A DNA stretch of 64,000 nt, taken from positions 1 through 64,000 of the forward strand of contig NZ_SJPX01000002.1 in NCBI RefSeq assembly GCF_007860175.1, read 5' to 3'. Made by a program: the position numbers and the translations under genes. Shown here piece by piece: positions 1 to 64,000 of this stretch. Below the pieces are notes generated by a model. It searched no databases, was not told the origin of the DNA, and saw only the letters and a program-made list of their open reading frames with translations. How positions within the stretch are numbered: position 1 is the stretch's first letter; the number at the start of each line of letters is the position of its first letter. This DNA comes from Rubripirellula reticaptiva (GTDB lineage Bacteria > Planctomycetota > Planctomycetia > Pirellulales > Pirellulaceae).

Positions 1-37
<37 letters not shown>

Positions 38-156
38 TCTTAGAATATGGTGACACCGGGTGACCGGTATCACTGAATCTGTGAAAATGACTCTCCAAAC
101 AACTCAACAGAAAACAGGTTCCTCGGAACCACTTCATCACCAATGAATCTCGAATG

Positions 157-194
157 ACCCGCTCTGGAGCGTCGCCTGCCAGAGCGGGTTTTTT
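157..194 (+). terminator. Rho-independent terminator downstream of 16S
   Basis: An 11-bp perfect stem (ACCCGCTCTGG at 157-167 with CCAGAGCGGGT at 179-189) encloses an 11-base loop and runs into six T residues (189-194). It is on the strand of the 16S gene and lies about 125 bases past its end. It appears to close a transcription unit that holds 16S without 23S or 5S. Confidence 0.85.
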
Positions 195-577
195 CGTGCG
201 CGCATCGAATGTCCCGACGAAACGCAGAACAGACTGCTAGCCTGGTTCTGGCACCGAAGCTAAAGAAGCTTGCCCCCAAGCCCAGCGTCGACCACGAACC
301 CAGCGTCGACTGCAAACTCATGGTCGACCGCAAATCGATGGGGCGAATGCAAAGAGCTGACGTTCCCAGGATCAAAAAGCACACGTCATAAAAACCCAAC
401 GGCGTTTTACAATCAATCCGGTCCAACCTCGTTGGGGGAATTCCAACACGCAACAGAAGGACATCACAAAGGAACCAAACGCTGCTGGCGTAAACGCCTG
501 GTGCGGAATTGCGATGAAACAGCGGAAAATCGCGCCGAACACATTTCGCAGCCGGCCTTGACCTTACAGTTCTGCGA
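195..577. other. Intergenic region after the rRNA terminator
   Basis: I see no convincing gene between the terminator and psd. Short open frames exist on both strands but lack family signatures and good start signals. The only structure is a degenerate 18-base tandem repeat at 281-334, listed separately. Confidence 0.5.
281..334 (+). repeat. Three degenerate 18-base tandem repeats
   Basis: Units begin at 281, 299 and 317. The first two share CCCAGCGTCGAC followed by a CNAA-like end; the third keeps only the GTCGAC core and the final CNCAAA. An 18-base period is six codons, so in the open frame 209-391 the units read PSVDHE, PSVDCK, LMVDRK. Whether that frame is translated is unclear: it lacks a good ribosome-binding site and matches no family I recognise. 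Confidence 0.4.
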
Positions 578-1474
578 CTAAGCGACAACCATGCCCATGC
601 GATCGCCCACTCTCGCATAGAGCTCTCGGTTTGCTTTCGAGTTGCCAACTAGGTCGTCATCAAAACGCACTCGCCCGGACTCGAAAATAAGAATGGTCGA
701 CGATCCGCCAAATCGAAAGTAACCCTTCTCGTCACCTTTCGCGACTGGCAGGCTGGCCTGATACGTTTGGCAAATACTGCCAACACAAGTGGCCCCAATC
801 TCCATCACCAAGACCGTGCCCATGTGTTCGGTTTGCAATTTGGTCAATGTGCGTTTGTTGGTTGCAAGTATTTGAACGTTTTGGCAAAGAGCGATTGGGT
901 TAACCGAAAACAACGGCCCATTAATCAATCGTGCCGAACCGGGAACGCCTGCCGCGGGAAAATGAAATCGGTGATAATCAACCGGGCATAACCGCGACAG
1001 CAACAACCCGCCCGATGCGTACCGATCAGCCAAACTCTCGTCATCCAACAAAGTCGCCAAATCGAACATTTCGCCTTTGACGAAAAGCCCCTCGCACTTG
1101 GACAAATCCGGCACGCAAAGATGCCGTCCGTCAGCCGGGAAAACAACAGACGACTCGGACGAATCAATCGGGCGGGCCTGCGGCTTCAGTTTTCGAAAGA
1201 AGAACTCATTGAAGCTAGCGAACTGGTCGGGCGAGCGAACAAACTCGTTCGGGTCCAATCCATAGTCGCGAACAAACGGACCAATTTTCTGGCGAGATTT
1301 CTCACGATCCATGCGCCATCCGTACCAGCGCGAGAACCAAGCTCGCTTGACCGCCGAATGCAACGCAATTTTTCCGGGCAATGTCTCGTAGGTCCAACGC
1401 AAAAACGCATCGCCATAGACCTTTTCGACGCAGTCTTGGCCTGTGTAGCGGTCGTGAAAAACGATTTCTGCCAT
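578..1474 (-). CDS. psd: Phosphatidylserine decarboxylase
   Basis: Decarboxylates phosphatidylserine to phosphatidylethanolamine, the last step of PE synthesis at the membrane. The 298-residue protein has the family's hallmarks: the FFFRKLKP block, the FPADGR segment with the catalytic Asp, the PVDYHRFHFP block with the catalytic His, and a C-terminal GGSST motif where self-cleavage at the serine would create the pyruvoyl group. The start at 1474 is preferred over an upstream ATG at 1537 because AGGG lies about six bases before it and the extra 21 residues show no conservation. The gene converges on nothing nearby and has tRNA-Leu upstream on the same strand. The GGSS form rather than LGST fits the type II-like subgroup. 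Confidence 0.93.
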   Translation of the reverse strand: MAEIVFHDRYTGQDCVEKVYGDAFLRWTYETLPGKIALHSAVKRAWFSRWYGWRMDREKSRQKIGPFVRDYGLDPNEFVRSPDQFASFNEFFFRKLKPQARPIDSSESSVVFPADGRHLCVPDLSKCEGLFVKGEMFDLATLLDDESLADRYASGGLLLSRLCPVDYHRFHFPAAGVPGSARLINGPLFSVNPIALCQNVQILATNKRTLTKLQTEHMGTVLVMEIGATCVGSICQTYQASLPVAKGDEKGYFRFGGSSTILIFESGRVRFDDDLVGNSKANRELYARVGDRMGMVVA

Positions 1475-1636
1475 GGTGCCCTGCGAATAGCGATCAACAG
1501 CCGCTGTGGGTTCGTCGCCACGCAGCAAGAAACGCATCGTGCATCAAGAGACAGCGCAGCCAGCCGGCGATAGTGCAAAAGAAACGCAAAAACACAACAC
1601 GTCAGCGTCCGACAAATCGGTCGCCAGGTAACTTGA

Positions 1637-1721
1637 TGCGGCCGAGAGGACTCGAACCTCCACGGGATTAACTCCCACAAGGCCCTCAACCTTGCGCGTC
1701 TGCCAGTTTCGCCACGGCCGC
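1637..1721 (-). tRNA. tRNA-Leu (anticodon GAG)
   Basis: The minus strand folds into a full cloverleaf. The acceptor GCGGCCG pairs with CGGCCGC, with discriminator A. The anticodon stem CAAGG/CCTTG holds the loop TTGAGGG (anticodon GAG, reading CUC and CUU). A long variable arm typical of leucine tRNA follows, then a T arm with TTCGAGT. The bases after the discriminator are TCA, so CCA is not encoded and must be added by nucleotidyltransferase. Confidence 0.95.
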
Positions 1722-2100
1722 AAATTGCGTGGTTGCTGTTACAGCAGTTGCAGAGTTTCTCAGATTGCATCAATTCGTCAACGCCCCAACCAAAGGACTT
1801 TTCTTGTTTCCCTGCAAAAGCCGTGAAGGGAACGAGCGAGAGATCTGTGTCCAAACCGATTCATGACGAATGCAACGTCTGGCGCGACAAGTCAGTCGCG
1901 ATTGCCGAAACGTCGGCAGTATCAGATTAATCTCGTCCATATCGCCGACGCGGTTTGCCGAAAACTAAAATGGGGCGTTTGCGACAGATACAATCCTTTT
2001 CACGGGGGGAGGTCTTGCGAGCGCGACTTTGGGAAATGCAATCCTGGGGACGCACTTGGGGCTAGAAGTTCAATTCTTCACAACCTTCCATAGGCACCTC
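1722..2100. other. Intergenic region between tRNA-Leu and the GGDEF gene
   Basis: This 379-base stretch should hold the divergent promoters of the tRNA gene (minus) and the response-regulator gene (plus). I see no convincing open frame, long hairpin or repeat. An in-frame extension of the downstream gene to 2029 exists but adds residues unlike a receiver N-terminus. Confidence 0.5.
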
Positions 2101-3042
2101 ATGCTTACCAACCTACGCCCCATCCAAGTCCTGCTTGTCGAAGACACAGAGAACGACGCAATCTTCGTGACTCGACTGCTGGAGTGTAACCCAAGCCTGA
2201 ATTTCTCGGTCAGGCGAGCCGACACACTCGAGGCTGCCATTTCGTTGATGGGGGCAGAAGATTTCGACGTCAGCTTGCTTGATCTGTCGTTGCCTGACGC
2301 TAAAGGTCTTGAATCATTCGACAAGATCCGCGCCATGGACGCTCGACTCCCTGTCGTCGTACTCACTGATTTAAATGACGAAGAACTGGCGTTGCTAGCG
2401 ATCGAAAGCGGTGCCCAGGACTTCATGTCCAAAGATCACATCACAGGACAGATGCTGTACCGGTCCTTGATTTTCGCGATTGCCCGGCAACAAAAAGTAT
2501 TGGGATTCCAGGCTGCTGCAGACACCGATCCGTTGACGGGAATGCCGAATCGCCGGCACTTAAAGACATGGTTCACCGAATCATTGGAATCGACCCGAAT
2601 AAGCGGCACAGAGATGTCGATCGCGATCCTGGACCTCGATCATTTCAAACGGATCAACGACGAACATGGCCACTTCGTTGGTGACGCCGTTTTGAGGCAC
2701 GTCGGAAAATTCTTGGCCGAGTCGATCGGTCCACGGATGTTGGCGGCGAGATTCGGAGGCGAAGAATTCGCCATTTTGATGCCGGGCTACCCACTTCCCA
2801 TTGCCGTTTCGTTCATTGACCGCACTTTGCGGGAATTGGCTAGCGAGAAGGTCACCGCCGGCGATCTTGCGATTTCCGTTACATCAAGCGCGGGCGTCAT
2901 CAATACTCCGCCTAACGATTGCTGGGACGCCGCTTACATGGCCTGCGACGTACTACTCTATGAAGCAAAAACATCGGGACGAAACCGCCTGGCATCCAAG
3001 GACCGCAGTAGAGAAACCGTTGGCTGCCTAAAACATGCGTAA
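2101..3042 (+). CDS. Response regulator with GGDEF diguanylate cyclase domain
   Basis: A 313-residue cytoplasmic two-component output protein predicted to make cyclic di-GMP when phosphorylated. Residues about 7-125 form a CheY-like receiver with acidic residues E14 and D15, phospho-acceptor D61 (in LLDLSLPD), T89 and K111. Residues about 140-305 form a GGDEF domain that begins DTDPLTGMPNRR and carries the active signature GGEEF at 219-223. The RxxD inhibitory site expected just upstream of the signature is absent (RMLA there), so product inhibition through that site is unlikely. The ATG at 2101 puts the beta1 strand IQVLLVED right after the N-terminus and is preferred to 2029. No partner histidine kinase is adjacent. 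Confidence 0.9.
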   Translation: MLTNLRPIQVLLVEDTENDAIFVTRLLECNPSLNFSVRRADTLEAAISLMGAEDFDVSLLDLSLPDAKGLESFDKIRAMDARLPVVVLTDLNDEELALLAIESGAQDFMSKDHITGQMLYRSLIFAIARQQKVLGFQAAADTDPLTGMPNRRHLKTWFTESLESTRISGTEMSIAILDLDHFKRINDEHGHFVGDAVLRHVGKFLAESIGPRMLAARFGGEEFAILMPGYPLPIAVSFIDRTLRELASEKVTAGDLAISVTSSAGVINTPPNDCWDAAYMACDVLLYEAKTSGRNRLASKDRSRETVGCLKHA

Positions 3043-3146
3043 ACGCGATTTAGCTGATCGACGTTGACCTTGGGCGTGACTTTGTCGAGAATCAAACGGC
3101 TTTTGTTCTACTCGCCGTATTTTGCCTCGCTTTCCCCACCCAAGAC

Positions 3147-4424
3147 ATGTCCTCGACCGCCGCCGAGCTTGAGCTCGGCCAATATTGCCGTCAAACTGCC
3201 GAAACCGCTCGTACCGCGTCGTACGAACTGGCGTGCTTGGACACCACCGTCAAGAATCGTTGGCTAGAAGAGTCCGCCAATGCATTGGTTGCCCGAGCAA
3301 ATGAAATCATTGCAGCCAACGAAATCGATTTAGCGGCGGCCCCTGGATACGGCTTGACCGACGCAGCGGTAGACCGATTGCGACTCGACGAGACACGAAT
3401 TGCGGCCATTGCTGGTGCCCTTCGAGAAATTGCAGCGCTGCCGGATCCAATTGGCGAAATCATGGACGGGTTTACTCGGCCGGGCGGCCTGCAGATCCTG
3501 AAACGCCGCGTCCCGCTGGGCGTCGTTTTCTTTATTTACGAAAGTCGACCTAATGTGACGGCGGACGCGGCCGGCATCTGCATCAAGAGCGGCAATGCAG
3601 TAATTCTGCGCGGCGGCAAAGAAGCCATCCACAGCAGCCGTGCGATCGTTGACATTCTGTCCGAAACCGGCGACGGCTGCGGCATCCCGACCGGCGCGGT
3701 GCAATTGGTTGCGACGACTGACCGAGCGGCCGTGGGTCACTTCTTATCCATGGGTGAATTGATCGATGTGACGATTCCTCGTGGTGGTGAAAGCCTGATC
3801 CGCCGCGTCGCCAAAGAAGCAACGATGCCAGTGATCAAACACTACGACGGAAACTGCCACGTTTATGTTGATACTTCAGCCGATGTCGAAATGGCTGCCA
3901 AGATCATCGAAAATGCAAAGTGCCAACGGATGGGCGTTTGTAATGCGTGCGAGTCTTTGCTGGTTCACTCGTCGATCGCGGCGAAAGCGTTGCCCGCGAT
4001 CGCAAATCGATTACGAACTCATTCGATTGAAATGAGAGCCGACCCGCGGGCGATGAACATTCTCTCGGATGCTGTTGCCGCGAACGATAGTGACTGGGGG
4101 ACGGAATACCTCGGTCCAACCATCAGCATTGCGATCGTTGACTCGATCGACGAAGCAATCACACATATCAATCGACACGGTTCGCATCACACTGACGCGA
4201 TCGTGACGAGCGACCTGCAAGCTGCCGAGACATTCACGAATCGCGTCGACAGTGCCGCTGTGATGGTCAACGCCAGCACTCGATTCAACGACGGCGGAGT
4301 ATTTGGGCTGGGAGCCGAAATCGGAATCTCAACGGACAAAGTCCACGCGCGCGGCCCCTGTGGAATGCGAGAACTGACAAGCTATAAGTACATCGTCCGC
4401 GGAAATGGACAAGTCAGAGAATAA
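3147..4424 (+). CDS. proA: Gamma-glutamyl phosphate reductase
   Basis: Reduces gamma-glutamyl phosphate with NADPH to glutamate semialdehyde, the second step of proline synthesis in the cytoplasm. The 425-residue length is normal. Diagnostic blocks are [17 protein letters not shown], the [10 protein letters not shown] cofactor region, the IPRGG loop, and the catalytic cysteine in [13 protein letters not shown], followed by the [11 protein letters not shown] and [12 protein letters not shown]-terminal signatures. The ATG at 3147 lacks a clear ribosome-binding site. proB is not next to it, so the usual proBA operon is split here. The next gene, fliM, starts 109 bases downstream and is functionally unrelated. 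Confidence 0.96.
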
Positions 4425-4533
4425 GTGTTAGGTGAGAAGTCTTAGGGATTGAAGCAGCGAACACAGGGTTGGGAAGTCCTCTCGAACACCTGATCGGTTG
4501 CCACCAATCCCTCTTTCGAAAGGGGACATGGAT

Positions 4534-5607
4534 ATGCCCGACGAATCACTCAGTCAGAATCAAGTCGAAAGCCTGCTAAAGGCAATGGAAACGGTCGACG
4601 GTGCGCCGCCGAAACCGCAAGCCCCGAAGATCAGCGACGAAAAAAGCCCGACGGCATCAGCCGCCCGTTCAGCGCCCGCCGCCGGCGGGAACGCTCGAGT
4701 TACCGCATACGATTTCAAACGCCCCGAGCGTGTCGGCAAAGACCAGATGCGGGCGATGCATTCGCTGCACGAGTCACTTGCTAGAAACTTCGGTGCGTCG
4801 GTGTCCGGCATGCTGCGGACGATGATCGAAGTCAAACTGCTGAGCGTCGATCAGTTGACCTACAGCGAGTTCGTTTTCAGCCTCGACAACCCAAGCTGTT
4901 TCAATGTGCTCAAGCCCGAGCCGCTGGACGGAAATTGGATTTTGGATATCGCTCCTTCACTGTCGTATGCAATCATCGATCGCATGCTTGGCGGTGACCC
5001 CAATCCCAACGAAACCATCCGGCGTCCCTTGACGGAAATCGAAAACCGTTTGATCGGACGAGTGGTTGCGTTGTTTCTGAAATGCCTAAAAGAATCGTGG
5101 GAAAACATTTCGGAACTCGACGTTGACGTCGAGAAAGTTGAAAGCAATCCGCAATTGGTGCAAATCGTTCCGCCGAACGAGGTCGTGATTCTGATTGGAT
5201 TCGAAGTCTTGCTAGCCAAGAACCGGGGAATGATGAACCTTTGCATTCCCTTTAACACGATCGAGAGTTTCAATTCTCGGCTGTCTCGCAACGGCTGGGT
5301 TGGCTACGGCAAAGGAACACCGACCGTTGAGACTCGTGATCGAATTTCAACGAGTGTCAAAGATGCGCCCGTTGACATTGTCGTCACGCTTGCGACATCA
5401 AAAATTCGAACCAGAGACCTACTAGAACTCGCGGTGGGCGACATCATCACGACGGAAAAGGAGGTCACGTCGCCGCTTGAGTTGGCGGTCCAGGATGTGC
5501 CTAAGTTCCACACTCGTGTCGGTGCTTTCAAAGGCAAGAAGGCAGTGCGAATCGAGTCAGTGATGGAACGTCATAAACAAGCCCCACCTCCCAGCGAGAC
5601 CCCGTAA
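4534..5607 (+). CDS. fliM: Flagellar motor switch protein FliM
   Basis: Component of the cytoplasmic C-ring that binds phospho-CheY and sets the direction of flagellar rotation. The N-terminus carries the CheY-binding/EIDALL-like segment LSQNQVESLLKAM, followed by a low-complexity Pro/Ala linker. The middle domain (about 60-245) has the usual FKRPERVGKDQMRAMHSLHE and LDNPSCFNVL blocks. The C-terminal SpoA domain (about 270-345) reads VDIVVTLATSKIRTRDLLEL. AGGGG at 4521-4525 lies eight bases before the ATG at 4534, which decides the start over in-frame 4528 and 4498. The protein is 357 residues. No other flagellar gene is in the window, so this fliM is solitary. Confidence 0.93.
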   Translation: MPDESLSQNQVESLLKAMETVDGAPPKPQAPKISDEKSPTASAARSAPAAGGNARVTAYDFKRPERVGKDQMRAMHSLHESLARNFGASVSGMLRTMIEVKLLSVDQLTYSEFVFSLDNPSCFNVLKPEPLDGNWILDIAPSLSYAIIDRMLGGDPNPNETIRRPLTEIENRLIGRVVALFLKCLKESWENISELDVDVEKVESNPQLVQIVPPNEVVILIGFEVLLAKNRGMMNLCIPFNTIESFNSRLSRNGWVGYGKGTPTVETRDRISTSVKDAPVDIVVTLATSKIRTRDLLELAVGDIITTEKEVTSPLELAVQDVPKFHTRVGAFKGKKAVRIESVMERHKQAPPPSETP

Positions 5608-5862
5608 CAGGATTTAGCTCCGAAAAATCGCACTTCACCCGCCGAACAATCATCGCTGGTGCTACAAGACAGGGACGCTATTTAGCACATCCGAAAACCT
5701 GACGATGCAGCGTCGTAAACGCCGCCTACGCCGCCTACCTGCTCCGAAGGCTCAAGAACCATCGGTCAATCGACCAAACCTGTCAAACGCTGTGCTCGCG
5801 TTTCAGGGGCGTACTGAAGACCGCATCCGTCCCAGAGCAAGATTTTGAGACGCCTAAAAGTA
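5608..5862. other. Intergenic region between fliM and HU-like gene
   Basis: No supported gene. A 47-codon frame from 5704 encodes a very arginine-rich peptide, but its start region is a short local repeat (CGCCGCCTA twice) and it has no good ribosome-binding site. The stretch ends in the terminator of the convergent HU-like gene. Confidence 0.45.
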
Positions 5863-5895
5863 CAAAATAATGGCTCGCCTGGGATCAGGCGAGCC
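5863..5895 (-). terminator. Terminator of the HU-like gene
   Basis: A perfect 10-bp stem (GGCTCGCCTG at 5872-5881 with CAGGCGAGCC at 5886-5895) and a four-base loop. Read on the minus strand it is followed by ATTATTTTG. It lies about 65 bases past the stop codon of the HU-like gene and may also stop transcription coming from fliM. Confidence 0.75.
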
Positions 5896-5961
5896 AAACA
5901 TCTGTTAACGACTTGCAATGCGAGTCGTCATTTTGATTTCTCGATTTCGAAGTGAATGGCT

Positions 5962-6285
5962 TTACGCCATTTCCTTCAGACCCTTCAAAGGGCGAATCGA
6001 CAGCTTCTTGCTAGCTGGTTTTGGCTTCAACCAGATTTCTTGGCCGTCGGCTGGGTTGCGTCCCTTACGCTTTGGCTTAGCGGGAACGTCCTTCAGGACG
6101 ATCTTGCACAGACCAGGGATCGCAAATTGACCAGGGCCACCCTTGCCAAGCGACTTGGCGATTTCGGCGGTCAGGGCGTCGAATACAGCCGCAACGTCCT
6201 TCTTGGTCATTTCGGTTGATTCGGCGATGTTGGCAAGAATCTGGGTCTTGGTGGGTGCCTTGGGAGCAGCAGCTGCTTTTGCCAT
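5962..6285 (-). CDS. HU-family DNA-binding protein
   Basis: A 107-residue histone-like protein expected to bind and bend chromosomal DNA as a dimer. After an Ala/Lys-rich N-terminus (AKAAAAPKAPTK) come the HU helices (QILANIAESTEMTKKDVAAV) and the beta-arm region GPGQFAIPGLCKIVLKDVPA. The sequence then runs KPKRKGRNPADGQEIW instead of the classic GRNPxTGxxI form and ends in a basic tail (KPASKKLSIRPLKGLKEM). The ATG at 6285 fits the family length; an in-frame extension to 6510 is rejected because it adds 75 non-HU residues. AAGG lies about ten bases upstream of this ATG. It is monocistronic, with its own terminator. Confidence 0.9.
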   Translation of the reverse strand: MAKAAAAPKAPTKTQILANIAESTEMTKKDVAAVFDALTAEIAKSLGKGGPGQFAIPGLCKIVLKDVPAKPKRKGRNPADGQEIWLKPKPASKKLSIRPLKGLKEMA

Positions 6286-6567
6286 GGGTGTCAAACCTTT
6301 GTCTGGGAAAGTGTTCTGGGGTCGCTCAAAGCGTGAAATAATTACGCCCGCGATTACTATCGGCAAAGTGTTATGCCGCAAACAGTCTTGTTGCAACCCG
6401 GCTTCGACCAAAAAAACCAACGTTTTCCGGGGTTTTTGGAACGGGCTTGACAGGAAAACCAAGTCTTGACTGCCGAGGGATCGGTCCACCGGCTCCATTT
6501 TCAGACTCAATGAGACCGATTTTTGATGATTTCGGCGGCTACCGAACCTCGGTTTTTAGGCTAAAAA

Positions 6568-9500
6568 CTACACTTCGCTGCGCAGTGCATCATCAATCGC
6601 GGCAACCGAAACATTCTCGGTCTGCGCTAGTTGATCACCGACCAACGAGACGCGTGACAACGTGGTTGCGACCGATTCCATCGCCGAATCGATCGACGAA
6701 ACATCGGTGACTTTTTCAGTTTCTGTTTCGTCACCAATCGATGATTCCACCCATAAATCGCCGTCTTCAAGTGCCAGAACCGCCGAACGGCTTTGGGCCG
6801 GAGCCGCGATCACCGACGGCACGAATGCATCCGCGACCGTCACCGATGCGGTCGCAATCGACTCGCCTTCGGCTTGTTGTTCACCCACGATGATCGAGTT
6901 CGAACCGTTTCCGTTTGACGCAGACTCCGGTGCATCGCTCTGTACCGAACGCGCGACTGAAACATTCGCCGTTGATGCCGAACCTGTCGTGGTGGTTGAT
7001 TCCGTCGTCGTAGTCGCGGTTGCTGGATTGAAAGTAACACCGCCGGTCTGAACGTTAATTTTGAACAACATCAACCCATCAATTTCGCCACGCACTTGAA
7101 CGTTTGGATTATTCACCGTCGAAACCGTGGTTTCGACCGCTTGCGAGGCTCCATTGGTACCCGTCGGCGCGGTGCCACGAATCGTGACGCTGGAACCATC
7201 CGCATTTAACGAAACCACAGGTTGCGAAATGGTATCGGTAGACGGTGATGGCACAACCAAAGAATGTGTTTGCCCCGGCGCCACAGCGACCAGCAAAGTC
7301 TTGCTTGGCGCACTTCCCATCCAGTCACGTATCGAAATGTACTGAGCTTTCAACTGGCCAACGTCCAGTTGAATTGTAGTGTCGCCGTCATCCGCCGCAC
7401 TTTCGATGCTGATTGTCCTGGCTTCCGTCGCCCCCTGCAGGAACCCAATCGCTGGCACATCAACCGTGTAAGACCCAGGCAACACGCCGTCAAAGACAAG
7501 CCCGTTTGCATTGGAACTGATGGTTTTATTGACTTCTTGATTCAGAAGATCCGTACCTTTTAGCACCAATGCAGAACCAAACTGGCCCACATTCGTGTCC
7601 GTCGAATAGTTGACAAAAATGTTTCGCAGCGTGTATTCGGAAACCTGGATCGTCAACGTTCCGCTGCTGGTCAGTGTACCGTCGCTAACGGTGTAAGTGA
7701 CCGTATCAGTACCAGTGAACGTCGTGGACGGTGGCGTGTAGAAAATCGTGTTGGTTGTTGCATCCACCCGAGTCGTGCCGCCGGCGGTCGTCGAATTCGA
7801 CGCGGTCGAGATCGTTAGCGTTTCCCCCGAGTCGACGTTGGCAGGCAATTCGGTGAGAGCTAACACGCTAAACTCCGTCGCGCTGCCTCGATTGACGGTA
7901 ACCGTTTTATCCAAAGTCGGTGGTGCATCGTTAACCGGCGTGACTGTAAACGTCGCGGTCCCCGTTGCGACTCCGCCACCGGTATCAACGATCGTGTAGG
8001 TAACGACTTCGCTACCAGCAAAGTTTTCTGCTGGACGATAAAAGAACTGAGTACCATCGGCGCTCACACGCACCGATCCGCCGGATGATGCGCTAGCCGC
8101 GGTCAACTGAAATGCTTGATTGCCAGCGTCACGCGTATCATTAGCTGTGACATCAAAAACAGCTTCGGCAGCGTCTTCGACCACGGTGAAGGCATCCGCA
8201 ACCGCCACCGGCGGTTCGTCCGACGATTGGACAGTGACCGAAACAGTTGCTTGATGGGTCAAGCTGCCGTCACTAATCGTGTATGTGAATGAATCCGCAC
8301 CGATGTATCCAGCCGCCGGTGTGTAAACGACCGAAGCACCGCCGGTTGCGATTGTCACGGTTCCGCCAGCCGAACTGGTTCCCACCGCAGTGACTGTAAG
8401 CGTCTCGCCCGAATCCGGTGCAAACGTATCGTTGGCCAGCACATCGAGTGGATTGCTGACCGAGTCTTGGTCGACCGTAAACGAGTCGTTAACCGCACTG
8501 GGCGAATCATTCACCGCCGTTACTGTCACAGTGACGCTGCCGTCTTTCTGTGATCCAGAGCTGTTTGCAACTCGATAGGTAAATTCTGCGGTGCCGTTAA
8601 AGTTCGCGGATGGCGTGAAGGAAACCACACCACCGACCAGGGTTACAGTGCCACCGGTTGTCGGTTGGTCAACCGAAATGACGGACAACGTACCTGTGCC
8701 ACTGATTACCGTGTCGTTTGCCAGAACATTCAACGTCGTCGCAGCAGAATCTTCCGCGACGGTAAACGAGTCATTCCCAACGGTGAAAGTCTGTCCAATC
8801 TCCAACGACACGTTACCGTAGGCGACCGTTTCAGCAGGAACTCGGTCGTCTTGACCAAACAGCAACACATCGCTGTCGGTATCATCGGCGGGTTCGCTGC
8901 GGATGTTAACGTTTCCACTGGCTTTGGCAATCATGCGAACCGACGCGATTAGACTTTCACCGACGTTGCTCGCGACAATTCGATTGCTCACCGCGCCCAG
9001 TTCGTCGATCAGACCGTCACTGAACGCACCCTTCGGCACCACAGTGAAACCCTGGTCATACTGAATCGGCGTTCCGTCAACAGGTTCAATCAAAGTTCCA
9101 TCAAACAAGATGTCCGCATACGCCGCAAACACACCGGGCTTTGTAAACGAACGAGCATCAACGCCGATGAACTGAAGAAAAAACTCTTGACCAACAGCAA
9201 TCGATGAAATTGCGTTACCGTTCAAGTCAACCACTTGCAACTTAATCTCGGCTTGCGGTTCGCCCGAAACATTGACGGTCAACGTTTCAGTTCGAACATT
9301 GCCCGCGAGATCCGTCAACGAAAAATTGAACGTGTTCGCACCAGCCTGAGCCGCGGTCGGCGTCCAGTTGATCACGCCCGTCACTGAATCGATCGTCGCG
9401 CCAGCAGGATTCGTGGTCAAGGTGTAGCTTAGCCCGCTGCCCTCTTCGGTGCTGATCAGGTCCGTCACAAAGGCGCGACCGACGTTTGCCTGAGTCGCTG

Positions 9501-11469
9501 CACTGCTGACGACCGACGCCGGTGATGTGGTGTCATACACGACCGACAATGCCGACGTTGACGCACTGGTCACACTACCGACGCGCTGACGGGCAGCAAT
9601 TGGATAAGTTCCATCACCCAGCGCCGCAATATTATTTGTCGTAATCGTGATCGTTGATCCGGATGCGATGCCAGTACCGATCACCGACCCGGTCGTTGTA
9701 TTGACTAACTCGACCGTAGCACCGTTTGTTACGCCACCGACCAAAAACGTCAGCGAACCGACATTGGTGACATTGTCGATATTGCTAGAACCAGAATCAC
9801 TCGCCGTTTGCAGGTCCACCGACGTCGGCGTTGCCACCGTGCTTACCGCAGCAAAGTTAAATGAAACACGTTGGTTATCATCAGCAGTTTGCCCAGACGT
9901 TATCGCCGTATCACTGACCCCAACATTCACGACGATCTCACCGCTAAAACCGGATACGGGCGTTACCGTAACTAATCCTGTCGACGAATCGACGCTTACC
10001 GATCCACTGCTCGCCCCCGAAACGGACGACGCAGAATAAAAGACGGTATCGCCTTCGACGTCGACACTCGATAGTTGCAGCGTCGCTGGCGTTCCCGCCG
10101 TACCAGATACTGGCGACGTGATCGGATTCAAGAAAGGTTGACTGTTTTCGGTATCTGTCGCCACAGTCACACTGATTGTTTCCGAGTGCGTGTTCCCATC
10201 GGCATCCGTGACCGTGAACGTGACAGAAGTCGTGCCCGTTGCATTACCGACAGCCTTCAACATCACAACACTGTTTTCAGTATCGTTAAAAACATCGATC
10301 GTGTTGATCGTCACGTCCGTCACAGGCTTGTTCTGTGTGCTGTTGTTGACGGCCGTTTCGCTGATCGCTTCACGAACATCAAAGCCTTCGACCAACTGAC
10401 CAAAAATCGAGTGATTGAAGTCTAGAAAGCGGGTAGGTGTTTCGGTGATGAAGAACTGCGAATTGTTCGTGTCATCGCTACTCTTGGCAAACGACAGCAC
10501 GCCTTCACGGTTGTGTTGCAAGTCCGGGTGGAATTCATCATCAAAGTTTCCCAGCGTCGATCCGCTCGTCCCGGTTCCGGTTGGGTCACCCGCTTGAATG
10601 ACAAAATTGTCCACAACGCGGTGGAAAATAATGCCGTCATAAAATCCCGATTCGGCCAAGTCGGCGACTCGCCCCGAAGCCACAGGCGCTCGATCTTCGA
10701 ACAGCTCGAAAACCATATCACCATAGCCATCCATATCGATTCGGATCGATCGATTCCCCGTCAACACCGAAGCCTGCAGCAGCGCCGGATCGGCGACCGA
10801 AACGGTCACCGTCAGCGGTCCGTCACCGGGATCGTAAGCGTCGATCGGCACATGCAGTGGGCTGCCCGTAAGAACCGTCAAATTGCCGATTGGCTCGAAG
10901 GTTGGCTGATCGCTTTGCGGAATCGCCACGCTCGCCGTTGCACTAAGCGTCGCCAGGGTCTGGACGCCGACCAATCGCGTACCGTTGGGGAAATCCCAGG
11001 TCGGGAACTCATTGATCCCTTCCGCAATCCCCACGGAATTGAGTGTTCGATCCGGATTGGTCACTTCAACGAAAGGAAGATCATTTTTCCCGTCTTGGAA
11101 AAGCTCTTTCTGGGATGTACAGGCCGGGCACCAATGAGCCCCGTAAAAAACGACGCCTGCATCGGCCAGATCTTTGGCAAACTGAACCAAATCGGGCGCT
11201 GATTCGCCTTCCGCTTGAGTGGCTGTTTGCAACCCTCCGGTCGTCTGAGCCGCCCCGGTCAACTGCAATTGCGTCGCCGAATCGACTCCTTCGGTGAACA
11301 AAAGCTCCATATCGCCAGCCATCAATTGCCGCTTTTCAAGCGATTCGAGCAGCAAACGGCCTCTACGCGGCTGGGTTGGATCAGAGCCGCCCAGGACGAA
11401 TTTCTCGAGCAAGCGACGGACCCCTCGCGAGGGAGCAGGGTGTGCAGACTTGGCTTTTGAAGAGCGCAT
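6568..11469 (-). CDS. Giant secreted protein: thioredoxin-like, cyclophilin and cadherin-like repeats
   Basis: A predicted 1633-residue extracellular protein. The basic N-terminus carries the planctomycete motif LLLESLEKRQLMAGD (about 38-53). Residues about 90-182 form a thioredoxin-like domain with W-C-P-A-C (C114, C117) in the context YGAHWCPACTSQKELF, closest to the thioredoxin domains fused to VKOR. Residues about 240-398 form a cyclophilin domain with the catalytic Arg in FHRVV (R284) and the SQFFIT and FNHSIFGQLVEG blocks. Then come Ig-like regions (about 440-735), a cohesin-like stretch (about 741-893) and four cadherin-like repeats starting NDSFTVAEDS or similar. The C-terminal 250 residues are Ser/Thr-rich. 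The ATG at 11469 is preferred; an in-frame TTG at 11595 adds 42 residues. Role in extracellular folding or the cell surface is inferred. Confidence 0.85.
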   Translation of the reverse strand: MRSSKAKSAHPAPSRGVRRLLEKFVLGGSDPTQPRRGRLLLESLEKRQLMAGDMELLFTEGVDSATQLQLTGAAQTTGGLQTATQAEGESAPDLVQFAKDLADAGVVFYGAHWCPACTSQKELFQDGKNDLPFVEVTNPDRTLNSVGIAEGINEFPTWDFPNGTRLVGVQTLATLSATASVAIPQSDQPTFEPIGNLTVLTGSPLHVPIDAYDPGDGPLTVTVSVADPALLQASVLTGNRSIRIDMDGYGDMVFELFEDRAPVASGRVADLAESGFYDGIIFHRVVDNFVIQAGDPTGTGTSGSTLGNFDDEFHPDLQHNREGVLSFAKSSDDTNNSQFFITETPTRFLDFNHSIFGQLVEGFDVREAISETAVNNSTQNKPVTDVTINTIDVFNDTENSVVMLKAVGNATGTTSVTFTVTDADGNTHSETISVTVATDTENSQPFLNPITSPVSGTAGTPATLQLSSVDVEGDTVFYSASSVSGASSGSVSVDSSTGLVTVTPVSGFSGEIVVNVGVSDTAITSGQTADDNQRVSFNFAAVSTVATPTSVDLQTASDSGSSNIDNVTNVGSLTFLVGGVTNGATVELVNTTTGSVIGTGIASGSTITITTNNIAALGDGTYPIAARQRVGSVTSASTSALSVVYDTTSPASVVSSAATQANVGRAFVTDLISTEEGSGLSYTLTTNPAGATIDSVTGVINWTPTAAQAGANTFNFSLTDLAGNVRTETLTVNVSGEPQAEIKLQVVDLNGNAISSIAVGQEFFLQFIGVDARSFTKPGVFAAYADILFDGTLIEPVDGTPIQYDQGFTVVPKGAFSDGLIDELGAVSNRIVASNVGESLIASVRMIAKASGNVNIRSEPADDTDSDVLLFGQDDRVPAETVAYGNVSLEIGQTFTVGNDSFTVAEDSAATTLNVLANDTVISGTGTLSVISVDQPTTGGTVTLVGGVVSFTPSANFNGTAEFTYRVANSSGSQKDGSVTVTVTAVNDSPSAVNDSFTVDQDSVSNPLDVLANDTFAPDSGETLTVTAVGTSSAGGTVTIATGGASVVYTPAAGYIGADSFTYTISDGSLTHQATVSVTVQSSDEPPVAVADAFTVVEDAAEAVFDVTANDTRDAGNQAFQLTAASASSGGSVRVSADGTQFFYRPAENFAGSEVVTYTIVDTGGGVATGTATFTVTPVNDAPPTLDKTVTVNRGSATEFSVLALTELPANVDSGETLTISTASNSTTAGGTTRVDATTNTIFYTPPSTTFTGTDTVTYTVSDGTLTSSGTLTIQVSEYTLRNIFVNYSTDTNVGQFGSALVLKGTDLLNQEVNKTISSNANGLVFDGVLPGSYTVDVPAIGFLQGATEARTISIESAADDGDTTIQLDVGQLKAQYISIRDWMGSAPSKTLLVAVAPGQTHSLVVPSPSTDTISQPVVSLNADGSSVTIRGTAPTGTNGASQAVETTVSTVNNPNVQVRGEIDGLMLFKINVQTGGVTFNPATATTTTESTTTTGSASTANVSVARSVQSDAPESASNGNGSNSIIVGEQQAEGESIATASVTVADAFVPSVIAAPAQSRSAVLALEDGDLWVESSIGDETETEKVTDVSSIDSAMESVATTLSRVSLVGDQLAQTENVSVAAIDDALRSEV

Positions 11470-11760
11470 CAGGATTCTCAGGGAACGCGAGCGACGAAGG
11501 AAACGTAGTCGATCGGAGACAAAATCGCTGGCAAGGAGCGCAATGAGACTGTCATCCGTCGGTGTTGTTTCGGCATCGGAATGGCGGAAAGACAAACAAA
11601 TTCGGTACGACCGCTACCGTTTAACACCTGCGTGATAGCGAGGATCACTGAAAAGTCGGCTGCAGCACGTTTCTGACGCGATGGCCGAAGGATCCGTTCC
11701 CCAATTATAATGGGACGCGCAAAAACGACGAGGTAATTTCTGAAAACCTGGCGTCGGCGC
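11470..11760. other. Upstream region of the giant secreted gene
   Basis: About 290 bases between the preferred start of the giant gene and the terminator of the gene behind it. It presumably holds the promoter. The first 126 bases could be coding if translation begins at the TTG at 11595. I see no other gene. Confidence 0.4.
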
Positions 11761-11792
11761 AAGAAGAAACCGGCCGCGCGATTGCCGGCCGG
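11761..11792 (-). terminator. Terminator-like hairpin downstream of the secreted helical gene
   Basis: On the minus strand CCGGCC (from 11792) pairs with GGCCGG (ending 11770) around an 11-base loop, and is followed by TTTCTTCTT. It lies about 120 bases past the stop at 11914. A second hairpin, at 11879-11913, sits directly after that stop (CCGGA..GAACTG with CAGTTC..TCCGG) but has no T-run. Confidence 0.55.
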
Positions 11793-11838
11793 CGTTTCAA
11801 TACGAGAAAAGAGCCTGCTGAACCACTTGATGCCCTAT

Positions 11839-11859
11839 AGGCATGCCCAAGGCATGCCT
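11839..11859. repeat. Perfect inverted repeat AGGCATGCC/GGCATGCCT
   Basis: Nine bases (AGGCATGCC, 11839-11847) repeat inverted at 11851-11859 (GGCATGCCT) with a three-base spacer. It sits in the 3' untranslated region of the secreted helical gene, between two other hairpins. It could be an operator-like site or part of a transcript-end structure. Confidence 0.4.
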
Positions 11860-11913
11860 TCGCCCAGTCCTTGAAGAACCGGACGAACTGATTTCATCAG
11901 CAGTTCTATCCGG

Positions 11914-12768
11914 TTAGCTGCCGGATTGGATTTTTCCGATCAGCACTTTTCGCTGAGCATCAATTTCAGCGAGCAATTTGGTTGCCCGAGCTGTGATTTC
12001 GTCATCAAAATAGTTCGCCATCTCGTAGGCCTTCACTCCGGGCTTGAGTGGTTCAAAAGCGTTCATCAGGTCGGCCGAAATCTTGACACCGCCCATCTCT
12101 TCCGCTGCAGCCAAATAGGCCTGGGCCACGACGATGTGCCGGTAAGATTGCTCGGTGTCATGACTATACTGCTCTCGCCCCTTTTCAACCAATTCTTTGG
12201 CAATCTCTTTTCGAAGCTCCGCTTCTTCTTTCGTTGCAGCAGGCTTCCCATTGGTATTTCTGGCCCATCGCCGAGCACGGGTATCGTCGTCAAAATTTGT
12301 CGCCCGCAAAACATGCGACTTTGCAGTCGCTGTGCATGCCAATGTCAAAAGACTCTTTAGTTGTTCGTCGGAAAACTTCTTGTCTTTATTTTCAATCGAC
12401 TCGACCGCGTCATCAACGAGTTCCGACGCGTCAATGATTCCTTCTTCGCCATCTGTATTTGCAGCCGAAGCCGACAGCTTCAGCCAAGCGGAAACTTTTT
12501 CTAGCGCAGCCGACAATTCCTGTGGCTTATTCTTCCCAATCAGTTCTGCGGCCTCCTGAGTCCGATCAAGCGATTCGTAACACAACGGCCAATAGCTTTG
12601 ACGCGAGACAATGACCCAACTGCGTGACCAATCGGGGCGAGCCTCTTGAAAGACAGCCCGCTTCTTTGCATCAACGGCGACGGGTTCGTCCGCTTGAACA
12701 ACTGAAATGAAAGAGGACTGCGAAATCGCAAATGCGACGCCAAGAAACAGAAAACGAAAGAGACTCAT
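11914..12768 (-). CDS. Secreted helical protein of unknown function
   Basis: I do not recognise the family. The 284-residue product has a clear signal peptide (SLFRFLFLGVAFAISQSSF..VVQADE, cleavage near residue 27). The mature part is predicted almost entirely alpha-helical and rich in Ala, Glu and Lys, with Trp and Tyr near its start (RPDWSRSW, SYWPLCYESLD). The spacing of Ala residues in the C-terminal half (YRHIVVAQAYLAAAEEM) resembles helical-hairpin repeats but no defined TPR. AGGAG lies eight bases before the ATG at 12768, a strong start signal; the preceding TTG is rejected. It is probably monocistronic and periplasmic. Confidence 0.75.
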   Translation of the reverse strand: MSLFRFLFLGVAFAISQSSFISVVQADEPVAVDAKKRAVFQEARPDWSRSWVIVSRQSYWPLCYESLDRTQEAAELIGKNKPQELSAALEKVSAWLKLSASAANTDGEEGIIDASELVDDAVESIENKDKKFSDEQLKSLLTLACTATAKSHVLRATNFDDDTRARRWARNTNGKPAATKEEAELRKEIAKELVEKGREQYSHDTEQSYRHIVVAQAYLAAAEEMGGVKISADLMNAFEPLKPGVKAYEMANYFDDEITARATKLLAEIDAQRKVLIGKIQSGS

Positions 12769-12923
12769 CAACCGAACTCCTAAAGATAGGGGGAATAGTA
12801 GTAACAGTATGATAACACACCCCTAGGCGCCGAACTTGAACCTACCGCCTTGTTTTGTGGTCAATTTCTTTCCAGTTTGGCCTCTACTAATCAGCGTTAG
12901 CCCTATCCGTTAAACTGTCCGCC

Positions 12924-13622
12924 ATGAAACAAACTCAATTGAATCACCGCTGCGTGACCGTTTTTTCGGCGTCTCTGTTCATCCTCGTCAACGTCTGCGG
13001 ATGTGGCGGATCTGTCGCTCTCAAGACAACGAATGACGCTGGGAAGGATGGTACCGTCAAAGATGAGGTGGCGACTTCATTGGATCAATCGGTTGCTTCG
13101 ACCGATGCAACGAAAGAAACGGAACCGGCCGGCAAATCGTCGACCGTCCAGTACAGCGACGAAGCATTTCGAGTTGCGGCGCACGACGGAAACATTGACG
13201 TCGTTCGCAAAGCCCTGGCGGCAGGAACCAACGTGGACGCCCCAGACCCGGATCGTAAGTACACTGCCTTGCTAATGGCGGCTTACAACGGTCACTCACA
13301 CGTCATCAAAGTGCTACTTGAACATGGTGCGGAAGTTGACGCGCGAGACTTCGAAGGCAAAACACCACTAATGCATGCTGCGTCTGGCCCGTTTCCCGAT
13401 GCGGTCACGATGCTGGTCGACGCAGGCGCAAATGTGAATGCGACTGAAACCACCGAAGGTTTCACTGCCCTGATGACGGCCGCCGCCGTGGGAGAAGTCG
13501 AAGTTGTTAAAATCTTGCTTGATCGCGGTGCCGATCCCAACGTTGTCGACGAAGACAATGACACCGCAAAAAATCATGCCATCAATTCCGGCAAGCCGGA
13601 AACGGCAGCACTGTTGCCGTAA
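12924..13622 (+). CDS. Ankyrin-repeat lipoprotein
   Basis: A 232-residue predicted lipoprotein. The N-terminal hydrophobic stretch ends in a lipobox (VCGC, lipid-modified Cys about 27), followed by a Ser/Thr/Lys-rich linker to about residue 75. From about 78 to the end are four to five ankyrin repeats with the usual signatures (AAHDGNIDVVRKALAAGTNV, ALLMAAYNGHSHVIKVLLEH, PLMHAAS, ALMTAAAVGEVEVVKILL). Ankyrin repeats bind protein partners; the target is unknown. The phosphatase gene starts 39 bases downstream on the same strand, so the two are probably co-transcribed. Confidence 0.85.
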   Translation: MKQTQLNHRCVTVFSASLFILVNVCGCGGSVALKTTNDAGKDGTVKDEVATSLDQSVASTDATKETEPAGKSSTVQYSDEAFRVAAHDGNIDVVRKALAAGTNVDAPDPDRKYTALLMAAYNGHSHVIKVLLEHGAEVDARDFEGKTPLMHAASGPFPDAVTMLVDAGANVNATETTEGFTALMTAAAVGEVEVVKILLDRGADPNVVDEDNDTAKNHAINSGKPETAALLP

Positions 13623-13661
13623 TCACTCAAGCCACTCTCTTAACCGATCGGGCTAGCCAGT

Positions 13662-15548
13662 ATGTTTCGTTGTCTCGCCGTATCGTTGATCCTGTCGTGT
13701 TGCGTCCTTTCTTTCGACGCTACGGCCATCGCCCAATCAATCGATGCTTCTCGATCGGGACGTGACCCAATTCGATTGACGCACGGTCCGATGTTAGGAA
13801 TGCCAACCGATCACTCGGTTCGCGTTTGGGCGAGGACGTCCGATCCGGGAAACTTCGAGGTCCACTACGGCACGCTACAGCGACACCTCAACCAAACCAG
13901 CGAGCCCGGTACCACGTCGATAGATCACGACAACACCGGAACAATCACGCTGGACGGATTGCAGCCCGATACTCGATTTCACTATCAAGTTTGGGTGAAC
14001 GGACGGCCTCACGGCTTACCGGGGACCTTTCGGACGTTGCCTAGCAAAGAGCAGTCCCAAAATGCGCAATACAATCCAGATGGACTGTTTAACTTTCGTT
14101 TTCAAATTGGATCTTGTGCCAACCAAAATCCGCTGCATGGTCCGGGGCACCGATCAACCACATACGAGCACCTGAACGCCGACTGGGCTGACAAGGTTCA
14201 TTTCCACATCATGAACGGCGACTGGCTGTATGAGGAACTGCGTACGTTTCCGACCGAAGCTTGGCGTTTGATCCAAGGCGTTACGAACCTTCCCAATATC
14301 GTTCAAGTGGCTCCTACGATTGTAGGCGTTTGGGAAAACTACAAACTGTATCTGGATCGCGGTGTCGAACTGGCAAAGTGGCATCGCAATGTGCCTAGTA
14401 TGTTCACGTTCGATGACCACGAACTGGTCAACGACATCTGGGGATCCGCGGAAGCCGGCAAGCGACATCGTCGCACGGTGTTTCGCGACATTGGCACGCA
14501 AGCTTGGTTTGATTACCTGGGCTGGGCCAATCCGATGGCGCACGATCACCCGGTTCATTTTGGAACGGGATCGATGCAACAGGGCAGTGATGTGTTGACG
14601 GACATGAATGCGGACTTCACAGCGATGCCGATTGGCGAGATGTCCAACTTGCATGTTCACTGGGGCACCGCCGAAGCAGGCGTCAACGACATGGCTTTCG
14701 ATACCGACGAAGGCGAAGCCAATTCCTACGTCTATGACATTGTTGAAGTCATCGACAAAAACCGTCTCCGCCTGCACATGCCAGCCAAGGCCAACAGCGA
14801 AACGATCGCCTACTCCATTGGTCGACGAAGTTACGGAAGTTTCCGCGTCGCCAACTGCGAGTTCTATATCCTGGACACTCGCGGCGAACGCGACATGCAC
14901 GATGTTAAACAGCGAGACAAGCCAGGTGTTTCGATGCTGGGTTCGTCACAACGCGAGTGGCTGGTTGAGTCAATGCAGGCCAGCGATGCTGATTTTTTCT
15001 TTGTCATCTCGTCGGTTCCCTTCATGATCCCGCACAGCGGCGCCGGGGGATTCGAGGCCGACAACGAAAACAAGGAAGAAGCCTGGACTGGTTTCTTGGA
15101 CGAACGCGAAAGCTTGATCAACGCCTGGGATAAACTGAACAAGAAAGTTTTTGTGATGACCGGCGATTTGCACAACAGTTTCGCGATCAAGATCACGGAC
15201 GATGTTTGGGAATTCTGTTGTGGACCGCACAACAGCGTCAATCATGTCCCGGAACTGGACGAGAGCAATCGTCCGGCGACTGGCAAGTGGAAATTTGGTC
15301 CACGAGAAATGGACATCCGCTGGAGCAGCTACGTGTTAGCCGACCTGCCGCGTGAGGAAAGAATGTATCCACACTTCTGTGTCGTTCAGATCAACAACGT
15401 CTTCAACATGCCTCCGAAACTTGGCGGCAAACGTTTGGTCGCGTTTCCCCACCCTCAAGTCATTTTTCAGTACTTCGACGGCCGAACGGGCGAATTGGCA
15501 TACGCCGAATCCATCACAACGGACCACGAAGAATTGACGGGCAAGTAA
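13662..15548 (+). CDS. PhoD-like secreted alkaline phosphatase/phosphodiesterase
   Basis: A 628-residue exported metallophosphoesterase. A signal peptide (about 1-25, ending ATAIAQS) is followed by an N-terminal Fn3-like PhoD domain (TDHSVRVWARTSD, TITLDGLQPDTRFHYQVWVNG). The catalytic domain has IGSCANQNP, IMNGDWLYEE, the metal-binding TFDDHELVNDIWG block and the C-terminal FVMTGDLHNSF block. These match the PhoD/PhoD-like superfamily, which hydrolyses phosphodiesters or monoesters with Ca/Fe. The central segment (about 290-390) is longer than in classic PhoD. It follows the ankyrin lipoprotein by 39 bases. Its stop lies 18 bases from that of aroA, convergent. A role in organic phosphate use is likely; substrate unknown. 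Confidence 0.85.
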   Translation: MFRCLAVSLILSCCVLSFDATAIAQSIDASRSGRDPIRLTHGPMLGMPTDHSVRVWARTSDPGNFEVHYGTLQRHLNQTSEPGTTSIDHDNTGTITLDGLQPDTRFHYQVWVNGRPHGLPGTFRTLPSKEQSQNAQYNPDGLFNFRFQIGSCANQNPLHGPGHRSTTYEHLNADWADKVHFHIMNGDWLYEELRTFPTEAWRLIQGVTNLPNIVQVAPTIVGVWENYKLYLDRGVELAKWHRNVPSMFTFDDHELVNDIWGSAEAGKRHRRTVFRDIGTQAWFDYLGWANPMAHDHPVHFGTGSMQQGSDVLTDMNADFTAMPIGEMSNLHVHWGTAEAGVNDMAFDTDEGEANSYVYDIVEVIDKNRLRLHMPAKANSETIAYSIGRRSYGSFRVANCEFYILDTRGERDMHDVKQRDKPGVSMLGSSQREWLVESMQASDADFFFVISSVPFMIPHSGAGGFEADNENKEEAWTGFLDERESLINAWDKLNKKVFVMTGDLHNSFAIKITDDVWEFCCGPHNSVNHVPELDESNRPATGKWKFGPREMDIRWSSYVLADLPREERMYPHFCVVQINNVFNMPPKLGGKRLVAFPHPQVIFQYFDGRTGELAYAESITTDHEELTGK

Positions 15549-15566
15549 TAACTAACCGCGAATTGA

Positions 15567-16895
15567 TCACGCCCAGAGGTGCGGGTGTCCGATCAACCGC
15601 TCGAGATCGGCAAAGTAATCGGGATAGGTTTTTGATGTGCAGGCGGGGTCCAGTATTTTGACGCCTGGAATTCGCAATCCCGCCAGCGAAAAACTCATCG
15701 CCATCCGGTGATCGTGATACGTTTCTAACGTCGCTGGTGTCGGAGTCGCAGGCGGATGAATCGTCATTCCATCGTCGTGCTCGTCAACAGTTGCGCCGAG
15801 CTTCCTCAGCTCGCAAGCTAAGTCACCGATTCGATCGGTTTCTTTGAAACGATTGTGGGCAACGCCGCGGACTCGGGTTGGCCCATCTGCAAACAATGCA
15901 ACCATCGACAACGTTTGCACGGTATCGCTGATCAAATTCATATCGACATCGATACCGACAAGCTTGCCACCCACGACCGTGATTGAGTTTTTGTCCGACC
16001 GAATCTTGCAGCCCATTTTTTCCAGCACGTCAACAAACCCGACGTCACCTTGCATCGCGTTGGCGGTCAAACCATCAACCGTGACTTCGCCGCCGGTGAT
16101 CGCGGCGGCGGCCCAAAAGTAACTGGCAGCCGAAGCATCAGGTTCAATCGAGTAATCAATCCCGCGATAACCAGCGCTGCCGATTTCGACGGACACGCAA
16201 TCATTCGCGTCAACGATAGAAATGTCCGCACCGAACGATCGCATCACTTCGGCCGTCATGTCGACGTACGGACGTGAGACCAATTCGCCGACGACTTGGA
16301 TTCGCGACGAGACAGTGGTGATTGGCGCCGCCATCATCAAGCCGCTCAAGTACTGACTGCTAACCGAGCCGGCGACCGATAATTCGCCAGGACGCCAGCT
16401 GCTGGACTGGATTAGCACCGGCGGACAACCATCGGCTGACATCGTTTCGATGTGACCTTCGATCACGCCGTCAATCGCAGCCACCAAATCGCCAATCGGA
16501 CGCTGGTGCATTCGGTCAACTCCGTGCAGTCGATAGTGACCACCGAAGGCAGACAAGGCCGCCGTTAGAAAACGTATGGTCGTACCACTGTTGGCTATGA
16601 ACATCTCAGTTCGCTGGTCGCCAATTTTGGGCACAAGCCGAGCCGAAGTATCGACGCACAGCGTGCTGCCGCCATCAGCGATCTGCACCGCGACGCCAAT
16701 CGCCCGAACGGCGTCGATCATGACCTCGGTATCTTCGCTCTTCAAAGCCCCGGCCAAGACTGAATTGCCACTGGCAAAAGCCGCACAAATCAATGCTCGG
16801 TTGGTCAGGCTCTTGCTGCCTGGTGGGCGAATACGCCCACAAACTCGACCGACGGGAACGACTTCAACAAAAGGGATCGTAGGTCGGTCGGACAT
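15567..16895 (-). CDS. aroA: 3-phosphoshikimate 1-carboxyvinyltransferase (EPSP synthase)
   Basis: Transfers the enolpyruvyl group of PEP to shikimate-3-phosphate, the sixth shikimate-pathway step, in the cytoplasm. The 442-residue protein has the expected two-lobe pattern: RPPGSKSLTNRALICAA at the N-terminus, the NSGTTIRFLTAAL block, QSSSWRPGELSVAGSVSSQYLSGLM, and the C-terminal RFKETDRI and DHRMAMS motifs. Length and motifs indicate a functional enzyme. It stands alone, convergent with the phosphatase gene. pheA, which acts two steps further along, lies about 6 kb away but is not linked in an operon. Confidence 0.95.
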   Translation of the reverse strand: MSDRPTIPFVEVVPVGRVCGRIRPPGSKSLTNRALICAAFASGNSVLAGALKSEDTEVMIDAVRAIGVAVQIADGGSTLCVDTSARLVPKIGDQRTEMFIANSGTTIRFLTAALSAFGGHYRLHGVDRMHQRPIGDLVAAIDGVIEGHIETMSADGCPPVLIQSSSWRPGELSVAGSVSSQYLSGLMMAAPITTVSSRIQVVGELVSRPYVDMTAEVMRSFGADISIVDANDCVSVEIGSAGYRGIDYSIEPDASAASYFWAAAAITGGEVTVDGLTANAMQGDVGFVDVLEKMGCKIRSDKNSITVVGGKLVGIDVDMNLISDTVQTLSMVALFADGPTRVRGVAHNRFKETDRIGDLACELRKLGATVDEHDDGMTIHPPATPTPATLETYHDHRMAMSFSLAGLRIPGVKILDPACTSKTYPDYFADLERLIGHPHLWA

Positions 16896-16929
16896 CAGCG
16901 TTTTTAGAAGAGTTCGGCGAATCGACAGT

Positions 16930-17217
16930 TCATACTGCCAGCAAAGTATCTTGACTCGGAATGACCAAAGCGCCCACCGTCATCACGCCTAGCGTGGTCG
17001 TGTGCAACAGCCACGCATCGTCACACATCATGACCGTGCGAGCGGTCACTACAGTGATCACGACCAAAGCCGCAAAAAATTGGCGTTCGGCCCAGCGAGC
17101 GGCCTCACCCTGAGTCAATTTGGCAAACATCAACGCGACGCAGCCCATCAACGGCAGAACGATAGCATCCATGATGCCGGTAATTTGGGAAAGATCAGGC
17201 ATGCCGGGAAGCTCCAT
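16930..17217 (-). CDS. Small membrane protein of unknown function
   Basis: A 95-residue protein with three predicted membrane segments: about 11-32 (IMDAIVLPLMGCVALMFA), 42-61 (FFAALVVITVVTARTVMM) and 68-88 (TTTLGVMTVGALVI), separated by short charged loops (KLTQGEAARWAERQ). I recognise no family. The ATG at 17217 is preceded by GGCGGAAA; an in-frame extension to 17247 is possible. It ends 34 bases before aroA on the same strand, so it may be co-transcribed with aroA as the leading gene. Confidence 0.55.
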   Translation of the reverse strand: MELPGMPDLSQITGIMDAIVLPLMGCVALMFAKLTQGEAARWAERQFFAALVVITVVTARTVMMCDDAWLLHTTTLGVMTVGALVIPSQDTLLAV

Positions 17218-17481
17218 TTTCCGCCAGTTCGAAGATAAGAGAGCCAAAATCCTTTTCGGCCCACGCCTTTCTTCTCATTTTGGCGGCAGCGCAAGGAAGG
17301 GCGACTTTAGCCAAATCTTAAATTTTCTCGATATTCTTGTGTGCCCCCACCTCGGCCGCACCAGCTTCCCAGCCGGCAAAGTTTAACTCAACCGCAAACC
17401 CGATCCAGTCGATACCAACCGATGTCGACGCAGTTGAGCGTCGGCTTTCGTCTGCGCGTCTGAAAACGCTCGAGTCAAAAA

Positions 17482-17982
17482 ATGCTAAATGTCTCTTCTG
17501 AAACACGATCCTTTCGACGCGAGTCGCAACACGAGGCTCTCGTCATCGTCGCCCTCGTTATCGCGGCCCTGTCCCTTGGCGGATGTCGGATTTGCGCGGA
17601 CTGCGAAGATCTGGCTTACCCGGCCTATGGCGGAGCTTGGCAACGAACCAACCGAGAATCGGGACGTGTCGGCAGCGTTTTCGACCCCGGCGGTGCCAAG
17701 CTATCGGAGTTGGTCAATCGTGATGATCCGAGCCAACCGGATGAAATCATCCGCGAATTGCAAAGTCAAAAGAAGAAAGCGGCCGACGAAGACGACGATC
17801 CGCGAGACTCAGGCGAAGCAAACGAGCCGAAATCGAAAGAGCCTAACGTCGATCGACTTCGTGATCGGAAACTCGAAGACATCGAAAACGAAGACGAAGA
17901 ACGCCTTCGCAACAAGAGTCTCGATGACATCGAAGTCCGCATTATCCCTGGGCGTGCCCCGGTGATGGTGACCACCGAATAG
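17482..17982 (+). CDS. Planctomycete lipoprotein with acidic-basic C-terminus
   Basis: A 166-residue predicted lipoprotein. The hydrophobic segment (about 19-33) ends in the lipobox SLGGC (Cys about 35), followed by a compact motif with further cysteines and aromatics (CRICADCEDLAYPAYGGAWQ, then RVGSVFDPGG). From residue 75 the chain is highly charged and probably disordered or coiled (QSQKKKAADEDDD, RDRKLEDIENEDEERLRNKSLDDIE). The gene is flanked by a weak hairpin at 17991-18022 and is convergent with clpB. I know no function. The ATG at 17482 is the only one giving the full signal sequence. A second open frame of similar length overlaps it, but it lacks the lipobox pattern. Confidence 0.75.
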   Translation: MLNVSSETRSFRRESQHEALVIVALVIAALSLGGCRICADCEDLAYPAYGGAWQRTNRESGRVGSVFDPGGAKLSELVNRDDPSQPDEIIRELQSQKKKAADEDDDPRDSGEANEPKSKEPNVDRLRDRKLEDIENEDEERLRNKSLDDIEVRIIPGRAPVMVTTE

Positions 17983-18049
17983 ACCAAACACAGGGTGTTC
18001 CGTTGCCGCACGGACGCCCCTGATCAAATTCTGTCGCTGTTGGCGTGCA

Positions 18050-20686
<2,637 letters not shown>

Positions 20687-20811
20687 GGCAGTGGTTCTCC
20701 TATGAACTAGTTCGTCGCAAAAGTCGTTCCGAATTTGCATCGGCGACCACTGAAATTACAAACGGCGTGTCGGACTCGTGAGAACTGAAAAAAGTTCAGT
20801 GCAAACACGAA

Positions 20812-20841
20812 AAAGGCGAGCGTCATGCGACGCTCGCCTTT
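20812..20841 (-). terminator. Terminator of dnaK
   Basis: A 13-bp perfect stem (AAAGGCGAGCGTC at 20812-20824 with GACGCTCGCCTTT at 20829-20841) and a four-base loop. Read on the minus strand it ends in CTTTTTCG. It sits 28 bases past the dnaK stop and separates dnaK from clpB. Confidence 0.85.
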
Positions 20842-20868
20842 CGTTACTCCGACATTGTCAGTACAGCG

Positions 20869-22797
20869 TTAGTCTTTGACTTCGAAGTCCGCGTCAATCG
20901 CGTCATCATCGTTGTCCGCTGCTGCAGCGGCACCTGGTGCGGCTGCACCGGCTTCGCCCGCCGCTTCGGTCTTTTCATACAGCACTTTGCTGAACGCTTG
21001 CGACGCCGCATCAAGTTCCTCGGTCGCTTGCTTGATCGCGTCGACGTCGGTTCCTTCGGATGCTTTGTTCACTTTTTCGATCGCTTTGTTCATCGGCTCT
21101 TTGTCCGAATCGGTCAGCTTTTCGTCGTTCTCTTTCATCAGTTTCTCAAGCTGATAGACCTGTTGGCTGGCTTTGTTCTTCGCTTCGACCAATTCGAACG
21201 TCTTGCGGTCCTCGTCGGCATTCGACTCGGCATCTTTCCGCATTTGTTCGATTTCGTCTTCGCTAAGGGCACCAGCTTCTTTGATTTGAACCGATGCTTC
21301 TTTGCCAGTCTTCAGTTCTTTTGCTGACACCGCCAAAATACCGTTCTGGTCGATGTCGAACTTGACTTCGATCTGAGGCATCCCACGCGGTTGGGCGGGA
21401 ATCCCTTCGAGATTGAACTCGCCGAGCAACCGGTTACTGGTCGCCATTTTGCGTTCACCCTGGAACACTCGCACGGTGACTGCTGACTGATTGTCCGCAG
21501 CGGTGCTGAAGACATTTTTCTTCTCGACTGGAATCGTCGTATTCCGTTCGACAAGCGCGGTCATCACACCGCCTTCGGTTTCGATGCCCAAGGTCAGCGG
21601 GGTCACGTCCAGCAACAGGACGTCGGTCCGGTCGCCGGCCAAAACACTGGCCTGGATCGCAGCACCAACGGCAACAACTTCGTCAGGATTAACGCCTTGG
21701 TGAGGATCTTTGCCAAAGATGTTCTTGACCAGTTCGCGAACCTTAGGAACTCGCGTGCTGCCGCCGACCAACACGATCTCGTCGATGTCGCCGGGTTTCA
21801 TTCCCGCGTCTTCGAGCGCTTGGACGACCGGCTTGCGACATCGCTCGACCAAGTCGTCAATCAGTTCTTCGAACTTTGATCGCGAGATCTTCATCGTCAA
21901 GTGCTTCGGTCCCGAAGCATCCATCGTGATGAAGGGAAGGTTGATGTCGGTTTCTGGCAGCGTGCTAAGCTCTTTCTTTGCCTTCTCGCAGGCCTCTTGC
22001 AAACGCTGCAACGCCATCGGGTCGTTACGCAAGTCGATCGCGTTTTCTTTTTTGAATGTATCGGCGACGTAGTGAATCAGTGCTTCGTCGAAATCATCGC
22101 CGCCAAGGTGACCGTCACCGCTCGTGCTGATCACTTGGAAGACGCGGCTCTCTTGATCATCGTCACCGGCGTCGGCAACTTCCAAGACCGAAACGTCGAA
22201 CGTACCACCGCCCAAGTCGAAGACGATGATTTTTTCGTCTTTCTTCTTGTCCAGTCCGTACGCCAATGCGGCTGCGGTGGGCTCGTTGATGATTCGGGCA
22301 ACTTCCAAGCCAGCAATCACACCGGCATCTTTGGTCGCTTGCCGCTGGGCATCGTTGAAGTAAGCCGGCACCGTGATGACGGCCTTGCTGACCTTGTGAC
22401 CAAGGTACGACTCAGCCGATTCTTTCAGCTTGCGAAGGACTTTCGCGCTGACTTCTTGCGGTGTGTACTCATTATCGCCCACGCCGATTTTGACGTATTC
22501 GTCGGCTTTGCCCAAAACGGCATACGGGACCATCTTTTCTTCGGATTCAACTTCCGAGTGACGACGGCCCATGAAACGCTTGACCGAGTACACGGTGCGT
22601 TTTGGGTTGGTGACCGCTTGACGACGAGCGGGCTCGCCGACGATGGTTTCGTTCTTGTCGGTGAATGCGACAACGCTAGGCGTCAAACGATTGCCTTCCG
22701 CGTTGGGGATCACTTTGGGTTCGCTGCCTTCCATGATCGCCACGACACTGTTGGTCGTACCGAGGTCAATTCCGATAATTTTTTCGCCCTGAGCCAT
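20869..22797 (-). CDS. dnaK: Chaperone DnaK (Hsp70)
   Basis: ATP-driven chaperone that binds exposed hydrophobic segments and feeds ClpB. The 642-residue length is standard. Signatures: [17 protein letters not shown] at the N-terminus, [17 protein letters not shown], the phosphate-binding [27 protein letters not shown], the interdomain [15 protein letters not shown], and the substrate-binding lid ending in an Ala/Gly/Asp-rich tail ([19 protein letters not shown]). AAGGAG lies about ten bases before the ATG at 22797. No dnaJ or grpE is adjacent. I found no CIRCE element upstream. A long open frame on the opposite strand (21901-22839) is a shadow of this gene. Confidence 0.98.
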
Positions 22798-23148
22798 GCC
22801 GGGTTTCTCCTTGAAGAGGTCGCGCTGGTGAGAAACTGAATCTTCCTTCCGGTGTCCGGACTGTCGAATTCGTCACCAATGGGTGTTTTGGGTGAGGTAA
22901 GGCAAAGTCCGTGCCAGTCGCCCCAAAACTCGCCAAAAACAACCCGCGAAATTTGTTTTGGGATATCCTTGAAACGTATTTCAGGCTCAATTCTGGCGAC
23001 GGAAACGCTTTTGGACGACAATTTTGACAGCTTTCAATTTTAGCGTCCGAGGGTCAATTTCGGCGGGTGTCAAATTGACAGATTAGCGTTGCCCGACCGA
23101 GTCTTTCGTTTCCGCTAACTTGCCGCCTCATTTAGCCCTGCCGTTTCA
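22798..23148. promoter_or_regulatory. Divergent promoter region between dnaK and pheA
   Basis: About 350 bases separate the divergent starts of dnaK and pheA. It must hold both promoters, but I see no CIRCE inverted repeat (TTAGCACTC and its complement) and cannot assign -10/-35 boxes with confidence. Short open frames here have no signatures. Confidence 0.45.
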
Positions 23149-24267
23149 ATGCCTGATCCGACCGACCTAAGCACAGATCCGACCGACAAGACATCGCCCG
23201 CCAACGACGCGAATCCGTCAGGTTCGGTCAACGAAATCGACCGTGCCTTGATTGCGTTGTTCCACCAACGGGCGGTAAAGGTGAAGTCTAGTCTGGCGTT
23301 AGACCCGGGCCGAGTCGTCGGCCGCGTTGCCGCTGCATCCCAGCAAATTGGCACATTGACCCACAACGCGACATCGGCCACTGACCCGCTGCCGCCGGAC
23401 GGCGTCGCCAGCGTGCTTCGTCATCTATCAAGCTTGTGCCTTCAATCCCTGCATGAACTAAGAATCGCATTCTTGGGGCCCAAGCATAGCTACAGCCATT
23501 TGGCAACGATCAAGTATTTTGGCGACGCCAGCGCTATGATTCCGGTATCGTCGATTCCTGCGGTCTTCGATGCAGTCGAGCGCGGTGACGTGGCGACGGG
23601 AATGGTGCCGATCGAAAACAGCACTGATGGACGCGTCGTCGATACGCTGGGGATGTTTGTCCGGCGAGACATGCAAATTTGCGGCGAAGTTCTGTTGCCA
23701 GTCCACCACAATCTGCTTTCTAAAACACCAAGACACGAAATCATCGAAGTCCACAGCAAGCCACAAGCACTGTCCCAGTGTCGTGCATGGCTCGCGAAGA
23801 ATTTGCCGCAGGCCACCCTGGTTGAAATCAGCAGCACTGCCGCCGCGGCAAAACTAGCGTCGGAGCAATACGGCGTTGCCGCCGTGGCAAGTTTAGAAGC
23901 GGGCCGCGAGTATGATCTGGACGTGATCGACGCCAGTATCGAAGACAATCGCAACAACGTCACTCGGTTCGCTGTGCTTGGCAAGGAGCGTCCGGAACGA
24001 ACGGGCGACGACAAGACGGCGATTTTATTCCAAGTCAATCACAAACCAGGTGCACTGGCCGATGCCATGTTGGTCTTCAAAGACCATGCCTTAAACTTGA
24101 CCTGGATCGAATCGTTTCCATCGCCCGAAGCCGCCAACGAATACCTGTTCTTCGTCGAACTTACCGGTCACCGTGATGACGCACCTGTCGCTGCTGCGGT
24201 TGAACAACTATCAGCCCAGTCACAGCGACTCACCGTTTTGGGTTCGTACCCCAAAGCCCATCTGTAG
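23149..24267 (+). CDS. pheA: Prephenate dehydratase (P-protein type)
   Basis: Converts prephenate to phenylpyruvate in phenylalanine synthesis. Residues about 105-280 are the dehydratase domain: IAFLGPKHSYSHLA, VPIENSTDGRVVDTL, and the NNVTRFAVLG block with the essential Thr-Arg-Phe. Residues about 290-368 are an ACT domain (FQVNHKPGALADAMLVFKDH, LTWIESFPS) that normally binds Phe for feedback inhibition. The first about 100 residues sit where P-proteins carry chorismate mutase and begin like one (VNEIDRALIALFHQRA), but the spacing and catalytic residues look degenerate. The ATG at 23149 has no evident ribosome-binding site; the first 25 residues are Asp/Pro/Thr-rich. It is divergent from dnaK. 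Confidence 0.92.
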   Translation: MPDPTDLSTDPTDKTSPANDANPSGSVNEIDRALIALFHQRAVKVKSSLALDPGRVVGRVAAASQQIGTLTHNATSATDPLPPDGVASVLRHLSSLCLQSLHELRIAFLGPKHSYSHLATIKYFGDASAMIPVSSIPAVFDAVERGDVATGMVPIENSTDGRVVDTLGMFVRRDMQICGEVLLPVHHNLLSKTPRHEIIEVHSKPQALSQCRAWLAKNLPQATLVEISSTAAAAKLASEQYGVAAVASLEAGREYDLDVIDASIEDNRNNVTRFAVLGKERPERTGDDKTAILFQVNHKPGALADAMLVFKDHALNLTWIESFPSPEAANEYLFFVELTGHRDDAPVAAAVEQLSAQSQRLTVLGSYPKAHL

Positions 24268-24314
24268 TACGTCAGCGATGCAGCGGTATTGCGCCGGCAA
24301 TTGACCAGCCCGGA

Positions 24315-25268
24315 TCATGCTGCGGCTCGGCCGTTGTGGCGCAAGCGTAGTTCCTCGTTGCAGACAACATGGCAATGCGATTGTCCGCTGAGCGTCGCTT
24401 TGACTCGGCGATCGACACTCTTTCGCATCGCTTTGTGATATCCAACGCTGGCAGTGAACAAAGTCATCAAGTCAACAAAGCCAGTATTCTCGCTCAATTC
24501 GCCCGCGTCGACATCGACGTAGCTATCGGCGCCAAACGAAAACAAACGGCCGTCGATTTCGCCGATCGATTCACCATCGCAGTTGACGTCAAAGTCCGCG
24601 CCGATCGAGATCCATTTTCGTTTCAATTCGACGTGATGCATGTGTTTGCCGTCATAGAAGCCAAACGTAAACACGGATGGGATGCGAAACGTGCGATGGT
24701 TTTGCTGGATGTACGTCACGTGCTCGGATCGTGGCAGCATGACAACCATCGTCAACAGGTTTCGACGCGAACCAATCGAGTTGTGAACTTCGGTCATCGT
24801 GACTTGCTCAATCGTTCCACACCAACGCACGCGATCCGTCGAAGTCTTGAACAGTTTTAAAATCAAGCGACGCTTTTCGATATCGCCCGCTTCAAGCGAC
24901 ATCACTTCATCGGCTTCTAGCTTCTCGTCGAGCGTTTGTTGCTGTTTTGCGTTTAAACGACCGTTCTTTTTGATCTCTTTTTTCAACCGTTGGCGGCGTT
25001 GATCCTTCAGCACGCTGAGGGCATCTTCCATTTCCTCGCCGTCGACTTTCCACACATCGGTTCGCAGGCCGATCATGTGAGTCCGCTCCCACGCGCCAGT
25101 CTCGTAGTCCTGCTCAGAGACCGTCCCGACGCTGTCCATGTGAGTGGTGAAGTGATTGGAATCAGCGGTCGTCATCTGCTGCATGATCCCAACGTTGCTG
25201 GGGTGCATCCCAGGCAACGCCCACATGTCCAGATACCGGCGACTGGGCAGGGGGTCCTTCTTGCTCAT
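24315..25268 (-). CDS. Conserved protein of unknown function
   Basis: I do not recognise a defined family. The 317-residue product has no signal peptide or membrane segment. The N-terminal third is rich in Met and His (MWALPGMHPSNVGIMQQM, HFTTHMDS). A basic helical stretch (about 85-120) reads KDQRRQRLKKEIKKNGRLNAKQQQTL. The C-terminal half looks beta-rich: it includes FGFYDGKHMHHVELKRKW and GESIGEIDGRLFSFGADSYVDV, faintly like the beta strands of LURP-one/tubby C-terminal domains (weak inference). The ATG at 25268 has AGGA eight bases upstream. The SelA-like gene lies upstream on the same strand, 122 bases away. Confidence 0.65.
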   Translation of the reverse strand: MSKKDPLPSRRYLDMWALPGMHPSNVGIMQQMTTADSNHFTTHMDSVGTVSEQDYETGAWERTHMIGLRTDVWKVDGEEMEDALSVLKDQRRQRLKKEIKKNGRLNAKQQQTLDEKLEADEVMSLEAGDIEKRRLILKLFKTSTDRVRWCGTIEQVTMTEVHNSIGSRRNLLTMVVMLPRSEHVTYIQQNHRTFRIPSVFTFGFYDGKHMHHVELKRKWISIGADFDVNCDGESIGEIDGRLFSFGADSYVDVDAGELSENTGFVDLMTLFTASVGYHKAMRKSVDRRVKATLSGQSHCHVVCNEELRLRHNGRAAA

Positions 25269-25390
25269 GATCCTTCCTAAGCAGCGTCGTGGAGCGGTCC
25301 TCGGTTTCTAAGATCGACCAACACCAACGTTTCTGTCCATCGCAATCCGGACAATCGGCACATTCTTCCTAGACCGCCAAGGCCGTGACT

Positions 25391-26821
25391 CTAAAGGACG
25401 TCGTGTTTCACGTCGTGACTCGCGTCATGTTTCGCTCGATCGACGTTCGAGACTTCATCTTTCCTGGTCTCATCACATCCACCAATCGCTTCGGCCAGCA
25501 CTCGATCGTCAGCCGCAGAAACCCATCGCAGATCAAATACAACCGCGTCTGCATCAACATGCGTCGTCACCGCTGGCACATTGTCGCGAAGCTCATCGGC
25601 CCATTGCTGGGCGGAATGATCTTTGTGGCGGACTCGGATCTGCTGCGACGGCAATCGCCAGCGACCATCGGCGGTTAGCTTTGCCGGATCAGACGTGACC
25701 ACGCAATCGGCGATCCGCTCATTGCTCGACAACCGAGTCGCCAGTCTTTCAGCCCTCCCGCGCAAGTTCTCTTGCGACGTCATCAACAATTGCTTGATCG
25801 GCGTCATCGATTCGGACGCTTCCATCGCGACCATCATCATCGCAGTCACCGCGTCCGTCGCCGCTAAGCCGTTCCAAGCAGATTGCGATCGAATCTGATC
25901 GATCAAGTCACGACGTCCGATCAACACACCACAGGCCGGACCGCCGGCAAGACCATCGCCTGCGATGACGACCAAGTCGGCGCCATCGGCCAACAATGCT
26001 TCGGCCGACGGAATCGACTTCGCCCAATCACTTTGACCAAGCGTGTCTCGCTTGATCGTTGCGATTGGTAGCACGACGATTTGTACGGCGTCAACTTTTC
26101 CGCCACCGAGTCTGCTGAAATCGAACAGCTTCGCCGCGCGGTCGCCACCGTCGGCAAGCACCGTCACGAAGCGGCTCAGTCCAGAAAAATCAGCAACATC
26201 GACGCGGTTCGATCCGCCAACTTCAACGATCTTCGACGTCGGCAATGCATCGGCTAGGACGCTGGGTAGCGGACGACCGCCGGGCAAGCTGACTGCGTAA
26301 CCGCGATGCAGCACGATCGACCGTGGGGAATCGGACCGGTTGGCATCGCCGGATGTCCGTGCAAGCAATGCGATCGCCGCCAAGGCAGCTTCAAATCGAT
26401 ACGTCACTGCCGCGCTGTAATCGCCACCGCCAGGCAGGCATCGATCAATTCGACGATTCAGTTTGGTGGTCAATTCTTCACCACCCACAATACCACCGGC
26501 CAACAATTCGATTCCCATTTCGACCACTGATGCATCCAGTGGCACGCCGGTCCCCTGTGGCCCGTGCAGCACACCGGCAGCATTGATCATCGTCGGTGCC
26601 AAAGTCATGTGCTTGCGGGTCCACCGCTCGACCGACTTCTTGCTTGACTGAGCACTCCGCATGACCGCGTCGAGACCTCGTGCAGCAGTCTGAGGCAGGT
26701 CCTGCAGAATCTCGTTGGCCTGATGCTTTAGCTTTTCAATGGTTTCCGGTTCACGTGCTTTGCGCGCAACGTCGCCTAAACCGCGACGCAGCAGATCAAT
26801 GGTCCAGGGAGGGATTGCCAT
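25391..26821 (-). CDS. SelA-like protein lacking the PLP lysine
   Basis: A 476-residue member of the SelA (L-seryl-tRNA(Sec) selenium transferase) fold-type I family. Family features are an N-terminal helical region, the INAAGVLHG block (SelA: INATGVVLHTN), and ADLVVIAGDGLAGGPACGVLIGRRDLI-type spacing that matches SelA's GDKLLGGPQAG region. The residue where SelA has the PLP-binding lysine is Gly290 (GDG), so Schiff-base chemistry at that site is not possible. The C-terminal 30 residues are Asp/His/Lys-rich (RAKHDASHDVKHDVL). Enzymes of this family also include D-glucosaminate-6-phosphate ammonia-lyases. No selB, selC or selD is nearby. The start at 26821 is preferred, with 26872 as an alternative; longer in-frame readings overlap the divergent gene. 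Confidence 0.75.
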   Translation of the reverse strand: MAIPPWTIDLLRRGLGDVARKAREPETIEKLKHQANEILQDLPQTAARGLDAVMRSAQSSKKSVERWTRKHMTLAPTMINAAGVLHGPQGTGVPLDASVVEMGIELLAGGIVGGEELTTKLNRRIDRCLPGGGDYSAAVTYRFEAALAAIALLARTSGDANRSDSPRSIVLHRGYAVSLPGGRPLPSVLADALPTSKIVEVGGSNRVDVADFSGLSRFVTVLADGGDRAAKLFDFSRLGGGKVDAVQIVVLPIATIKRDTLGQSDWAKSIPSAEALLADGADLVVIAGDGLAGGPACGVLIGRRDLIDQIRSQSAWNGLAATDAVTAMMMVAMEASESMTPIKQLLMTSQENLRGRAERLATRLSSNERIADCVVTSDPAKLTADGRWRLPSQQIRVRHKDHSAQQWADELRDNVPAVTTHVDADAVVFDLRWVSAADDRVLAEAIGGCDETRKDEVSNVDRAKHDASHDVKHDVL

Positions 26822-26985
26822 CTCGAAAAGCCTAAAAATGAAAACAAAAAACGGCAATGCGATCTTGCCCATGCCCCCTATGATAACCGCACGTCCGAAA
26901 AGTACATCGACATCCGCAATCGAGCGTCTGATAGACTGCAGCGGTGATCGTATTTGGCGTCTTTTGCATGGGAATGTTTGCATCG

Positions 26986-29922
26986 ATGGAACCCCTCCAA
27001 ATCGAACGAAAACGCTTATTCGGTGGCCTGGTTTTGGCGGGCACCATCGTGACCATTTTTCTGATCTCCAACCTGCCTTGGGCCTATGTTGAATTGCATG
27101 GCCGATGGCATGGCACCTCCGAAATTGATGGTCCCCAACATCTAGCGGATCTTCAGATTCCCACCATGGCTGGCTGGCCGTTTCGGTATTTGATCCGGTC
27201 AAAAATCGACGGTGAGTCCGAGCTACGGTACTGGTCATGGTCAAAATTGACCTGCAACCTAATCATTGCTTTGACTGCTGCGGCGGTCGTATTCTTGTTT
27301 GGCACGATCCGAGACCGAACCCTACGTAGCCGACCGAGCCGATTTTGGATCAAGTCTCTGTTCGACTCGGGTTTGGCGTTGATGATCATCATTGTGCCTG
27401 CAGCTATCGTCGGAAACGCAAGGTGGCAAGCGATTGAACATCAGAAAATCGCAGCCGAGATCTTAAAAACGGGCAACTACTTCACTTCGATTTGGCTTCC
27501 TAAACCGCTGGCGAATCGCGTGCCCGCCGGGATGTTGCCGTGGCTGAATCGGGTGCGACAAGTTCAGTGCATTGCAACCGACGATAAATTGACCAAGCGA
27601 ATTTGCGAAATCCCAACGCTAGTGCAATTTGAGTCCTTTCGCGGCCCTGACAACGCTGCTTCACTGGCGCCGTTAGCGGACCGTCACTACTTGATCTCGG
27701 TCGGATTGAATTGGCAAAAAATTACACCCGGAAAAATCGATCTGATCCGGCAACTGCCGTGGGTTTCGGCGCTGACCCTCGCACATACCGACCTTTCGGC
27801 GGACCAAATTCGGCGATTGGATTCGCTAACGCATCTGCGAACTCTCAATCTGACCTACACCGACCTAAAACTTGCGGACATCGGCAAACCTTCATGGAGT
27901 GCCAAGCTGAAACGACTCTACCTGACGCGTCCCGCAGCTGGCGAGAGCGACCAACTGATCGTCGAAGGCTGGCCAAACTTGGAATCGCTATCGGTGATTC
28001 GTGAGACGATCTATCGCAACAGCAGCACACTAGAGATTCGGTTGAGCGACCTGCCAAAACTGAAAACTTTGCGAATGGACCGTATTCAAAAGCACAAACT
28101 TTTTGCACGAAACCTTCGTTCGCTCGCTGTGATCCAGGACGACTTCTCGCCCGATCCCTATTTATTAGATCGGCGATACTGGATCCCAGGTCTGGGATGG
28201 TACGAACAACTGGAACTGGAAAATATGCCCAGCCTTTTGAGGGTGGCAAGCTTTTCTCGTGACTTAACGAAGTTCCGGATCAAGAATCTTCCCAATCTGC
28301 GCGAACTCGAAATCGGAGCCCAGCTAGCAACACTTGTGACGGAAGACGAGTCAGATGTCCCCGTCAATTCATCCACCTATTGCCAAGAATGGGTCAACGA
28401 AATTGGTCATTTTGATGGTCCATCTTCAGTCAGGTTCACGGGCCTCAAGATGGACGGCATTGATTTTACCGAACTGGCCAACAACCAAGGCATCCGAAGC
28501 CTGCGTTTGCCAGACGTGAAAGTGACCTTTGACCAAGCAAAACGATTCGAAGGAATGAATCGACTTCGCAATCTAGATTTGGGAAATTGCTTGATCGAAG
28601 CAGACCAATTGACATGGTTTCTTGATCATTTCCCGGCGCTTGAATCGCTGCGAGTCAATGGATCCAAGCTAAACAATCTTGAAGTGGTCAAAGGCCATCG
28701 TTTGCGTCAATTGCACGTCAACACGCTGACGGATATCGATTCGATCCGGATCCTGGATCAACCTGAACTTGCCAGTTATCTGCGAGTTGAACGATCGCCC
28801 GCCCGGCTAGAGATCCGCAACGCCCGTGGCATGCGAGGGCTTGCGTTTTCCCAGCCCTGGCCGAAATCCGCTGTCGTGACCGGACTGCGTGACCTGCATT
28901 GGTTCGCGGCCGGCGGTGAAGAGGTGAAGGATCCGCTGCTAAAGGTTTTGCTCGCATGCCCGAACCTGGACCAACTGATCCTGGGTTATCCATCGCTATC
29001 GCGCACTGGCCTGTGCCGCATTGGTGAACTTCGACGCTTAACCGTTCTGCAAATCCCTGGCGCAAATGTTGATGATTCAATCACCGCAACGTGGCGGGGA
29101 CTCGAATCGCTTTGGGAAATCAACTTAGATGATAATCCCGTTGGCGCTCAAACGGTTGCATGGCTAAGCACGTTGCCATCACTGCGTTCAGTTTCACTTA
29201 ATCGAGTCAAACTTGACGACACCGCCCGAGAATGCTTAGCAGAACTGCGGCAGCTGTCGGGACTGCGGCTTGCTGGCGTCGAAGTAGGTGCCAAAGATTT
29301 GACCAGCTTGATGAGTAATGATGCTCTAGAACTGCTTGATCTTTCCCAGACCGAGATCTCGCCTGAAATCCTGGACCTTGCCGCTAATTCACCTTCTTTA
29401 AAAGTGTTGATTTTACACGACTGCAAGTACGATCCCCAACAGATCGAACGAATCTTGAAAACGAACACGACGGTTGCAATTGATCTCGGCCAATTGACCG
29501 CTGAGGGTCCGGCGGACGTTTCGCTAGCGAGTGCATCTGAACAGCTTGACGCAGAGATTATTTCCGAGCTGAGATGCCGCATGAAAGATTTCCACCAGAA
29601 AGTTCGGTTCAGTGAGACTGGCCTGATCCGAAGTCAATCCTCATTTTCGCTGCACCAAATCGGGACGACGGTCCCTGACCCTAGTCGCGACAAGCAGGAC
29701 TTGAATACCGAAGAACAGATCGGACCTAGCCCGGGCGGAATGGCCGCCGAAGACGATCCCAACGGCGAATCGAACGATGAATTAGCGGATGATTCGGAAG
29801 ATCAAATCCAAGCCCCCCGATCGCTTGCGTCAGCGACGGATTCTGGTCGCATTAATCTCGATGCGTTGAGAACGATGTTGAATTGGAAGCCCCAACCGGC
29901 GACATCCGCCGCGCTCGACTAA
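26986..29922 (+). CDS. Membrane-anchored leucine-rich-repeat protein
   Basis: A 978-residue protein. After a short basic N-terminus (EPLQIERKRLF) come three predicted membrane segments (about 12-32, 76-95 and 113-135). The remaining about 780 residues are irregular leucine-rich repeats: LPWVSALTLAHTDLSADQIR, LTHLRTLNLTYTDLKLADI, MNRLRNLDLGNCLIEADQL, LPSLRSVSLNRVKLDDTAR and others, at about 23-26-residue periods. The C-terminal 100 residues are acidic and Ser-rich, probably disordered. Such repeats bind proteins; the partner is unknown. The N-in, positively charged start favours ATG 26986; GTG 26944 and ATGs 26968 and 26974 are also in frame. It is divergent from the SelA-like gene. Confidence 0.8.
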   Translation: MEPLQIERKRLFGGLVLAGTIVTIFLISNLPWAYVELHGRWHGTSEIDGPQHLADLQIPTMAGWPFRYLIRSKIDGESELRYWSWSKLTCNLIIALTAAAVVFLFGTIRDRTLRSRPSRFWIKSLFDSGLALMIIIVPAAIVGNARWQAIEHQKIAAEILKTGNYFTSIWLPKPLANRVPAGMLPWLNRVRQVQCIATDDKLTKRICEIPTLVQFESFRGPDNAASLAPLADRHYLISVGLNWQKITPGKIDLIRQLPWVSALTLAHTDLSADQIRRLDSLTHLRTLNLTYTDLKLADIGKPSWSAKLKRLYLTRPAAGESDQLIVEGWPNLESLSVIRETIYRNSSTLEIRLSDLPKLKTLRMDRIQKHKLFARNLRSLAVIQDDFSPDPYLLDRRYWIPGLGWYEQLELENMPSLLRVASFSRDLTKFRIKNLPNLRELEIGAQLATLVTEDESDVPVNSSTYCQEWVNEIGHFDGPSSVRFTGLKMDGIDFTELANNQGIRSLRLPDVKVTFDQAKRFEGMNRLRNLDLGNCLIEADQLTWFLDHFPALESLRVNGSKLNNLEVVKGHRLRQLHVNTLTDIDSIRILDQPELASYLRVERSPARLEIRNARGMRGLAFSQPWPKSAVVTGLRDLHWFAAGGEEVKDPLLKVLLACPNLDQLILGYPSLSRTGLCRIGELRRLTVLQIPGANVDDSITATWRGLESLWEINLDDNPVGAQTVAWLSTLPSLRSVSLNRVKLDDTARECLAELRQLSGLRLAGVEVGAKDLTSLMSNDALELLDLSQTEISPEILDLAANSPSLKVLILHDCKYDPQQIERILKTNTTVAIDLGQLTAEGPADVSLASASEQLDAEIISELRCRMKDFHQKVRFSETGLIRSQSSFSLHQIGTTVPDPSRDKQDLNTEEQIGPSPGGMAAEDDPNGESNDELADDSEDQIQAPRSLASATDSGRINLDALRTMLNWKPQPATSAALD

Positions 29923-30146
29923 CCGGCTTACCGTAGACACGACGGTTTTAGGATGAAATCTTCGCCATAGTGGCGAAACCGCGAGCAAATTGTGTAAGCT
30001 AAAAGAGTCTGTGGTGGCTCCCAGTGATGGCAGCCCATCGAGACCGTGCCTTGCCGATTCGCCTTCCACCGGTCCCCATCACCGGCCGAGGGCGTCCGCA
30101 GACCGCATCCCCCACCAACCTCCTCCTGCTCTGGAATTGTCGTTAC

Positions 30147-31118
30147 GTGCGAAAGTTTTTTCTCTTCCCGCTTCGTCTCTGTGTTGGTTGGGGCTTTTCG
30201 CCGCGCCTGCTCAGCCTGATCGGTGCGGTCGCGTTGGTCTTGCTGCGACTTACCGTTGGCTGGCACTTTTATAGCGAAGGCATCGACAAACGCGATGCAG
30301 GCAATTGGAGTGCGGCGCCATTTTTCGCCAACGCCAAAGGCCCCTTCGCAGGCGAGTTCCGCAAGATGGTTTGGGACGCCGACGGCAAGTTGCGGCTCAA
30401 TCAAAACGCCAACATGTATTCATGGGCCGTTTTCCGGGACCAAGTTGCTGCGCATTACGGCTTCGATGACGCCCAAGTACGACGAGCCCAAGACAACTAC
30501 CGTGACGCGGTCAGCCAATACGAATGGGTCGTCAGCGAAAACGCAACTGAGTTGGAAGAGTTTGAACTTGGTCGTTCGCGAATTGCACGACTCGAATCCA
30601 ACCAGGAAGAGAAGTCTGAAAAAATGCTGCGTGATGGAGTCACGAGCCTTGGTGGACAACGAGACACAATCCGCAAGGAATGGATAGGTAAAGCCGCCCC
30701 GGCACTGAAACAGATCGACGCAATCTGGAACAATTACGAAACGGCCCAGAATGCTTTGGCGACCACCGAACAGGCCGAATCCCGTGGTAAGCTGAGACTT
30801 GTCAAACCTCGTACCGCACGCATCGACACCAGCGTGGTGGATGGACTGCTGCCCTACTTCGATATTGCAGTCGGTTTGCTCCTGCTGTTCGGACTGTTCA
30901 CGCCGGTAGCTGCGTTAGCGGCCGCAGGTTTTCTCGGTTCAGTCTTCTTGAGTCAGTATCCGCCATCGACAGGGCCGACATCGAGCAACTACCAATTGAT
31001 CGAATCAATGGCATGCCTAGTTTTGGCGGGAACCGGTGCAGGCCGGTTCGCCGGTCTCGATTTCTTCCTGCATCTAATCGTTCGCAAATTTTGGTATGCG
31101 CCAGACCCGGATGCTTAG
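30147..31118 (+). CDS. DoxX-family membrane protein with coiled-coil insertion
   Basis: A DoxX-like inner-membrane protein. The first DoxX helix is LSLIGAVALVLLRLTVGWHFYSEGIDK (continuous in the sequence, about residues 22-48 from the GTG). Then comes a large soluble insertion of about 180 residues, partly coiled coil (EEFELGRSRIARLESNQEEK, DAIWNNYETAQNALATTEQ). The last helices follow (YFDIAVGLLLLFGLF, PVAALAAAGFLGSVFLSQY, LIESMACLVLAGTGAGRFAG). Standard DoxX proteins are about 140 residues, so the insertion is unusual. The start is uncertain: GTG 30147 keeps a plausible membrane topology, while the frame stays open to an ATG at 30024. The oxidoreductase gene begins 83 bases downstream, probably one operon. 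Confidence 0.75.
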   Translation: MRKFFLFPLRLCVGWGFSPRLLSLIGAVALVLLRLTVGWHFYSEGIDKRDAGNWSAAPFFANAKGPFAGEFRKMVWDADGKLRLNQNANMYSWAVFRDQVAAHYGFDDAQVRRAQDNYRDAVSQYEWVVSENATELEEFELGRSRIARLESNQEEKSEKMLRDGVTSLGGQRDTIRKEWIGKAAPALKQIDAIWNNYETAQNALATTEQAESRGKLRLVKPRTARIDTSVVDGLLPYFDIAVGLLLLFGLFTPVAALAAAGFLGSVFLSQYPPSTGPTSSNYQLIESMACLVLAGTGAGRFAGLDFFLHLIVRKFWYAPDPDA

Positions 31119-31201
31119 CAAGATGAACAAGGTGCGTTGAATACGCCCGATCCAAATCAAAACAAATCTCTCAAACTACATTTACATTCCAGGTTTTTTC
31201 C

Positions 31202-33064
31202 ATGGTCGATAAACTCTCTGCCGATCAGCGTGCAGTTGGCGAACACAATTATTACTCGGCGGTTGGCAGTTACTACGACGTGAACCGTCGCGATTTCCTT
31301 CGCGGCATTGTCTCGGCTGGTGCAGTCAGTGGTGCCGGTCTTGGCGCAGCATATTTTGGATACGGCAAAGTCAACGACCCGGTCCGCATTGCCGTCATCG
31401 GCACCGGTGACGAAGGCAACGTTTTGATCGGTGGCTGCAACCCCGAATACGTCGAAGTCAAAGCAATCTGTGACATTCGCCCGTTTGGACAACACCGCGC
31501 CTTCCACGGCGATTGGTCTAGCCCTTCGGCGCTCGGTCGCCGCCCCGGACTGATCCAAGTTGCTGGCTACAAGGACGAAGCCGAAGCTCGTCGTAACGTC
31601 AAGGTTTACGACGGCAAGAACGGCGGCATCATGGCCTGCTTGGACGACCCGGACATCGAAGCAGTCATCATCGCTCTGCCTCTGTGGCTACACGCCTCGG
31701 TTGCCGCTTTGGCGATGGAACGTGGACTTCATGTTCTGACCGAAAAACTGATGGCCCACAACGTTGCCCAGTGCAAAGTGATGTCACGCATGGCAGCAGA
31801 ACTGAAAGACACCGCTGGAAACCCGCTGCACTTGGCGACCGGTCACCAACGTCACTACAACGTCAAGTACGACAACGCGATCAACCTGATTCGCTGGGGA
31901 TTGCTGGGCCAACTTCACCACATCCGTGCCCAGTGGCACCGTGGAAACCTGCCGGGTGCCGACAGTTGGAAAATGCCAATTCCCGGTGGCGAAAAGACTG
32001 CCGATGGAACGATGTACGACAAGATCGCCGGCGACATTCGAAATCGCGCCGGACGCTTGAAAAAAGCTACCGATCCCGATGAAATCGTCCGTCTGCAGGC
32101 AGAACTTGCAATGTTTCAAGCCTGGGACGCGGACAAAAACGTCGACCCATCGAAATTTGGATACAAAGACTTCTCGATGGGCGATGGCCACTTCAGCGCC
32201 ATGGAAGAACTGCATCGTTGGCGTTTATTCGATCGCACCGGCGCAGGCTTGATGGCGGAACTTGGCAGCCACCAACTTGATGCGGTCAGCATCTTCCTGA
32301 GCTCGCTTCGGAACGATGGCAAAAAGGTTCATCCATTGACGGTCAACGCCGTCGGCGGCTTGCACATCATGCCCGAAGACCGCAGCGTCGGTGATCACGT
32401 CTATTGCATGTACGAATTCCCTGGCCCGGAATACAGCAAAGACTTTGACGTTGGCTACTTTGACCCTGTCGACAACTACCCGGCTAGCAAAGTTGTCAAA
32501 GGCAAGGATCCGGTTCGCACCGGCCCGATCCCTGGATACTCAGATGATCCCAACAAAAAAGTCGTCGTGACCTACTCGTCAATCAACGGCAACGGGTTCG
32601 GCGGCTGGGGCGAAGTCGTGATGGGGACCAAGGGCACACTGATCCTGGACAAAGAAACCGACGTCTTGCTGTATCGCAACAGCGACACCAGCAGCAAGGT
32701 TGGGGTATCGAAACAAGGCGGTGGCTATGCGCTCGATACCAGCGCAAGTGGCGACTATGCGGCACCTCTGGCACAGGCCGCCGACTCCGGCCCGGTCAGT
32801 CGCGGCTATCGCGAAGAAATCGAGCACTGGGCGTTTTGCATCCGAAACCCCGACAAAGAAAACAGGCCACGTTGCTATCCCGAAGTCGCGATGGGCGACG
32901 CGGTGATCGCACTGGGAACCAACGTTGCCCTAAAGAACGCCAACGCTGGCAAGGGTGGATACTTGAAGTTCGAAGAAGAATGGTTCGACATCAACAGTGA
33001 TGCCGTGCCGGACGGAAGCGACATCAAGGCTGAGGCCGAATACATGAAGAAGCCAGTTGCCTAA
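31202..33064 (+). CDS. Tat-exported Gfo/Idh/MocA-family oxidoreductase
   Basis: A 620-residue NAD(P)-dependent sugar-type oxidoreductase. The N-terminus is a twin-arginine signal (NRRDFLRGIVSAGAVSGAG, Arg29-Arg30), so the folded, cofactor-loaded enzyme should reach the periplasm. The Rossmann fold starts VRIAVIGTGDEGN (61-73), followed by AVIIALPLWLHASVA and GLHVLTEKLMAHN, where the EKP catalytic-loop proline is Leu. The C-terminal dimerisation domain has GHQRHYNVKYD and LMAELGSHQLDAVSIFL, which supply the substrate-pocket Lys/His/Asp type residues. The length exceeds the usual 350-450 because of insertions (about 260-330, 400-480). It is paired with the DoxX gene and ends at a terminator. 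Substrate unknown; planctomycetes carry many paralogues. Confidence 0.88.
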   Translation: MVDKLSADQRAVGEHNYYSAVGSYYDVNRRDFLRGIVSAGAVSGAGLGAAYFGYGKVNDPVRIAVIGTGDEGNVLIGGCNPEYVEVKAICDIRPFGQHRAFHGDWSSPSALGRRPGLIQVAGYKDEAEARRNVKVYDGKNGGIMACLDDPDIEAVIIALPLWLHASVAALAMERGLHVLTEKLMAHNVAQCKVMSRMAAELKDTAGNPLHLATGHQRHYNVKYDNAINLIRWGLLGQLHHIRAQWHRGNLPGADSWKMPIPGGEKTADGTMYDKIAGDIRNRAGRLKKATDPDEIVRLQAELAMFQAWDADKNVDPSKFGYKDFSMGDGHFSAMEELHRWRLFDRTGAGLMAELGSHQLDAVSIFLSSLRNDGKKVHPLTVNAVGGLHIMPEDRSVGDHVYCMYEFPGPEYSKDFDVGYFDPVDNYPASKVVKGKDPVRTGPIPGYSDDPNKKVVVTYSSINGNGFGGWGEVVMGTKGTLILDKETDVLLYRNSDTSSKVGVSKQGGGYALDTSASGDYAAPLAQAADSGPVSRGYREEIEHWAFCIRNPDKENRPRCYPEVAMGDAVIALGTNVALKNANAGKGGYLKFEEEWFDINSDAVPDGSDIKAEAEYMKKPVA

Positions 33065-33172
33065 AAGGCGGCACCCACACCGGTCAGCGCTGGCCTCGCA
33101 TCACGCGGGCTAGTGCTGCCGCCGGCTAGTCCGATTGGCGATTTAGTCCAACTGCCAGTCAGCTCAAAATAA

Positions 33173-33233
33173 AACCCCGGCGCGGTATCCGAGATTCAAA
33201 TCAAGGAAACCGTGGCGGGGTTAATTTTTTTTT
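33173..33233. terminator. Bidirectional terminator
   Basis: A long imperfect stem (AACCCCGGCGCGGT at 33173-33186 with ACCGTGGCGGGGTT at 33209-33222; two mismatches) followed by TTAA and nine T residues on the plus strand. On the minus strand the same stem is followed by TTTTATTTTG. It can therefore end both the oxidoreductase operon and the convergent small lipoprotein gene. Confidence 0.7.
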
Positions 33234-33279
33234 CGGACGTCAAACCCTGGCTTTACGCCGGGTGATCAACCCAAGGCGA

Positions 33280-33459
33280 CTACTCAGCAGGAGCGTCGGC
33301 TGCAGGAGCTTCTGCGCTGGTCGTCGTGTTGCTGCTTGGCGCAGGAGCCACGTCGGTCGAAGTGTTCGCTTCGATCGGTGCAGGTGGTGCACAGCCGAAA
33401 GTGAAAGTCAAAACGAACGCGGCGACGGCGGCTTGAGCCAAGGTGAAAGCTGATTTCAC
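33280..33459 (-). CDS. Small lipoprotein, 59 residues
   Basis: A short gene starting with GTG at 33459, with GGAG ten bases upstream. The product begins MKSAFTLAQAAVAAFVLTFT, followed by a lipobox FGC (Cys23). After the cysteine only about 37 residues remain, rich in Ala, Pro, Thr and Ser (APPAPIEANTSTD, APAADAPAE). It would be a tiny lipid-anchored, unstructured surface or periplasmic peptide. I recognise no family. The opposite-strand open frame across this region has no signal sequence or ribosome-binding site and is considered a shadow. Confidence 0.7.
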   Translation of the reverse strand: MKSAFTLAQAAVAAFVLTFTFGCAPPAPIEANTSTDVAPAPSSNTTTSAEAPAADAPAE

Positions 33460-33803
33460 GGCAGGAATTCTCCAAAAAGTAAGGTGGGACGAACGGCGGC
33501 ATCTTAGTCCACCAATCCTAATTGTCCTAGCGACGGCCCCAGTTTTATGATCAGCGTCGCAAAATATAGCCGTTCGCAGTCCTTAAAAACCTCCTAGGTC
33601 TTCAATCCCAACGTTAACCGGTGGCGTGAAAAGTGCCAGTCATCAATCGGCTAGTCGCCACCGTCACATCCCGCACCGCCAACATGGTGGGCCGCCAACT
33701 CGCTCCACTATTGCCAGACACAGTCAATCCGAGCATCTCTCCCGACCGATGCCAACGTTGGACAACTCGAAACTTACAACGCTCGACCGGCTCTGGATCT
33801 GCC
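33460..33803. other. Intergenic region between two small genes
   Basis: About 340 bases separate the divergent 59-residue lipoprotein gene and the small secreted-protein gene. The plus-strand frame is open back to 33633, but the added residues look non-coding. No hairpin or repeat stands out. Confidence 0.4.
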
Positions 33804-34190
33804 ATGACAATCCGACGCATTTTCGCACTCACTGCACTCTTGGGCACTCTTGCACTGGCCAGCTCTGGCAATGCACAAAGTCCAATTTCGTCGCCCAGCG
33901 ATGCATCGAAACCGGCTTCGATCGACCGAATCAAACTCTATGATTCGCTCGAAAAACCATCGGATCGAAACGAACGTTCACTGCCTTCATCGGCACAGCT
34001 TTCCGCAAGCGAAATTCGCCAGGCACGTGCTCTCCACCGAGCCGACCAGCGGGCCGCACGCTTAGACTACAACCTTTGGATGGGCGTCAATCCGCTGCGT
34101 CCCGATTGGAACGCCGTGCCGATGACGCACAGCAATTACAATTACATCCAACGCCGCGTCTATGTGCCTTTCTACGTCCACGCTCGCTAA
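33804..34190 (+). CDS. Small secreted protein of unknown function
   Basis: A 128-residue product with a clear signal peptide (TIRRIFALTALLGTLALASS, cleavage after GNA near 25). The mature part has a Ser/Pro-rich start, a helical central segment rich in Arg and Ala (SASEIRQARALHRADQRAAR) and an aromatic, basic C-terminus (NYNYIQRRVYVPFYVHAR). I recognise no family. The ATG at 33804 is chosen because the signal peptide starts there. Its TAA stop overlaps the TAG stop of the convergent glycerate kinase gene in the four bases 34187-34190. Confidence 0.7.
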   Translation: MTIRRIFALTALLGTLALASSGNAQSPISSPSDASKPASIDRIKLYDSLEKPSDRNERSLPSSAQLSASEIRQARALHRADQRAARLDYNLWMGVNPLRPDWNAVPMTHSNYNYIQRRVYVPFYVHAR

Positions 34191-35533
34191 ACGGGCGTTA
34201 CCAATGCGACTCGCACGTCGCACACATTCGTTCCCGTTGGGCCGGTGACCAACAATCCACCGGCACACGTGAAAAACGTGTAGGCGTCGTTCCGAGCCAG
34301 CGAATCCGAGACATCCAACCCCAATTGCATCGCTTGCTGATGCACGTCCGCGTCGATGAACGCGCCCGCCGCGTCGGTCGGTCCATCTTCGCCATCCGTG
34401 CCGCCCGACAAAATACAGATCCGGCTCCATTGTTCGTCCGTCAACGACTGACCTAGCAAGTACTGGTAAGCCGCCAAAACCAACTGTTGGTTTCGACCAC
34501 CTCGGCCGCGGACATCTTCGCCGACCAACTTCACAACTGGTTCGCCACCGGTGATCAAGCAATCCAATCGATGATCCTGTGGATCGGCGTTCAACATGTC
34601 GACTGTCATCTTTGCCAAATGGCGTCCAACATCTTCGGCAAAGCCTTCGCATTGCTTGGCAACCTGCATGACGTGGTTGTAACCAAGACCTTCGGCGCGC
34701 ATCCCCGCTTCGTCCACTGCGACGGCATTGTTCCCGATGACAATCGTGGTAGCGTGACAGGTGGGTGAATCAGTCGCCCGATCCTGGGCAAGCGTTCGAT
34801 AGATCGCCAGCGGAAGTGATCGACTCACGTCATACTTTGCCAATACTTTGATGGCGTCTTGCGCAGTCGAAGTATCCGGGACCGTCGCGCCTGACGCGAT
34901 CAAATCGAGCGGGTCGCCAAGCACGTCGGACAACACCAACGTCACCAATTCACCCGCGCGACAAGCTCGCAGCAATCCGCCGCCTTTGACGCGGCTAAGG
35001 TGTTTTCGGACTGTATTGAGCTCGGCAATGTTTGCTCCCGAACTGCTCAAGAACCGAGTGACTTCTAACTTTTCTGCAAGAGTGACCCCGTCGATCGGCG
35101 CGGGCATCAGTGCGCTGCCACCGCCAGAGATCAATGCGATGCAAAGATCACGCGGCTTGGCGCTGCCCACCAGCGATAAGATCTCGTCGGTGCCCCAAAC
35201 GCCGGTCTGCGTCGGCTCGTTCACCATTGCTGGGCGCGCCGGATGAAGCCGAATCGGGCCAGGCTCCGTCTCCGTTCCTTCGGGAACATTGACGAAGCCA
35301 GTCACGGGCAACCAGTCACCGATCGCCGCGGCTAATCCGGTTGCCATCGCCGTTCCCGCCTTGCCCGCGCCAACGACAATCACGCGATCAAAATCGCTGC
35401 GACGATACGAGTAGCCGCCGACGGAAAGTGTTTCGCCGTGCACGACGACCTCGCGGCGCACCAGCGACTCGGCCAAAACAGACTCCAGCCCAGCGTACCA
35501 TATCTCGGTTGCATGCGTTCGAGCCAAATTCAT
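34187..35533 (-). CDS. Glycerate 2-kinase, GckA/MOFRL type
   Basis: A 448-residue enzyme of the DUF4147/MOFRL glycerate kinase family, which phosphorylates D-glycerate to 2-phosphoglycerate with ATP. Family blocks seen are DRVIVVGAGKAGTAMATGLAA at the N-terminus, IALISGGGSALMPAP, the NTVRKHLSRVKGGGL block, and the C-terminal MOFRL region (GGTDGEDGPTDAAGAFID, then FFTCAGGLLVTGPTGTNVCD). The ATG at 35533 matches the family length; a longer frame to 35584 would overlap the divergent helicase's upstream region. The helicase starts at 35623, leaving 89 bases for divergent promoters. The small secreted-protein gene converges with overlapping stops. Confidence 0.92.
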   Translation of the reverse strand: MNLARTHATEIWYAGLESVLAESLVRREVVVHGETLSVGGYSYRRSDFDRVIVVGAGKAGTAMATGLAAAIGDWLPVTGFVNVPEGTETEPGPIRLHPARPAMVNEPTQTGVWGTDEILSLVGSAKPRDLCIALISGGGSALMPAPIDGVTLAEKLEVTRFLSSSGANIAELNTVRKHLSRVKGGGLLRACRAGELVTLVLSDVLGDPLDLIASGATVPDTSTAQDAIKVLAKYDVSRSLPLAIYRTLAQDRATDSPTCHATTIVIGNNAVAVDEAGMRAEGLGYNHVMQVAKQCEGFAEDVGRHLAKMTVDMLNADPQDHRLDCLITGGEPVVKLVGEDVRGRGGRNQQLVLAAYQYLLGQSLTDEQWSRICILSGGTDGEDGPTDAAGAFIDADVHQQAMQLGLDVSDSLARNDAYTFFTCAGGLLVTGPTGTNVCDVRVALVTPV

Positions 35534-35622
35534 GTTGAATGGATTCACGTTATTTTGAACTTCCAAAGGAACAACCACCACCACAGTCGCCGCGTCTGGA
35601 AAGGCACGCTAAGTTGTTGACC

Positions 35623-38103
35623 ATGACGAACACGCACCTTGAACCTGCTGAAATTCCCGACCGCGACCAATTGGCGTCGGAGTACTTCGAACTTCTGCCC
35701 TACGCACCCTATCCGGTGCAAGAAGAGGCGATGCTGGCGTATTTTACCGGGGATGTCGCGTCAGGTGACCATGGCGTCCTAGTTTGCGCGCCGACGGGAA
35801 CGGGAAAAACCATGATCGCCGAAGCGGCCGTCTATGAAGCCCTTCGGACCGGTACGCGGATGTACTACACGACGCCGCTGATCGCACTGACGGACCAAAA
35901 ACTGGATGAACTTCGCCAATCCGCAGTTCGCTGGGGTTTCGCAGCCGATCAAGTTGGATTGGTGACCGGCAATCGATCGGTCAATCCCGATGCCCCCGTT
36001 TTGGTCGTCGTCGCAGAAATTCTGCTCAACCGACTTCTCAACCCGACATCCTTCGATTTCACAGACGTCTCGTCCGTTGTGATGGACGAATTCCACTCGT
36101 TCAACGATCGTGAACGGGGCGTCGTCTGGGAATTAACGCTCGGACTGTTGCCATTGCACGTGCGGACGATGCTGTTGTCGGCGACGGTCGGAAACGCGAT
36201 GGAGTTTACGTCTTGGCTGACACGTGCGCACAAACGAAGACTGCAATTGGTGGTCGGCACCGAACGCAAAGTCCCACTGCAGTATTCGTGGGTTGACGAC
36301 GAAATCCTGCCCGATTTCTCAGAACGGATTGCCGATGGCGACGAGATCGCACGGCGGACACCGGCGTTGATGTTTTGCTTTAGCCGATCACAGTGCTGGA
36401 CCACCGCTGAACTGCTCAAAGGCAAGAGCGTCATCGACAAGGCTCGTCAGAGTGAACTGGCCGACTATCTCAACAACGCCGACATGTCCGAAGGTGCCGG
36501 ACCGAAATTGAAGCAGATTCTGATGCGAGGTGTCGGAGTCCACCATGCAGGAGTCCTACCTCGGTATCGTCGCATCGTCGAAGATCTGTTCCAACGCAAA
36601 CTGCTGGCCTTCTGTGTCTGTACCGAAACCCTCGCTGCCGGCATCAATCTGCCTGCTCGCAGCGTCGTGCTGCCAAGTCTGTTGAAGGGACCACGCGACA
36701 AAAAGAAGCTTTGCGAGATCGCATCTGCACAGCAAATTTTTGGACGTGCCGGTCGCCCACAGTTTGATGATGTTGGATACGTGTACGCCCTGGCGCACGA
36801 AGACGACGTGAAGCTGAACAAATGGCGTGAGAAGTACGACTCAATCCCCGAGGACACCAAGGATCCGGGATTGATGAAGGCGAAAAAGCAACTGAAGAAG
36901 AAGATGCCCAAACGCCGCGCCGGCGAAACGTACTGGACCGTATCGCAGTTCGAGCAATTGCAGTCCGCCGAATCAGCCAATCTGGAAAGTCGCGGTCTGC
37001 TGCCGTGGCGGTTGTTGGCGTACTTGTTCAGCCAAGACAAGAATGTCCAGCCGATCCGAGACATGATTGGGCGCCGCCTGCTGCACCCCAAAGGCATCGA
37101 GGACGGCCAACGAGATTTGAATCGAATGTTGATCACGATGTGGGAAGGTCGTTACATCGAACTCGATCCGGAACCGCACGCGGCCGAATTGCCGCCACCG
37201 CCCCCAACAAACAAGGAAAAGAAGGCCGCCAAGACGGCCGGACTCTTCGGCGAATTACTAGACAAAATTCAACCGGATGCATTCGAGCCTGCTTCCACCA
37301 AGGAAGACGAGACGGACCCAAAACTGATCCAAAGCCGGGGTTATGAAATGACCAACTATCGGCCGATCACCGCCACCCCGAAAAACCGACTCGAACGGCT
37401 AGTTCATATCCGCAGCATCAATCCACTCTTTGGCGTGTTCCTGGCAGACCAACTAGCGATCGCCGATCCGAACGAACGAATTGCAACTTTGGAAAGCGTC
37501 CTGCAGGTGCCAGGAACCGTCGCCCGATTCTGTCGCATGCCTTCCTACGATGACATGCCTGCCGGAACCCTTGCAACGACCAAACTCGATAGCGAACTGT
37601 TGACTTTGGGATTAGCAACATCCGAAGAACTCGGTGCGAAAGGCCCAGAAGATGACGAAGACATTGTCGATCGCGGTTTCGGCCGAGTCATGTTTGACGA
37701 ACCGAGAGTATGGCCGCTGACGATTGGCGAAAAACTGCTGCGACTGTTCCGAAATGAATTTCCTCGCGTCAACGACGTCCGTGTGACGCCGGTTTGGATC
37801 GTTGGGGAACTATTGGAATTCGGCGGCGATTTCAACAAGTACGTGACGGCTCGCAAACTGCAAAAGGAAGAGGGGATCCTCTTCCGCCACTGCCTGCGCA
37901 TGGTCGGATTGCTCGATGAAATGGCAAACATTCCGCCATCCAACACAACCGTCGAAACGTGGGAAGACCCGCTCGACGACCTAGCCGACAAGCTGACCGA
38001 AACCTGCCGTAACGTCGATCCGCAAAGCACCGACGAACTATTGGCACAACCGGGCAGCGAAGCGTTCGACCTGATCGGATTGGGGCGTCGAAACGCCAAG
38101 TGA
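35623..38103 (+). CDS. Ski2-like DEAD/DEAH-box helicase
   Basis: An 826-residue superfamily 2 helicase. The first RecA-like domain has Walker A APTGTGKT (56-63), the Walker B box DEFH (155-158) and motif III SAT (186-188). The second domain has VHHAGVLPRYRRIVEDLF, CTETLAAGINLPARSVV and the arginine-finger motif QQIFGRAGRPQ. Together these resemble the Ski2/Mtr4 and bacterial Lhr-like group. A Lys-rich linker (about 435-460) and a helical C-terminal half with acidic inserts follow; no exonuclease or zinc finger is visible. RNA or DNA as substrate is undecided. ATG 35623 begins the conserved part; an ATG at 35539 would leave five bases to the divergent gene. Confidence 0.85.
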   Translation: MTNTHLEPAEIPDRDQLASEYFELLPYAPYPVQEEAMLAYFTGDVASGDHGVLVCAPTGTGKTMIAEAAVYEALRTGTRMYYTTPLIALTDQKLDELRQSAVRWGFAADQVGLVTGNRSVNPDAPVLVVVAEILLNRLLNPTSFDFTDVSSVVMDEFHSFNDRERGVVWELTLGLLPLHVRTMLLSATVGNAMEFTSWLTRAHKRRLQLVVGTERKVPLQYSWVDDEILPDFSERIADGDEIARRTPALMFCFSRSQCWTTAELLKGKSVIDKARQSELADYLNNADMSEGAGPKLKQILMRGVGVHHAGVLPRYRRIVEDLFQRKLLAFCVCTETLAAGINLPARSVVLPSLLKGPRDKKKLCEIASAQQIFGRAGRPQFDDVGYVYALAHEDDVKLNKWREKYDSIPEDTKDPGLMKAKKQLKKKMPKRRAGETYWTVSQFEQLQSAESANLESRGLLPWRLLAYLFSQDKNVQPIRDMIGRRLLHPKGIEDGQRDLNRMLITMWEGRYIELDPEPHAAELPPPPPTNKEKKAAKTAGLFGELLDKIQPDAFEPASTKEDETDPKLIQSRGYEMTNYRPITATPKNRLERLVHIRSINPLFGVFLADQLAIADPNERIATLESVLQVPGTVARFCRMPSYDDMPAGTLATTKLDSELLTLGLATSEELGAKGPEDDEDIVDRGFGRVMFDEPRVWPLTIGEKLLRLFRNEFPRVNDVRVTPVWIVGELLEFGGDFNKYVTARKLQKEEGILFRHCLRMVGLLDEMANIPPSNTTVETWEDPLDDLADKLTETCRNVDPQSTDELLAQPGSEAFDLIGLGRRNAK

Positions 38104-38137
38104 GTACTCGGCGTTTGTAATCGTTACTCGCGGTCCG

Positions 38138-40396
<2,259 letters not shown>

Positions 40397-40526
40397 TCAG
40401 ACGCGCAAGATAGTAACATTCAAGCGGCTAGAGGGGACAGACCCGGTCGCCCGATCTAAGCGAATAAGAAGCGTCGCTTCCTGTTCGGACGTCGCCACAG
40501 TATCACGCCCACGGTATCGTAGTGCC

Positions 40527-41594
40527 ATGAAATGGGACTATCGATCAATCATCAGCGGAACACGCCGTGATCCGGTTGCAATCGCGATTCGTGGAGCGCT
40601 GTGGGTCGCATCAATGCCGTACGGCGTCGTTGTGGCGTCAAAAAACCGCAGATTCGAATCGGGAAAACTGGAAATCCACCGCGTCGGAACTCCCGTCATC
40701 AGTGTGGGCAACCTGACGACCGGCGGCACCGGTAAGACTCCGATCGTCTGTTACCTAGCCAAGTGGTTTCGATCCCACAGCACGCGAGTGATGATCGTCA
40801 GCCGTGGCTACGGACGCGGCGACAGCGACACCAACGACGAAGCCAAAGAATTGCACGACCGTTTGCCGGACGTGCCGCACGTCCAGAACCCTGACCGAGT
40901 CGAAGCTGCCCGCGTCGCGATCGAAGAATTGGAAGCCGAATTGATCCTGATGGACGACGGGTTCCAACACCGTCGCTTGCACCGCGACCTGGACATCGTC
41001 GTCATCGATGCGACATGCCCATTTGGTTTTGGGCACAAGTTGCCGCGAGGTTTATTGCGAGAGCCAGTCAGCAGTTTGAGAAGAGCCGATTTGGCTATCA
41101 TCACGCGCTGCGATGCGGTACCGGAGGATCGCCTGCGACAGATTGAAACGACGCTTCGCAAAACCAACGCCGACTTGCCGTTTTTTCGGTCCCGCCATGT
41201 CCCCAGTGGAATAAGAGAGTACCCGTCGACCACTCACGCGACCGAAACACTTGCCGGCCAGAACGTTGCCGTGATTTCAGCGATCGGAAATCCAATGGCG
41301 TTCGAAAAGACGGTCGCATCATGTGGTGCGAAGGTGATCGCCGCCAATCATTTGGGCGACCACGATCCTTATGCTCCCCAAACCGTGACGCAACTCCGCG
41401 CCTGGATCCGCAGCCTGGGCGATTCGGTTGACCGGGTCGTCTGCACGCATAAAGATCTAGTCAAATTACAAACGGACCAACTGGGCGGAAAACCAATCGT
41501 CGCCATCATGATCGACCTAGAAATCGACGGTGACCTGTCGCCTTGGTTAAGCCGCGTTAAGGAATCAGCCGTTCGCAATAAGGACACGCAGTAG
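40527..41594 (+). CDS. lpxK: Tetraacyldisaccharide 4'-kinase
   Basis: Phosphorylates the 4' position of the lipid A disaccharide precursor at the inner membrane. The 355-residue protein has a hydrophobic membrane-associated N-terminus (DPVAIAIRGALWVASMPYG), the Walker A region GNLTTGGTGKTPIVCYLA, VMIVSRGYGRGD, the catalytic ILMDDGFQHRRLHRDLDIVVID block and the LPRGLLREPVSSLRRADL block. The ATG at 40527 matches the family start; the frame is open to 40347, but that stretch overlaps the isocitrate dehydrogenase 5' end. Its presence supports a lipid A-containing outer membrane. No other lpx gene is nearby. Confidence 0.94.
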   Translation: MKWDYRSIISGTRRDPVAIAIRGALWVASMPYGVVVASKNRRFESGKLEIHRVGTPVISVGNLTTGGTGKTPIVCYLAKWFRSHSTRVMIVSRGYGRGDSDTNDEAKELHDRLPDVPHVQNPDRVEAARVAIEELEAELILMDDGFQHRRLHRDLDIVVIDATCPFGFGHKLPRGLLREPVSSLRRADLAIITRCDAVPEDRLRQIETTLRKTNADLPFFRSRHVPSGIREYPSTTHATETLAGQNVAVISAIGNPMAFEKTVASCGAKVIAANHLGDHDPYAPQTVTQLRAWIRSLGDSVDRVVCTHKDLVKLQTDQLGGKPIVAIMIDLEIDGDLSPWLSRVKESAVRNKDTQ

Positions 41595-41694
41595 ACCGCT
41601 GTCAAGACAGACAGCCCGGCTTGCCGGCACCAGACTGTTCTTGAACAGCTTGGCACCGGCGTCTGATAGTCTTTTTCAATCCGCGCTTTGCGAG

Positions 41695-43758
41695 CTACCA
41701 GATTCGAACGCGATCCTCTGGCTTCAAGAAGAGCGCGTCGTCTGGTTTGACACCAAATGCGTCATACCAAGCATCAATGTTGCGAACGATTCCGTTGACT
41801 CGGTACTCGCTAGGGCTGTGCGGGTCAGTGATCAGACGCTTCAGCAATTCCGGTTCAAGGTACAAGCGACGCCAAACCTGAGACCATCCGAGAAAGAACC
41901 GCTGGTCGCCGGTCAGGCCGTCAATCACCGGTGCTTCTTTTCCGCCGAGCGAAAGCTGGTATGCCTCATAGGCGACGCTCAGACCACCCAAGTCGCCAAT
42001 ATTTTCACCCAGCGTTAGTTCACCATTGACGAAGTTTCCGGCGATCGGTTCGAAATCGTTGTACTGCTCGACTAGTCCTTCGGCACGTCGTTCGAACTCT
42101 TCGCGATCCGATTCGGTCCACCATTTTCGCAAGTTGCCTTTGCCATCGTACTCGCTGCCCTTGTCGTCAAATCCATGCGACAACTCGTGTCCGATGACAG
42201 CGCCAATACCGCCATAGTTGACGGCATCATCCGCCAACAAGTTGAAGAAAGGCGGCTGCAAAATCGCGGCCGGAAACACGATCTCATTCATCGTCGGGTT
42301 GTAGTACGCATTGATCGTTTGCGGCGTCATGTGCCACTCATTGCGATCAATCGGTTCACCAAGTTTCTTCAACTCGCGTTGATTTTCGAACTCAGCCGCA
42401 GCAATCAAATTGTTGGCCAAAATCGGCGAAGCGACTTGAAGCTTCGAATAATCTTTCCATTTGTCCGGATAGCCGATCTTGGTTGCAAACATCGACAATT
42501 TTTCTCTCGCTTGTTTTTTGGTGCCTTCGCCCATCCAGTCGCGTGATTCGATTCGTTTTTCGAAAGCAAGTTTTAAGTTGTCGACCAATTCATTCATCCG
42601 CTGCTTGGCTTCGGGGCGAAAGTGTTCTTCGACATAGAGTTGCCCGACCAATTCGCCCAGCACACTGCCGGTGATATTGACGCCACGTTTCCACAGCGGT
42701 TCTTGCTCGGTCACGCCACTAACGGCAGTGTCATTGAAATCGAAGTGTCGCTTTTCAATCACTTCGCTTAGGTTGTCGCCGTACGAATCAATCACCCGCA
42801 AACGAAGGTACGCCTTTAGGTCATCCAACGAGGTCTCGGCAAACAGCTTGCCAAAAGCCTCCAAATAACTTGGCTGGCGCACGACAAACGCATCCTGTCC
42901 GGCCAACCCAATAGCCGCCGTGTAGGCAGCCCAATCGAACTCGCCAAGCATTTTCTGCATCTCGGCATTGGTCGTTTTGTTGTACGTCTTGATCGGGTCG
43001 CGATTTTCGACCTTGGTCCAGTGGTTGGTGGCAATTGCTTTTTCAAATTCAAAGATCGCGTTGGTTGTCGCCGCGTCACCAGACTGCCCGACGAAAACCA
43101 ACATGTCAGTGATGTACGCTTTCAGCTTTGCTCGCAATTCGACATAACGCTCGTCGTCTTCCAAGTAGTAGTCACGATCGGGTAGCGTCAGACCCGTCTG
43201 AGTGACGTAGACCGTGTAGGCATCGCTGTCGCGTGCATCAACATCGACATACGGCGCCAACGGTCCGTAAATCCCCATTCGATTCAGTTCGCCCATTGCC
43301 TCGGCAAGCGCATTCTTGGTCGATGCACCATCGATGAGTTTAAGCATTGGGTTTAGTGGCCCGACGCCGGCTTGATTGCGTGCGTCGACGTCTAGAACGC
43401 TACGATAAAGATCGCCGACCTTTTGTGCTGGCGAGCCAGCTTTGGATTTAACCTCCGCAGCTTTTTCAATCAGCGTGCGCACCTGTTCACGCGTCTCGTC
43501 ATCCAGGATCGTGAAGATACCGTAATTCGATTTGTCGCCCGGGATCTCAGTGTTTTCCAACCAAAGTTGGTTTGCATAACGGTAGAAATTCTCGCCGGGC
43601 GAAATCGTGTCGCTGAATAACGACTTATCGATTCCCGAAACCTTGGACGCCGTCACGTTTGCCGTCGATATAGCCGCATCCTGAGCGGTGACCGCGGAAT
43701 TCTGAGCCGCGAATACAGAGGTGAAAACGAATACGATCAACAGAAATCTAGGCTTCAT
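41695..43758 (-). CDS. M13-family (neprilysin/PepO-like) zinc metallopeptidase
   Basis: A 687-residue secreted oligopeptidase. A signal peptide (KPRFLLIVFVFTSVFAAQNSA, cleavage near 25) is followed by the long M13 N-terminal domain (SPGENFYRYANQLWLENT). The catalytic C-terminal part contains NEIVFPAAILQPPFF, the zinc site VIGHELSHGFDDKGSEYD (HExxH), ENIGDLGGLSVAY with the third zinc ligand Glu, and the C-terminal HSPSEYRVNG. All catalytic residues are present. AAGGA lies about seven bases before the ATG at 43758, which settles the start. It is convergent with lpxK. Likely digests small peptides in the periplasm. Confidence 0.94.
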   Translation of the reverse strand: MKPRFLLIVFVFTSVFAAQNSAVTAQDAAISTANVTASKVSGIDKSLFSDTISPGENFYRYANQLWLENTEIPGDKSNYGIFTILDDETREQVRTLIEKAAEVKSKAGSPAQKVGDLYRSVLDVDARNQAGVGPLNPMLKLIDGASTKNALAEAMGELNRMGIYGPLAPYVDVDARDSDAYTVYVTQTGLTLPDRDYYLEDDERYVELRAKLKAYITDMLVFVGQSGDAATTNAIFEFEKAIATNHWTKVENRDPIKTYNKTTNAEMQKMLGEFDWAAYTAAIGLAGQDAFVVRQPSYLEAFGKLFAETSLDDLKAYLRLRVIDSYGDNLSEVIEKRHFDFNDTAVSGVTEQEPLWKRGVNITGSVLGELVGQLYVEEHFRPEAKQRMNELVDNLKLAFEKRIESRDWMGEGTKKQAREKLSMFATKIGYPDKWKDYSKLQVASPILANNLIAAAEFENQRELKKLGEPIDRNEWHMTPQTINAYYNPTMNEIVFPAAILQPPFFNLLADDAVNYGGIGAVIGHELSHGFDDKGSEYDGKGNLRKWWTESDREEFERRAEGLVEQYNDFEPIAGNFVNGELTLGENIGDLGGLSVAYEAYQLSLGGKEAPVIDGLTGDQRFFLGWSQVWRRLYLEPELLKRLITDPHSPSEYRVNGIVRNIDAWYDAFGVKPDDALFLKPEDRVRIW

Positions 43759-44137
43759 CACTATTCCTTTGGTTACATGATTGCTTGGGTTCAATCGCTC
43801 GCGCCATGCTGGCTCTCGATTCGATGCCGTTCGAATGCCAATGCCATCCGAATACGGGGGCAACGTCAATCGTCGCCAACGACGCGCACTGGTGCGATTA
43901 TCCTGCTGGCCAAATGACACACCGAATCAAATTACCGGATCCTGCCTCGCGTTGTTAGGTGATGCCACGCTAGAGAACTCGTCCGATCGACAACAATCAG
44001 ATCAGCACACTCCGTCACGGGGTTCGAAAGACGCCAAAGATTGCAACAGGGCAAGCGATCGGCGACACTGTGGAGCACTTCGGCTATAGGCAAATTTCCA
44101 TTTTGCCTCTCTTTTTCCAACTTGGCGGCACTTTCAA
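43759..44137. other. Divergent intergenic region upstream of the peptidase and STN-domain genes
   Basis: About 380 bases between the divergent starts of the M13 peptidase (minus) and the STN-domain protein (plus). It should hold both promoters. I see no gene, long hairpin or repeat that I can support. Confidence 0.4.
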
Positions 44138-44854
44138 ATGACAGTTCAACTATTGCGCGTTTTTGGGATCGTTTTGACGATGGGGATGGCTGCGATGGGG
44201 CAAGAGGCCGACGACCCGTTTGGCGGTCCGAGAAACGCTCCGCCGGTAACAAAAGCAAGCGAGCGAACCGCAAAACCAAAAATCGAGTTAGTTCCGTCAA
44301 GTGACAGCTCGATCGACGAAACCGAAATGAAGATTCGCCAATCGATGTCCAAACGAACGTCCCTCTCGTTCGTCGAGCTGCCGCTCGCCGATGCAGCTAA
44401 GCAACTAGCACAAGCTTTTGATTTACCGATCTTGATTGATGCTAAAGCTCTCGAGGAAATCGGCTTATCGGCGCAAGAACCAGTCAATGTAAAATTGCGG
44501 GACGTAAGCTTGCGCAGCATCCTTCGACTGATGCTAAACGACCTTGAACTGACTTACATCGTAAAGAACGAAGTCCTCATGATCACCACCGTTTCGTCGG
44601 CGGAAAGCAACCTGATCACTCGAGCCTATCAATTGCCCGCGTGCATGCAAGGCGATCCTCAAGCGGCGATTGAAGCTATCCATACGACCGTTGTCCCGGA
44701 CACTTGGGATGTGCTTGGCGGACCGAGCACGATCGCGTTGATCAATTCCGTGGTGGTCATCTCGACCACGGAATGCGTTCACGAGGACACAATCGATATG
44801 ATGCGAAAGACAGAAGCGGCAGATTCCCTATCTCGCGACGAATTGAATCGATAG
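44138..44854 (+). CDS. Secreted STN (secretin/TonB short N-terminal) domain protein
   Basis: A 238-residue exported protein. The signal peptide (about 1-21, TVQLLRVFGIVLTMGMAAMG) precedes a Pro/Lys-rich linker. Residues about 70-155 look like an STN domain: LSFVELPLADAAKQLAQAFD, LPILIDAKALEEIG, PVNVKLRDVSLRSILRLML, ELTYIVKNEVLMIT. The C-terminal part (TRAYQLPACM, then TWDVLGGPSTIALINSVVVIS) resembles the N1-like secretin fold, but there is no secretin barrel. It could be a stand-alone periplasmic adaptor. The kinase gene starts 341 bases downstream. Confidence 0.75.
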   Translation: MTVQLLRVFGIVLTMGMAAMGQEADDPFGGPRNAPPVTKASERTAKPKIELVPSSDSSIDETEMKIRQSMSKRTSLSFVELPLADAAKQLAQAFDLPILIDAKALEEIGLSAQEPVNVKLRDVSLRSILRLMLNDLELTYIVKNEVLMITTVSSAESNLITRAYQLPACMQGDPQAAIEAIHTTVVPDTWDVLGGPSTIALINSVVVISTTECVHEDTIDMMRKTEAADSLSRDELNR

Positions 44855-45195
44855 GCCTATCGTTTTGCATCGGAGCTGATGCATCGATCTAACGCCTGGG
44901 ACATCCCAGTCGCGATCGTTTCGCGACCCAGCGAATAGAGGCAGCCATCTTACCCAAACCGCCAATTGCCGCGATGGCTTCTTAAACGACGCAGGTTGGT
45001 TAGTGCTGCGCTAAGCAGAACCTACCCACACCGGTGAAATCGGATCGATAGAAAAGAGTCTGAATTTTGCCGAAATTGCTGGCGGGCCTCCCGCCCTCTC
45101 ATGGCTCTACCTCAATAGGACGCTACTTACAGTGGCCGCGAGGCAGTCAGCCACCTGATCACTTCGCCGCTCTATTCACGCATAAGCTTCACCGT
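44855..45195. other. Upstream region of the kinase-sulfotransferase cluster
   Basis: This 341-base stretch probably contains the promoter of the three-gene cluster. The kinase frame is open back to 45067 (TTG), but those 43 residues are unlike related kinases. A short GTCGCGATCG..CGCGAC inverted match near 44910-44930 is the only structure I notice. Confidence 0.4.
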
Positions 45196-48100
45196 ATGTC
45201 TTCCTACCAGACTTCAAACTCACTGCCCTCCGGCCCGACCATGCCAACCATGACTGGGCCGACGGTCAACGTCTTCGACGACCGATTTGAGCAAGTGATC
45301 GAGCAATTTGAAAATGACTGGGACGTCCATCGCCCCAACCGGATCGCCAACGTTCTGGAAGAACATGACAGTGAGGACCATCTGGCATTGATTTCTGAAC
45401 TGGTCCGAATCGATGTCGAGTTGCGGAACAAAGTTTGCGATCCATTTTCAATCGACCAATACTCCGATGAATTTCCCGAACTGATCGACCATCCGTCGTT
45501 GCTGTACGCGATCGGATTCGAAGATTTCCGATCACGTCAACGGTTTGGCTTGCCAGTCGACGTCGAACGTTGGAAACAGATCCCTGGCATCCAAAACGAA
45601 ACTTGGTATTCGTCGCTTCTCGGTGATACTGAGAATGTCAGCGCTCGAAACGATCCAAAGCAAAGCACAAGCGAGAAAGAGCAGAGAAATCGTAAGAACA
45701 CTCCTCTTGATGCAAAGCTGGAACAGTCGCTAGACCAAATCGGTTTTCAAGTCACAGAGCTGATCGGAAGAGGCGCGTTCAGCCATGTCTATCTGGCAAC
45801 CCAACAGGACTTAGCCGACCGATTCGTCGTGCTGAAAATCGTCGACCGTTCGATGACTGAATCTCGCAGTATTGCATTGCTTCAGCACACCAACATTGTG
45901 CCAATCTATTCCAATCACTTGGTTGATCAGAAAACCGTGATCTGCATGCCCTATGCAGGCTGCGTGACGCTGAGCGACCTGGTACCCGACGGTGACAAAC
46001 GTCGCCTCAGCGGTGAGGAAATGGTCGCGACTGTTCGCCAGCGAGTCCGCGATTCACAGATCTCGAAGAAACCACAGTCTGCTTCACCGGCGGCTGACGA
46101 TCTCTCAGCGATGACACCACTGGACCGAATCTCGCGACTCGACAGCAGCGATTTGATTACGTGGGTTTTCAAACGAATAGCCAGCGGACTCATGCACGCT
46201 CACGCCAGAGGGATCTTGCATGGCGATATAAAGCCAGCGAACGTCCTGATTCGAAACGACGGCGAACCCGCACTTCTTGATTTCAATCTTTCACATCTCA
46301 TCGACTCGGCCACTGCAAAGCACGTCGGCGGAACGCTTCCGTACATGGCTCCTGAAAACCTTCTGGGAATGGTTCGTCATGAATCGACCTTGAGCGTGCC
46401 TTCCGACATTTATGGTTTTGGCGTGACGATGTACCAATTCGCAACCGGGCGACTCCCCTACACGGCGCCGAATTCAAAATCTGATGCCGATCTAACCCGT
46501 GCGGCCGAGGATCGCAGCAACCCTGTGAAGTGGCACAGCGGTGACGCTGTTCCGCCGAGTTTGCGAACCATCATTGAAAATTGTTTGGCGTTTGACGCGA
46601 ATGATCGGTACGAAAGTGCCCAGCAGCTGCATGATGATCTGGATTGCGAGTCGAAGAACATTCCGCTGCGACATGGCCACGATCGAATCGGAACACGACT
46701 TCGAAAGTATGCCAAACGACATCCGAAGTTGACATCCGGCGGATCGGTCGCCTTCCTGATTGCGATGTCGATGATTCCGCTGATTGGGCTGGCAGCCGCG
46801 TGGCGGCAACGATCGCAACAAGCTGGCGTTGTTGAACAACTGAATCAATTTTCGGAACGTTCAACGCGGGTTCTGGCATCGATGATTGCCAACCCAGTTC
46901 GCCACACCGAACAGGAAATTGACGCTGCAATGCAGCCGCTGGCCGATCTTGGCGTACTGGACCCAGCCGCATTCGACGTCTCGACTTTGGACGATCTTCC
47001 CAACGAGCAGGGAAGCAAGTTTCGCGAGAACATGCTGCGTCACATCAACCAAGTCGCCATCTTCGAAGCCGACCGATTGATCACCGATTCGCGAAGCTCG
47101 CCCATTAAACCATCCTCGCTGCGGCGACTCGACCAACTGCAAGTCGCGGGGACTCGGGTCCTCAATGGGCGAGATTCACGGTCGCATCAATACATCGAAG
47201 TTGAGAAATCTAGAATCAAAGGTGACCGACAAGCGGTCAAGACCAAACGTGACAAGGCCAGTCAAACTGAAATGACCTCGGACACCGAAGTCTATTTGGA
47301 AGCCGTACGACTTCTAAAGAAAGAACAATGGGGCGAGGCAGTCGACATGCTCACTTCGCTTGCCGATCGCGGGGCGATTCCTCCGGAACTGCGATGGACA
47401 GGCCTTGGTCGTTCGCAATACAGCGAACGAAACTATGAAAAGGCGATATTGTCGTTCACTCAGTCGATCGAGCGATCACCCGAATCATCTCGGCTAAGAC
47501 TATTGCGTGGACTCTGCTATCTGCAGCTATCGCGTGGCAATCCCGCCGAACAAGACTTTTCCGAAGCGATACGCCTGGATCCTACCAACTGGAAAGCGTT
47601 GACGAACCGCGGTTTGATCCGCTTGGGACGCAACCAAGCACCGGATGCGATCGAGGACTTTACGACGGCAATGAAGTTCGCCCCTGATCCGGGGCACTTG
47701 CTGTTATTGCGAAGCCGCGCCTACCGTGACCTTGGCGACCAAGAGGCCAGCCAACGCGACTTTGACGAAGTGATGCAGGCGAAAAACCTGTCTGCTGCTT
47801 CATTGGTGTCGCGGGCGCGGGCCAGAGAAAAATCGGATCCCAACGCCGCCTTGTCTGATCTGCAAGCTGCCTTGGCGATGGATCCGAATTCGACAGAAAT
47901 CCAACTCGCGATGGCTAGCTTGTTGACGATCGAATTGAAGCGAGACGCAGAATCGATCGAGTGTCTTAATGAAGTAATCAAGAAACAACCCGAGAACAAG
48001 CGTGCCCTCGCCAACCGGGCCGTTTTGCGTGCAAGGCTGAAGCAATTCGACCTGTCCAAAGCAGACGCATTGGCGGCATCGGCACCACCCACGACTGGCC

Positions 48101-48378
48101 GCAATCTCTACCAAGCAGCTTGCGCATCCGCACTTCTGCCAGACCAAAACAGCCATATCCGCGCGCTATCGTTGCTAAGTCAAGCCATCCGATCCGGCTA
48201 TGAAGCCGACAATTTAGCAATTGACGAGGATTTGGATTCCGTTCGCAAAATGCCAGGTTTCCAAGCCATCAGTCGCACCTACCAACTTGCCAATTTGATG
48301 AAAGGCAAGCAATCAAAAGCTGCATCGAAAGAGTTGTCCGAGCCACTCCTAGACAAAACCGCCGACGTCGTCGAATGA
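45196..48378 (+). CDS. Membrane Ser/Thr protein kinase with TPR repeats
   Basis: A 1060-residue Hanks-type kinase. An N-terminal regulatory segment (about 25-130) has FENDWDVHRPNRIANVLEEH and DPFSIDQYSDEFPELID, a pattern seen before planctomycete kinases. The kinase domain (about 184-490) has GRGAFSHVYLA, VVLKIVD (Lys214), HGDIKPANVLI (342-352), DFNLS (362-366) and GGTLPYMAPE. HGD and DFN replace HRD and DFG; Lys, Asp and Asn catalytic residues remain, so activity is likely. An insertion (about 265-310) is Ser-rich. One membrane segment (about 530-552, AFLIAMSMIPLIGLAAA) puts about 500 residues outside, including TPRs (about 695-1000: AVDMLTSLADRGAIPPEL, AILSFTQSIERSPES and others). It leads the cluster with the tyrosine-rich protein and the sulfotransferase. 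Confidence 0.88.
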   Translation: MSSYQTSNSLPSGPTMPTMTGPTVNVFDDRFEQVIEQFENDWDVHRPNRIANVLEEHDSEDHLALISELVRIDVELRNKVCDPFSIDQYSDEFPELIDHPSLLYAIGFEDFRSRQRFGLPVDVERWKQIPGIQNETWYSSLLGDTENVSARNDPKQSTSEKEQRNRKNTPLDAKLEQSLDQIGFQVTELIGRGAFSHVYLATQQDLADRFVVLKIVDRSMTESRSIALLQHTNIVPIYSNHLVDQKTVICMPYAGCVTLSDLVPDGDKRRLSGEEMVATVRQRVRDSQISKKPQSASPAADDLSAMTPLDRISRLDSSDLITWVFKRIASGLMHAHARGILHGDIKPANVLIRNDGEPALLDFNLSHLIDSATAKHVGGTLPYMAPENLLGMVRHESTLSVPSDIYGFGVTMYQFATGRLPYTAPNSKSDADLTRAAEDRSNPVKWHSGDAVPPSLRTIIENCLAFDANDRYESAQQLHDDLDCESKNIPLRHGHDRIGTRLRKYAKRHPKLTSGGSVAFLIAMSMIPLIGLAAAWRQRSQQAGVVEQLNQFSERSTRVLASMIANPVRHTEQEIDAAMQPLADLGVLDPAAFDVSTLDDLPNEQGSKFRENMLRHINQVAIFEADRLITDSRSSPIKPSSLRRLDQLQVAGTRVLNGRDSRSHQYIEVEKSRIKGDRQAVKTKRDKASQTEMTSDTEVYLEAVRLLKKEQWGEAVDMLTSLADRGAIPPELRWTGLGRSQYSERNYEKAILSFTQSIERSPESSRLRLLRGLCYLQLSRGNPAEQDFSEAIRLDPTNWKALTNRGLIRLGRNQAPDAIEDFTTAMKFAPDPGHLLLLRSRAYRDLGDQEASQRDFDEVMQAKNLSAASLVSRARAREKSDPNAALSDLQAALAMDPNSTEIQLAMASLLTIELKRDAESIECLNEVIKKQPENKRALANRAVLRARLKQFDLSKADALAASAPPTTGRNLYQAACASALLPDQNSHIRALSLLSQAIRSGYEADNLAIDEDLDSVRKMPGFQAISRTYQLANLMKGKQSKAASKELSEPLLDKTADVVE

Positions 48379-48425
48379 CGCTGGCAAATCAATACTAAAA
48401 CCCAATACCATTGCACAGGAAATAC

Positions 48426-50462
48426 ATGACATCGTCAAAGCGTCGGACTCGCCCTAAAGCTGCGAATTTCGAAACACTTGAACGGCGAGCCCTGCTCGCG
48501 GCGTTCGGCACACCATGGCCCGAGGCTCGCGATCTTTCAATTAGTTTTCCGGCAGATGGCGTCGCGATTGGCGAACAAAGCAACGACATTCGCGAAACGC
48601 TAGACCAAACAGGGGTCTCGAGCCAATGGCAAGAGCTTGCTCTGAGGGCCTATCAAACTTGGGCCATTCACGCTGACATCAACGTTGGTTTGCGCAACGA
48701 TTTTGATGTCGCATTCGGAGCAGCGGGAAAAATCAGTGAAGACCCTCGCTTTGGTGAGTTTCGTATCGGTGCGTTCCCCCAACAGGGGCTGATGGCAAAC
48801 TCATTGCCGTTTCAAGCCGTTGCCGGAACGTACTCGGGAGACCTGTTACTGAATTCAAATCAGAATTTCCGAGTCAACGATTGGACCGGCGGAGCACCGG
48901 ACACAAGCACTTGGGATGCCAACGACCGCGATCTTTTTAGCGTGTTTCTGCACGAAGCCGGCAACACACTTGGCGTCGATGACAGCCAATTCAATTGGAC
49001 AGTGATGTTTCGTCAATACACGGTTCCGAAAGGAATTCTAAGTGCAGAAGACATAGCCGAAATCCAAAGTCTTTATGGCCAACGCACCGATCCTTACGAG
49101 ACAGCGGACAACGGCAGCGTTCAATTCGCAAGCGTGGTCCCCGAGCCGATCGGCTTTGATCCTCAGGCGGACGTTATCCGCACTCGGGGAAGTTTGGTCT
49201 CGCCAACCGATGTCGACCATTACCAAGTCACTTCATCAGCCGGCCAAAACACGTTAACGATCAAACTGAAAGCCGAAGGCGTTAGCCTTGTGAAGTCGAA
49301 AGTTGAAGTTCTCGATTCAACTGGCGCAGTGATTGCCACCAGTAGCGCCGCATCCGTTTTCGAAAACAACCATTCCGTATTGCTGTCGGGACTGTCCGGC
49401 GGCCAGGGGCTAACGATTCGGGTCTCGGCCGACGACCCATCGGATATATATTCAGTCGGCGACTACATCCTTGAACTTGACTATCGATCCATTGCGGTTC
49501 AGCAACTCGACCTTGTCCCGGGCGACTACCAATCCGGTGCGGACACGCTGTTTACCGAGTTCAGCTTGGCCGATGAGGAAACGTTAGCACAAACGATCGC
49601 TTCCTCCGACACGGTTGCCGCAACCCCTGCAGCAACCAATCGGTTTGAGGTGGTGTCATCGGTTGCGTCAGCGACAGATTCCGATGTTTGGGAGATCACC
49701 GCACCGACGGGCAGCAACCAGCAGTTGATCGTGAACGTTGCCGGCGTCGGTAACGATGGACCGGAGCTTCGGTTACTGGTAATCGACAGCAATGGTCAAT
49801 CCGTCGGCACATCGGCCAGACTTCGCGACGATGGTTCATGGTCCGTTGAAGTCGCCGAACCGGTCGCGGGGGCGGCGTACTATGTTCGCATCAGCGTTGA
49901 CCCCAACTCGGCCGTCAATGTCGGCAACTATGTAGCCGTTGCCGAGTTCTTGTCGCCAACCCAGCAAATGAACGAACTCGTTGCGGGAACAGCATCGTCA
50001 ACGATCGATGAATTCTATCGGTGGTCCGCAGGCAAATCAAAGCTCTACCGTTTCGATCTCAGTGCGTTTAGCGGCGGAGTAGATGAAGGTGTTCGCCTTA
50101 GGATCTACGACACGTTCACCAAGGAACTGCGGCTCGTCATCAGCTCGCAAAACGACATGACCCGATCGGGCTTCGCTTGGTTGGACCAAGGCGATTACAT
50201 GCTGCGTGTCACCACGTTCTCAGACGTCGAACTTCCAGTCGATGAGATCGACTTTGTCGTTCAAGTGGATGGCATTTCAGATGACCAGGACGAAGACCCT
50301 TACGATCCAGAATCCGATCCTTACTACGACCCGTACGAATACGAATACGACCCGACTTACTACTACTATTACTATTCGAACTACGAGTACTACTATGACT
50401 GGGATGCGTACTACGAGTACGACGGCGACCCTGAATACGAGTACTACTACACCGGCCCGTAG
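48426..50462 (+). CDS. Secreted matrixin-like protein with tyrosine-rich acidic tail
   Basis: A 678-residue exported protein starting 47 bases after the kinase. AGGA lies five bases before the ATG at 48426. A basic N-terminus is followed by the planctomycete motif FETLERRALLAAFG (15-28). Residues about 38-220 resemble a matrixin-type metalloprotease (LALRAYQTWAIHADINVGL, LFSVFLHEAGNTLGVDDS), but the zinc motif HExxHxxGxxH reads HEAGNTLGVDD: the second His is Asn180 and the third is Asp186, so it is probably inactive. Residues about 230-610 hold PPC-like beta domains (DVDHYQVTSSAGQNTLTIKL, SDVWEITAPTGSNQQLIVNV). The last 60 residues (619-678) contain 23 Tyr, 12 Asp and 8 Glu, including six Tyr in a row. 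The TPR-sulfotransferase follows by 117 bases. Confidence 0.85.
   Translation: MTSSKRRTRPKAANFETLERRALLAAFGTPWPEARDLSISFPADGVAIGEQSNDIRETLDQTGVSSQWQELALRAYQTWAIHADINVGLRNDFDVAFGAAGKISEDPRFGEFRIGAFPQQGLMANSLPFQAVAGTYSGDLLLNSNQNFRVNDWTGGAPDTSTWDANDRDLFSVFLHEAGNTLGVDDSQFNWTVMFRQYTVPKGILSAEDIAEIQSLYGQRTDPYETADNGSVQFASVVPEPIGFDPQADVIRTRGSLVSPTDVDHYQVTSSAGQNTLTIKLKAEGVSLVKSKVEVLDSTGAVIATSSAASVFENNHSVLLSGLSGGQGLTIRVSADDPSDIYSVGDYILELDYRSIAVQQLDLVPGDYQSGADTLFTEFSLADEETLAQTIASSDTVAATPAATNRFEVVSSVASATDSDVWEITAPTGSNQQLIVNVAGVGNDGPELRLLVIDSNGQSVGTSARLRDDGSWSVEVAEPVAGAAYYVRISVDPNSAVNVGNYVAVAEFLSPTQQMNELVAGTASSTIDEFYRWSAGKSKLYRFDLSAFSGGVDEGVRLRIYDTFTKELRLVISSQNDMTRSGFAWLDQGDYMLRVTTFSDVELPVDEIDFVVQVDGISDDQDEDPYDPESDPYYDPYEYEYDPTYYYYYYSNYEYYYDWDAYYEYDGDPEYEYYYTGP
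50280..50459 (+). other. Tyrosine-rich acidic C-terminal tail (coding segment)
   Basis: These 60 codons of the matrixin-like gene encode 23 tyrosines and 20 acidic residues (examples: DPYYDPYEYEYD, YYYYYY, DWDAYYEYDGD). Tyrosine is written as TAC 20 times and TAT 3 times, and the codons are interleaved with GAC, GAA and GAG, so it is not a pure trinucleotide repeat. Acidic residues next to tyrosine are what tyrosylprotein sulfotransferases prefer. Confidence 0.9.
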
Positions 50463-50579
50463 TCTTTTCCGACCAAGTCGATTCAGTTTCCTATCTTAGC
50501 ATCCAGTTTGAAGCGGTTGCCGCTCCAAACGGCTGTTTGTCCGAATACGCAGCGGACCTTTCTACCTTCAGGGGTGTCT

Positions 50580-52622
50580 ATGAGTTCTACGATATCGGTC
50601 AGTCCTGAAACCCTGACTCGGGTCTTGCAGCGAATGTGCGGTGCCGACCCGAATTCATCGAGCGCATCCGAACGAGACTTGCAAGTGGCGATTCGCCAAG
50701 CAAAGAAGCGAGTCAACCTCGATCCCAACGACCATCATTTCCAAACTGTCCTTGCCGCTTGGGAGTGCTTGGATGATGAACCGCAATTGGCCATGGAACG
50801 ATTGCGTCCGTTTCTTGGGTCTGCGGAAGCGTCAGCCGACACGCTAACCATTGCGGGTTACGCGAGCGTTCAGTCGGACCAGTATGAGCAAGCACGACAG
50901 ATGTTTGATCGCGTTGTCAAACTGGATCCACATCGTTGCGAGTGTTGGACGATGCTTGGTCGTATCGCGTCCCATGCCGAACAGTCCGATTGGGCGATTG
51001 AATTCCATAAGCGGGCGATTGCCTTTGGTGATGACTGCAGTGAGTCGGCGATCGAGTTGTCTGGCATCTACGTGCGACATAAACGGTTGGACGACGCCAT
51101 CCATATGCTTCGAGTCACTTTGCTGCGGCAGCGCAATCACCCCAAACTGAATCGAACGCTCGCCCGACTGCTGCGCAAACGCAGCATCCTGTTAGGACGA
51201 CAAGGGAAACGTGTAGCCCGACAACGAATCACCGAAGAACGACTACAGTGCCTGCGATCAGCCAACGGTGCTGCACCTCGCCCCGATAGCTACGTTCGCC
51301 AAGGACGAATCGAGGCCCGACTAGAACGATACGACGAGGCTAGGCGGTCATTCGAACAGGCTGTGCGACTGGCACCCGATTGTGCCACTTCGCTGGCCCA
51401 TTTGGCCAATGCCAACGTCGACCGAGGCGAACTGTCGCTGGCGATCGAACAGTTCGAAGCCGCAATTCGAATTGCTCCGGAACACTCAGCAACCCACTTC
51501 AAGTATTCGCGAGCAAAAAAATTCAGTGATAATGCCGCCACTCGCGATTACATCGCAAAGCTGCAGTCAATTTTAAGCCAGGACTCTCTATCGCTAAGAA
51601 GTCAAGTGCATCTACGGTTTGCGCTTGCAAAAGTCTTTGACGACCTAAAACAGTACGATCTCGCTTGGAAAAACTACGATCTCGCGAATTGCCTTAAACC
51701 GGGACACACCGAACATCAGAGCAGTGACAACCAAGCCGAAGCCCGACCCAAAAAGCCACGCCCCAAATCTGAAACCAAACCGCTGAAGCGAATTGCTGAA
51801 GGCGCAATCCGGTTTTTCAACCAGGATCTGTTTGCCGCCAATCCGAACACCGGCGTTCGACGCGATGAGGTTGCCCCCATTTTCGTCGTTGGAATGCCGA
51901 GGTCGGGAACGACTTTGACGGAACAGATCCTAACCAGTCACCCCGAAATTGCCGGTGCGGGGGAACTGAAATCGATCAACAACATTCGGCGTGGAATTGA
52001 GCACGAGATCCGAAACAGAGCCAGAAAGTCATCCACCAAGCCATGTGCCTATCCCGAATCGCTGATGCAGATGGACCGGCATCGACTACAGACGTTTGCG
52101 AATGAGTACCTGAACGAACTGAATACGTTTCGGACGCACGAGCGTTTGGTTACCGATAAGATGCCTACCAATTTCATGCATTTGGGTTTGATCGCCTTAA
52201 TGTTTCCCGATGCAAAGGTAATTCACTGTCGGCGCGACCCACTGGACGTGCTGGTTTCATGCTACTGCCAAAACCTAAACCCACCGTTTTGTGACTTGAA
52301 CGCTCTGGCTTACTACTATCGCCAGTATCAACAGATGATGGACCATTTTGAACGAACACTCCCGATCAAAATCCACCATATCTCGTATGAAGAAACGGTC
52401 GTTGACTGCGAACGGGTTGCCCGCGGAATGATTGATCATTGCGGGCTTTCTTGGGATCCCGCTTGCATAAAGTTTCATCAAAACCGTCGATCCGTCCACA
52501 CACCTAGCAAATGGCAAGTCCGACAACCGATGTACACCTCGTCGGTCCAGAAATGGAAACGTTTCGAAACCCATCTGCAACCGATCATGGAAGAACTGTA
52601 CGAGACGCAAGTCAGCAACTGA
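50580..52622 (+). CDS. TPR-repeat sulfotransferase
   Basis: A 680-residue cytoplasmic protein. Residues about 40-375 hold TPR-like helical repeats (AMERLRPFLGSAEASADTL, ARQMFDRVVKLDPHRCECW, ARRSFEQAVRLAPDCATSL, AIEQFEAAIRIAPEHSATH). Residues about 430-675 form a PAPS-dependent sulfotransferase domain. Its 5'-phosphosulfate loop is VVGMPRSGTTLTEQIL (436-451). The acidic residue E462 in GAGEL is placed like the catalytic Glu of tyrosylprotein sulfotransferases. The 3'-phosphate motif is VIHCRRDPLDVLVSCY (547-562). AGGGG lies five bases before the ATG at 50580. There is no signal peptide, so modification would occur before export unless PAPS is available outside. It is the last gene of the cluster. 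Protein tyrosine as acceptor is inferred from context; glycans or lipids remain possible. Confidence 0.88.
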   Translation: MSSTISVSPETLTRVLQRMCGADPNSSSASERDLQVAIRQAKKRVNLDPNDHHFQTVLAAWECLDDEPQLAMERLRPFLGSAEASADTLTIAGYASVQSDQYEQARQMFDRVVKLDPHRCECWTMLGRIASHAEQSDWAIEFHKRAIAFGDDCSESAIELSGIYVRHKRLDDAIHMLRVTLLRQRNHPKLNRTLARLLRKRSILLGRQGKRVARQRITEERLQCLRSANGAAPRPDSYVRQGRIEARLERYDEARRSFEQAVRLAPDCATSLAHLANANVDRGELSLAIEQFEAAIRIAPEHSATHFKYSRAKKFSDNAATRDYIAKLQSILSQDSLSLRSQVHLRFALAKVFDDLKQYDLAWKNYDLANCLKPGHTEHQSSDNQAEARPKKPRPKSETKPLKRIAEGAIRFFNQDLFAANPNTGVRRDEVAPIFVVGMPRSGTTLTEQILTSHPEIAGAGELKSINNIRRGIEHEIRNRARKSSTKPCAYPESLMQMDRHRLQTFANEYLNELNTFRTHERLVTDKMPTNFMHLGLIALMFPDAKVIHCRRDPLDVLVSCYCQNLNPPFCDLNALAYYYRQYQQMMDHFERTLPIKIHHISYEETVVDCERVARGMIDHCGLSWDPACIKFHQNRRSVHTPSKWQVRQPMYTSSVQKWKRFETHLQPIMEELYETQVSN

Positions 52623-52630
52623 TCGCTGCT

Positions 52631-52652
52631 GTTTGCTTCAGTGCAAGCAAAC
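52631..52652 (+). terminator. Hairpin after the sulfotransferase gene
   Basis: GTTTGCTT (52631-52638) pairs perfectly with AAGCAAAC (52645-52652) around a six-base loop, eight bases past the stop codon. There is no T-run, so it may be a weak terminator or an mRNA-end stabiliser for the three-gene cluster. Confidence 0.35.
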
Positions 52653-53526
52653 GTTCAGTGGCTACTCATTGGTTAAGACCGCTGCCACACGAAGCAATAA
52701 AAATCGACAGCGCCGCGGGCGTTCCTTCAATCGATCCAGCCAAAAGCAGAGGATCGCTCGAACTGCACAGCCACTTCTGATTGCGCCCAGCAGCTTCGCT
52801 GGACAGCCTTTCCGCCGTTCCCGCTGCTCGCGTGAACGTGCCAACGAACTTCTTTCCAAAATCACGCCAACCATGAAAGTCTCGTACCAGCCGCGATAAA
52901 ATCAGCACCAAATCCAATAAAATCGAGCCAGCCTTGTCGTCCCGTAGCTGGCGCTAACCCGGTTTATTAACTCCGAACAAATCAACACCGAACTAGACGA
53001 CCCCACTTCTTCCGCGCGGTGCCCGCTGCCGTCGACGTCCGCGGACATGAATTCAAGGGACGCAGGAAATCAGTAACGAGAATCGTTTCAAGTGCTTGCC
53101 ACCGTCAACGCCTCCCTCGCCCCCCGTTTTCTTCTTAGCCTGAAATTCAAGAGTTGCTTTGCGAAGGATCGATGCTTTTTCGAACGGAAGAAAACACCGC
53201 GGCCATTCTGGGGCGAGGTATTTTTCATGTGCAGCGGCGGGGTCTTCCAACCTCCAGACGGGTGCTTGCTCAGGTATAGCATTCGGTCCGCCCCTCCTTT
53301 GGGCATTCACAAGAATGCAACGTCGTGGAGAACTCGTCCTTTTCTCTCGATTTCCCGGAACGTAAAGCGGAATTGAGAGTTAGATACAGCTAACGACTAC
53401 GCGCGCTGCTTAAACGTCACAGTCTAACGGATCGACTTCTCGTTTCAGAGCATGCTCATTCCGCTGTTGGATGCGGCGTATCAGTTATCAATCCTGCTTG
53501 TTTCTTGCCATTTTGAGGTGCAGTTA
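52653..53526. other. Long region without a supported gene
   Basis: About 870 bases before the pseudopilin gene. From about 53050 to 53380 several overlapping open frames run on both strands, none with a signal peptide, domain or ribosome-binding site that I recognise. That dense two-strand openness, together with the neighbouring 55-kb segment, suggests decayed or repeated mobile DNA rather than a gene, but I cannot show terminal repeats here. Confidence 0.45.
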
Positions 53527-54750
53527 GTGAAAAAGTACAATCCCAGAGCCGGCTTTACCCTCGTAGAGCTTCTCGTTGTGATCGCAATCATCGGAGTCCT
53601 GGTTGGGCTTCTGCTACCGGCCGTTCAGGCCGCACGCGAAGCAGCCCGCCGCATGAGTTGCAGCAACAATTTCAAGCAACTTGGCTTGTCAATGCACAAC
53701 TACCACTCGGCCTACCAAGCTTTGCCGATGCAAGGTACAGGGACCCGAACGGCGGTCGGCAACAATGACTGGGATAATCTCGATGGTTCCAACAATTATC
53801 GGCTCTCGATTTTGGTCGGAATGATTCCCTTCATCGAGCAACAAGCGTTGTGGGAAATGATCTCCAATCCATCGGCGCAGCGTACGGATGGCAGCACTAC
53901 GACGACTCCCGGAACGGCCACCGTGCCGTGGCCTGCGATGGGTCCAACGCCCGATCGATTGGCATACGTTCCTTGGGCAAGCGAAATCCCAGGCTTGCGT
54001 TGTCCCAGCGATCCTGGCACAGGTTTACCGGCCTTGGGGCGGACCAATTACGGTGCTTGCCTAGGTGACTCAGCGGTGTACAGCCGCGACAGTTACCTCA
54101 ACATCGCCCCCGGAGCATATCCTTATGCCGCGACGACTGGAACTGCGAGCAACGCAACTGCTGCCTACCGTGGTGCGTTCATGCAGGGGCGTCAGACTAA
54201 ATTCCGAGATATTCTTGATGGATTGTCCAATACAATCGTCATGGGTGAATTAGCAACGGATTTGGGCGACAATGATGCACGGACGTCGTTGCCGACGAAC
54301 GCTCCATACGGTGCTGCTGCTGAAAAAGCTGATTGCCGGCTCAACCCCTCATACGGAACCTTGCAGGTAGATCCGATTCGCCCACAATTTTGGAATTCGG
54401 CTGCGACCGTCAACACTAATTTTGGGCGTGGCTTCCGTTGGGCTGATCGCATGCCGGTTTACACATGCGTCTTCACCATCTTGGGGCCCAACAAGGCACT
54501 CTGCTCAGAACGCGACGATCGACGTGATGCCGTGACATCTGTATCGAGCCGTCACCAAGGCGGGGCGCACGTGCTGATGGGTGACGGTGCAGTGAAGTTC
54601 ATCACCGACTCGATCGAGGCTGGCAATTCCAACGCAATTCAGCACAGCACTCATGCTGGCGCTCCAGCGAACGGTCTCGTCAGCGATTATGGCGTTTGGG
54701 GAGCCCTGGGGACTCGGGCTTCAAAAGAGACCATAAGTGAAGATTTCTAG
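53527..54750 (+). CDS. DUF1559 pseudopilin-like protein
   Basis: A 407-residue protein of the planctomycete DUF1559 (SBP_bac_10-like) family. It begins with a type IV prepilin-like leader: [20 protein letters not shown], where Gly before Phe marks the prepilin peptidase site and Glu at +5 is present. The family signature [36 protein letters not shown] follows. The globular part contains [16 protein letters not shown] and [16 protein letters not shown], and it ends with the family block [21 protein letters not shown]. The GTG at 53527 has GAGG eight bases upstream and places the leader correctly; an ATG at 53452 would put 25 hydrophobic residues before it. It is followed by a strong terminator. 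Hundreds of paralogues per genome are typical of planctomycetes; function unknown. Confidence 0.92.
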
Positions 54751-54775
54751 TCGATCGTCAATCGCAAAAAAAAAG

Positions 54776-54813
54776 AAACCTCTGTTGCTTTCTCAAGCAA
54801 CAGAGGTTTTTTT
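54776..54813. terminator. Strong bidirectional terminator
   Basis: A perfect 15-bp stem (AAACCTCTGTTGCTT at 54776-54790 with AAGCAACAGAGGTTT at 54794-54808) has a three-base loop. It is followed by a T-run to 54812 and preceded by a long A-run on the plus strand. It sits between the convergent pseudopilin and small lipoprotein genes and can serve both. Confidence 0.9.
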
Positions 54814-54868
54814 GTAGTCACTCCGCAAACACAATCGCGATCGAAAAACAATTGCTTTCGAGCAAGAG

Positions 54869-55036
54869 CTACTTCGGCTCTTTGTAGTTGTCGTAGGCGT
54901 CACCTTCGGACTGAGCCTGGTATTCTTCGACCGTCTGCGTGTCGACACCGGTAGGTGCGGTGACATCTGTACTCTTGCTACAGCCAAGCGATACTAATAC
55001 CAGCACGACGCCCCAGAGTAACATCGTTCGATTCAT
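54869..55036 (-). CDS. Small lipoprotein, 55 residues
   Basis: A short gene starting with ATG at 55036, with AGGATG about eight bases upstream. The product begins MNRTMLLWGVVLVLVSLGC, where LGC is a good lipobox (Cys19). The mature peptide has only 37 residues, is hydrophilic and contains repeated Tyr and acidic residues (EEYQAQSEGDAYDNYKEPK). Small lipoproteins of this type often lie beside DUF1559 genes in planctomycetes (from memory, not checked); here the two are convergent across a shared terminator. Function unknown. Confidence 0.75.
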   Translation of the reverse strand: MNRTMLLWGVVLVLVSLGCSKSTDVTAPTGVDTQTVEEYQAQSEGDAYDNYKEPK

Positions 55037-55198
55037 TCTTGTAACCATCCTATGACGTTTAAAAATTGACGGGGTTAAGGTACCCGCTCATCACTATCAT
55101 ATCGCGTCCGCTTTATTCGACTATAGCTCTCGGCGATGCCAGCGTGTTTGTTTCGATCGAACACGTCTCAGCAGATCAATGACCATCGTTGGCCAGCG

Positions 55199-55377
55199 AA
55201 GAAAACGGGACGGTGCTTTTGGATTTGGTCGCTTGCGATGACAACCTGCTGGGCACAAGGTCTGCCAAAGTCCATGGCGCTGAACCATTTCCTCAGTCCC
55301 CTCTTTACGACCGTAGTGCCGCGATCGATCATCACATGTTTGCAACGCCATCAATCTGACTCGCGTCCCGTTTTCTT
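55199..55377. mobile_element. MITE-like segment with 14-bp terminal inverted repeats
   Basis: AAGAAAACGGGACG at 55199-55212 is repeated exactly inverted as CGTCCCGTTTTCTT at 55364-55377, giving a 179-bp segment with perfect 14-bp ends. There is no transposase inside and no clear target duplication at the edges. Open frames that cross it do not resemble known proteins. The size and ends fit a miniature inverted-repeat element, but a single copy cannot prove mobility. It lies just beyond the 3' end of the hydrolase pseudogene. Confidence 0.4.
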
Positions 55378-55386
55378 GACGGGAGG

Positions 55387-56140
55387 TCAACGATTGTTTT
55401 GCTGTCCTAGCATCCAACGAAACAGTTCTTCGTTGCGATAGGTCTCGGTCCACGCATCGTGCTTCGCGTCCGGATAGACAGTGAACCTCGCTTCGTTGCC
55501 AGCCGAATGCAACGCGTCGACCATCTGCTGCGATTCCGAGACAGGAATCAAATCGTCCTGGCGACCATGGAAAGCCCAGACGGGCAGATGTTTGATTTTT
55601 TTCGCGTAGGGCGGATCGCCACCACCGCAAAGGGGCACCAAACAAGCGAACCGGTTGGGGTTCTGGATCGCTAAACGCCATGCCCTATCCGCCACGACTC
55701 ATCCCCGTCAAGTAAATACGAGTTGAATCGACCACGTAACGACTGACCACATCGTCGACCAGGGCCATCAACGTCTGATCGTCCCACAATGGGGCAATAC
55801 TTGGGTTTTGCGGCGATACGACGATGAAGGGAAACTCTTTGCTTTCGTCGATCAATCGAGGTGGCCCGTGGGTCTCAACCTTCGCGATGTCATTACCGCC
55901 TTCACCGCCGCCGTGCAGAAACAGCAGCAGCGGAACCTTACCCTGATCATTCTGAACGTCCGCAACCGCGAGAGCATTCGGATCAGGCTGGTACAGCAGG
56001 TATTAAAACGATCGCGATTCATCGACATTAAATCCTTTGACACTCTGTTCGTCCGCACAGGCCACCGACGGGGCAAACTCCAACCCCGCGCAAGCCACCA
56101 TACAAACAACCGCGCCACAGATTTGTCGTCGAACCGTCAT
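55387..56140 (-). pseudogene. Secreted alpha/beta-hydrolase (carboxylesterase/prolyl oligopeptidase-like) pseudogene
   Basis: The reading starts at an ATG at 56140 with a signal peptide (TVRRQICGAVVCMVACAG). It meets a TAA at 56003-56005 (codon 46), then continues in the same frame through YLLYQPDPNALAV, KVPLLLFLHGGGEGG and IVVSPQNPS to the nucleophile elbow TGMSRGG. There a TAG at 55685-55687 coincides with a shift of frame. The remainder reads AWRLAIQNPNRFACLVPLCG, LPVWAFHGRQDDLIPV (catalytic Asp region) and DAKHDAWTETY (catalytic His), ending at 55387. In an intact relative the elbow would continue GGYG-W-LAIQ. Two stops plus a frame change indicate a recently inactivated gene. It starts 11 bases after the galactose mutarotase stop, so it was the second gene of that operon. 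Confidence 0.8.
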
Positions 56141-56151
56141 CTTGGTTCCAG

Positions 56152-57261
56152 CTATTTTTGAGTCGAAAACGCAAACACTGTCGTCGACTGATAAGCCTTG
56201 TCAGGCGTGACAATGGTTGATGGAAAGTTCGGCTGATTGGGGCTGTCGGGATAGTGCTGAGTTTCTAGACAGAAGCCACCTCGATGGACGTAGCTTTTCC
56301 CCGACTTTCCCTTCAGTCGTCCGTCTAAGAAATTCCCGCAATAGAATTGCACTCCCGGCTCGGTGGTCGTAATCTCGAGGACACGCCCAGTGGTTGGTTC
56401 GAAAACACGCGCGGCCAGCCCCATTTCGCCATACGGTTTGTCCAATACAAAGTTATGGTCGTAACCAAGGCCGAATTCAAGTTGCTGTTTTTTCATCGCG
56501 ACATCACGACCAATCGGCTTCGACACTGAAAAGTCGAACGGCGTGCCTTGAACACTCGGTGTCTCGCCTGTCGGAATCAATCCCGAATCGACCGGCGTGT
56601 ACTTTTTAGCATTGATCATCAGTTCGTGATCAAGAATCGTATCTTCGCCCTCGCCCTTCAAATTGAAATAGCTGTGCTGGGTCACATTGACCGGCGTTGC
56701 CTTGTCGGTGGTCGCAGCATAATCAACCGTTAGCGTGTTGCTCTTTTGATCCAGCTTGTAGGTCACCTTCAACTGCAGGTTGCCGGGATAGCCTTCTTCC
56801 ATGTCTTTCGCCAAGTACGACAGTTCCAGCCCTTTGAACTGGTCGCTGTCGATTGGATTAGCGTCCCACACCACCTTGTCGAAACCGATCACACCGCCGT
56901 GCAAATGGTTTTCGTTATTGTTGACGGCAAGCTTGTAGGTTTCGCCATCGAGCGTGAATTGCCCCTTGGCGATTCGATTACCGTAACGTCCGACGACGGC
57001 ACCAAAGTACGGCTTGTCCACCGCATTGATGTAGTCCTCGACGCGGTCATACCCCAGCACAACGTCGCCCATCTTTCCATCACGATCAGGAACAATCATC
57101 GACGTGATGATGGCACCGTAGTTCGTGATCTTGACGGTCATCCCTTTGTCGTTGACCAGCGTGTAAAGCTTGATGGTGTCAAAGTCATTGACGATGACTT
57201 GGGCATCTGCCTTGGCAAAGGTCAGGAAGACGGCAAAGAAACACAGAAGCAAGTTTTTCAT
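56152..57261 (-). CDS. galM: Secreted galactose mutarotase (aldose 1-epimerase)
   Basis: Interconverts the alpha and beta anomers of galactose or related aldoses. The 369-residue product has a signal peptide (KNLLLCFFAVFLTFAKADA, cleavage near 20), so it would act in the periplasm, unlike the cytosolic Escherichia coli enzyme. Family blocks are ITNYGAIITSMIVPDRDG, GRYGNRIAKGQFTLDG, NHLHGGVIGFDKVVW with the catalytic His, NVTQHSYFNLKG with the second His, YDHNFVLD and GVQFYCGNFLDG with the C-terminal catalytic Glu region. All are intact. Downstream on the same strand, 11 bases away, lies the hydrolase pseudogene. Together they suggest a former periplasmic carbohydrate- or ester-processing pair. 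Confidence 0.95.
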   Translation of the reverse strand: MKNLLLCFFAVFLTFAKADAQVIVNDFDTIKLYTLVNDKGMTVKITNYGAIITSMIVPDRDGKMGDVVLGYDRVEDYINAVDKPYFGAVVGRYGNRIAKGQFTLDGETYKLAVNNNENHLHGGVIGFDKVVWDANPIDSDQFKGLELSYLAKDMEEGYPGNLQLKVTYKLDQKSNTLTVDYAATTDKATPVNVTQHSYFNLKGEGEDTILDHELMINAKKYTPVDSGLIPTGETPSVQGTPFDFSVSKPIGRDVAMKKQQLEFGLGYDHNFVLDKPYGEMGLAARVFEPTTGRVLEITTTEPGVQFYCGNFLDGRLKGKSGKSYVHRGGFCLETQHYPDSPNQPNFPSTIVTPDKAYQSTTVFAFSTQK

Positions 57262-57365
57262 GATGCTTTTTCAGAACGAGTAACGGGGCATTTGGCAATA
57301 TCCTACCAAACACCCAGTTTCCATGAACAAAATGTCGAAAGGAATGGAACTCGGAATCAGCCGAA

Positions 57366-60300
57366 TCATGCCGGTGACACTGAATCTCGGTGCACAATCG
57401 AATAAACGCATGGCACCAAAATCAACGTCAGTAGGGTCGAGACCACGATTCCTCCCAGCAGCGCTCGTGCAAGTGGAATCATGGCTTCGTTACCCGGAGC
57501 CCATAGAAACGCCAGCGGCAACATCGAAGCGACCAACGTCAGGGAAGTCATCAGAATCGGCCGCAGTCGAACCTGGGCCGCAGCCAAGGCAGCGTCGTGG
57601 GACGACAGTCCTTCGCGACGACGCCGGTTGGCAAAGTCGACCAACAAAATCGAATTGTTGACAACAACGCCAATCATCATCAAGGTACCCATCAAGGACT
57701 GGATATTCAGATTCGTGTTTGTGAAGTACAGCACCACCAGGACTCCGCCGATTCCAAGTGGAACCGCCAACATGATGATTAACGGGTCGGTGAATGATCG
57801 AAACTGAGCCATCAAGACCAAATAAACCAAGAACGCTGCGACGGCCAATCCAATTCCGAGCAACTTCATTCCCGAACGCATCGTTTCGATGGGACCACGC
57901 AATGTGACCGAGACGCCGTTTTCGAATTCCATGTCCGCCAATGTGGTTTCGATGTCGGCGGCAACCGAACCGATATCACGGTTCGCGACGTTGACGTGAA
58001 CATCGTTGACACGAGCAATGTTGTAGTGCTGGATCTCGCCGGGAATATTGACACGACTAACCGTTGCAATGTTCGACAACGGAATCGTGATCGGACCGTC
58101 GGAAGTTTCCAATGAGAGCGGAATGTTTCGCACGTCCTCCAGCGACTCGAAGTCATTCGACTCATATTGAACGCCCATGAAGAAGTCAGTACCGGATTTA
58201 GGGTCGATCCAAATCGTGGGCGAGTATCCAACGCTAGAACCAAGGGCAGTTAGAACGGTCTGGGCGACTTGTTCTTGATCTACGCCCAAGTACTTGGCTC
58301 TTGTGCGGTCCACTTGGATGTCGAACTGGGGATAGTCGAGTGCCTGCGCGATTTGCACGTCTTCGGTACCCGCGATGGGGCGTACCGCATCGACGATCCG
58401 TTCCGCTGCATCGCGACACTGTTGTAGTGACCCGGCCGAAACCTGAATGCTGATTGGCGTTGCCACACCTTCGCTGAGTGCCATGTTTACGATCCCGCCC
58501 GAGACAAACAGAAACTGTTCAAGCGGATAGTCCGCGGCCAGCTTGCTACGAAGCGATTCGATGTAGTGGCTAGTGCTCTGCGATCGACCTTTTTGCTTCA
58601 GGTTAACAATCAAGTAAGCCGTATCGGGCCCAGAATTCGAGCTTAGTACCGTTGAGAATCCGGCGCCTTTCCCGACGGGTAAGCCGATATTGGAGATGAT
58701 CGTTTCGATTTGCTCTTCGGGGATCATCTCTTTGATGGTGCCCTCGATTCGAGTCACCAATTCTTCGGTTTGATCGAGTGCGGTACCCGGTAACGTCTTA
58801 ACTCGCAACTCAAAGCTGCCCGCGTCGACCTCGGGGAATAGCTCGGTACCGATTTTTGGCCACAACAAGAATGACGCTCCTACACAACCGACGATCAAAA
58901 CCGACGTCAACCCAGGTGCCTTCATCACTGTACTTAAGATTGCTCCATAGAAGCCGTGTGCTTTCGGCTCGCCATTTTCGATTCCTGTGTCGTCACGCTT
59001 GACAAACTTTTCCCGAACAAGCGTCGCACAAAATGCCGGGACGACTGTCAAAGCCAAGATGTAGGAAGCGCCGATTGTTAAGACCGCAGCCAAAGACAGC
59101 GGCGCGAACAAGTACTTGATCATCCCGGTCAAGAAAACGGCTGGCAAAAAGACGGCAAGCGTCGTCAGCGTCCCAGCTAGAATCGCGCCCGAAACTTCGG
59201 CGGTTCCATCGAGTGCAGCTTCGCCAGATGTCTTTCCCATTCGTTGGTGACGAATGATATTTTCGACGACAACGATGCCGGCATCCACAACCGTACCAAT
59301 GGCCAGCGCGATCCCGCCAAGCGTCATCACGTTGATCGTTTGTCCTGTAAACGCAAAACCGAGTGCACCGATCAATACCGCTAACAGGATCGTCGAAACG
59401 ATGATGATCGTTGGCAGAAAACGCCGCAGGAAGATCATCACGACCACACCGACTAGCAATGCGCCTAGCCCGATTTGGTTCAGCAGGTTTTGCATGGCGT
59501 TGCGGATGTAGCTCGATTGGTCCGACACCAACGTGACTTCGGTAGCCTGGGGAATGTCTCCCCGCTCTTTCATCTTAGGAATTTCCGCAGCGATTCCTTC
59601 GTAGATGCGGTCGACGACTTCAATGGTGTTTTCACCAGGTTCGCGAAGCAGCGGACAATAGACGCTTCGTTTGCCGTTGACTCGCACGATGTTGTACTGA
59701 AGCGCGGCATCGTCGACGACTCGCGCGACGTCGCGGATAAAGATTGGCCGACCATTGCGAACCGCGATCGGAATGGCTTCGATTTCGTCGGTATTGGGCA
59801 GCGTGTTGCGAGGATGAATTTGATAGTCCGTTCCGCCCATGCGTGCGGTCCCGGCGGCTAATACGAGATTTGACTTTTGCATTGCCTCGACCACCTCAGA
59901 CGTGCTGACGTGATAGGCGCGAAGTTTCTGGGGGTCGACGTAGACCATCATTTGACGAAACTTGCCGCCGAATGGGTGTGGAATTTGAACGCCTTTCAAT
60001 CCACCCATTTTGTTTCGAACGGCATAGTATCCGATCGTGTAAAGTTCCGACTCGGATAGCCCTTCGCCTGAGATCGCAGCTAGAACAACTGGCAAGTTGG
60101 CAGGTTCGCTGCGCAAGGTGAACGGCCATTCGATTCCCGGTGGCAAGTGAAACATATCACTGGCTTCCAAGTTGACGATATCGTTCATCGCCGAACTAGC
60201 ATCGGCACCGGGTTGAAAGAAGACTTTGATGACCGCCGCACCGGGCACGGTCCTCGACTCTTGATGTTCAATCTTTCCCGCCAAAGTCAAGGCGCGTTCA

Positions 60301-60500
60301 ACGCGTGATGTGACCGACTTTTCCATGTCCAGAGTTGGCAAACCTGGATAGGAAAAGAAGCTGACCACGACCGGCTTTTTAAAGTCGGGCAAAATGTCGA
60401 TCGTGATGCCGGGAATCACGGCAGCCCCCAGGACACTTAGCGCGATCGCAGCCGCCAACACGGCGAAGCGATTGTTCAGCGAAAAACGAATCAGACCCAT
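57366..60500 (-). CDS. RND efflux transporter, inner-membrane pump
   Basis: A 1044-residue proton-driven RND permease of the AcrB/CzcA superfamily. The first membrane helix (FAVLAAAIALSVLGAAVIP) is followed by the porter loop with the family's VPGAAVIKVFFQPGADAS. The helix-4 region GTVVDAGIVVVENIIRH keeps one Asp for proton transfer where HAE-type pumps have two. A second periplasmic loop and the C-terminal helices follow (GVVVNNSILLVDFANRRR). Full-length with two-fold internal repeat. The ATG at 60500 is preferred to the TTG just before it. The fusion-protein gene precedes it by 96 bases on the same strand and the TolC gene is divergent, so the set is a complete tripartite system. Substrate cannot be told; the single-Asp pattern is closer to CzcA-like or unassigned RND groups. 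Confidence 0.93.
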   Translation of the reverse strand: MGLIRFSLNNRFAVLAAAIALSVLGAAVIPGITIDILPDFKKPVVVSFFSYPGLPTLDMEKSVTSRVERALTLAGKIEHQESRTVPGAAVIKVFFQPGADASSAMNDIVNLEASDMFHLPPGIEWPFTLRSEPANLPVVLAAISGEGLSESELYTIGYYAVRNKMGGLKGVQIPHPFGGKFRQMMVYVDPQKLRAYHVSTSEVVEAMQKSNLVLAAGTARMGGTDYQIHPRNTLPNTDEIEAIPIAVRNGRPIFIRDVARVVDDAALQYNIVRVNGKRSVYCPLLREPGENTIEVVDRIYEGIAAEIPKMKERGDIPQATEVTLVSDQSSYIRNAMQNLLNQIGLGALLVGVVVMIFLRRFLPTIIIVSTILLAVLIGALGFAFTGQTINVMTLGGIALAIGTVVDAGIVVVENIIRHQRMGKTSGEAALDGTAEVSGAILAGTLTTLAVFLPAVFLTGMIKYLFAPLSLAAVLTIGASYILALTVVPAFCATLVREKFVKRDDTGIENGEPKAHGFYGAILSTVMKAPGLTSVLIVGCVGASFLLWPKIGTELFPEVDAGSFELRVKTLPGTALDQTEELVTRIEGTIKEMIPEEQIETIISNIGLPVGKGAGFSTVLSSNSGPDTAYLIVNLKQKGRSQSTSHYIESLRSKLAADYPLEQFLFVSGGIVNMALSEGVATPISIQVSAGSLQQCRDAAERIVDAVRPIAGTEDVQIAQALDYPQFDIQVDRTRAKYLGVDQEQVAQTVLTALGSSVGYSPTIWIDPKSGTDFFMGVQYESNDFESLEDVRNIPLSLETSDGPITIPLSNIATVSRVNIPGEIQHYNIARVNDVHVNVANRDIGSVAADIETTLADMEFENGVSVTLRGPIETMRSGMKLLGIGLAVAAFLVYLVLMAQFRSFTDPLIIMLAVPLGIGGVLVVLYFTNTNLNIQSLMGTLMMIGVVVNNSILLVDFANRRRREGLSSHDAALAAAQVRLRPILMTSLTLVASMLPLAFLWAPGNEAMIPLARALLGGIVVSTLLTLILVPCVYSIVHRDSVSPA

Positions 60501-60596
60501 CAAACGAAATCTCTATATGATTAGCCGGTTTGGCTTTCGGCTAGGTATGAAAAACAGTCAAACTCGCGCGAGACGATCTTCAACGATCGAACGAAC

Positions 60597-61925
60597 TCAG
60601 AGCGGCTTGACTTTTTGGCCGTCGACAAATCGTTGCAGGTGAGCACCGATGACTCGCTGGCCGGACTTAACACCCGACAGCACTTCGATCTGATTCCCAT
60701 CGTCGACACCGGTCGTCACCTGAGCGACCGTGACAGCATCATCGCTGCTAATGACGTACACGTAAGCAGTGCCGTCCTCGCGAAAACGGATCGCTTGCGC
60801 CGGCAAAGTGTTTGCCGCTTGTTCCTTGCCGATGCTGATCAGAGCCTGACCAAACATGCCGGGCAGCAATTTACCTTCGTCGTTTGGCAGTTCGACTTCG
60901 ACCATCATCGTTCGCGTGCTGGGGTCCAGACTTCCAGCGCGCCGGGTCACCGATGCACTGATTGATTTTTCACTCGCGAACGATGGAAACGACAATTTAA
61001 CTTCGTCGCCTGCTTGGACAAATGGCGCGTCCGATTCGGGGACGGGAATGTGAACTCGGACCTTGTCGACTTGGCTGATGACGAACAGCGCTTCGCCACT
61101 TCCGACTTCGCTTTGCTCGCGAACAAGGTCTCCCATTTCAACGCCGCGATGGGTCACGACCCCGGAGATCGGTGAACGTACCGTGGCGTAGTTGAACCGA
61201 ACTTCAAGCAGCTCGAGTTCACGGCGTGTGATTTCAGTTTCAGCAACCGCGGCATCCAGATCCGATTTTGCAGAACTTACTTGGGCTTGCGCAACCGCGA
61301 CTTCGGCTTGTGCCGAATCGACCGAAGCGTTCATAGCTTCTTTTTGAGCGGCTTCCGAGTCGCGGATCAACCGCACCTCATCGAGCATTCGTTGCTGTAA
61401 TGAACCACGCCGGACAAGATCGTTGGTTCGACTGAACTCTGCTTCAGAAGCAGCTAGCGAAGCTTCCGCTCCGCTCATTTGCGACTTGGTTTCGGCGAGT
61501 CGGGCTTCGGCTGATCGCACACGTGCAGTGGCAAGCTGAATACCCGCTTCGGACCGCCGCTCCTCGGCCATCAGACGCTGGATCTTAGCTTCGATCACCG
61601 ATCGCTCTTTCGCCAACTCGGGAACATCGATTACGGCCAATACGTCGCCGGTTTGAACAAAGTCGCCCAAGTCCGAGTTGATCTCTCGCACGAAGCCATA
61701 GGCTTTGACACGAATCTCGGCCCGGTAGTAGGCGTCAATCGTGGCTGGTTGAAGCGTGCTTTTGCGAATCGGTGTGGCCGTAACGCTGACCGCCTTTACC
61801 TGGACAACCGACGGCGACACTTCCTTCTTTTCAACCGTCTTTGATGGCGAACATCCCACGAATCCTGAAAGGACGACCGCCATTCCAACGCTTAGTCGAG
61901 GGTAACTTTTTGCCAAATTTTTCAT
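60597..61925 (-). CDS. RND periplasmic adaptor (membrane fusion) lipoprotein
   Basis: A 442-residue adaptor linking the RND pump to the outer-membrane channel. The N-terminus has a lipobox (SGFVGCS, Cys about 25). The lipoyl-like half-motifs are IRVKAYGFVREINSDLGD FVQTGD and RFNYATVRSPISGVVTHRG (spaces mark a break). Between them is a long alpha-helical hairpin (about 105-215: KERSVIEAKIQRLMAEERR, AQAEVAVAQAQVSSAKSDL). The C-terminal beta-barrel and proximal domains follow (VRVHIPVPESDAPFVQAGD, DPSTRTMMVEVELPN). The ATG at 61925 begins a normal signal. It is the first gene of the adaptor-pump operon and is divergent from the TolC gene by 274 bases. Confidence 0.93.
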   Translation of the reverse strand: MKNLAKSYPRLSVGMAVVLSGFVGCSPSKTVEKKEVSPSVVQVKAVSVTATPIRKSTLQPATIDAYYRAEIRVKAYGFVREINSDLGDFVQTGDVLAVIDVPELAKERSVIEAKIQRLMAEERRSEAGIQLATARVRSAEARLAETKSQMSGAEASLAASEAEFSRTNDLVRRGSLQQRMLDEVRLIRDSEAAQKEAMNASVDSAQAEVAVAQAQVSSAKSDLDAAVAETEITRRELELLEVRFNYATVRSPISGVVTHRGVEMGDLVREQSEVGSGEALFVISQVDKVRVHIPVPESDAPFVQAGDEVKLSFPSFASEKSISASVTRRAGSLDPSTRTMMVEVELPNDEGKLLPGMFGQALISIGKEQAANTLPAQAIRFREDGTAYVYVISSDDAVTVAQVTTGVDDGNQIEVLSGVKSGQRVIGAHLQRFVDGQKVKPL

Positions 61926-62199
61926 CGAACTCAATTTTAAAGGCGGGGGTCAAAAAGACCGGACAACCGATACGACTGACGCGTGCAGGGAAACTTCACT
62001 GACACGCTGCTTCAGCATAGTTGGCACAAGGCGATTTTTCGTAGGCATTTCCAGCCTTATTCTGGAACGCTTCCGATCCAGAGTTCTGATCCGATCAATC
62101 GCGACCCGACGTATCTTCCGTAGAACCACTTCGTTCGGATCGGCGCGCTCCTTGGTACGGATACCTCGGCGCGCCGTACGCGAGAAATAGGAGGGCAGG
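61926..62199. promoter_or_regulatory. Divergent promoter region of the efflux system
   Basis: The 274 bases between adaptor and TolC starts must carry both promoters. AGGAGGG, the strongest ribosome-binding site in the window, lies just upstream of the TolC ATG. I cannot assign an operator. No regulator gene of the TetR or two-component type is present in this part of the window. Confidence 0.5.
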
Positions 62200-63828
62200 A
62201 TGCCCCGTTTGCTTTACACGCTCGGCGTTATCGGATTTGCTGGTTGTGCGGGAAGTGCACCCTTTACCAGCCACCACACAACCGTCGCCCAACCGACGGT
62301 GGCCCAGAGCTCGTTGACTCAGCTTTCGGAGGCTCAGCCCGATCCCGTCGTTCGGTCCGTGGTCGATGCGGAACAAGAATCATTCCCCCCCGTCACGACG
62401 AACGAACTAGCCTACGGCGATGTAACGGCAGATGGGCTATCGGGAATCGTGCCGGTGACGCTGATTGACGAATTGGTCGTCAGCGCCCCTGTCGAGCAAC
62501 GCGTCAGTTATGGGACAATGCCGACCGACAATTTGATTGACATGAATTTGCCCTCAGCCTTGGCGATGGTCGGCGGAGCACACCCGGCTGTCGGAGTCGC
62601 CCAATGGCGAGTCCGCGAAGCCTATGCAACTCTCGCCCGCGCCGAGGCGCTGTGGTTGCCTTCGATACAGGGCGGCCTGAGTTTTCATCGGCATGATGGA
62701 AACTATCAGGCAAGCGACGGAACGATCGTCGACGTCAACCGAAACTCGTTCCAGTACGGCCTTGGTAGCGGCGCAACGGGTGCAGGAACCACACCTCGAC
62801 CAGGTCTGGTTGCTCAGTTTCATCTTGCCGACGCCATCTTTCAGCCTGAAATCGCGGAAAAGACAGCTTGGGCACAGAGCCATGCTGCTAGCGCGGTGGT
62901 TAATCGACAAATGTTGACCGCAGCCAACGCTTACATCGATCTGCTCGACGCGCATCAAGACAACCAAATCATTGAACAATCACGTCAGCGAATGACGAGT
63001 CTGTCGCATGTGACTTCCGATTTCGCAGAGGCTGGCGAAGGCCTAAAAGCTGACGCAAAGCGAATGGAAACAGAACTGAGCTTGATCCAGAACCGCGTCG
63101 TTGCGTCGCAAGAACGAATCGCGTTGGCTGCCGCTCGATTGGCCCAGGCGATCAGCCTCGACAGCCGTGCTTCGATACGGCCGATGGATGTAACGATTGT
63201 GCCGATTGACATGGCAATGAACCCAACCGACAAATCTCAGTTGATCAGCACGGGGCTGGCGACTCGGCCAGAACTGAAAGAGTCGCAGGCATTAGTCGCT
63301 GCGGCATGTGATGCTTACCGGCGAGAAAAGTTCGCACCGTTTGTTCCCAGCGTGCTGTTGGGATTCAGCTCCAGCGGTTTCGGCGGTGGCTTAGGCAACT
63401 CGATCGACAATGTTGACGGCCGGTACGATGTCGACGCATTGATGTCGTGGCAAATTCGGAACCTTGGTTTTGGGGAACGAGCCGCTCGTCAAGAATCGTC
63501 GTCGCGAGTCCAACAGGCCAGGTTTGAAAAGCTGAGGGTCATGGATCAAGTAGCCTTGGAAGTATCTGAGGCGTCGTCTCAGATTCAGTTTCGCCGCCAA
63601 CAGATCGACATTACTGAACAGGCGATTCAAGCGGCACAGCAGTCCTTTGATCTAAACCTTTCACGAATTAGCGATGGCCAAGGACTGCCGCTAGAAGTAC
63701 TGCAGTCGCTGCAAGCTCTCGAGACGGCTCAGCGAGCGTACTTGGCCGCCGTTGTCGGTCACAATCAGGCTCAGTTTCAGTTGCAATGGGCGCTGGGCTG
63801 GCCGGTCACAACGCCACCGGAAATGTAA
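62200..63828 (+). CDS. TolC-family outer-membrane efflux lipoprotein
   Basis: A 542-residue outer-membrane channel subunit. The signal ends in a lipobox (GFAGC, Cys about 16), followed by a Thr/Val/Gln-rich linker of about 90 residues, longer than in most TolC relatives. From about residue 110 come the two TolC repeats: LPSALAMVGGAHPAVGVAQW, ARAEALWLPSIQGGLSFHRH, the helical hairpins (ANAYIDLLDAHQDNQIIEQS, RIALAAARLAQAISLDSRAS), the second AACDAYRREKFAPFVPSVLL, and the final hairpin (QIDITEQAIQAAQQSFDLNL, then VLQSLQALETAQRAYLAAV). AGGAGGG precedes the ATG at 62200. It is divergent from its adaptor and pump partners and ends before a strong terminator. Confidence 0.92.
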   Translation: MPRLLYTLGVIGFAGCAGSAPFTSHHTTVAQPTVAQSSLTQLSEAQPDPVVRSVVDAEQESFPPVTTNELAYGDVTADGLSGIVPVTLIDELVVSAPVEQRVSYGTMPTDNLIDMNLPSALAMVGGAHPAVGVAQWRVREAYATLARAEALWLPSIQGGLSFHRHDGNYQASDGTIVDVNRNSFQYGLGSGATGAGTTPRPGLVAQFHLADAIFQPEIAEKTAWAQSHAASAVVNRQMLTAANAYIDLLDAHQDNQIIEQSRQRMTSLSHVTSDFAEAGEGLKADAKRMETELSLIQNRVVASQERIALAAARLAQAISLDSRASIRPMDVTIVPIDMAMNPTDKSQLISTGLATRPELKESQALVAAACDAYRREKFAPFVPSVLLGFSSSGFGGGLGNSIDNVDGRYDVDALMSWQIRNLGFGERAARQESSSRVQQARFEKLRVMDQVALEVSEASSQIQFRRQQIDITEQAIQAAQQSFDLNLSRISDGQGLPLEVLQSLQALETAQRAYLAAVVGHNQAQFQLQWALGWPVTTPPEM

Positions 63829-63860
63829 GTTACCCACACATCGCACCGAAAGTCACTGCA

Positions 63861-63892
63861 GGAACCGACGTCACGACGTCGGTTCCTTTTTT
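63861..63892 (+). terminator. Terminator of the TolC-family gene
   Basis: GGAACCGACGT (63861-63871) pairs perfectly with ACGTCGGTTCC (63876-63886) around a four-base loop, followed by six T residues (63887-63892). It is 32 bases past the stop codon. From here to the window end (64000) I see no gene. Confidence 0.88.
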
Positions 63893-64000
63893 CGTTGTCT
63901 CAACCAGAGGCAAACTCAGCCGTTGAATTACTCATCGGTGAAGCGAATCAGGATACGTCAGCGCTGCGTGGGCAACCCTGGGCTATGGACATCAAACGCC

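Follow-up and report, generated by a model that had tools for sequence, protein, structure and literature searches.

A candidate tyrosine-sulfation cassette in Rubripirellula reticaptiva links a TPR-sulfotransferase to a matrixin-like protein with a tyrosine-rich acidic tail

A stretch of 64,000 nucleotides from Rubripirellula reticaptiva (the window) carries a gene for a TPR-sulfotransferase next to one for a matrixin-like protein that ends in a tail dense in Tyr, Asp and Glu, and within the family the tail and the enzyme are found together or not at all in the genomes searched. From this co-occurrence and from the composition of the tail, we consider it probable (roughly 0.6) that the enzyme sulfates tyrosines of the tail in the cytoplasm before the protein is exported.

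Results

Organization of the locus

The three co-directional genes described in an earlier sequence-only reading of the window encode a kinase, the matrixin-like protein and the TPR-sulfotransferase, and both the open reading frames and their ATG starts at 45196, 48426 and 50580 agree with the gaps of 47 and 117 bases given there (Table 1). The open frame of the sulfotransferase also permits an alternative start, TTG at 50508. Scanning the locus for promoters and terminators gave no more signals than were obtained from shuffled sequences. When the corresponding stretches were compared, only four ORF families were common to all four genera possessing the cassette, namely an ECF sigma factor (in 15 of the 17 cassette loci) and the kinase, tail protein and sulfotransferase (in 17 of 17). 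These loci share one conserved gene order, (ECF sigma)-kinase-tail protein-sulfotransferase.

Table 1. Positions of the cassette genes and of their features in the window
Feature	Position	Strand	Evidence
Protein kinase with C-terminal TPRs	45196..48378	+	PF00069 2.4e-35, TPR models (Pfam), hydropathy, motifs
Matrixin-like protein, proposed sulfation substrate	48426..50462	+	PF00413 1.8e-7, AlphaFold model
LERRALLAA, LEPR-XLL / Planc_extracel-like N-terminal motif	48477..48503	+	sequence; PF07595 below cut-off
HEAGNTLGVDD, degenerate matrixin zinc site, presumed inactive	48951..48983	+	motif reading
Tyr/Asp/Glu tail after SDDQD	50292..50459	+	composition, pLDDT, TAYx5 codon scan
TPR-sulfotransferase	50580..52622	+	PF13469 2.6e-46, AlphaFold
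Sulfotransfer_3 catalytic domain	51876..52460	+	
5'-PSB motif PRSGTT	51897..51914	+	alignments, motif survey
Glu of GAGEL, 21 residues past the 5'-PSB Arg	51963..51965	+	aligned with second Glu of GEE in TPST1
3'-PB segment RDPLDVLVS, last residue = invariant Ser	52233..52259	+	alignment

A matrixin-like protein with a degenerate zinc site

The tail protein of the window (678 residues) is built from an LEPR-XLL-like N-terminus, a degenerate zinc site, beta-sandwich domains and the C-terminal Tyr/acid tail, and it matches Matrixin, as do all 16 cassette proteins scanned. In place of HExxHxxGxxH it has Asn and Asp at the second and third His, HExxNxxGxxD was found in all 16 intact cassette proteins, and the zinc site that defines matrixins (M10) is not present in them; the degenerate site of the window protein is presumed to be inactive. 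Several tail-less relatives retain HExxHxxGxxH. The sequence-only reading had called this protein exported, but export is a prediction, with the LERRALLAA motif present and no N-terminal signal peptide detected in a hydropathy scan. The LEPR-XLL motif is visible by eye, and PF07595 matched one of the 16 cassette proteins at 0.0025, under the Pfam cut-off. Neither a convincing name from an NCBIfam scan nor more than low-TM matches from a structure search with the AlphaFold model (mean pLDDT 61) were obtained, and going by titles, no literature naming LEPR-XLL dealt with this topic.

Composition of the tail

A count of the last 60 residues gives 23 Tyr and 20 Asp/Glu, exactly as had been claimed, and no Lys or Arg; the tail after SDDQD comprises 56 residues with 23 Tyr, 17 acidic residues and again no Lys or Arg. 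It is predicted to be disordered, residues 619-678 having pLDDT values below 50. Outside the tail protein, the richest 60-residue stretch among the 29 window ORFs of at least 250 amino acids contains 8 Tyr, and the tail is the only site in the 7.85-Mb genome, on either strand, where five consecutive Tyr codons (TAYx5) occur, so that its Tyr density exceeds what chance would give. Across 16 cassette proteins, tails of 41-58 residues contain 12-25 Tyr, 9-17 acidic residues and at most one Lys/Arg. Composition rather than sequence is what the tail conserves in these proteins, which as wholes are 48-68% identical to that of the window. The tail is repetitive and TAC is its commoner Tyr codon, as might be expected of a functionless low-complexity expansion, but TAC and TAT are mixed in 16 of 16 tails, the composition has been kept at the above identities, and it occurs only with the enzyme, apart from one weaker tail (genome G051, see below); such an expansion is therefore a very improbable explanation.

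It had also been proposed that these tyrosines lie in the known sulfation context, next to an acidic residue. Comparison with shuffled tails did not uphold this, as Asp/Glu at position -1 of Tyr was slightly below the shuffled value (66 versus 74.5), and enrichment at this position was rejected. At +1 the count was slightly above (84 versus 74.7), a value reached in 71 of 1000 shuffles, and -3 was the sole position clearly above (91 versus 71.7).

Co-occurrence of tail and enzyme

Orthologues of the sulfotransferase (matches of 1.9e-114 or better) were detected in 17 of 241 family genomes, directly after the matrixin-like gene, and these are the same 17 genomes that possess the tail. In the 16 loci combining an intact tail gene with the sulfotransferase, the last 60 residues contain 13-25 Tyr (mean 17.4), and in the 17th (G238) the tail gene is frame-broken and its tail codons are still Tyr-rich. 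The 32 loci without sulfotransferase have 0-13 Tyr in this stretch (mean 2.9), with at most 5 in 31 of them. The same pattern is seen within genera: at the thresholds used, both tail and enzyme were present in 11 of 14 genomes of genus g93 and neither in 3, and both in 3 of 22 genomes of genus g1 and neither in 19. A dedicated enzyme-substrate pair and a search of planctomycete genomes for it had been suggested in the sequence-only reading; in the search, Tyr/acid tails accompanied the neighboring cassette sulfotransferase in 17 of 17 cases, and the joint presence and absence of the two fits such a pair.

The locus count covers homologues fetched together with their neighbors, some of them (L242, L245, L246, L251, L252) drawn from a named collection. 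Excluded were seven loci from duplicate genomes (L237-L241, L243, L244), four truncated loci (L127, L128, L129, L148), two with frame-broken or fragmented genes that a length and completeness filter removed (L126, L130), and weaker homologues; among the latter, those with a closed C-terminus (L018, L019, L021, L027, L028, L029, L033, L034) have 0-4 Tyr in their last 60 residues. The G051 tail, with 13 Tyr, is richer in Phe/Trp, and no sulfotransferase was found within the 20 kb read around it; elsewhere this genome has 7 PF13469 matches. Only the window's own protein was recovered when the tail-protein profile was run at 1e-40 against 392 genomes from the phylum, and the enzyme profile, run against 396 genomes from the order, gave no cassette-level score outside the known genera. 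TAYx5 sites are present in 56 of the 241 family genomes, cassette genomes among them. When 20 such stretches were fetched and their ORFs of at least 90 amino acids listed after removal of overlaps, G186 was the only one of the 19 outside known cassettes to give an ORF with at least 10 Tyr per 60 residues, and poly-Tyr codon runs were rejected as markers of further substrates.

In phylogenetic trees, the 17 cassette enzymes form one clade (support 100/100) and the sulfotransferase-positive tail proteins also form a single clade, from which it follows that the 17 loci are not independent. The trees indicate that the pair was gained once in evolution.

The sulfotransferase resembles tyrosylprotein sulfotransferases, as do some of its relatives

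The whole Sulfotransfer_3 domain (PF13469, positions 1-216 of 216) matches at 159 bits, above the curated cut-off of 27, and TPRs were also matched. Its AlphaFold model (mean pLDDT 80.7) shows a long TPR superhelix, and Pfam and hydropathy analyses revealed no transmembrane segment. An alignment of catalytic domains that took in 13 of the 17 known cassette enzymes shows three features without variation (13/13), namely the PRSGTT motif, a Glu placed 21 residues beyond the Arg of that motif, and the Ser of the 3'-PB; the Arg-Glu spacing is kept in all 17. Two parts of an earlier claim thus stand, that the PAPS motifs are intact and that the GAGEL Glu, which we take to be the equivalent of the TPST base, is placed as in TPSTs, in line with the alignment with TPST1. 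The spacing is not diagnostic of a TPST, however: of 54 non-cassette relatives examined, 51 have a recognizable motif, and every one of these shows an identical spacing. GAGEL and the PAPS motifs were accordingly rejected as proof of Tyr specificity.

Among solved structures, TPST1 and TPST2 are the best matches to the catalytic domain (phmmer 1.4e-5; profile 1.9e-16), and in the profile comparison CurM (4.2e-11) and TPST2 have similar scores. Of three further PF13469 enzymes, two match TPST1 at lower E-values (1.1e-7 and 5.5e-8) than does the window enzyme (1.4e-5) and the third does not match it well; with these controls, the resemblance was rejected as a special trait of the cassette enzyme. 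In whole-enzyme searches with Foldseek and VIA-align, TPR proteins fill the best 50 rows and the catalytic fold was barely probed. Two matches to APS-kinase above cut-off are present in the genome.

At 48 loci of non-cassette TPR-sulfotransferases, an ORF with at least 10 Tyr per 60 residues was found in 4 and none in 44. Homologous sulfotransferases beside proteins that are not Tyr-rich, which the sequence-only reading had named as evidence against it, are thus a feature of the wider TPR-sulfotransferase family and not of the cassette-enzyme orthologues. This finding also bears on the idea that the tail serves in docking or sorting and is read by the TPR part of the enzyme, while sulfate goes to other residues of the protein or to a partner. 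Although the TPR superhelix of the model and a C-terminal, disordered tail would suit this role, TPR-sulfotransferases widely adjoin proteins without such a tail, and a docking tag should keep a sequence motif whereas the tail keeps its composition, which makes this idea improbable.

Alternatively, the sulfotransferase might act on a glycan or another surface acceptor, possibly one carried by the matrixin-like protein, and the tail might be a separate, co-inherited invention, for example adhesive, metal-binding or dityrosine-forming. As the pair arose once, common inheritance can account for the correlation, and the enzyme motifs are not Tyr-specific; moreover, passages of one report take PF13469 genes of microbial-mat genomes, some of them planctomycetes, as polysaccharide sulfotransferases (PMC9723792). 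However, tail and enzyme are never separated in 17 genomes, the tail sequence turns over while its composition persists, and in the stretches read no ORF family beyond the four cassette genes is common to the four genera. We regard a glycan or similar acceptor as rather unlikely.

The kinase accompanies loci with and without the tail

As had been stated, the first gene encodes a kinase with TPRs. Its best Pfam match is Pkinase, hydropathy indicates one transmembrane helix (46744-46803), the catalytic loop reads HGDIKPAN, and DFN replaces DFG. Phosphorylation of the tail tyrosines by this kinase instead of their sulfation might be considered, as a kinase gene is present in 17 of 17 cassette loci and PK_Tyr_Ser-Thr also matches the kinase. 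However, this match ranks below Pkinase, and a kinase homologue is present in all 32 sulfotransferase-negative stretches, adjoining the matrixin-like gene in the loci listed, with at most 5 tail Tyr in 31 and 13 in one. The kinase thus accompanies loci with and without the tail and does not explain it, and phosphorylation is hardly credible as the function of the tail. For the same reason, that kinase-matrixin pairs without sulfotransferase occur in 32 loci, the suggested gating of sulfation by the kinase was not borne out, and a part for the kinase in the sulfation step was rejected.

Discussion

In the preferred reading, sulfation of the tail, the cytoplasmic TPR-sulfotransferase with PAPS would bind the matrixin-like protein, with the TPR superhelix possibly serving as docking surface, and sulfate would be transferred to several of the Tyr clustered in the disordered acidic tail. 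The protein, having lost its zinc site and kept its beta-sandwich domains, would then be exported and would display a dense polyanionic, aromatic tail that might bind basic partners, calcium or matrix. The kinase and the ECF sigma factor would represent an older signaling module that may control or sense the protein with or without its tail.

Bacterial tyrosine sulfation is documented, in the excerpts consulted, for RaxX. A search of the literature for tyrosine sulfation and planctomycetes found nothing, and papers on planctomycetes and sulfotransferases concern, by their listing, polysaccharides, genomes or other topics. If the preferred reading is true, bacterial tyrosine sulfation would extend beyond RaxX/RaxST to a dense tail like that of vertebrate fibromodulin-type proteins, a matrix-protein device that bacteria would have evolved independently, and a kind of substrate would be suggested for TPR-sulfotransferases otherwise taken as polysaccharide enzymes. 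A broader and more doubtful proposal is that TPR-sulfotransferases are protein-Tyr sulfotransferases travelling with Planc_extracel-type surface proteins, with which planctomycetes would have a bacterial equivalent of the matrix tyrosine sulfation known in animals. A dead matrixin would have acquired a poly-sulfotyrosine tail in one lineage, giant adhesin-like proteins with Tyr-rich loops would be the substrates in others, and sulfated Tyr would act as a charged, aromatic glue of cell surface or matrix. In genus g19, the three giant proteins read have 12-13 Tyr per 60 residues.

Related TPR-sulfotransferases in Pirellulales-type genomes stand beside such giant Planc_extracel / LEPR-XLL proteins, which are likewise exported-type neighbors, and these enzymes include the clade nearest to the cassette enzyme (support for that fork 92/64). 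The two giant neighbors scanned have Calx-beta, PPC or cadherin-like domains, and some of the giants have Tyr-rich loops; no Tyr/acid C-terminal tail was seen in those read.

With metazoan TPST1 and TPST2, its best matches of solved structure, the cassette enzyme shares the 5'-PSB, the Arg-Glu spacing and an aligned Lys. Whereas these are Golgi type II membrane proteins, as described in parts of PMC9372746, the cassette enzyme is a TPR fusion without transmembrane segment, and the resemblance is common to other planctomycete PF13469 enzymes. The tail itself recalls the vertebrate SLRPs fibromodulin and osteoadherin, described in excerpts of two reports as extracellular proteins with a terminal Tyr-rich acidic tract (PMC7310474, PMC9372746). 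The likeness is one of terminal tract and not of homology; the SLRPs belong to vertebrate extracellular matrix and their sulfation has been measured at some sites, whereas that of the cassette protein is predicted.

The RaxX/RaxST system of Xanthomonas is similar, by description, in that a sulfotransferase is encoded beside its protein substrate, a proposed one in the cassette. According to passages of two reports, the cytoplasmic RaxST acts before secretion of the product of the adjoining gene (PMC9372746, PMC6637879), and RaxX, made as a precursor of 60 residues, carries its sulfate on Tyr-41 and leaves the cell through RaxA/RaxB (passages of PMC6637879). No transporter family is among the genes conserved across the four cassette genera, and the RaxX-RaxSTAB arrangement of a small precursor with RaxA/RaxB is not reproduced. 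In contrast to RaxX, the proposed cassette substrate has 678 residues with 23 Tyr in its tail, its enzyme is fused to TPRs, and the cassette further includes genes for a kinase and for an ECF sigma factor.

Results

The three cassette genes of the window are read in the same direction from ATG starts, in the order kinase, matrixin-like protein and TPR-sulfotransferase, with 47 and 117 bases between them. In the matrixin-like protein the C-terminal 60 residues contain 23 Tyr, 20 Asp/Glu and neither Lys nor Arg, the second-highest Tyr content per 60 residues among the 29 ORFs of at least 250 aa in the window being 8, and no other run of five Tyr codons was found in the 7.85-Mb genome outside this gene. 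Linkage and tail composition, as described in the sequence-only reading, are borne out by ORF reading and domain matches.

Features of the cassette and of related or nearby loci
Feature	Position	Strand	Remark
238-aa protein, directly upstream of kinase	window 44138-44854		weak match (6e-4) to a model for type IV pilus outer membrane proteins; not a conserved part of the cassette
Protein kinase	window 45196-48378	+	one transmembrane helix and TPRs
Matrixin-like tail protein	window 48426-50462	+
TPR-sulfotransferase	window 50580-52622	+
5'-PSB motif PRSGTT	window 51897-51914
GAGEL Glu	window 51963-51965
Sigma factor orthologue, window's genome	G000:C3:333151-333711		61% identical; contig other than that of cassette
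805-aa ORF at L214, genome G180	4499-6916	+	13 Tyr and 12 acidic per 60; strand opposite to adjoining TPR-sulfotransferase
Proteins at L083 and L199	L083 7975-8997	-	10-11 Tyr per 60 (1 and 6 acidic); related sulfotransferase not in stretch read
L208, L209, L210 (G105, G104) with L228-L233			TPR-sulfotransferase genes, then giant LEPR-XLL proteins (frames of 6121-9116 aa, repeated Tyr-rich loops)
L071, L072; L266, L267, L269, L270 (genus g30)	G069:C3 189-226 kb (L071, L072)		several genes in tandem, TPR-sulfotransferase and other TPR-type

The matrixin-like protein was used to search 80 relatives, 24 of which gave a match at 0.001, and 241 family genomes, 37 of which gave one at 1e-30. Tails were counted at the 48 loci where the neighbourhood read contained a complete matrixin-like gene together with a kinase homologue. 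A sulfotransferase lies downstream at 16 of these loci, where the last 60 residues contain 13-25 Tyr (mean 17.4), and is absent from 32, where they contain 0-13 (mean 2.9) and at most 5 in 31 cases, so that the proposed coupling of tail and neighbouring enzyme holds across genomes. The lone exception, the kinase-matrixin pair of G051 (L068, G051:C85), has 13 Tyr, 6 Phe/Trp and 9 acidic residues in its last 60; no sulfotransferase was found in the 20 kb read around the pair, and 7 PF13469 matches lie elsewhere in this genome. A 17th sulfotransferase locus, in R. baltica BR-MGV (G238; L126/L189), has a frame-broken matrixin-like gene whose tail codons are still Tyr-rich, the frame changes being either real or assembly errors.

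When the 241 family genomes were searched with the enzyme, matches at or below 1.9e-114 occurred in 17 genomes, the same 17 that hold a tail locus, and the best match beyond them was 6.4e-102, in G105. An enzyme profile run against 396 genomes of the order separated cassette from non-cassette enzymes by a wider gap, giving at least 927 bits in the 11 cassette genomes of the sample and at most 493 bits otherwise. Tail protein and enzyme occur together in 11 of 14 genomes of genus g93 and, at the thresholds used, in 3 of 22 of genus g1, the remaining 3 and 19 having neither; 4 of these 19 hold distant matrixin-like homologues (1e-17 to 1e-22). No relatives of the tail protein were found at 1e-40 in 391 other genomes sampled across the phylum. 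Cassette carriers include TBK1r, Stieleria sedimenti, Rhodopirellula sp. JC639 and SM50, K23_9, a Planctomycetales MAG and, with the broken gene, R. baltica BR-MGV.

Among ORFs of at least 120 aa at the 17 cassette loci, which span four genera, the only families common to all four were the kinase, the tail protein and the sulfotransferase (17/17 loci each) and an ECF sigma factor (15/17). Ten of these sigma ORFs were scanned, including 3 at sulfotransferase-negative loci, and every one matched Sigma70_ECF. As a kinase homologue is also present at all 32 loci that lack the enzyme, the kinase does not account for the tail; together with the sigma factor and the matrixin-like protein it appears to form an older module. 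The module kinases whose motif was read, in the window and in relatives, all depart from DFG, with DFH at L142 and L146 and DFN elsewhere.

In a tree of the tail-protein bodies, a single, fully supported clade unites the 16 sulfotransferase-positive rows, indicating that the association of tail and enzyme arose by a single gain followed by joint inheritance. The sister group carries Pro-rich C-terminal tails, acidic in some members. The matrixin zinc site reads HEAGNTLGVDD in the window and is already HExxN in the sister group, and several tail-less relatives keep an intact HExxHxxGxxH, which indicates that the site was lost before the tail arose. Structure modeling predicts beta-strand-rich domains and a disordered tail. 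We infer export from a LEPR-XLL/Planc_extracel-like motif; a classical signal peptide is absent from the tail protein.

The tails comprise 41-58 residues with 12-25 Tyr, encoded by a mixture of TAC and TAT, 9-17 acidic residues and at most one Lys/Arg; their composition persists while the sequence rearranges, which argues for constraint on the tail. The placement of acids does not fit a strict Asp(-1) rule, since 66 Tyr have Asp/Glu at -1 versus 74.5 in shuffled tails. At +1 the count is slightly higher than in shuffled tails (84 versus 74.7), and -3 is the sole position at which it is clearly higher (91 versus 71.7).

The Pfam sulfotransferase domain of the enzyme is complete, and the structure model, with a mean pLDDT of 80.7, is good in the TPRs and in a large part of the catalytic domain. 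Protein-tyrosine sulfotransferases are the best matches of the catalytic domain among solved structures (phmmer 1.4e-5), and a profile search against solved structures gave TPST1 at 1.9e-16 and CurM, level with TPST2, at 4.2e-11. However, two of three other PF13469 enzymes used as controls match TPST1 with lower E-values (1.1e-7 and 5.5e-8) than the window's enzyme; the third hardly matches it. The GAGEL Glu lies 21 residues past the 5'-PSB Arg, and the TPST1 residue aligned with it is the second Glu of GEE, which we take to be the catalytic Glu99/100. Of 54 non-cassette relatives, 51 have a recognisable motif, and every one of these shows the same Arg-Glu spacing, so that the spacing is not diagnostic. 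The motifs make an active enzyme likely and do not specify its acceptor. Two APS-kinase matches in the genome provide a source of PAPS.

In a tree of 68 enzymes, those of the cassettes form one clade. Its sister clade as drawn (fork 92/64) has 8 rows, of which 4 adjoin giant LEPR-XLL proteins, and 2 of the other 4 stop at or close to the end of a contig; the following branch (L077), a long one, likewise adjoins such a giant. By a motif rule, a protein of this kind lies within 1.5 kb of 10 of 54 non-cassette enzymes. Two giants scanned had PF07595 above cut-off together with Calx-beta and other repeat domains, and three read in genus g19 (frames of 6121-9116 aa) have repeated Tyr-rich loops with up to 13 Tyr per 60. 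At 48 non-cassette loci read, ORFs with at least 10 Tyr per 60 occurred only at the three g19 giants and L214. Together these neighbourhoods suggest that some TPR-sulfotransferases of the wider family may modify proteins.

Discussion

The gene pair is real and conserved. It is best read, with a probability of roughly 60%, as a bacterial cassette for tyrosine sulfation whose putative substrate is the multi-Tyr tail. PF13469 has also been used as a marker of sulfated polysaccharide synthesis, according to excerpts of PMC9723792. In the open-access journal literature, no paper on tyrosine sulfation in planctomycetes was found, nor, by titles and abstract openings among the matches listed, any on this cassette. 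In the known bacterial system, RaxX is sulfated at Tyr-41 by RaxST (PMC6637879, in excerpt), and the vertebrate proteins fibromodulin and osteoadherin have Tyr-rich acidic termini, some of them sulfated (excerpts of PMC7310474 and PMC9372746). The planctomycete enzyme shows no obvious signal peptide or transmembrane segment, which fits a cytoplasmic location like that of RaxST (PMC9372746, in excerpt).
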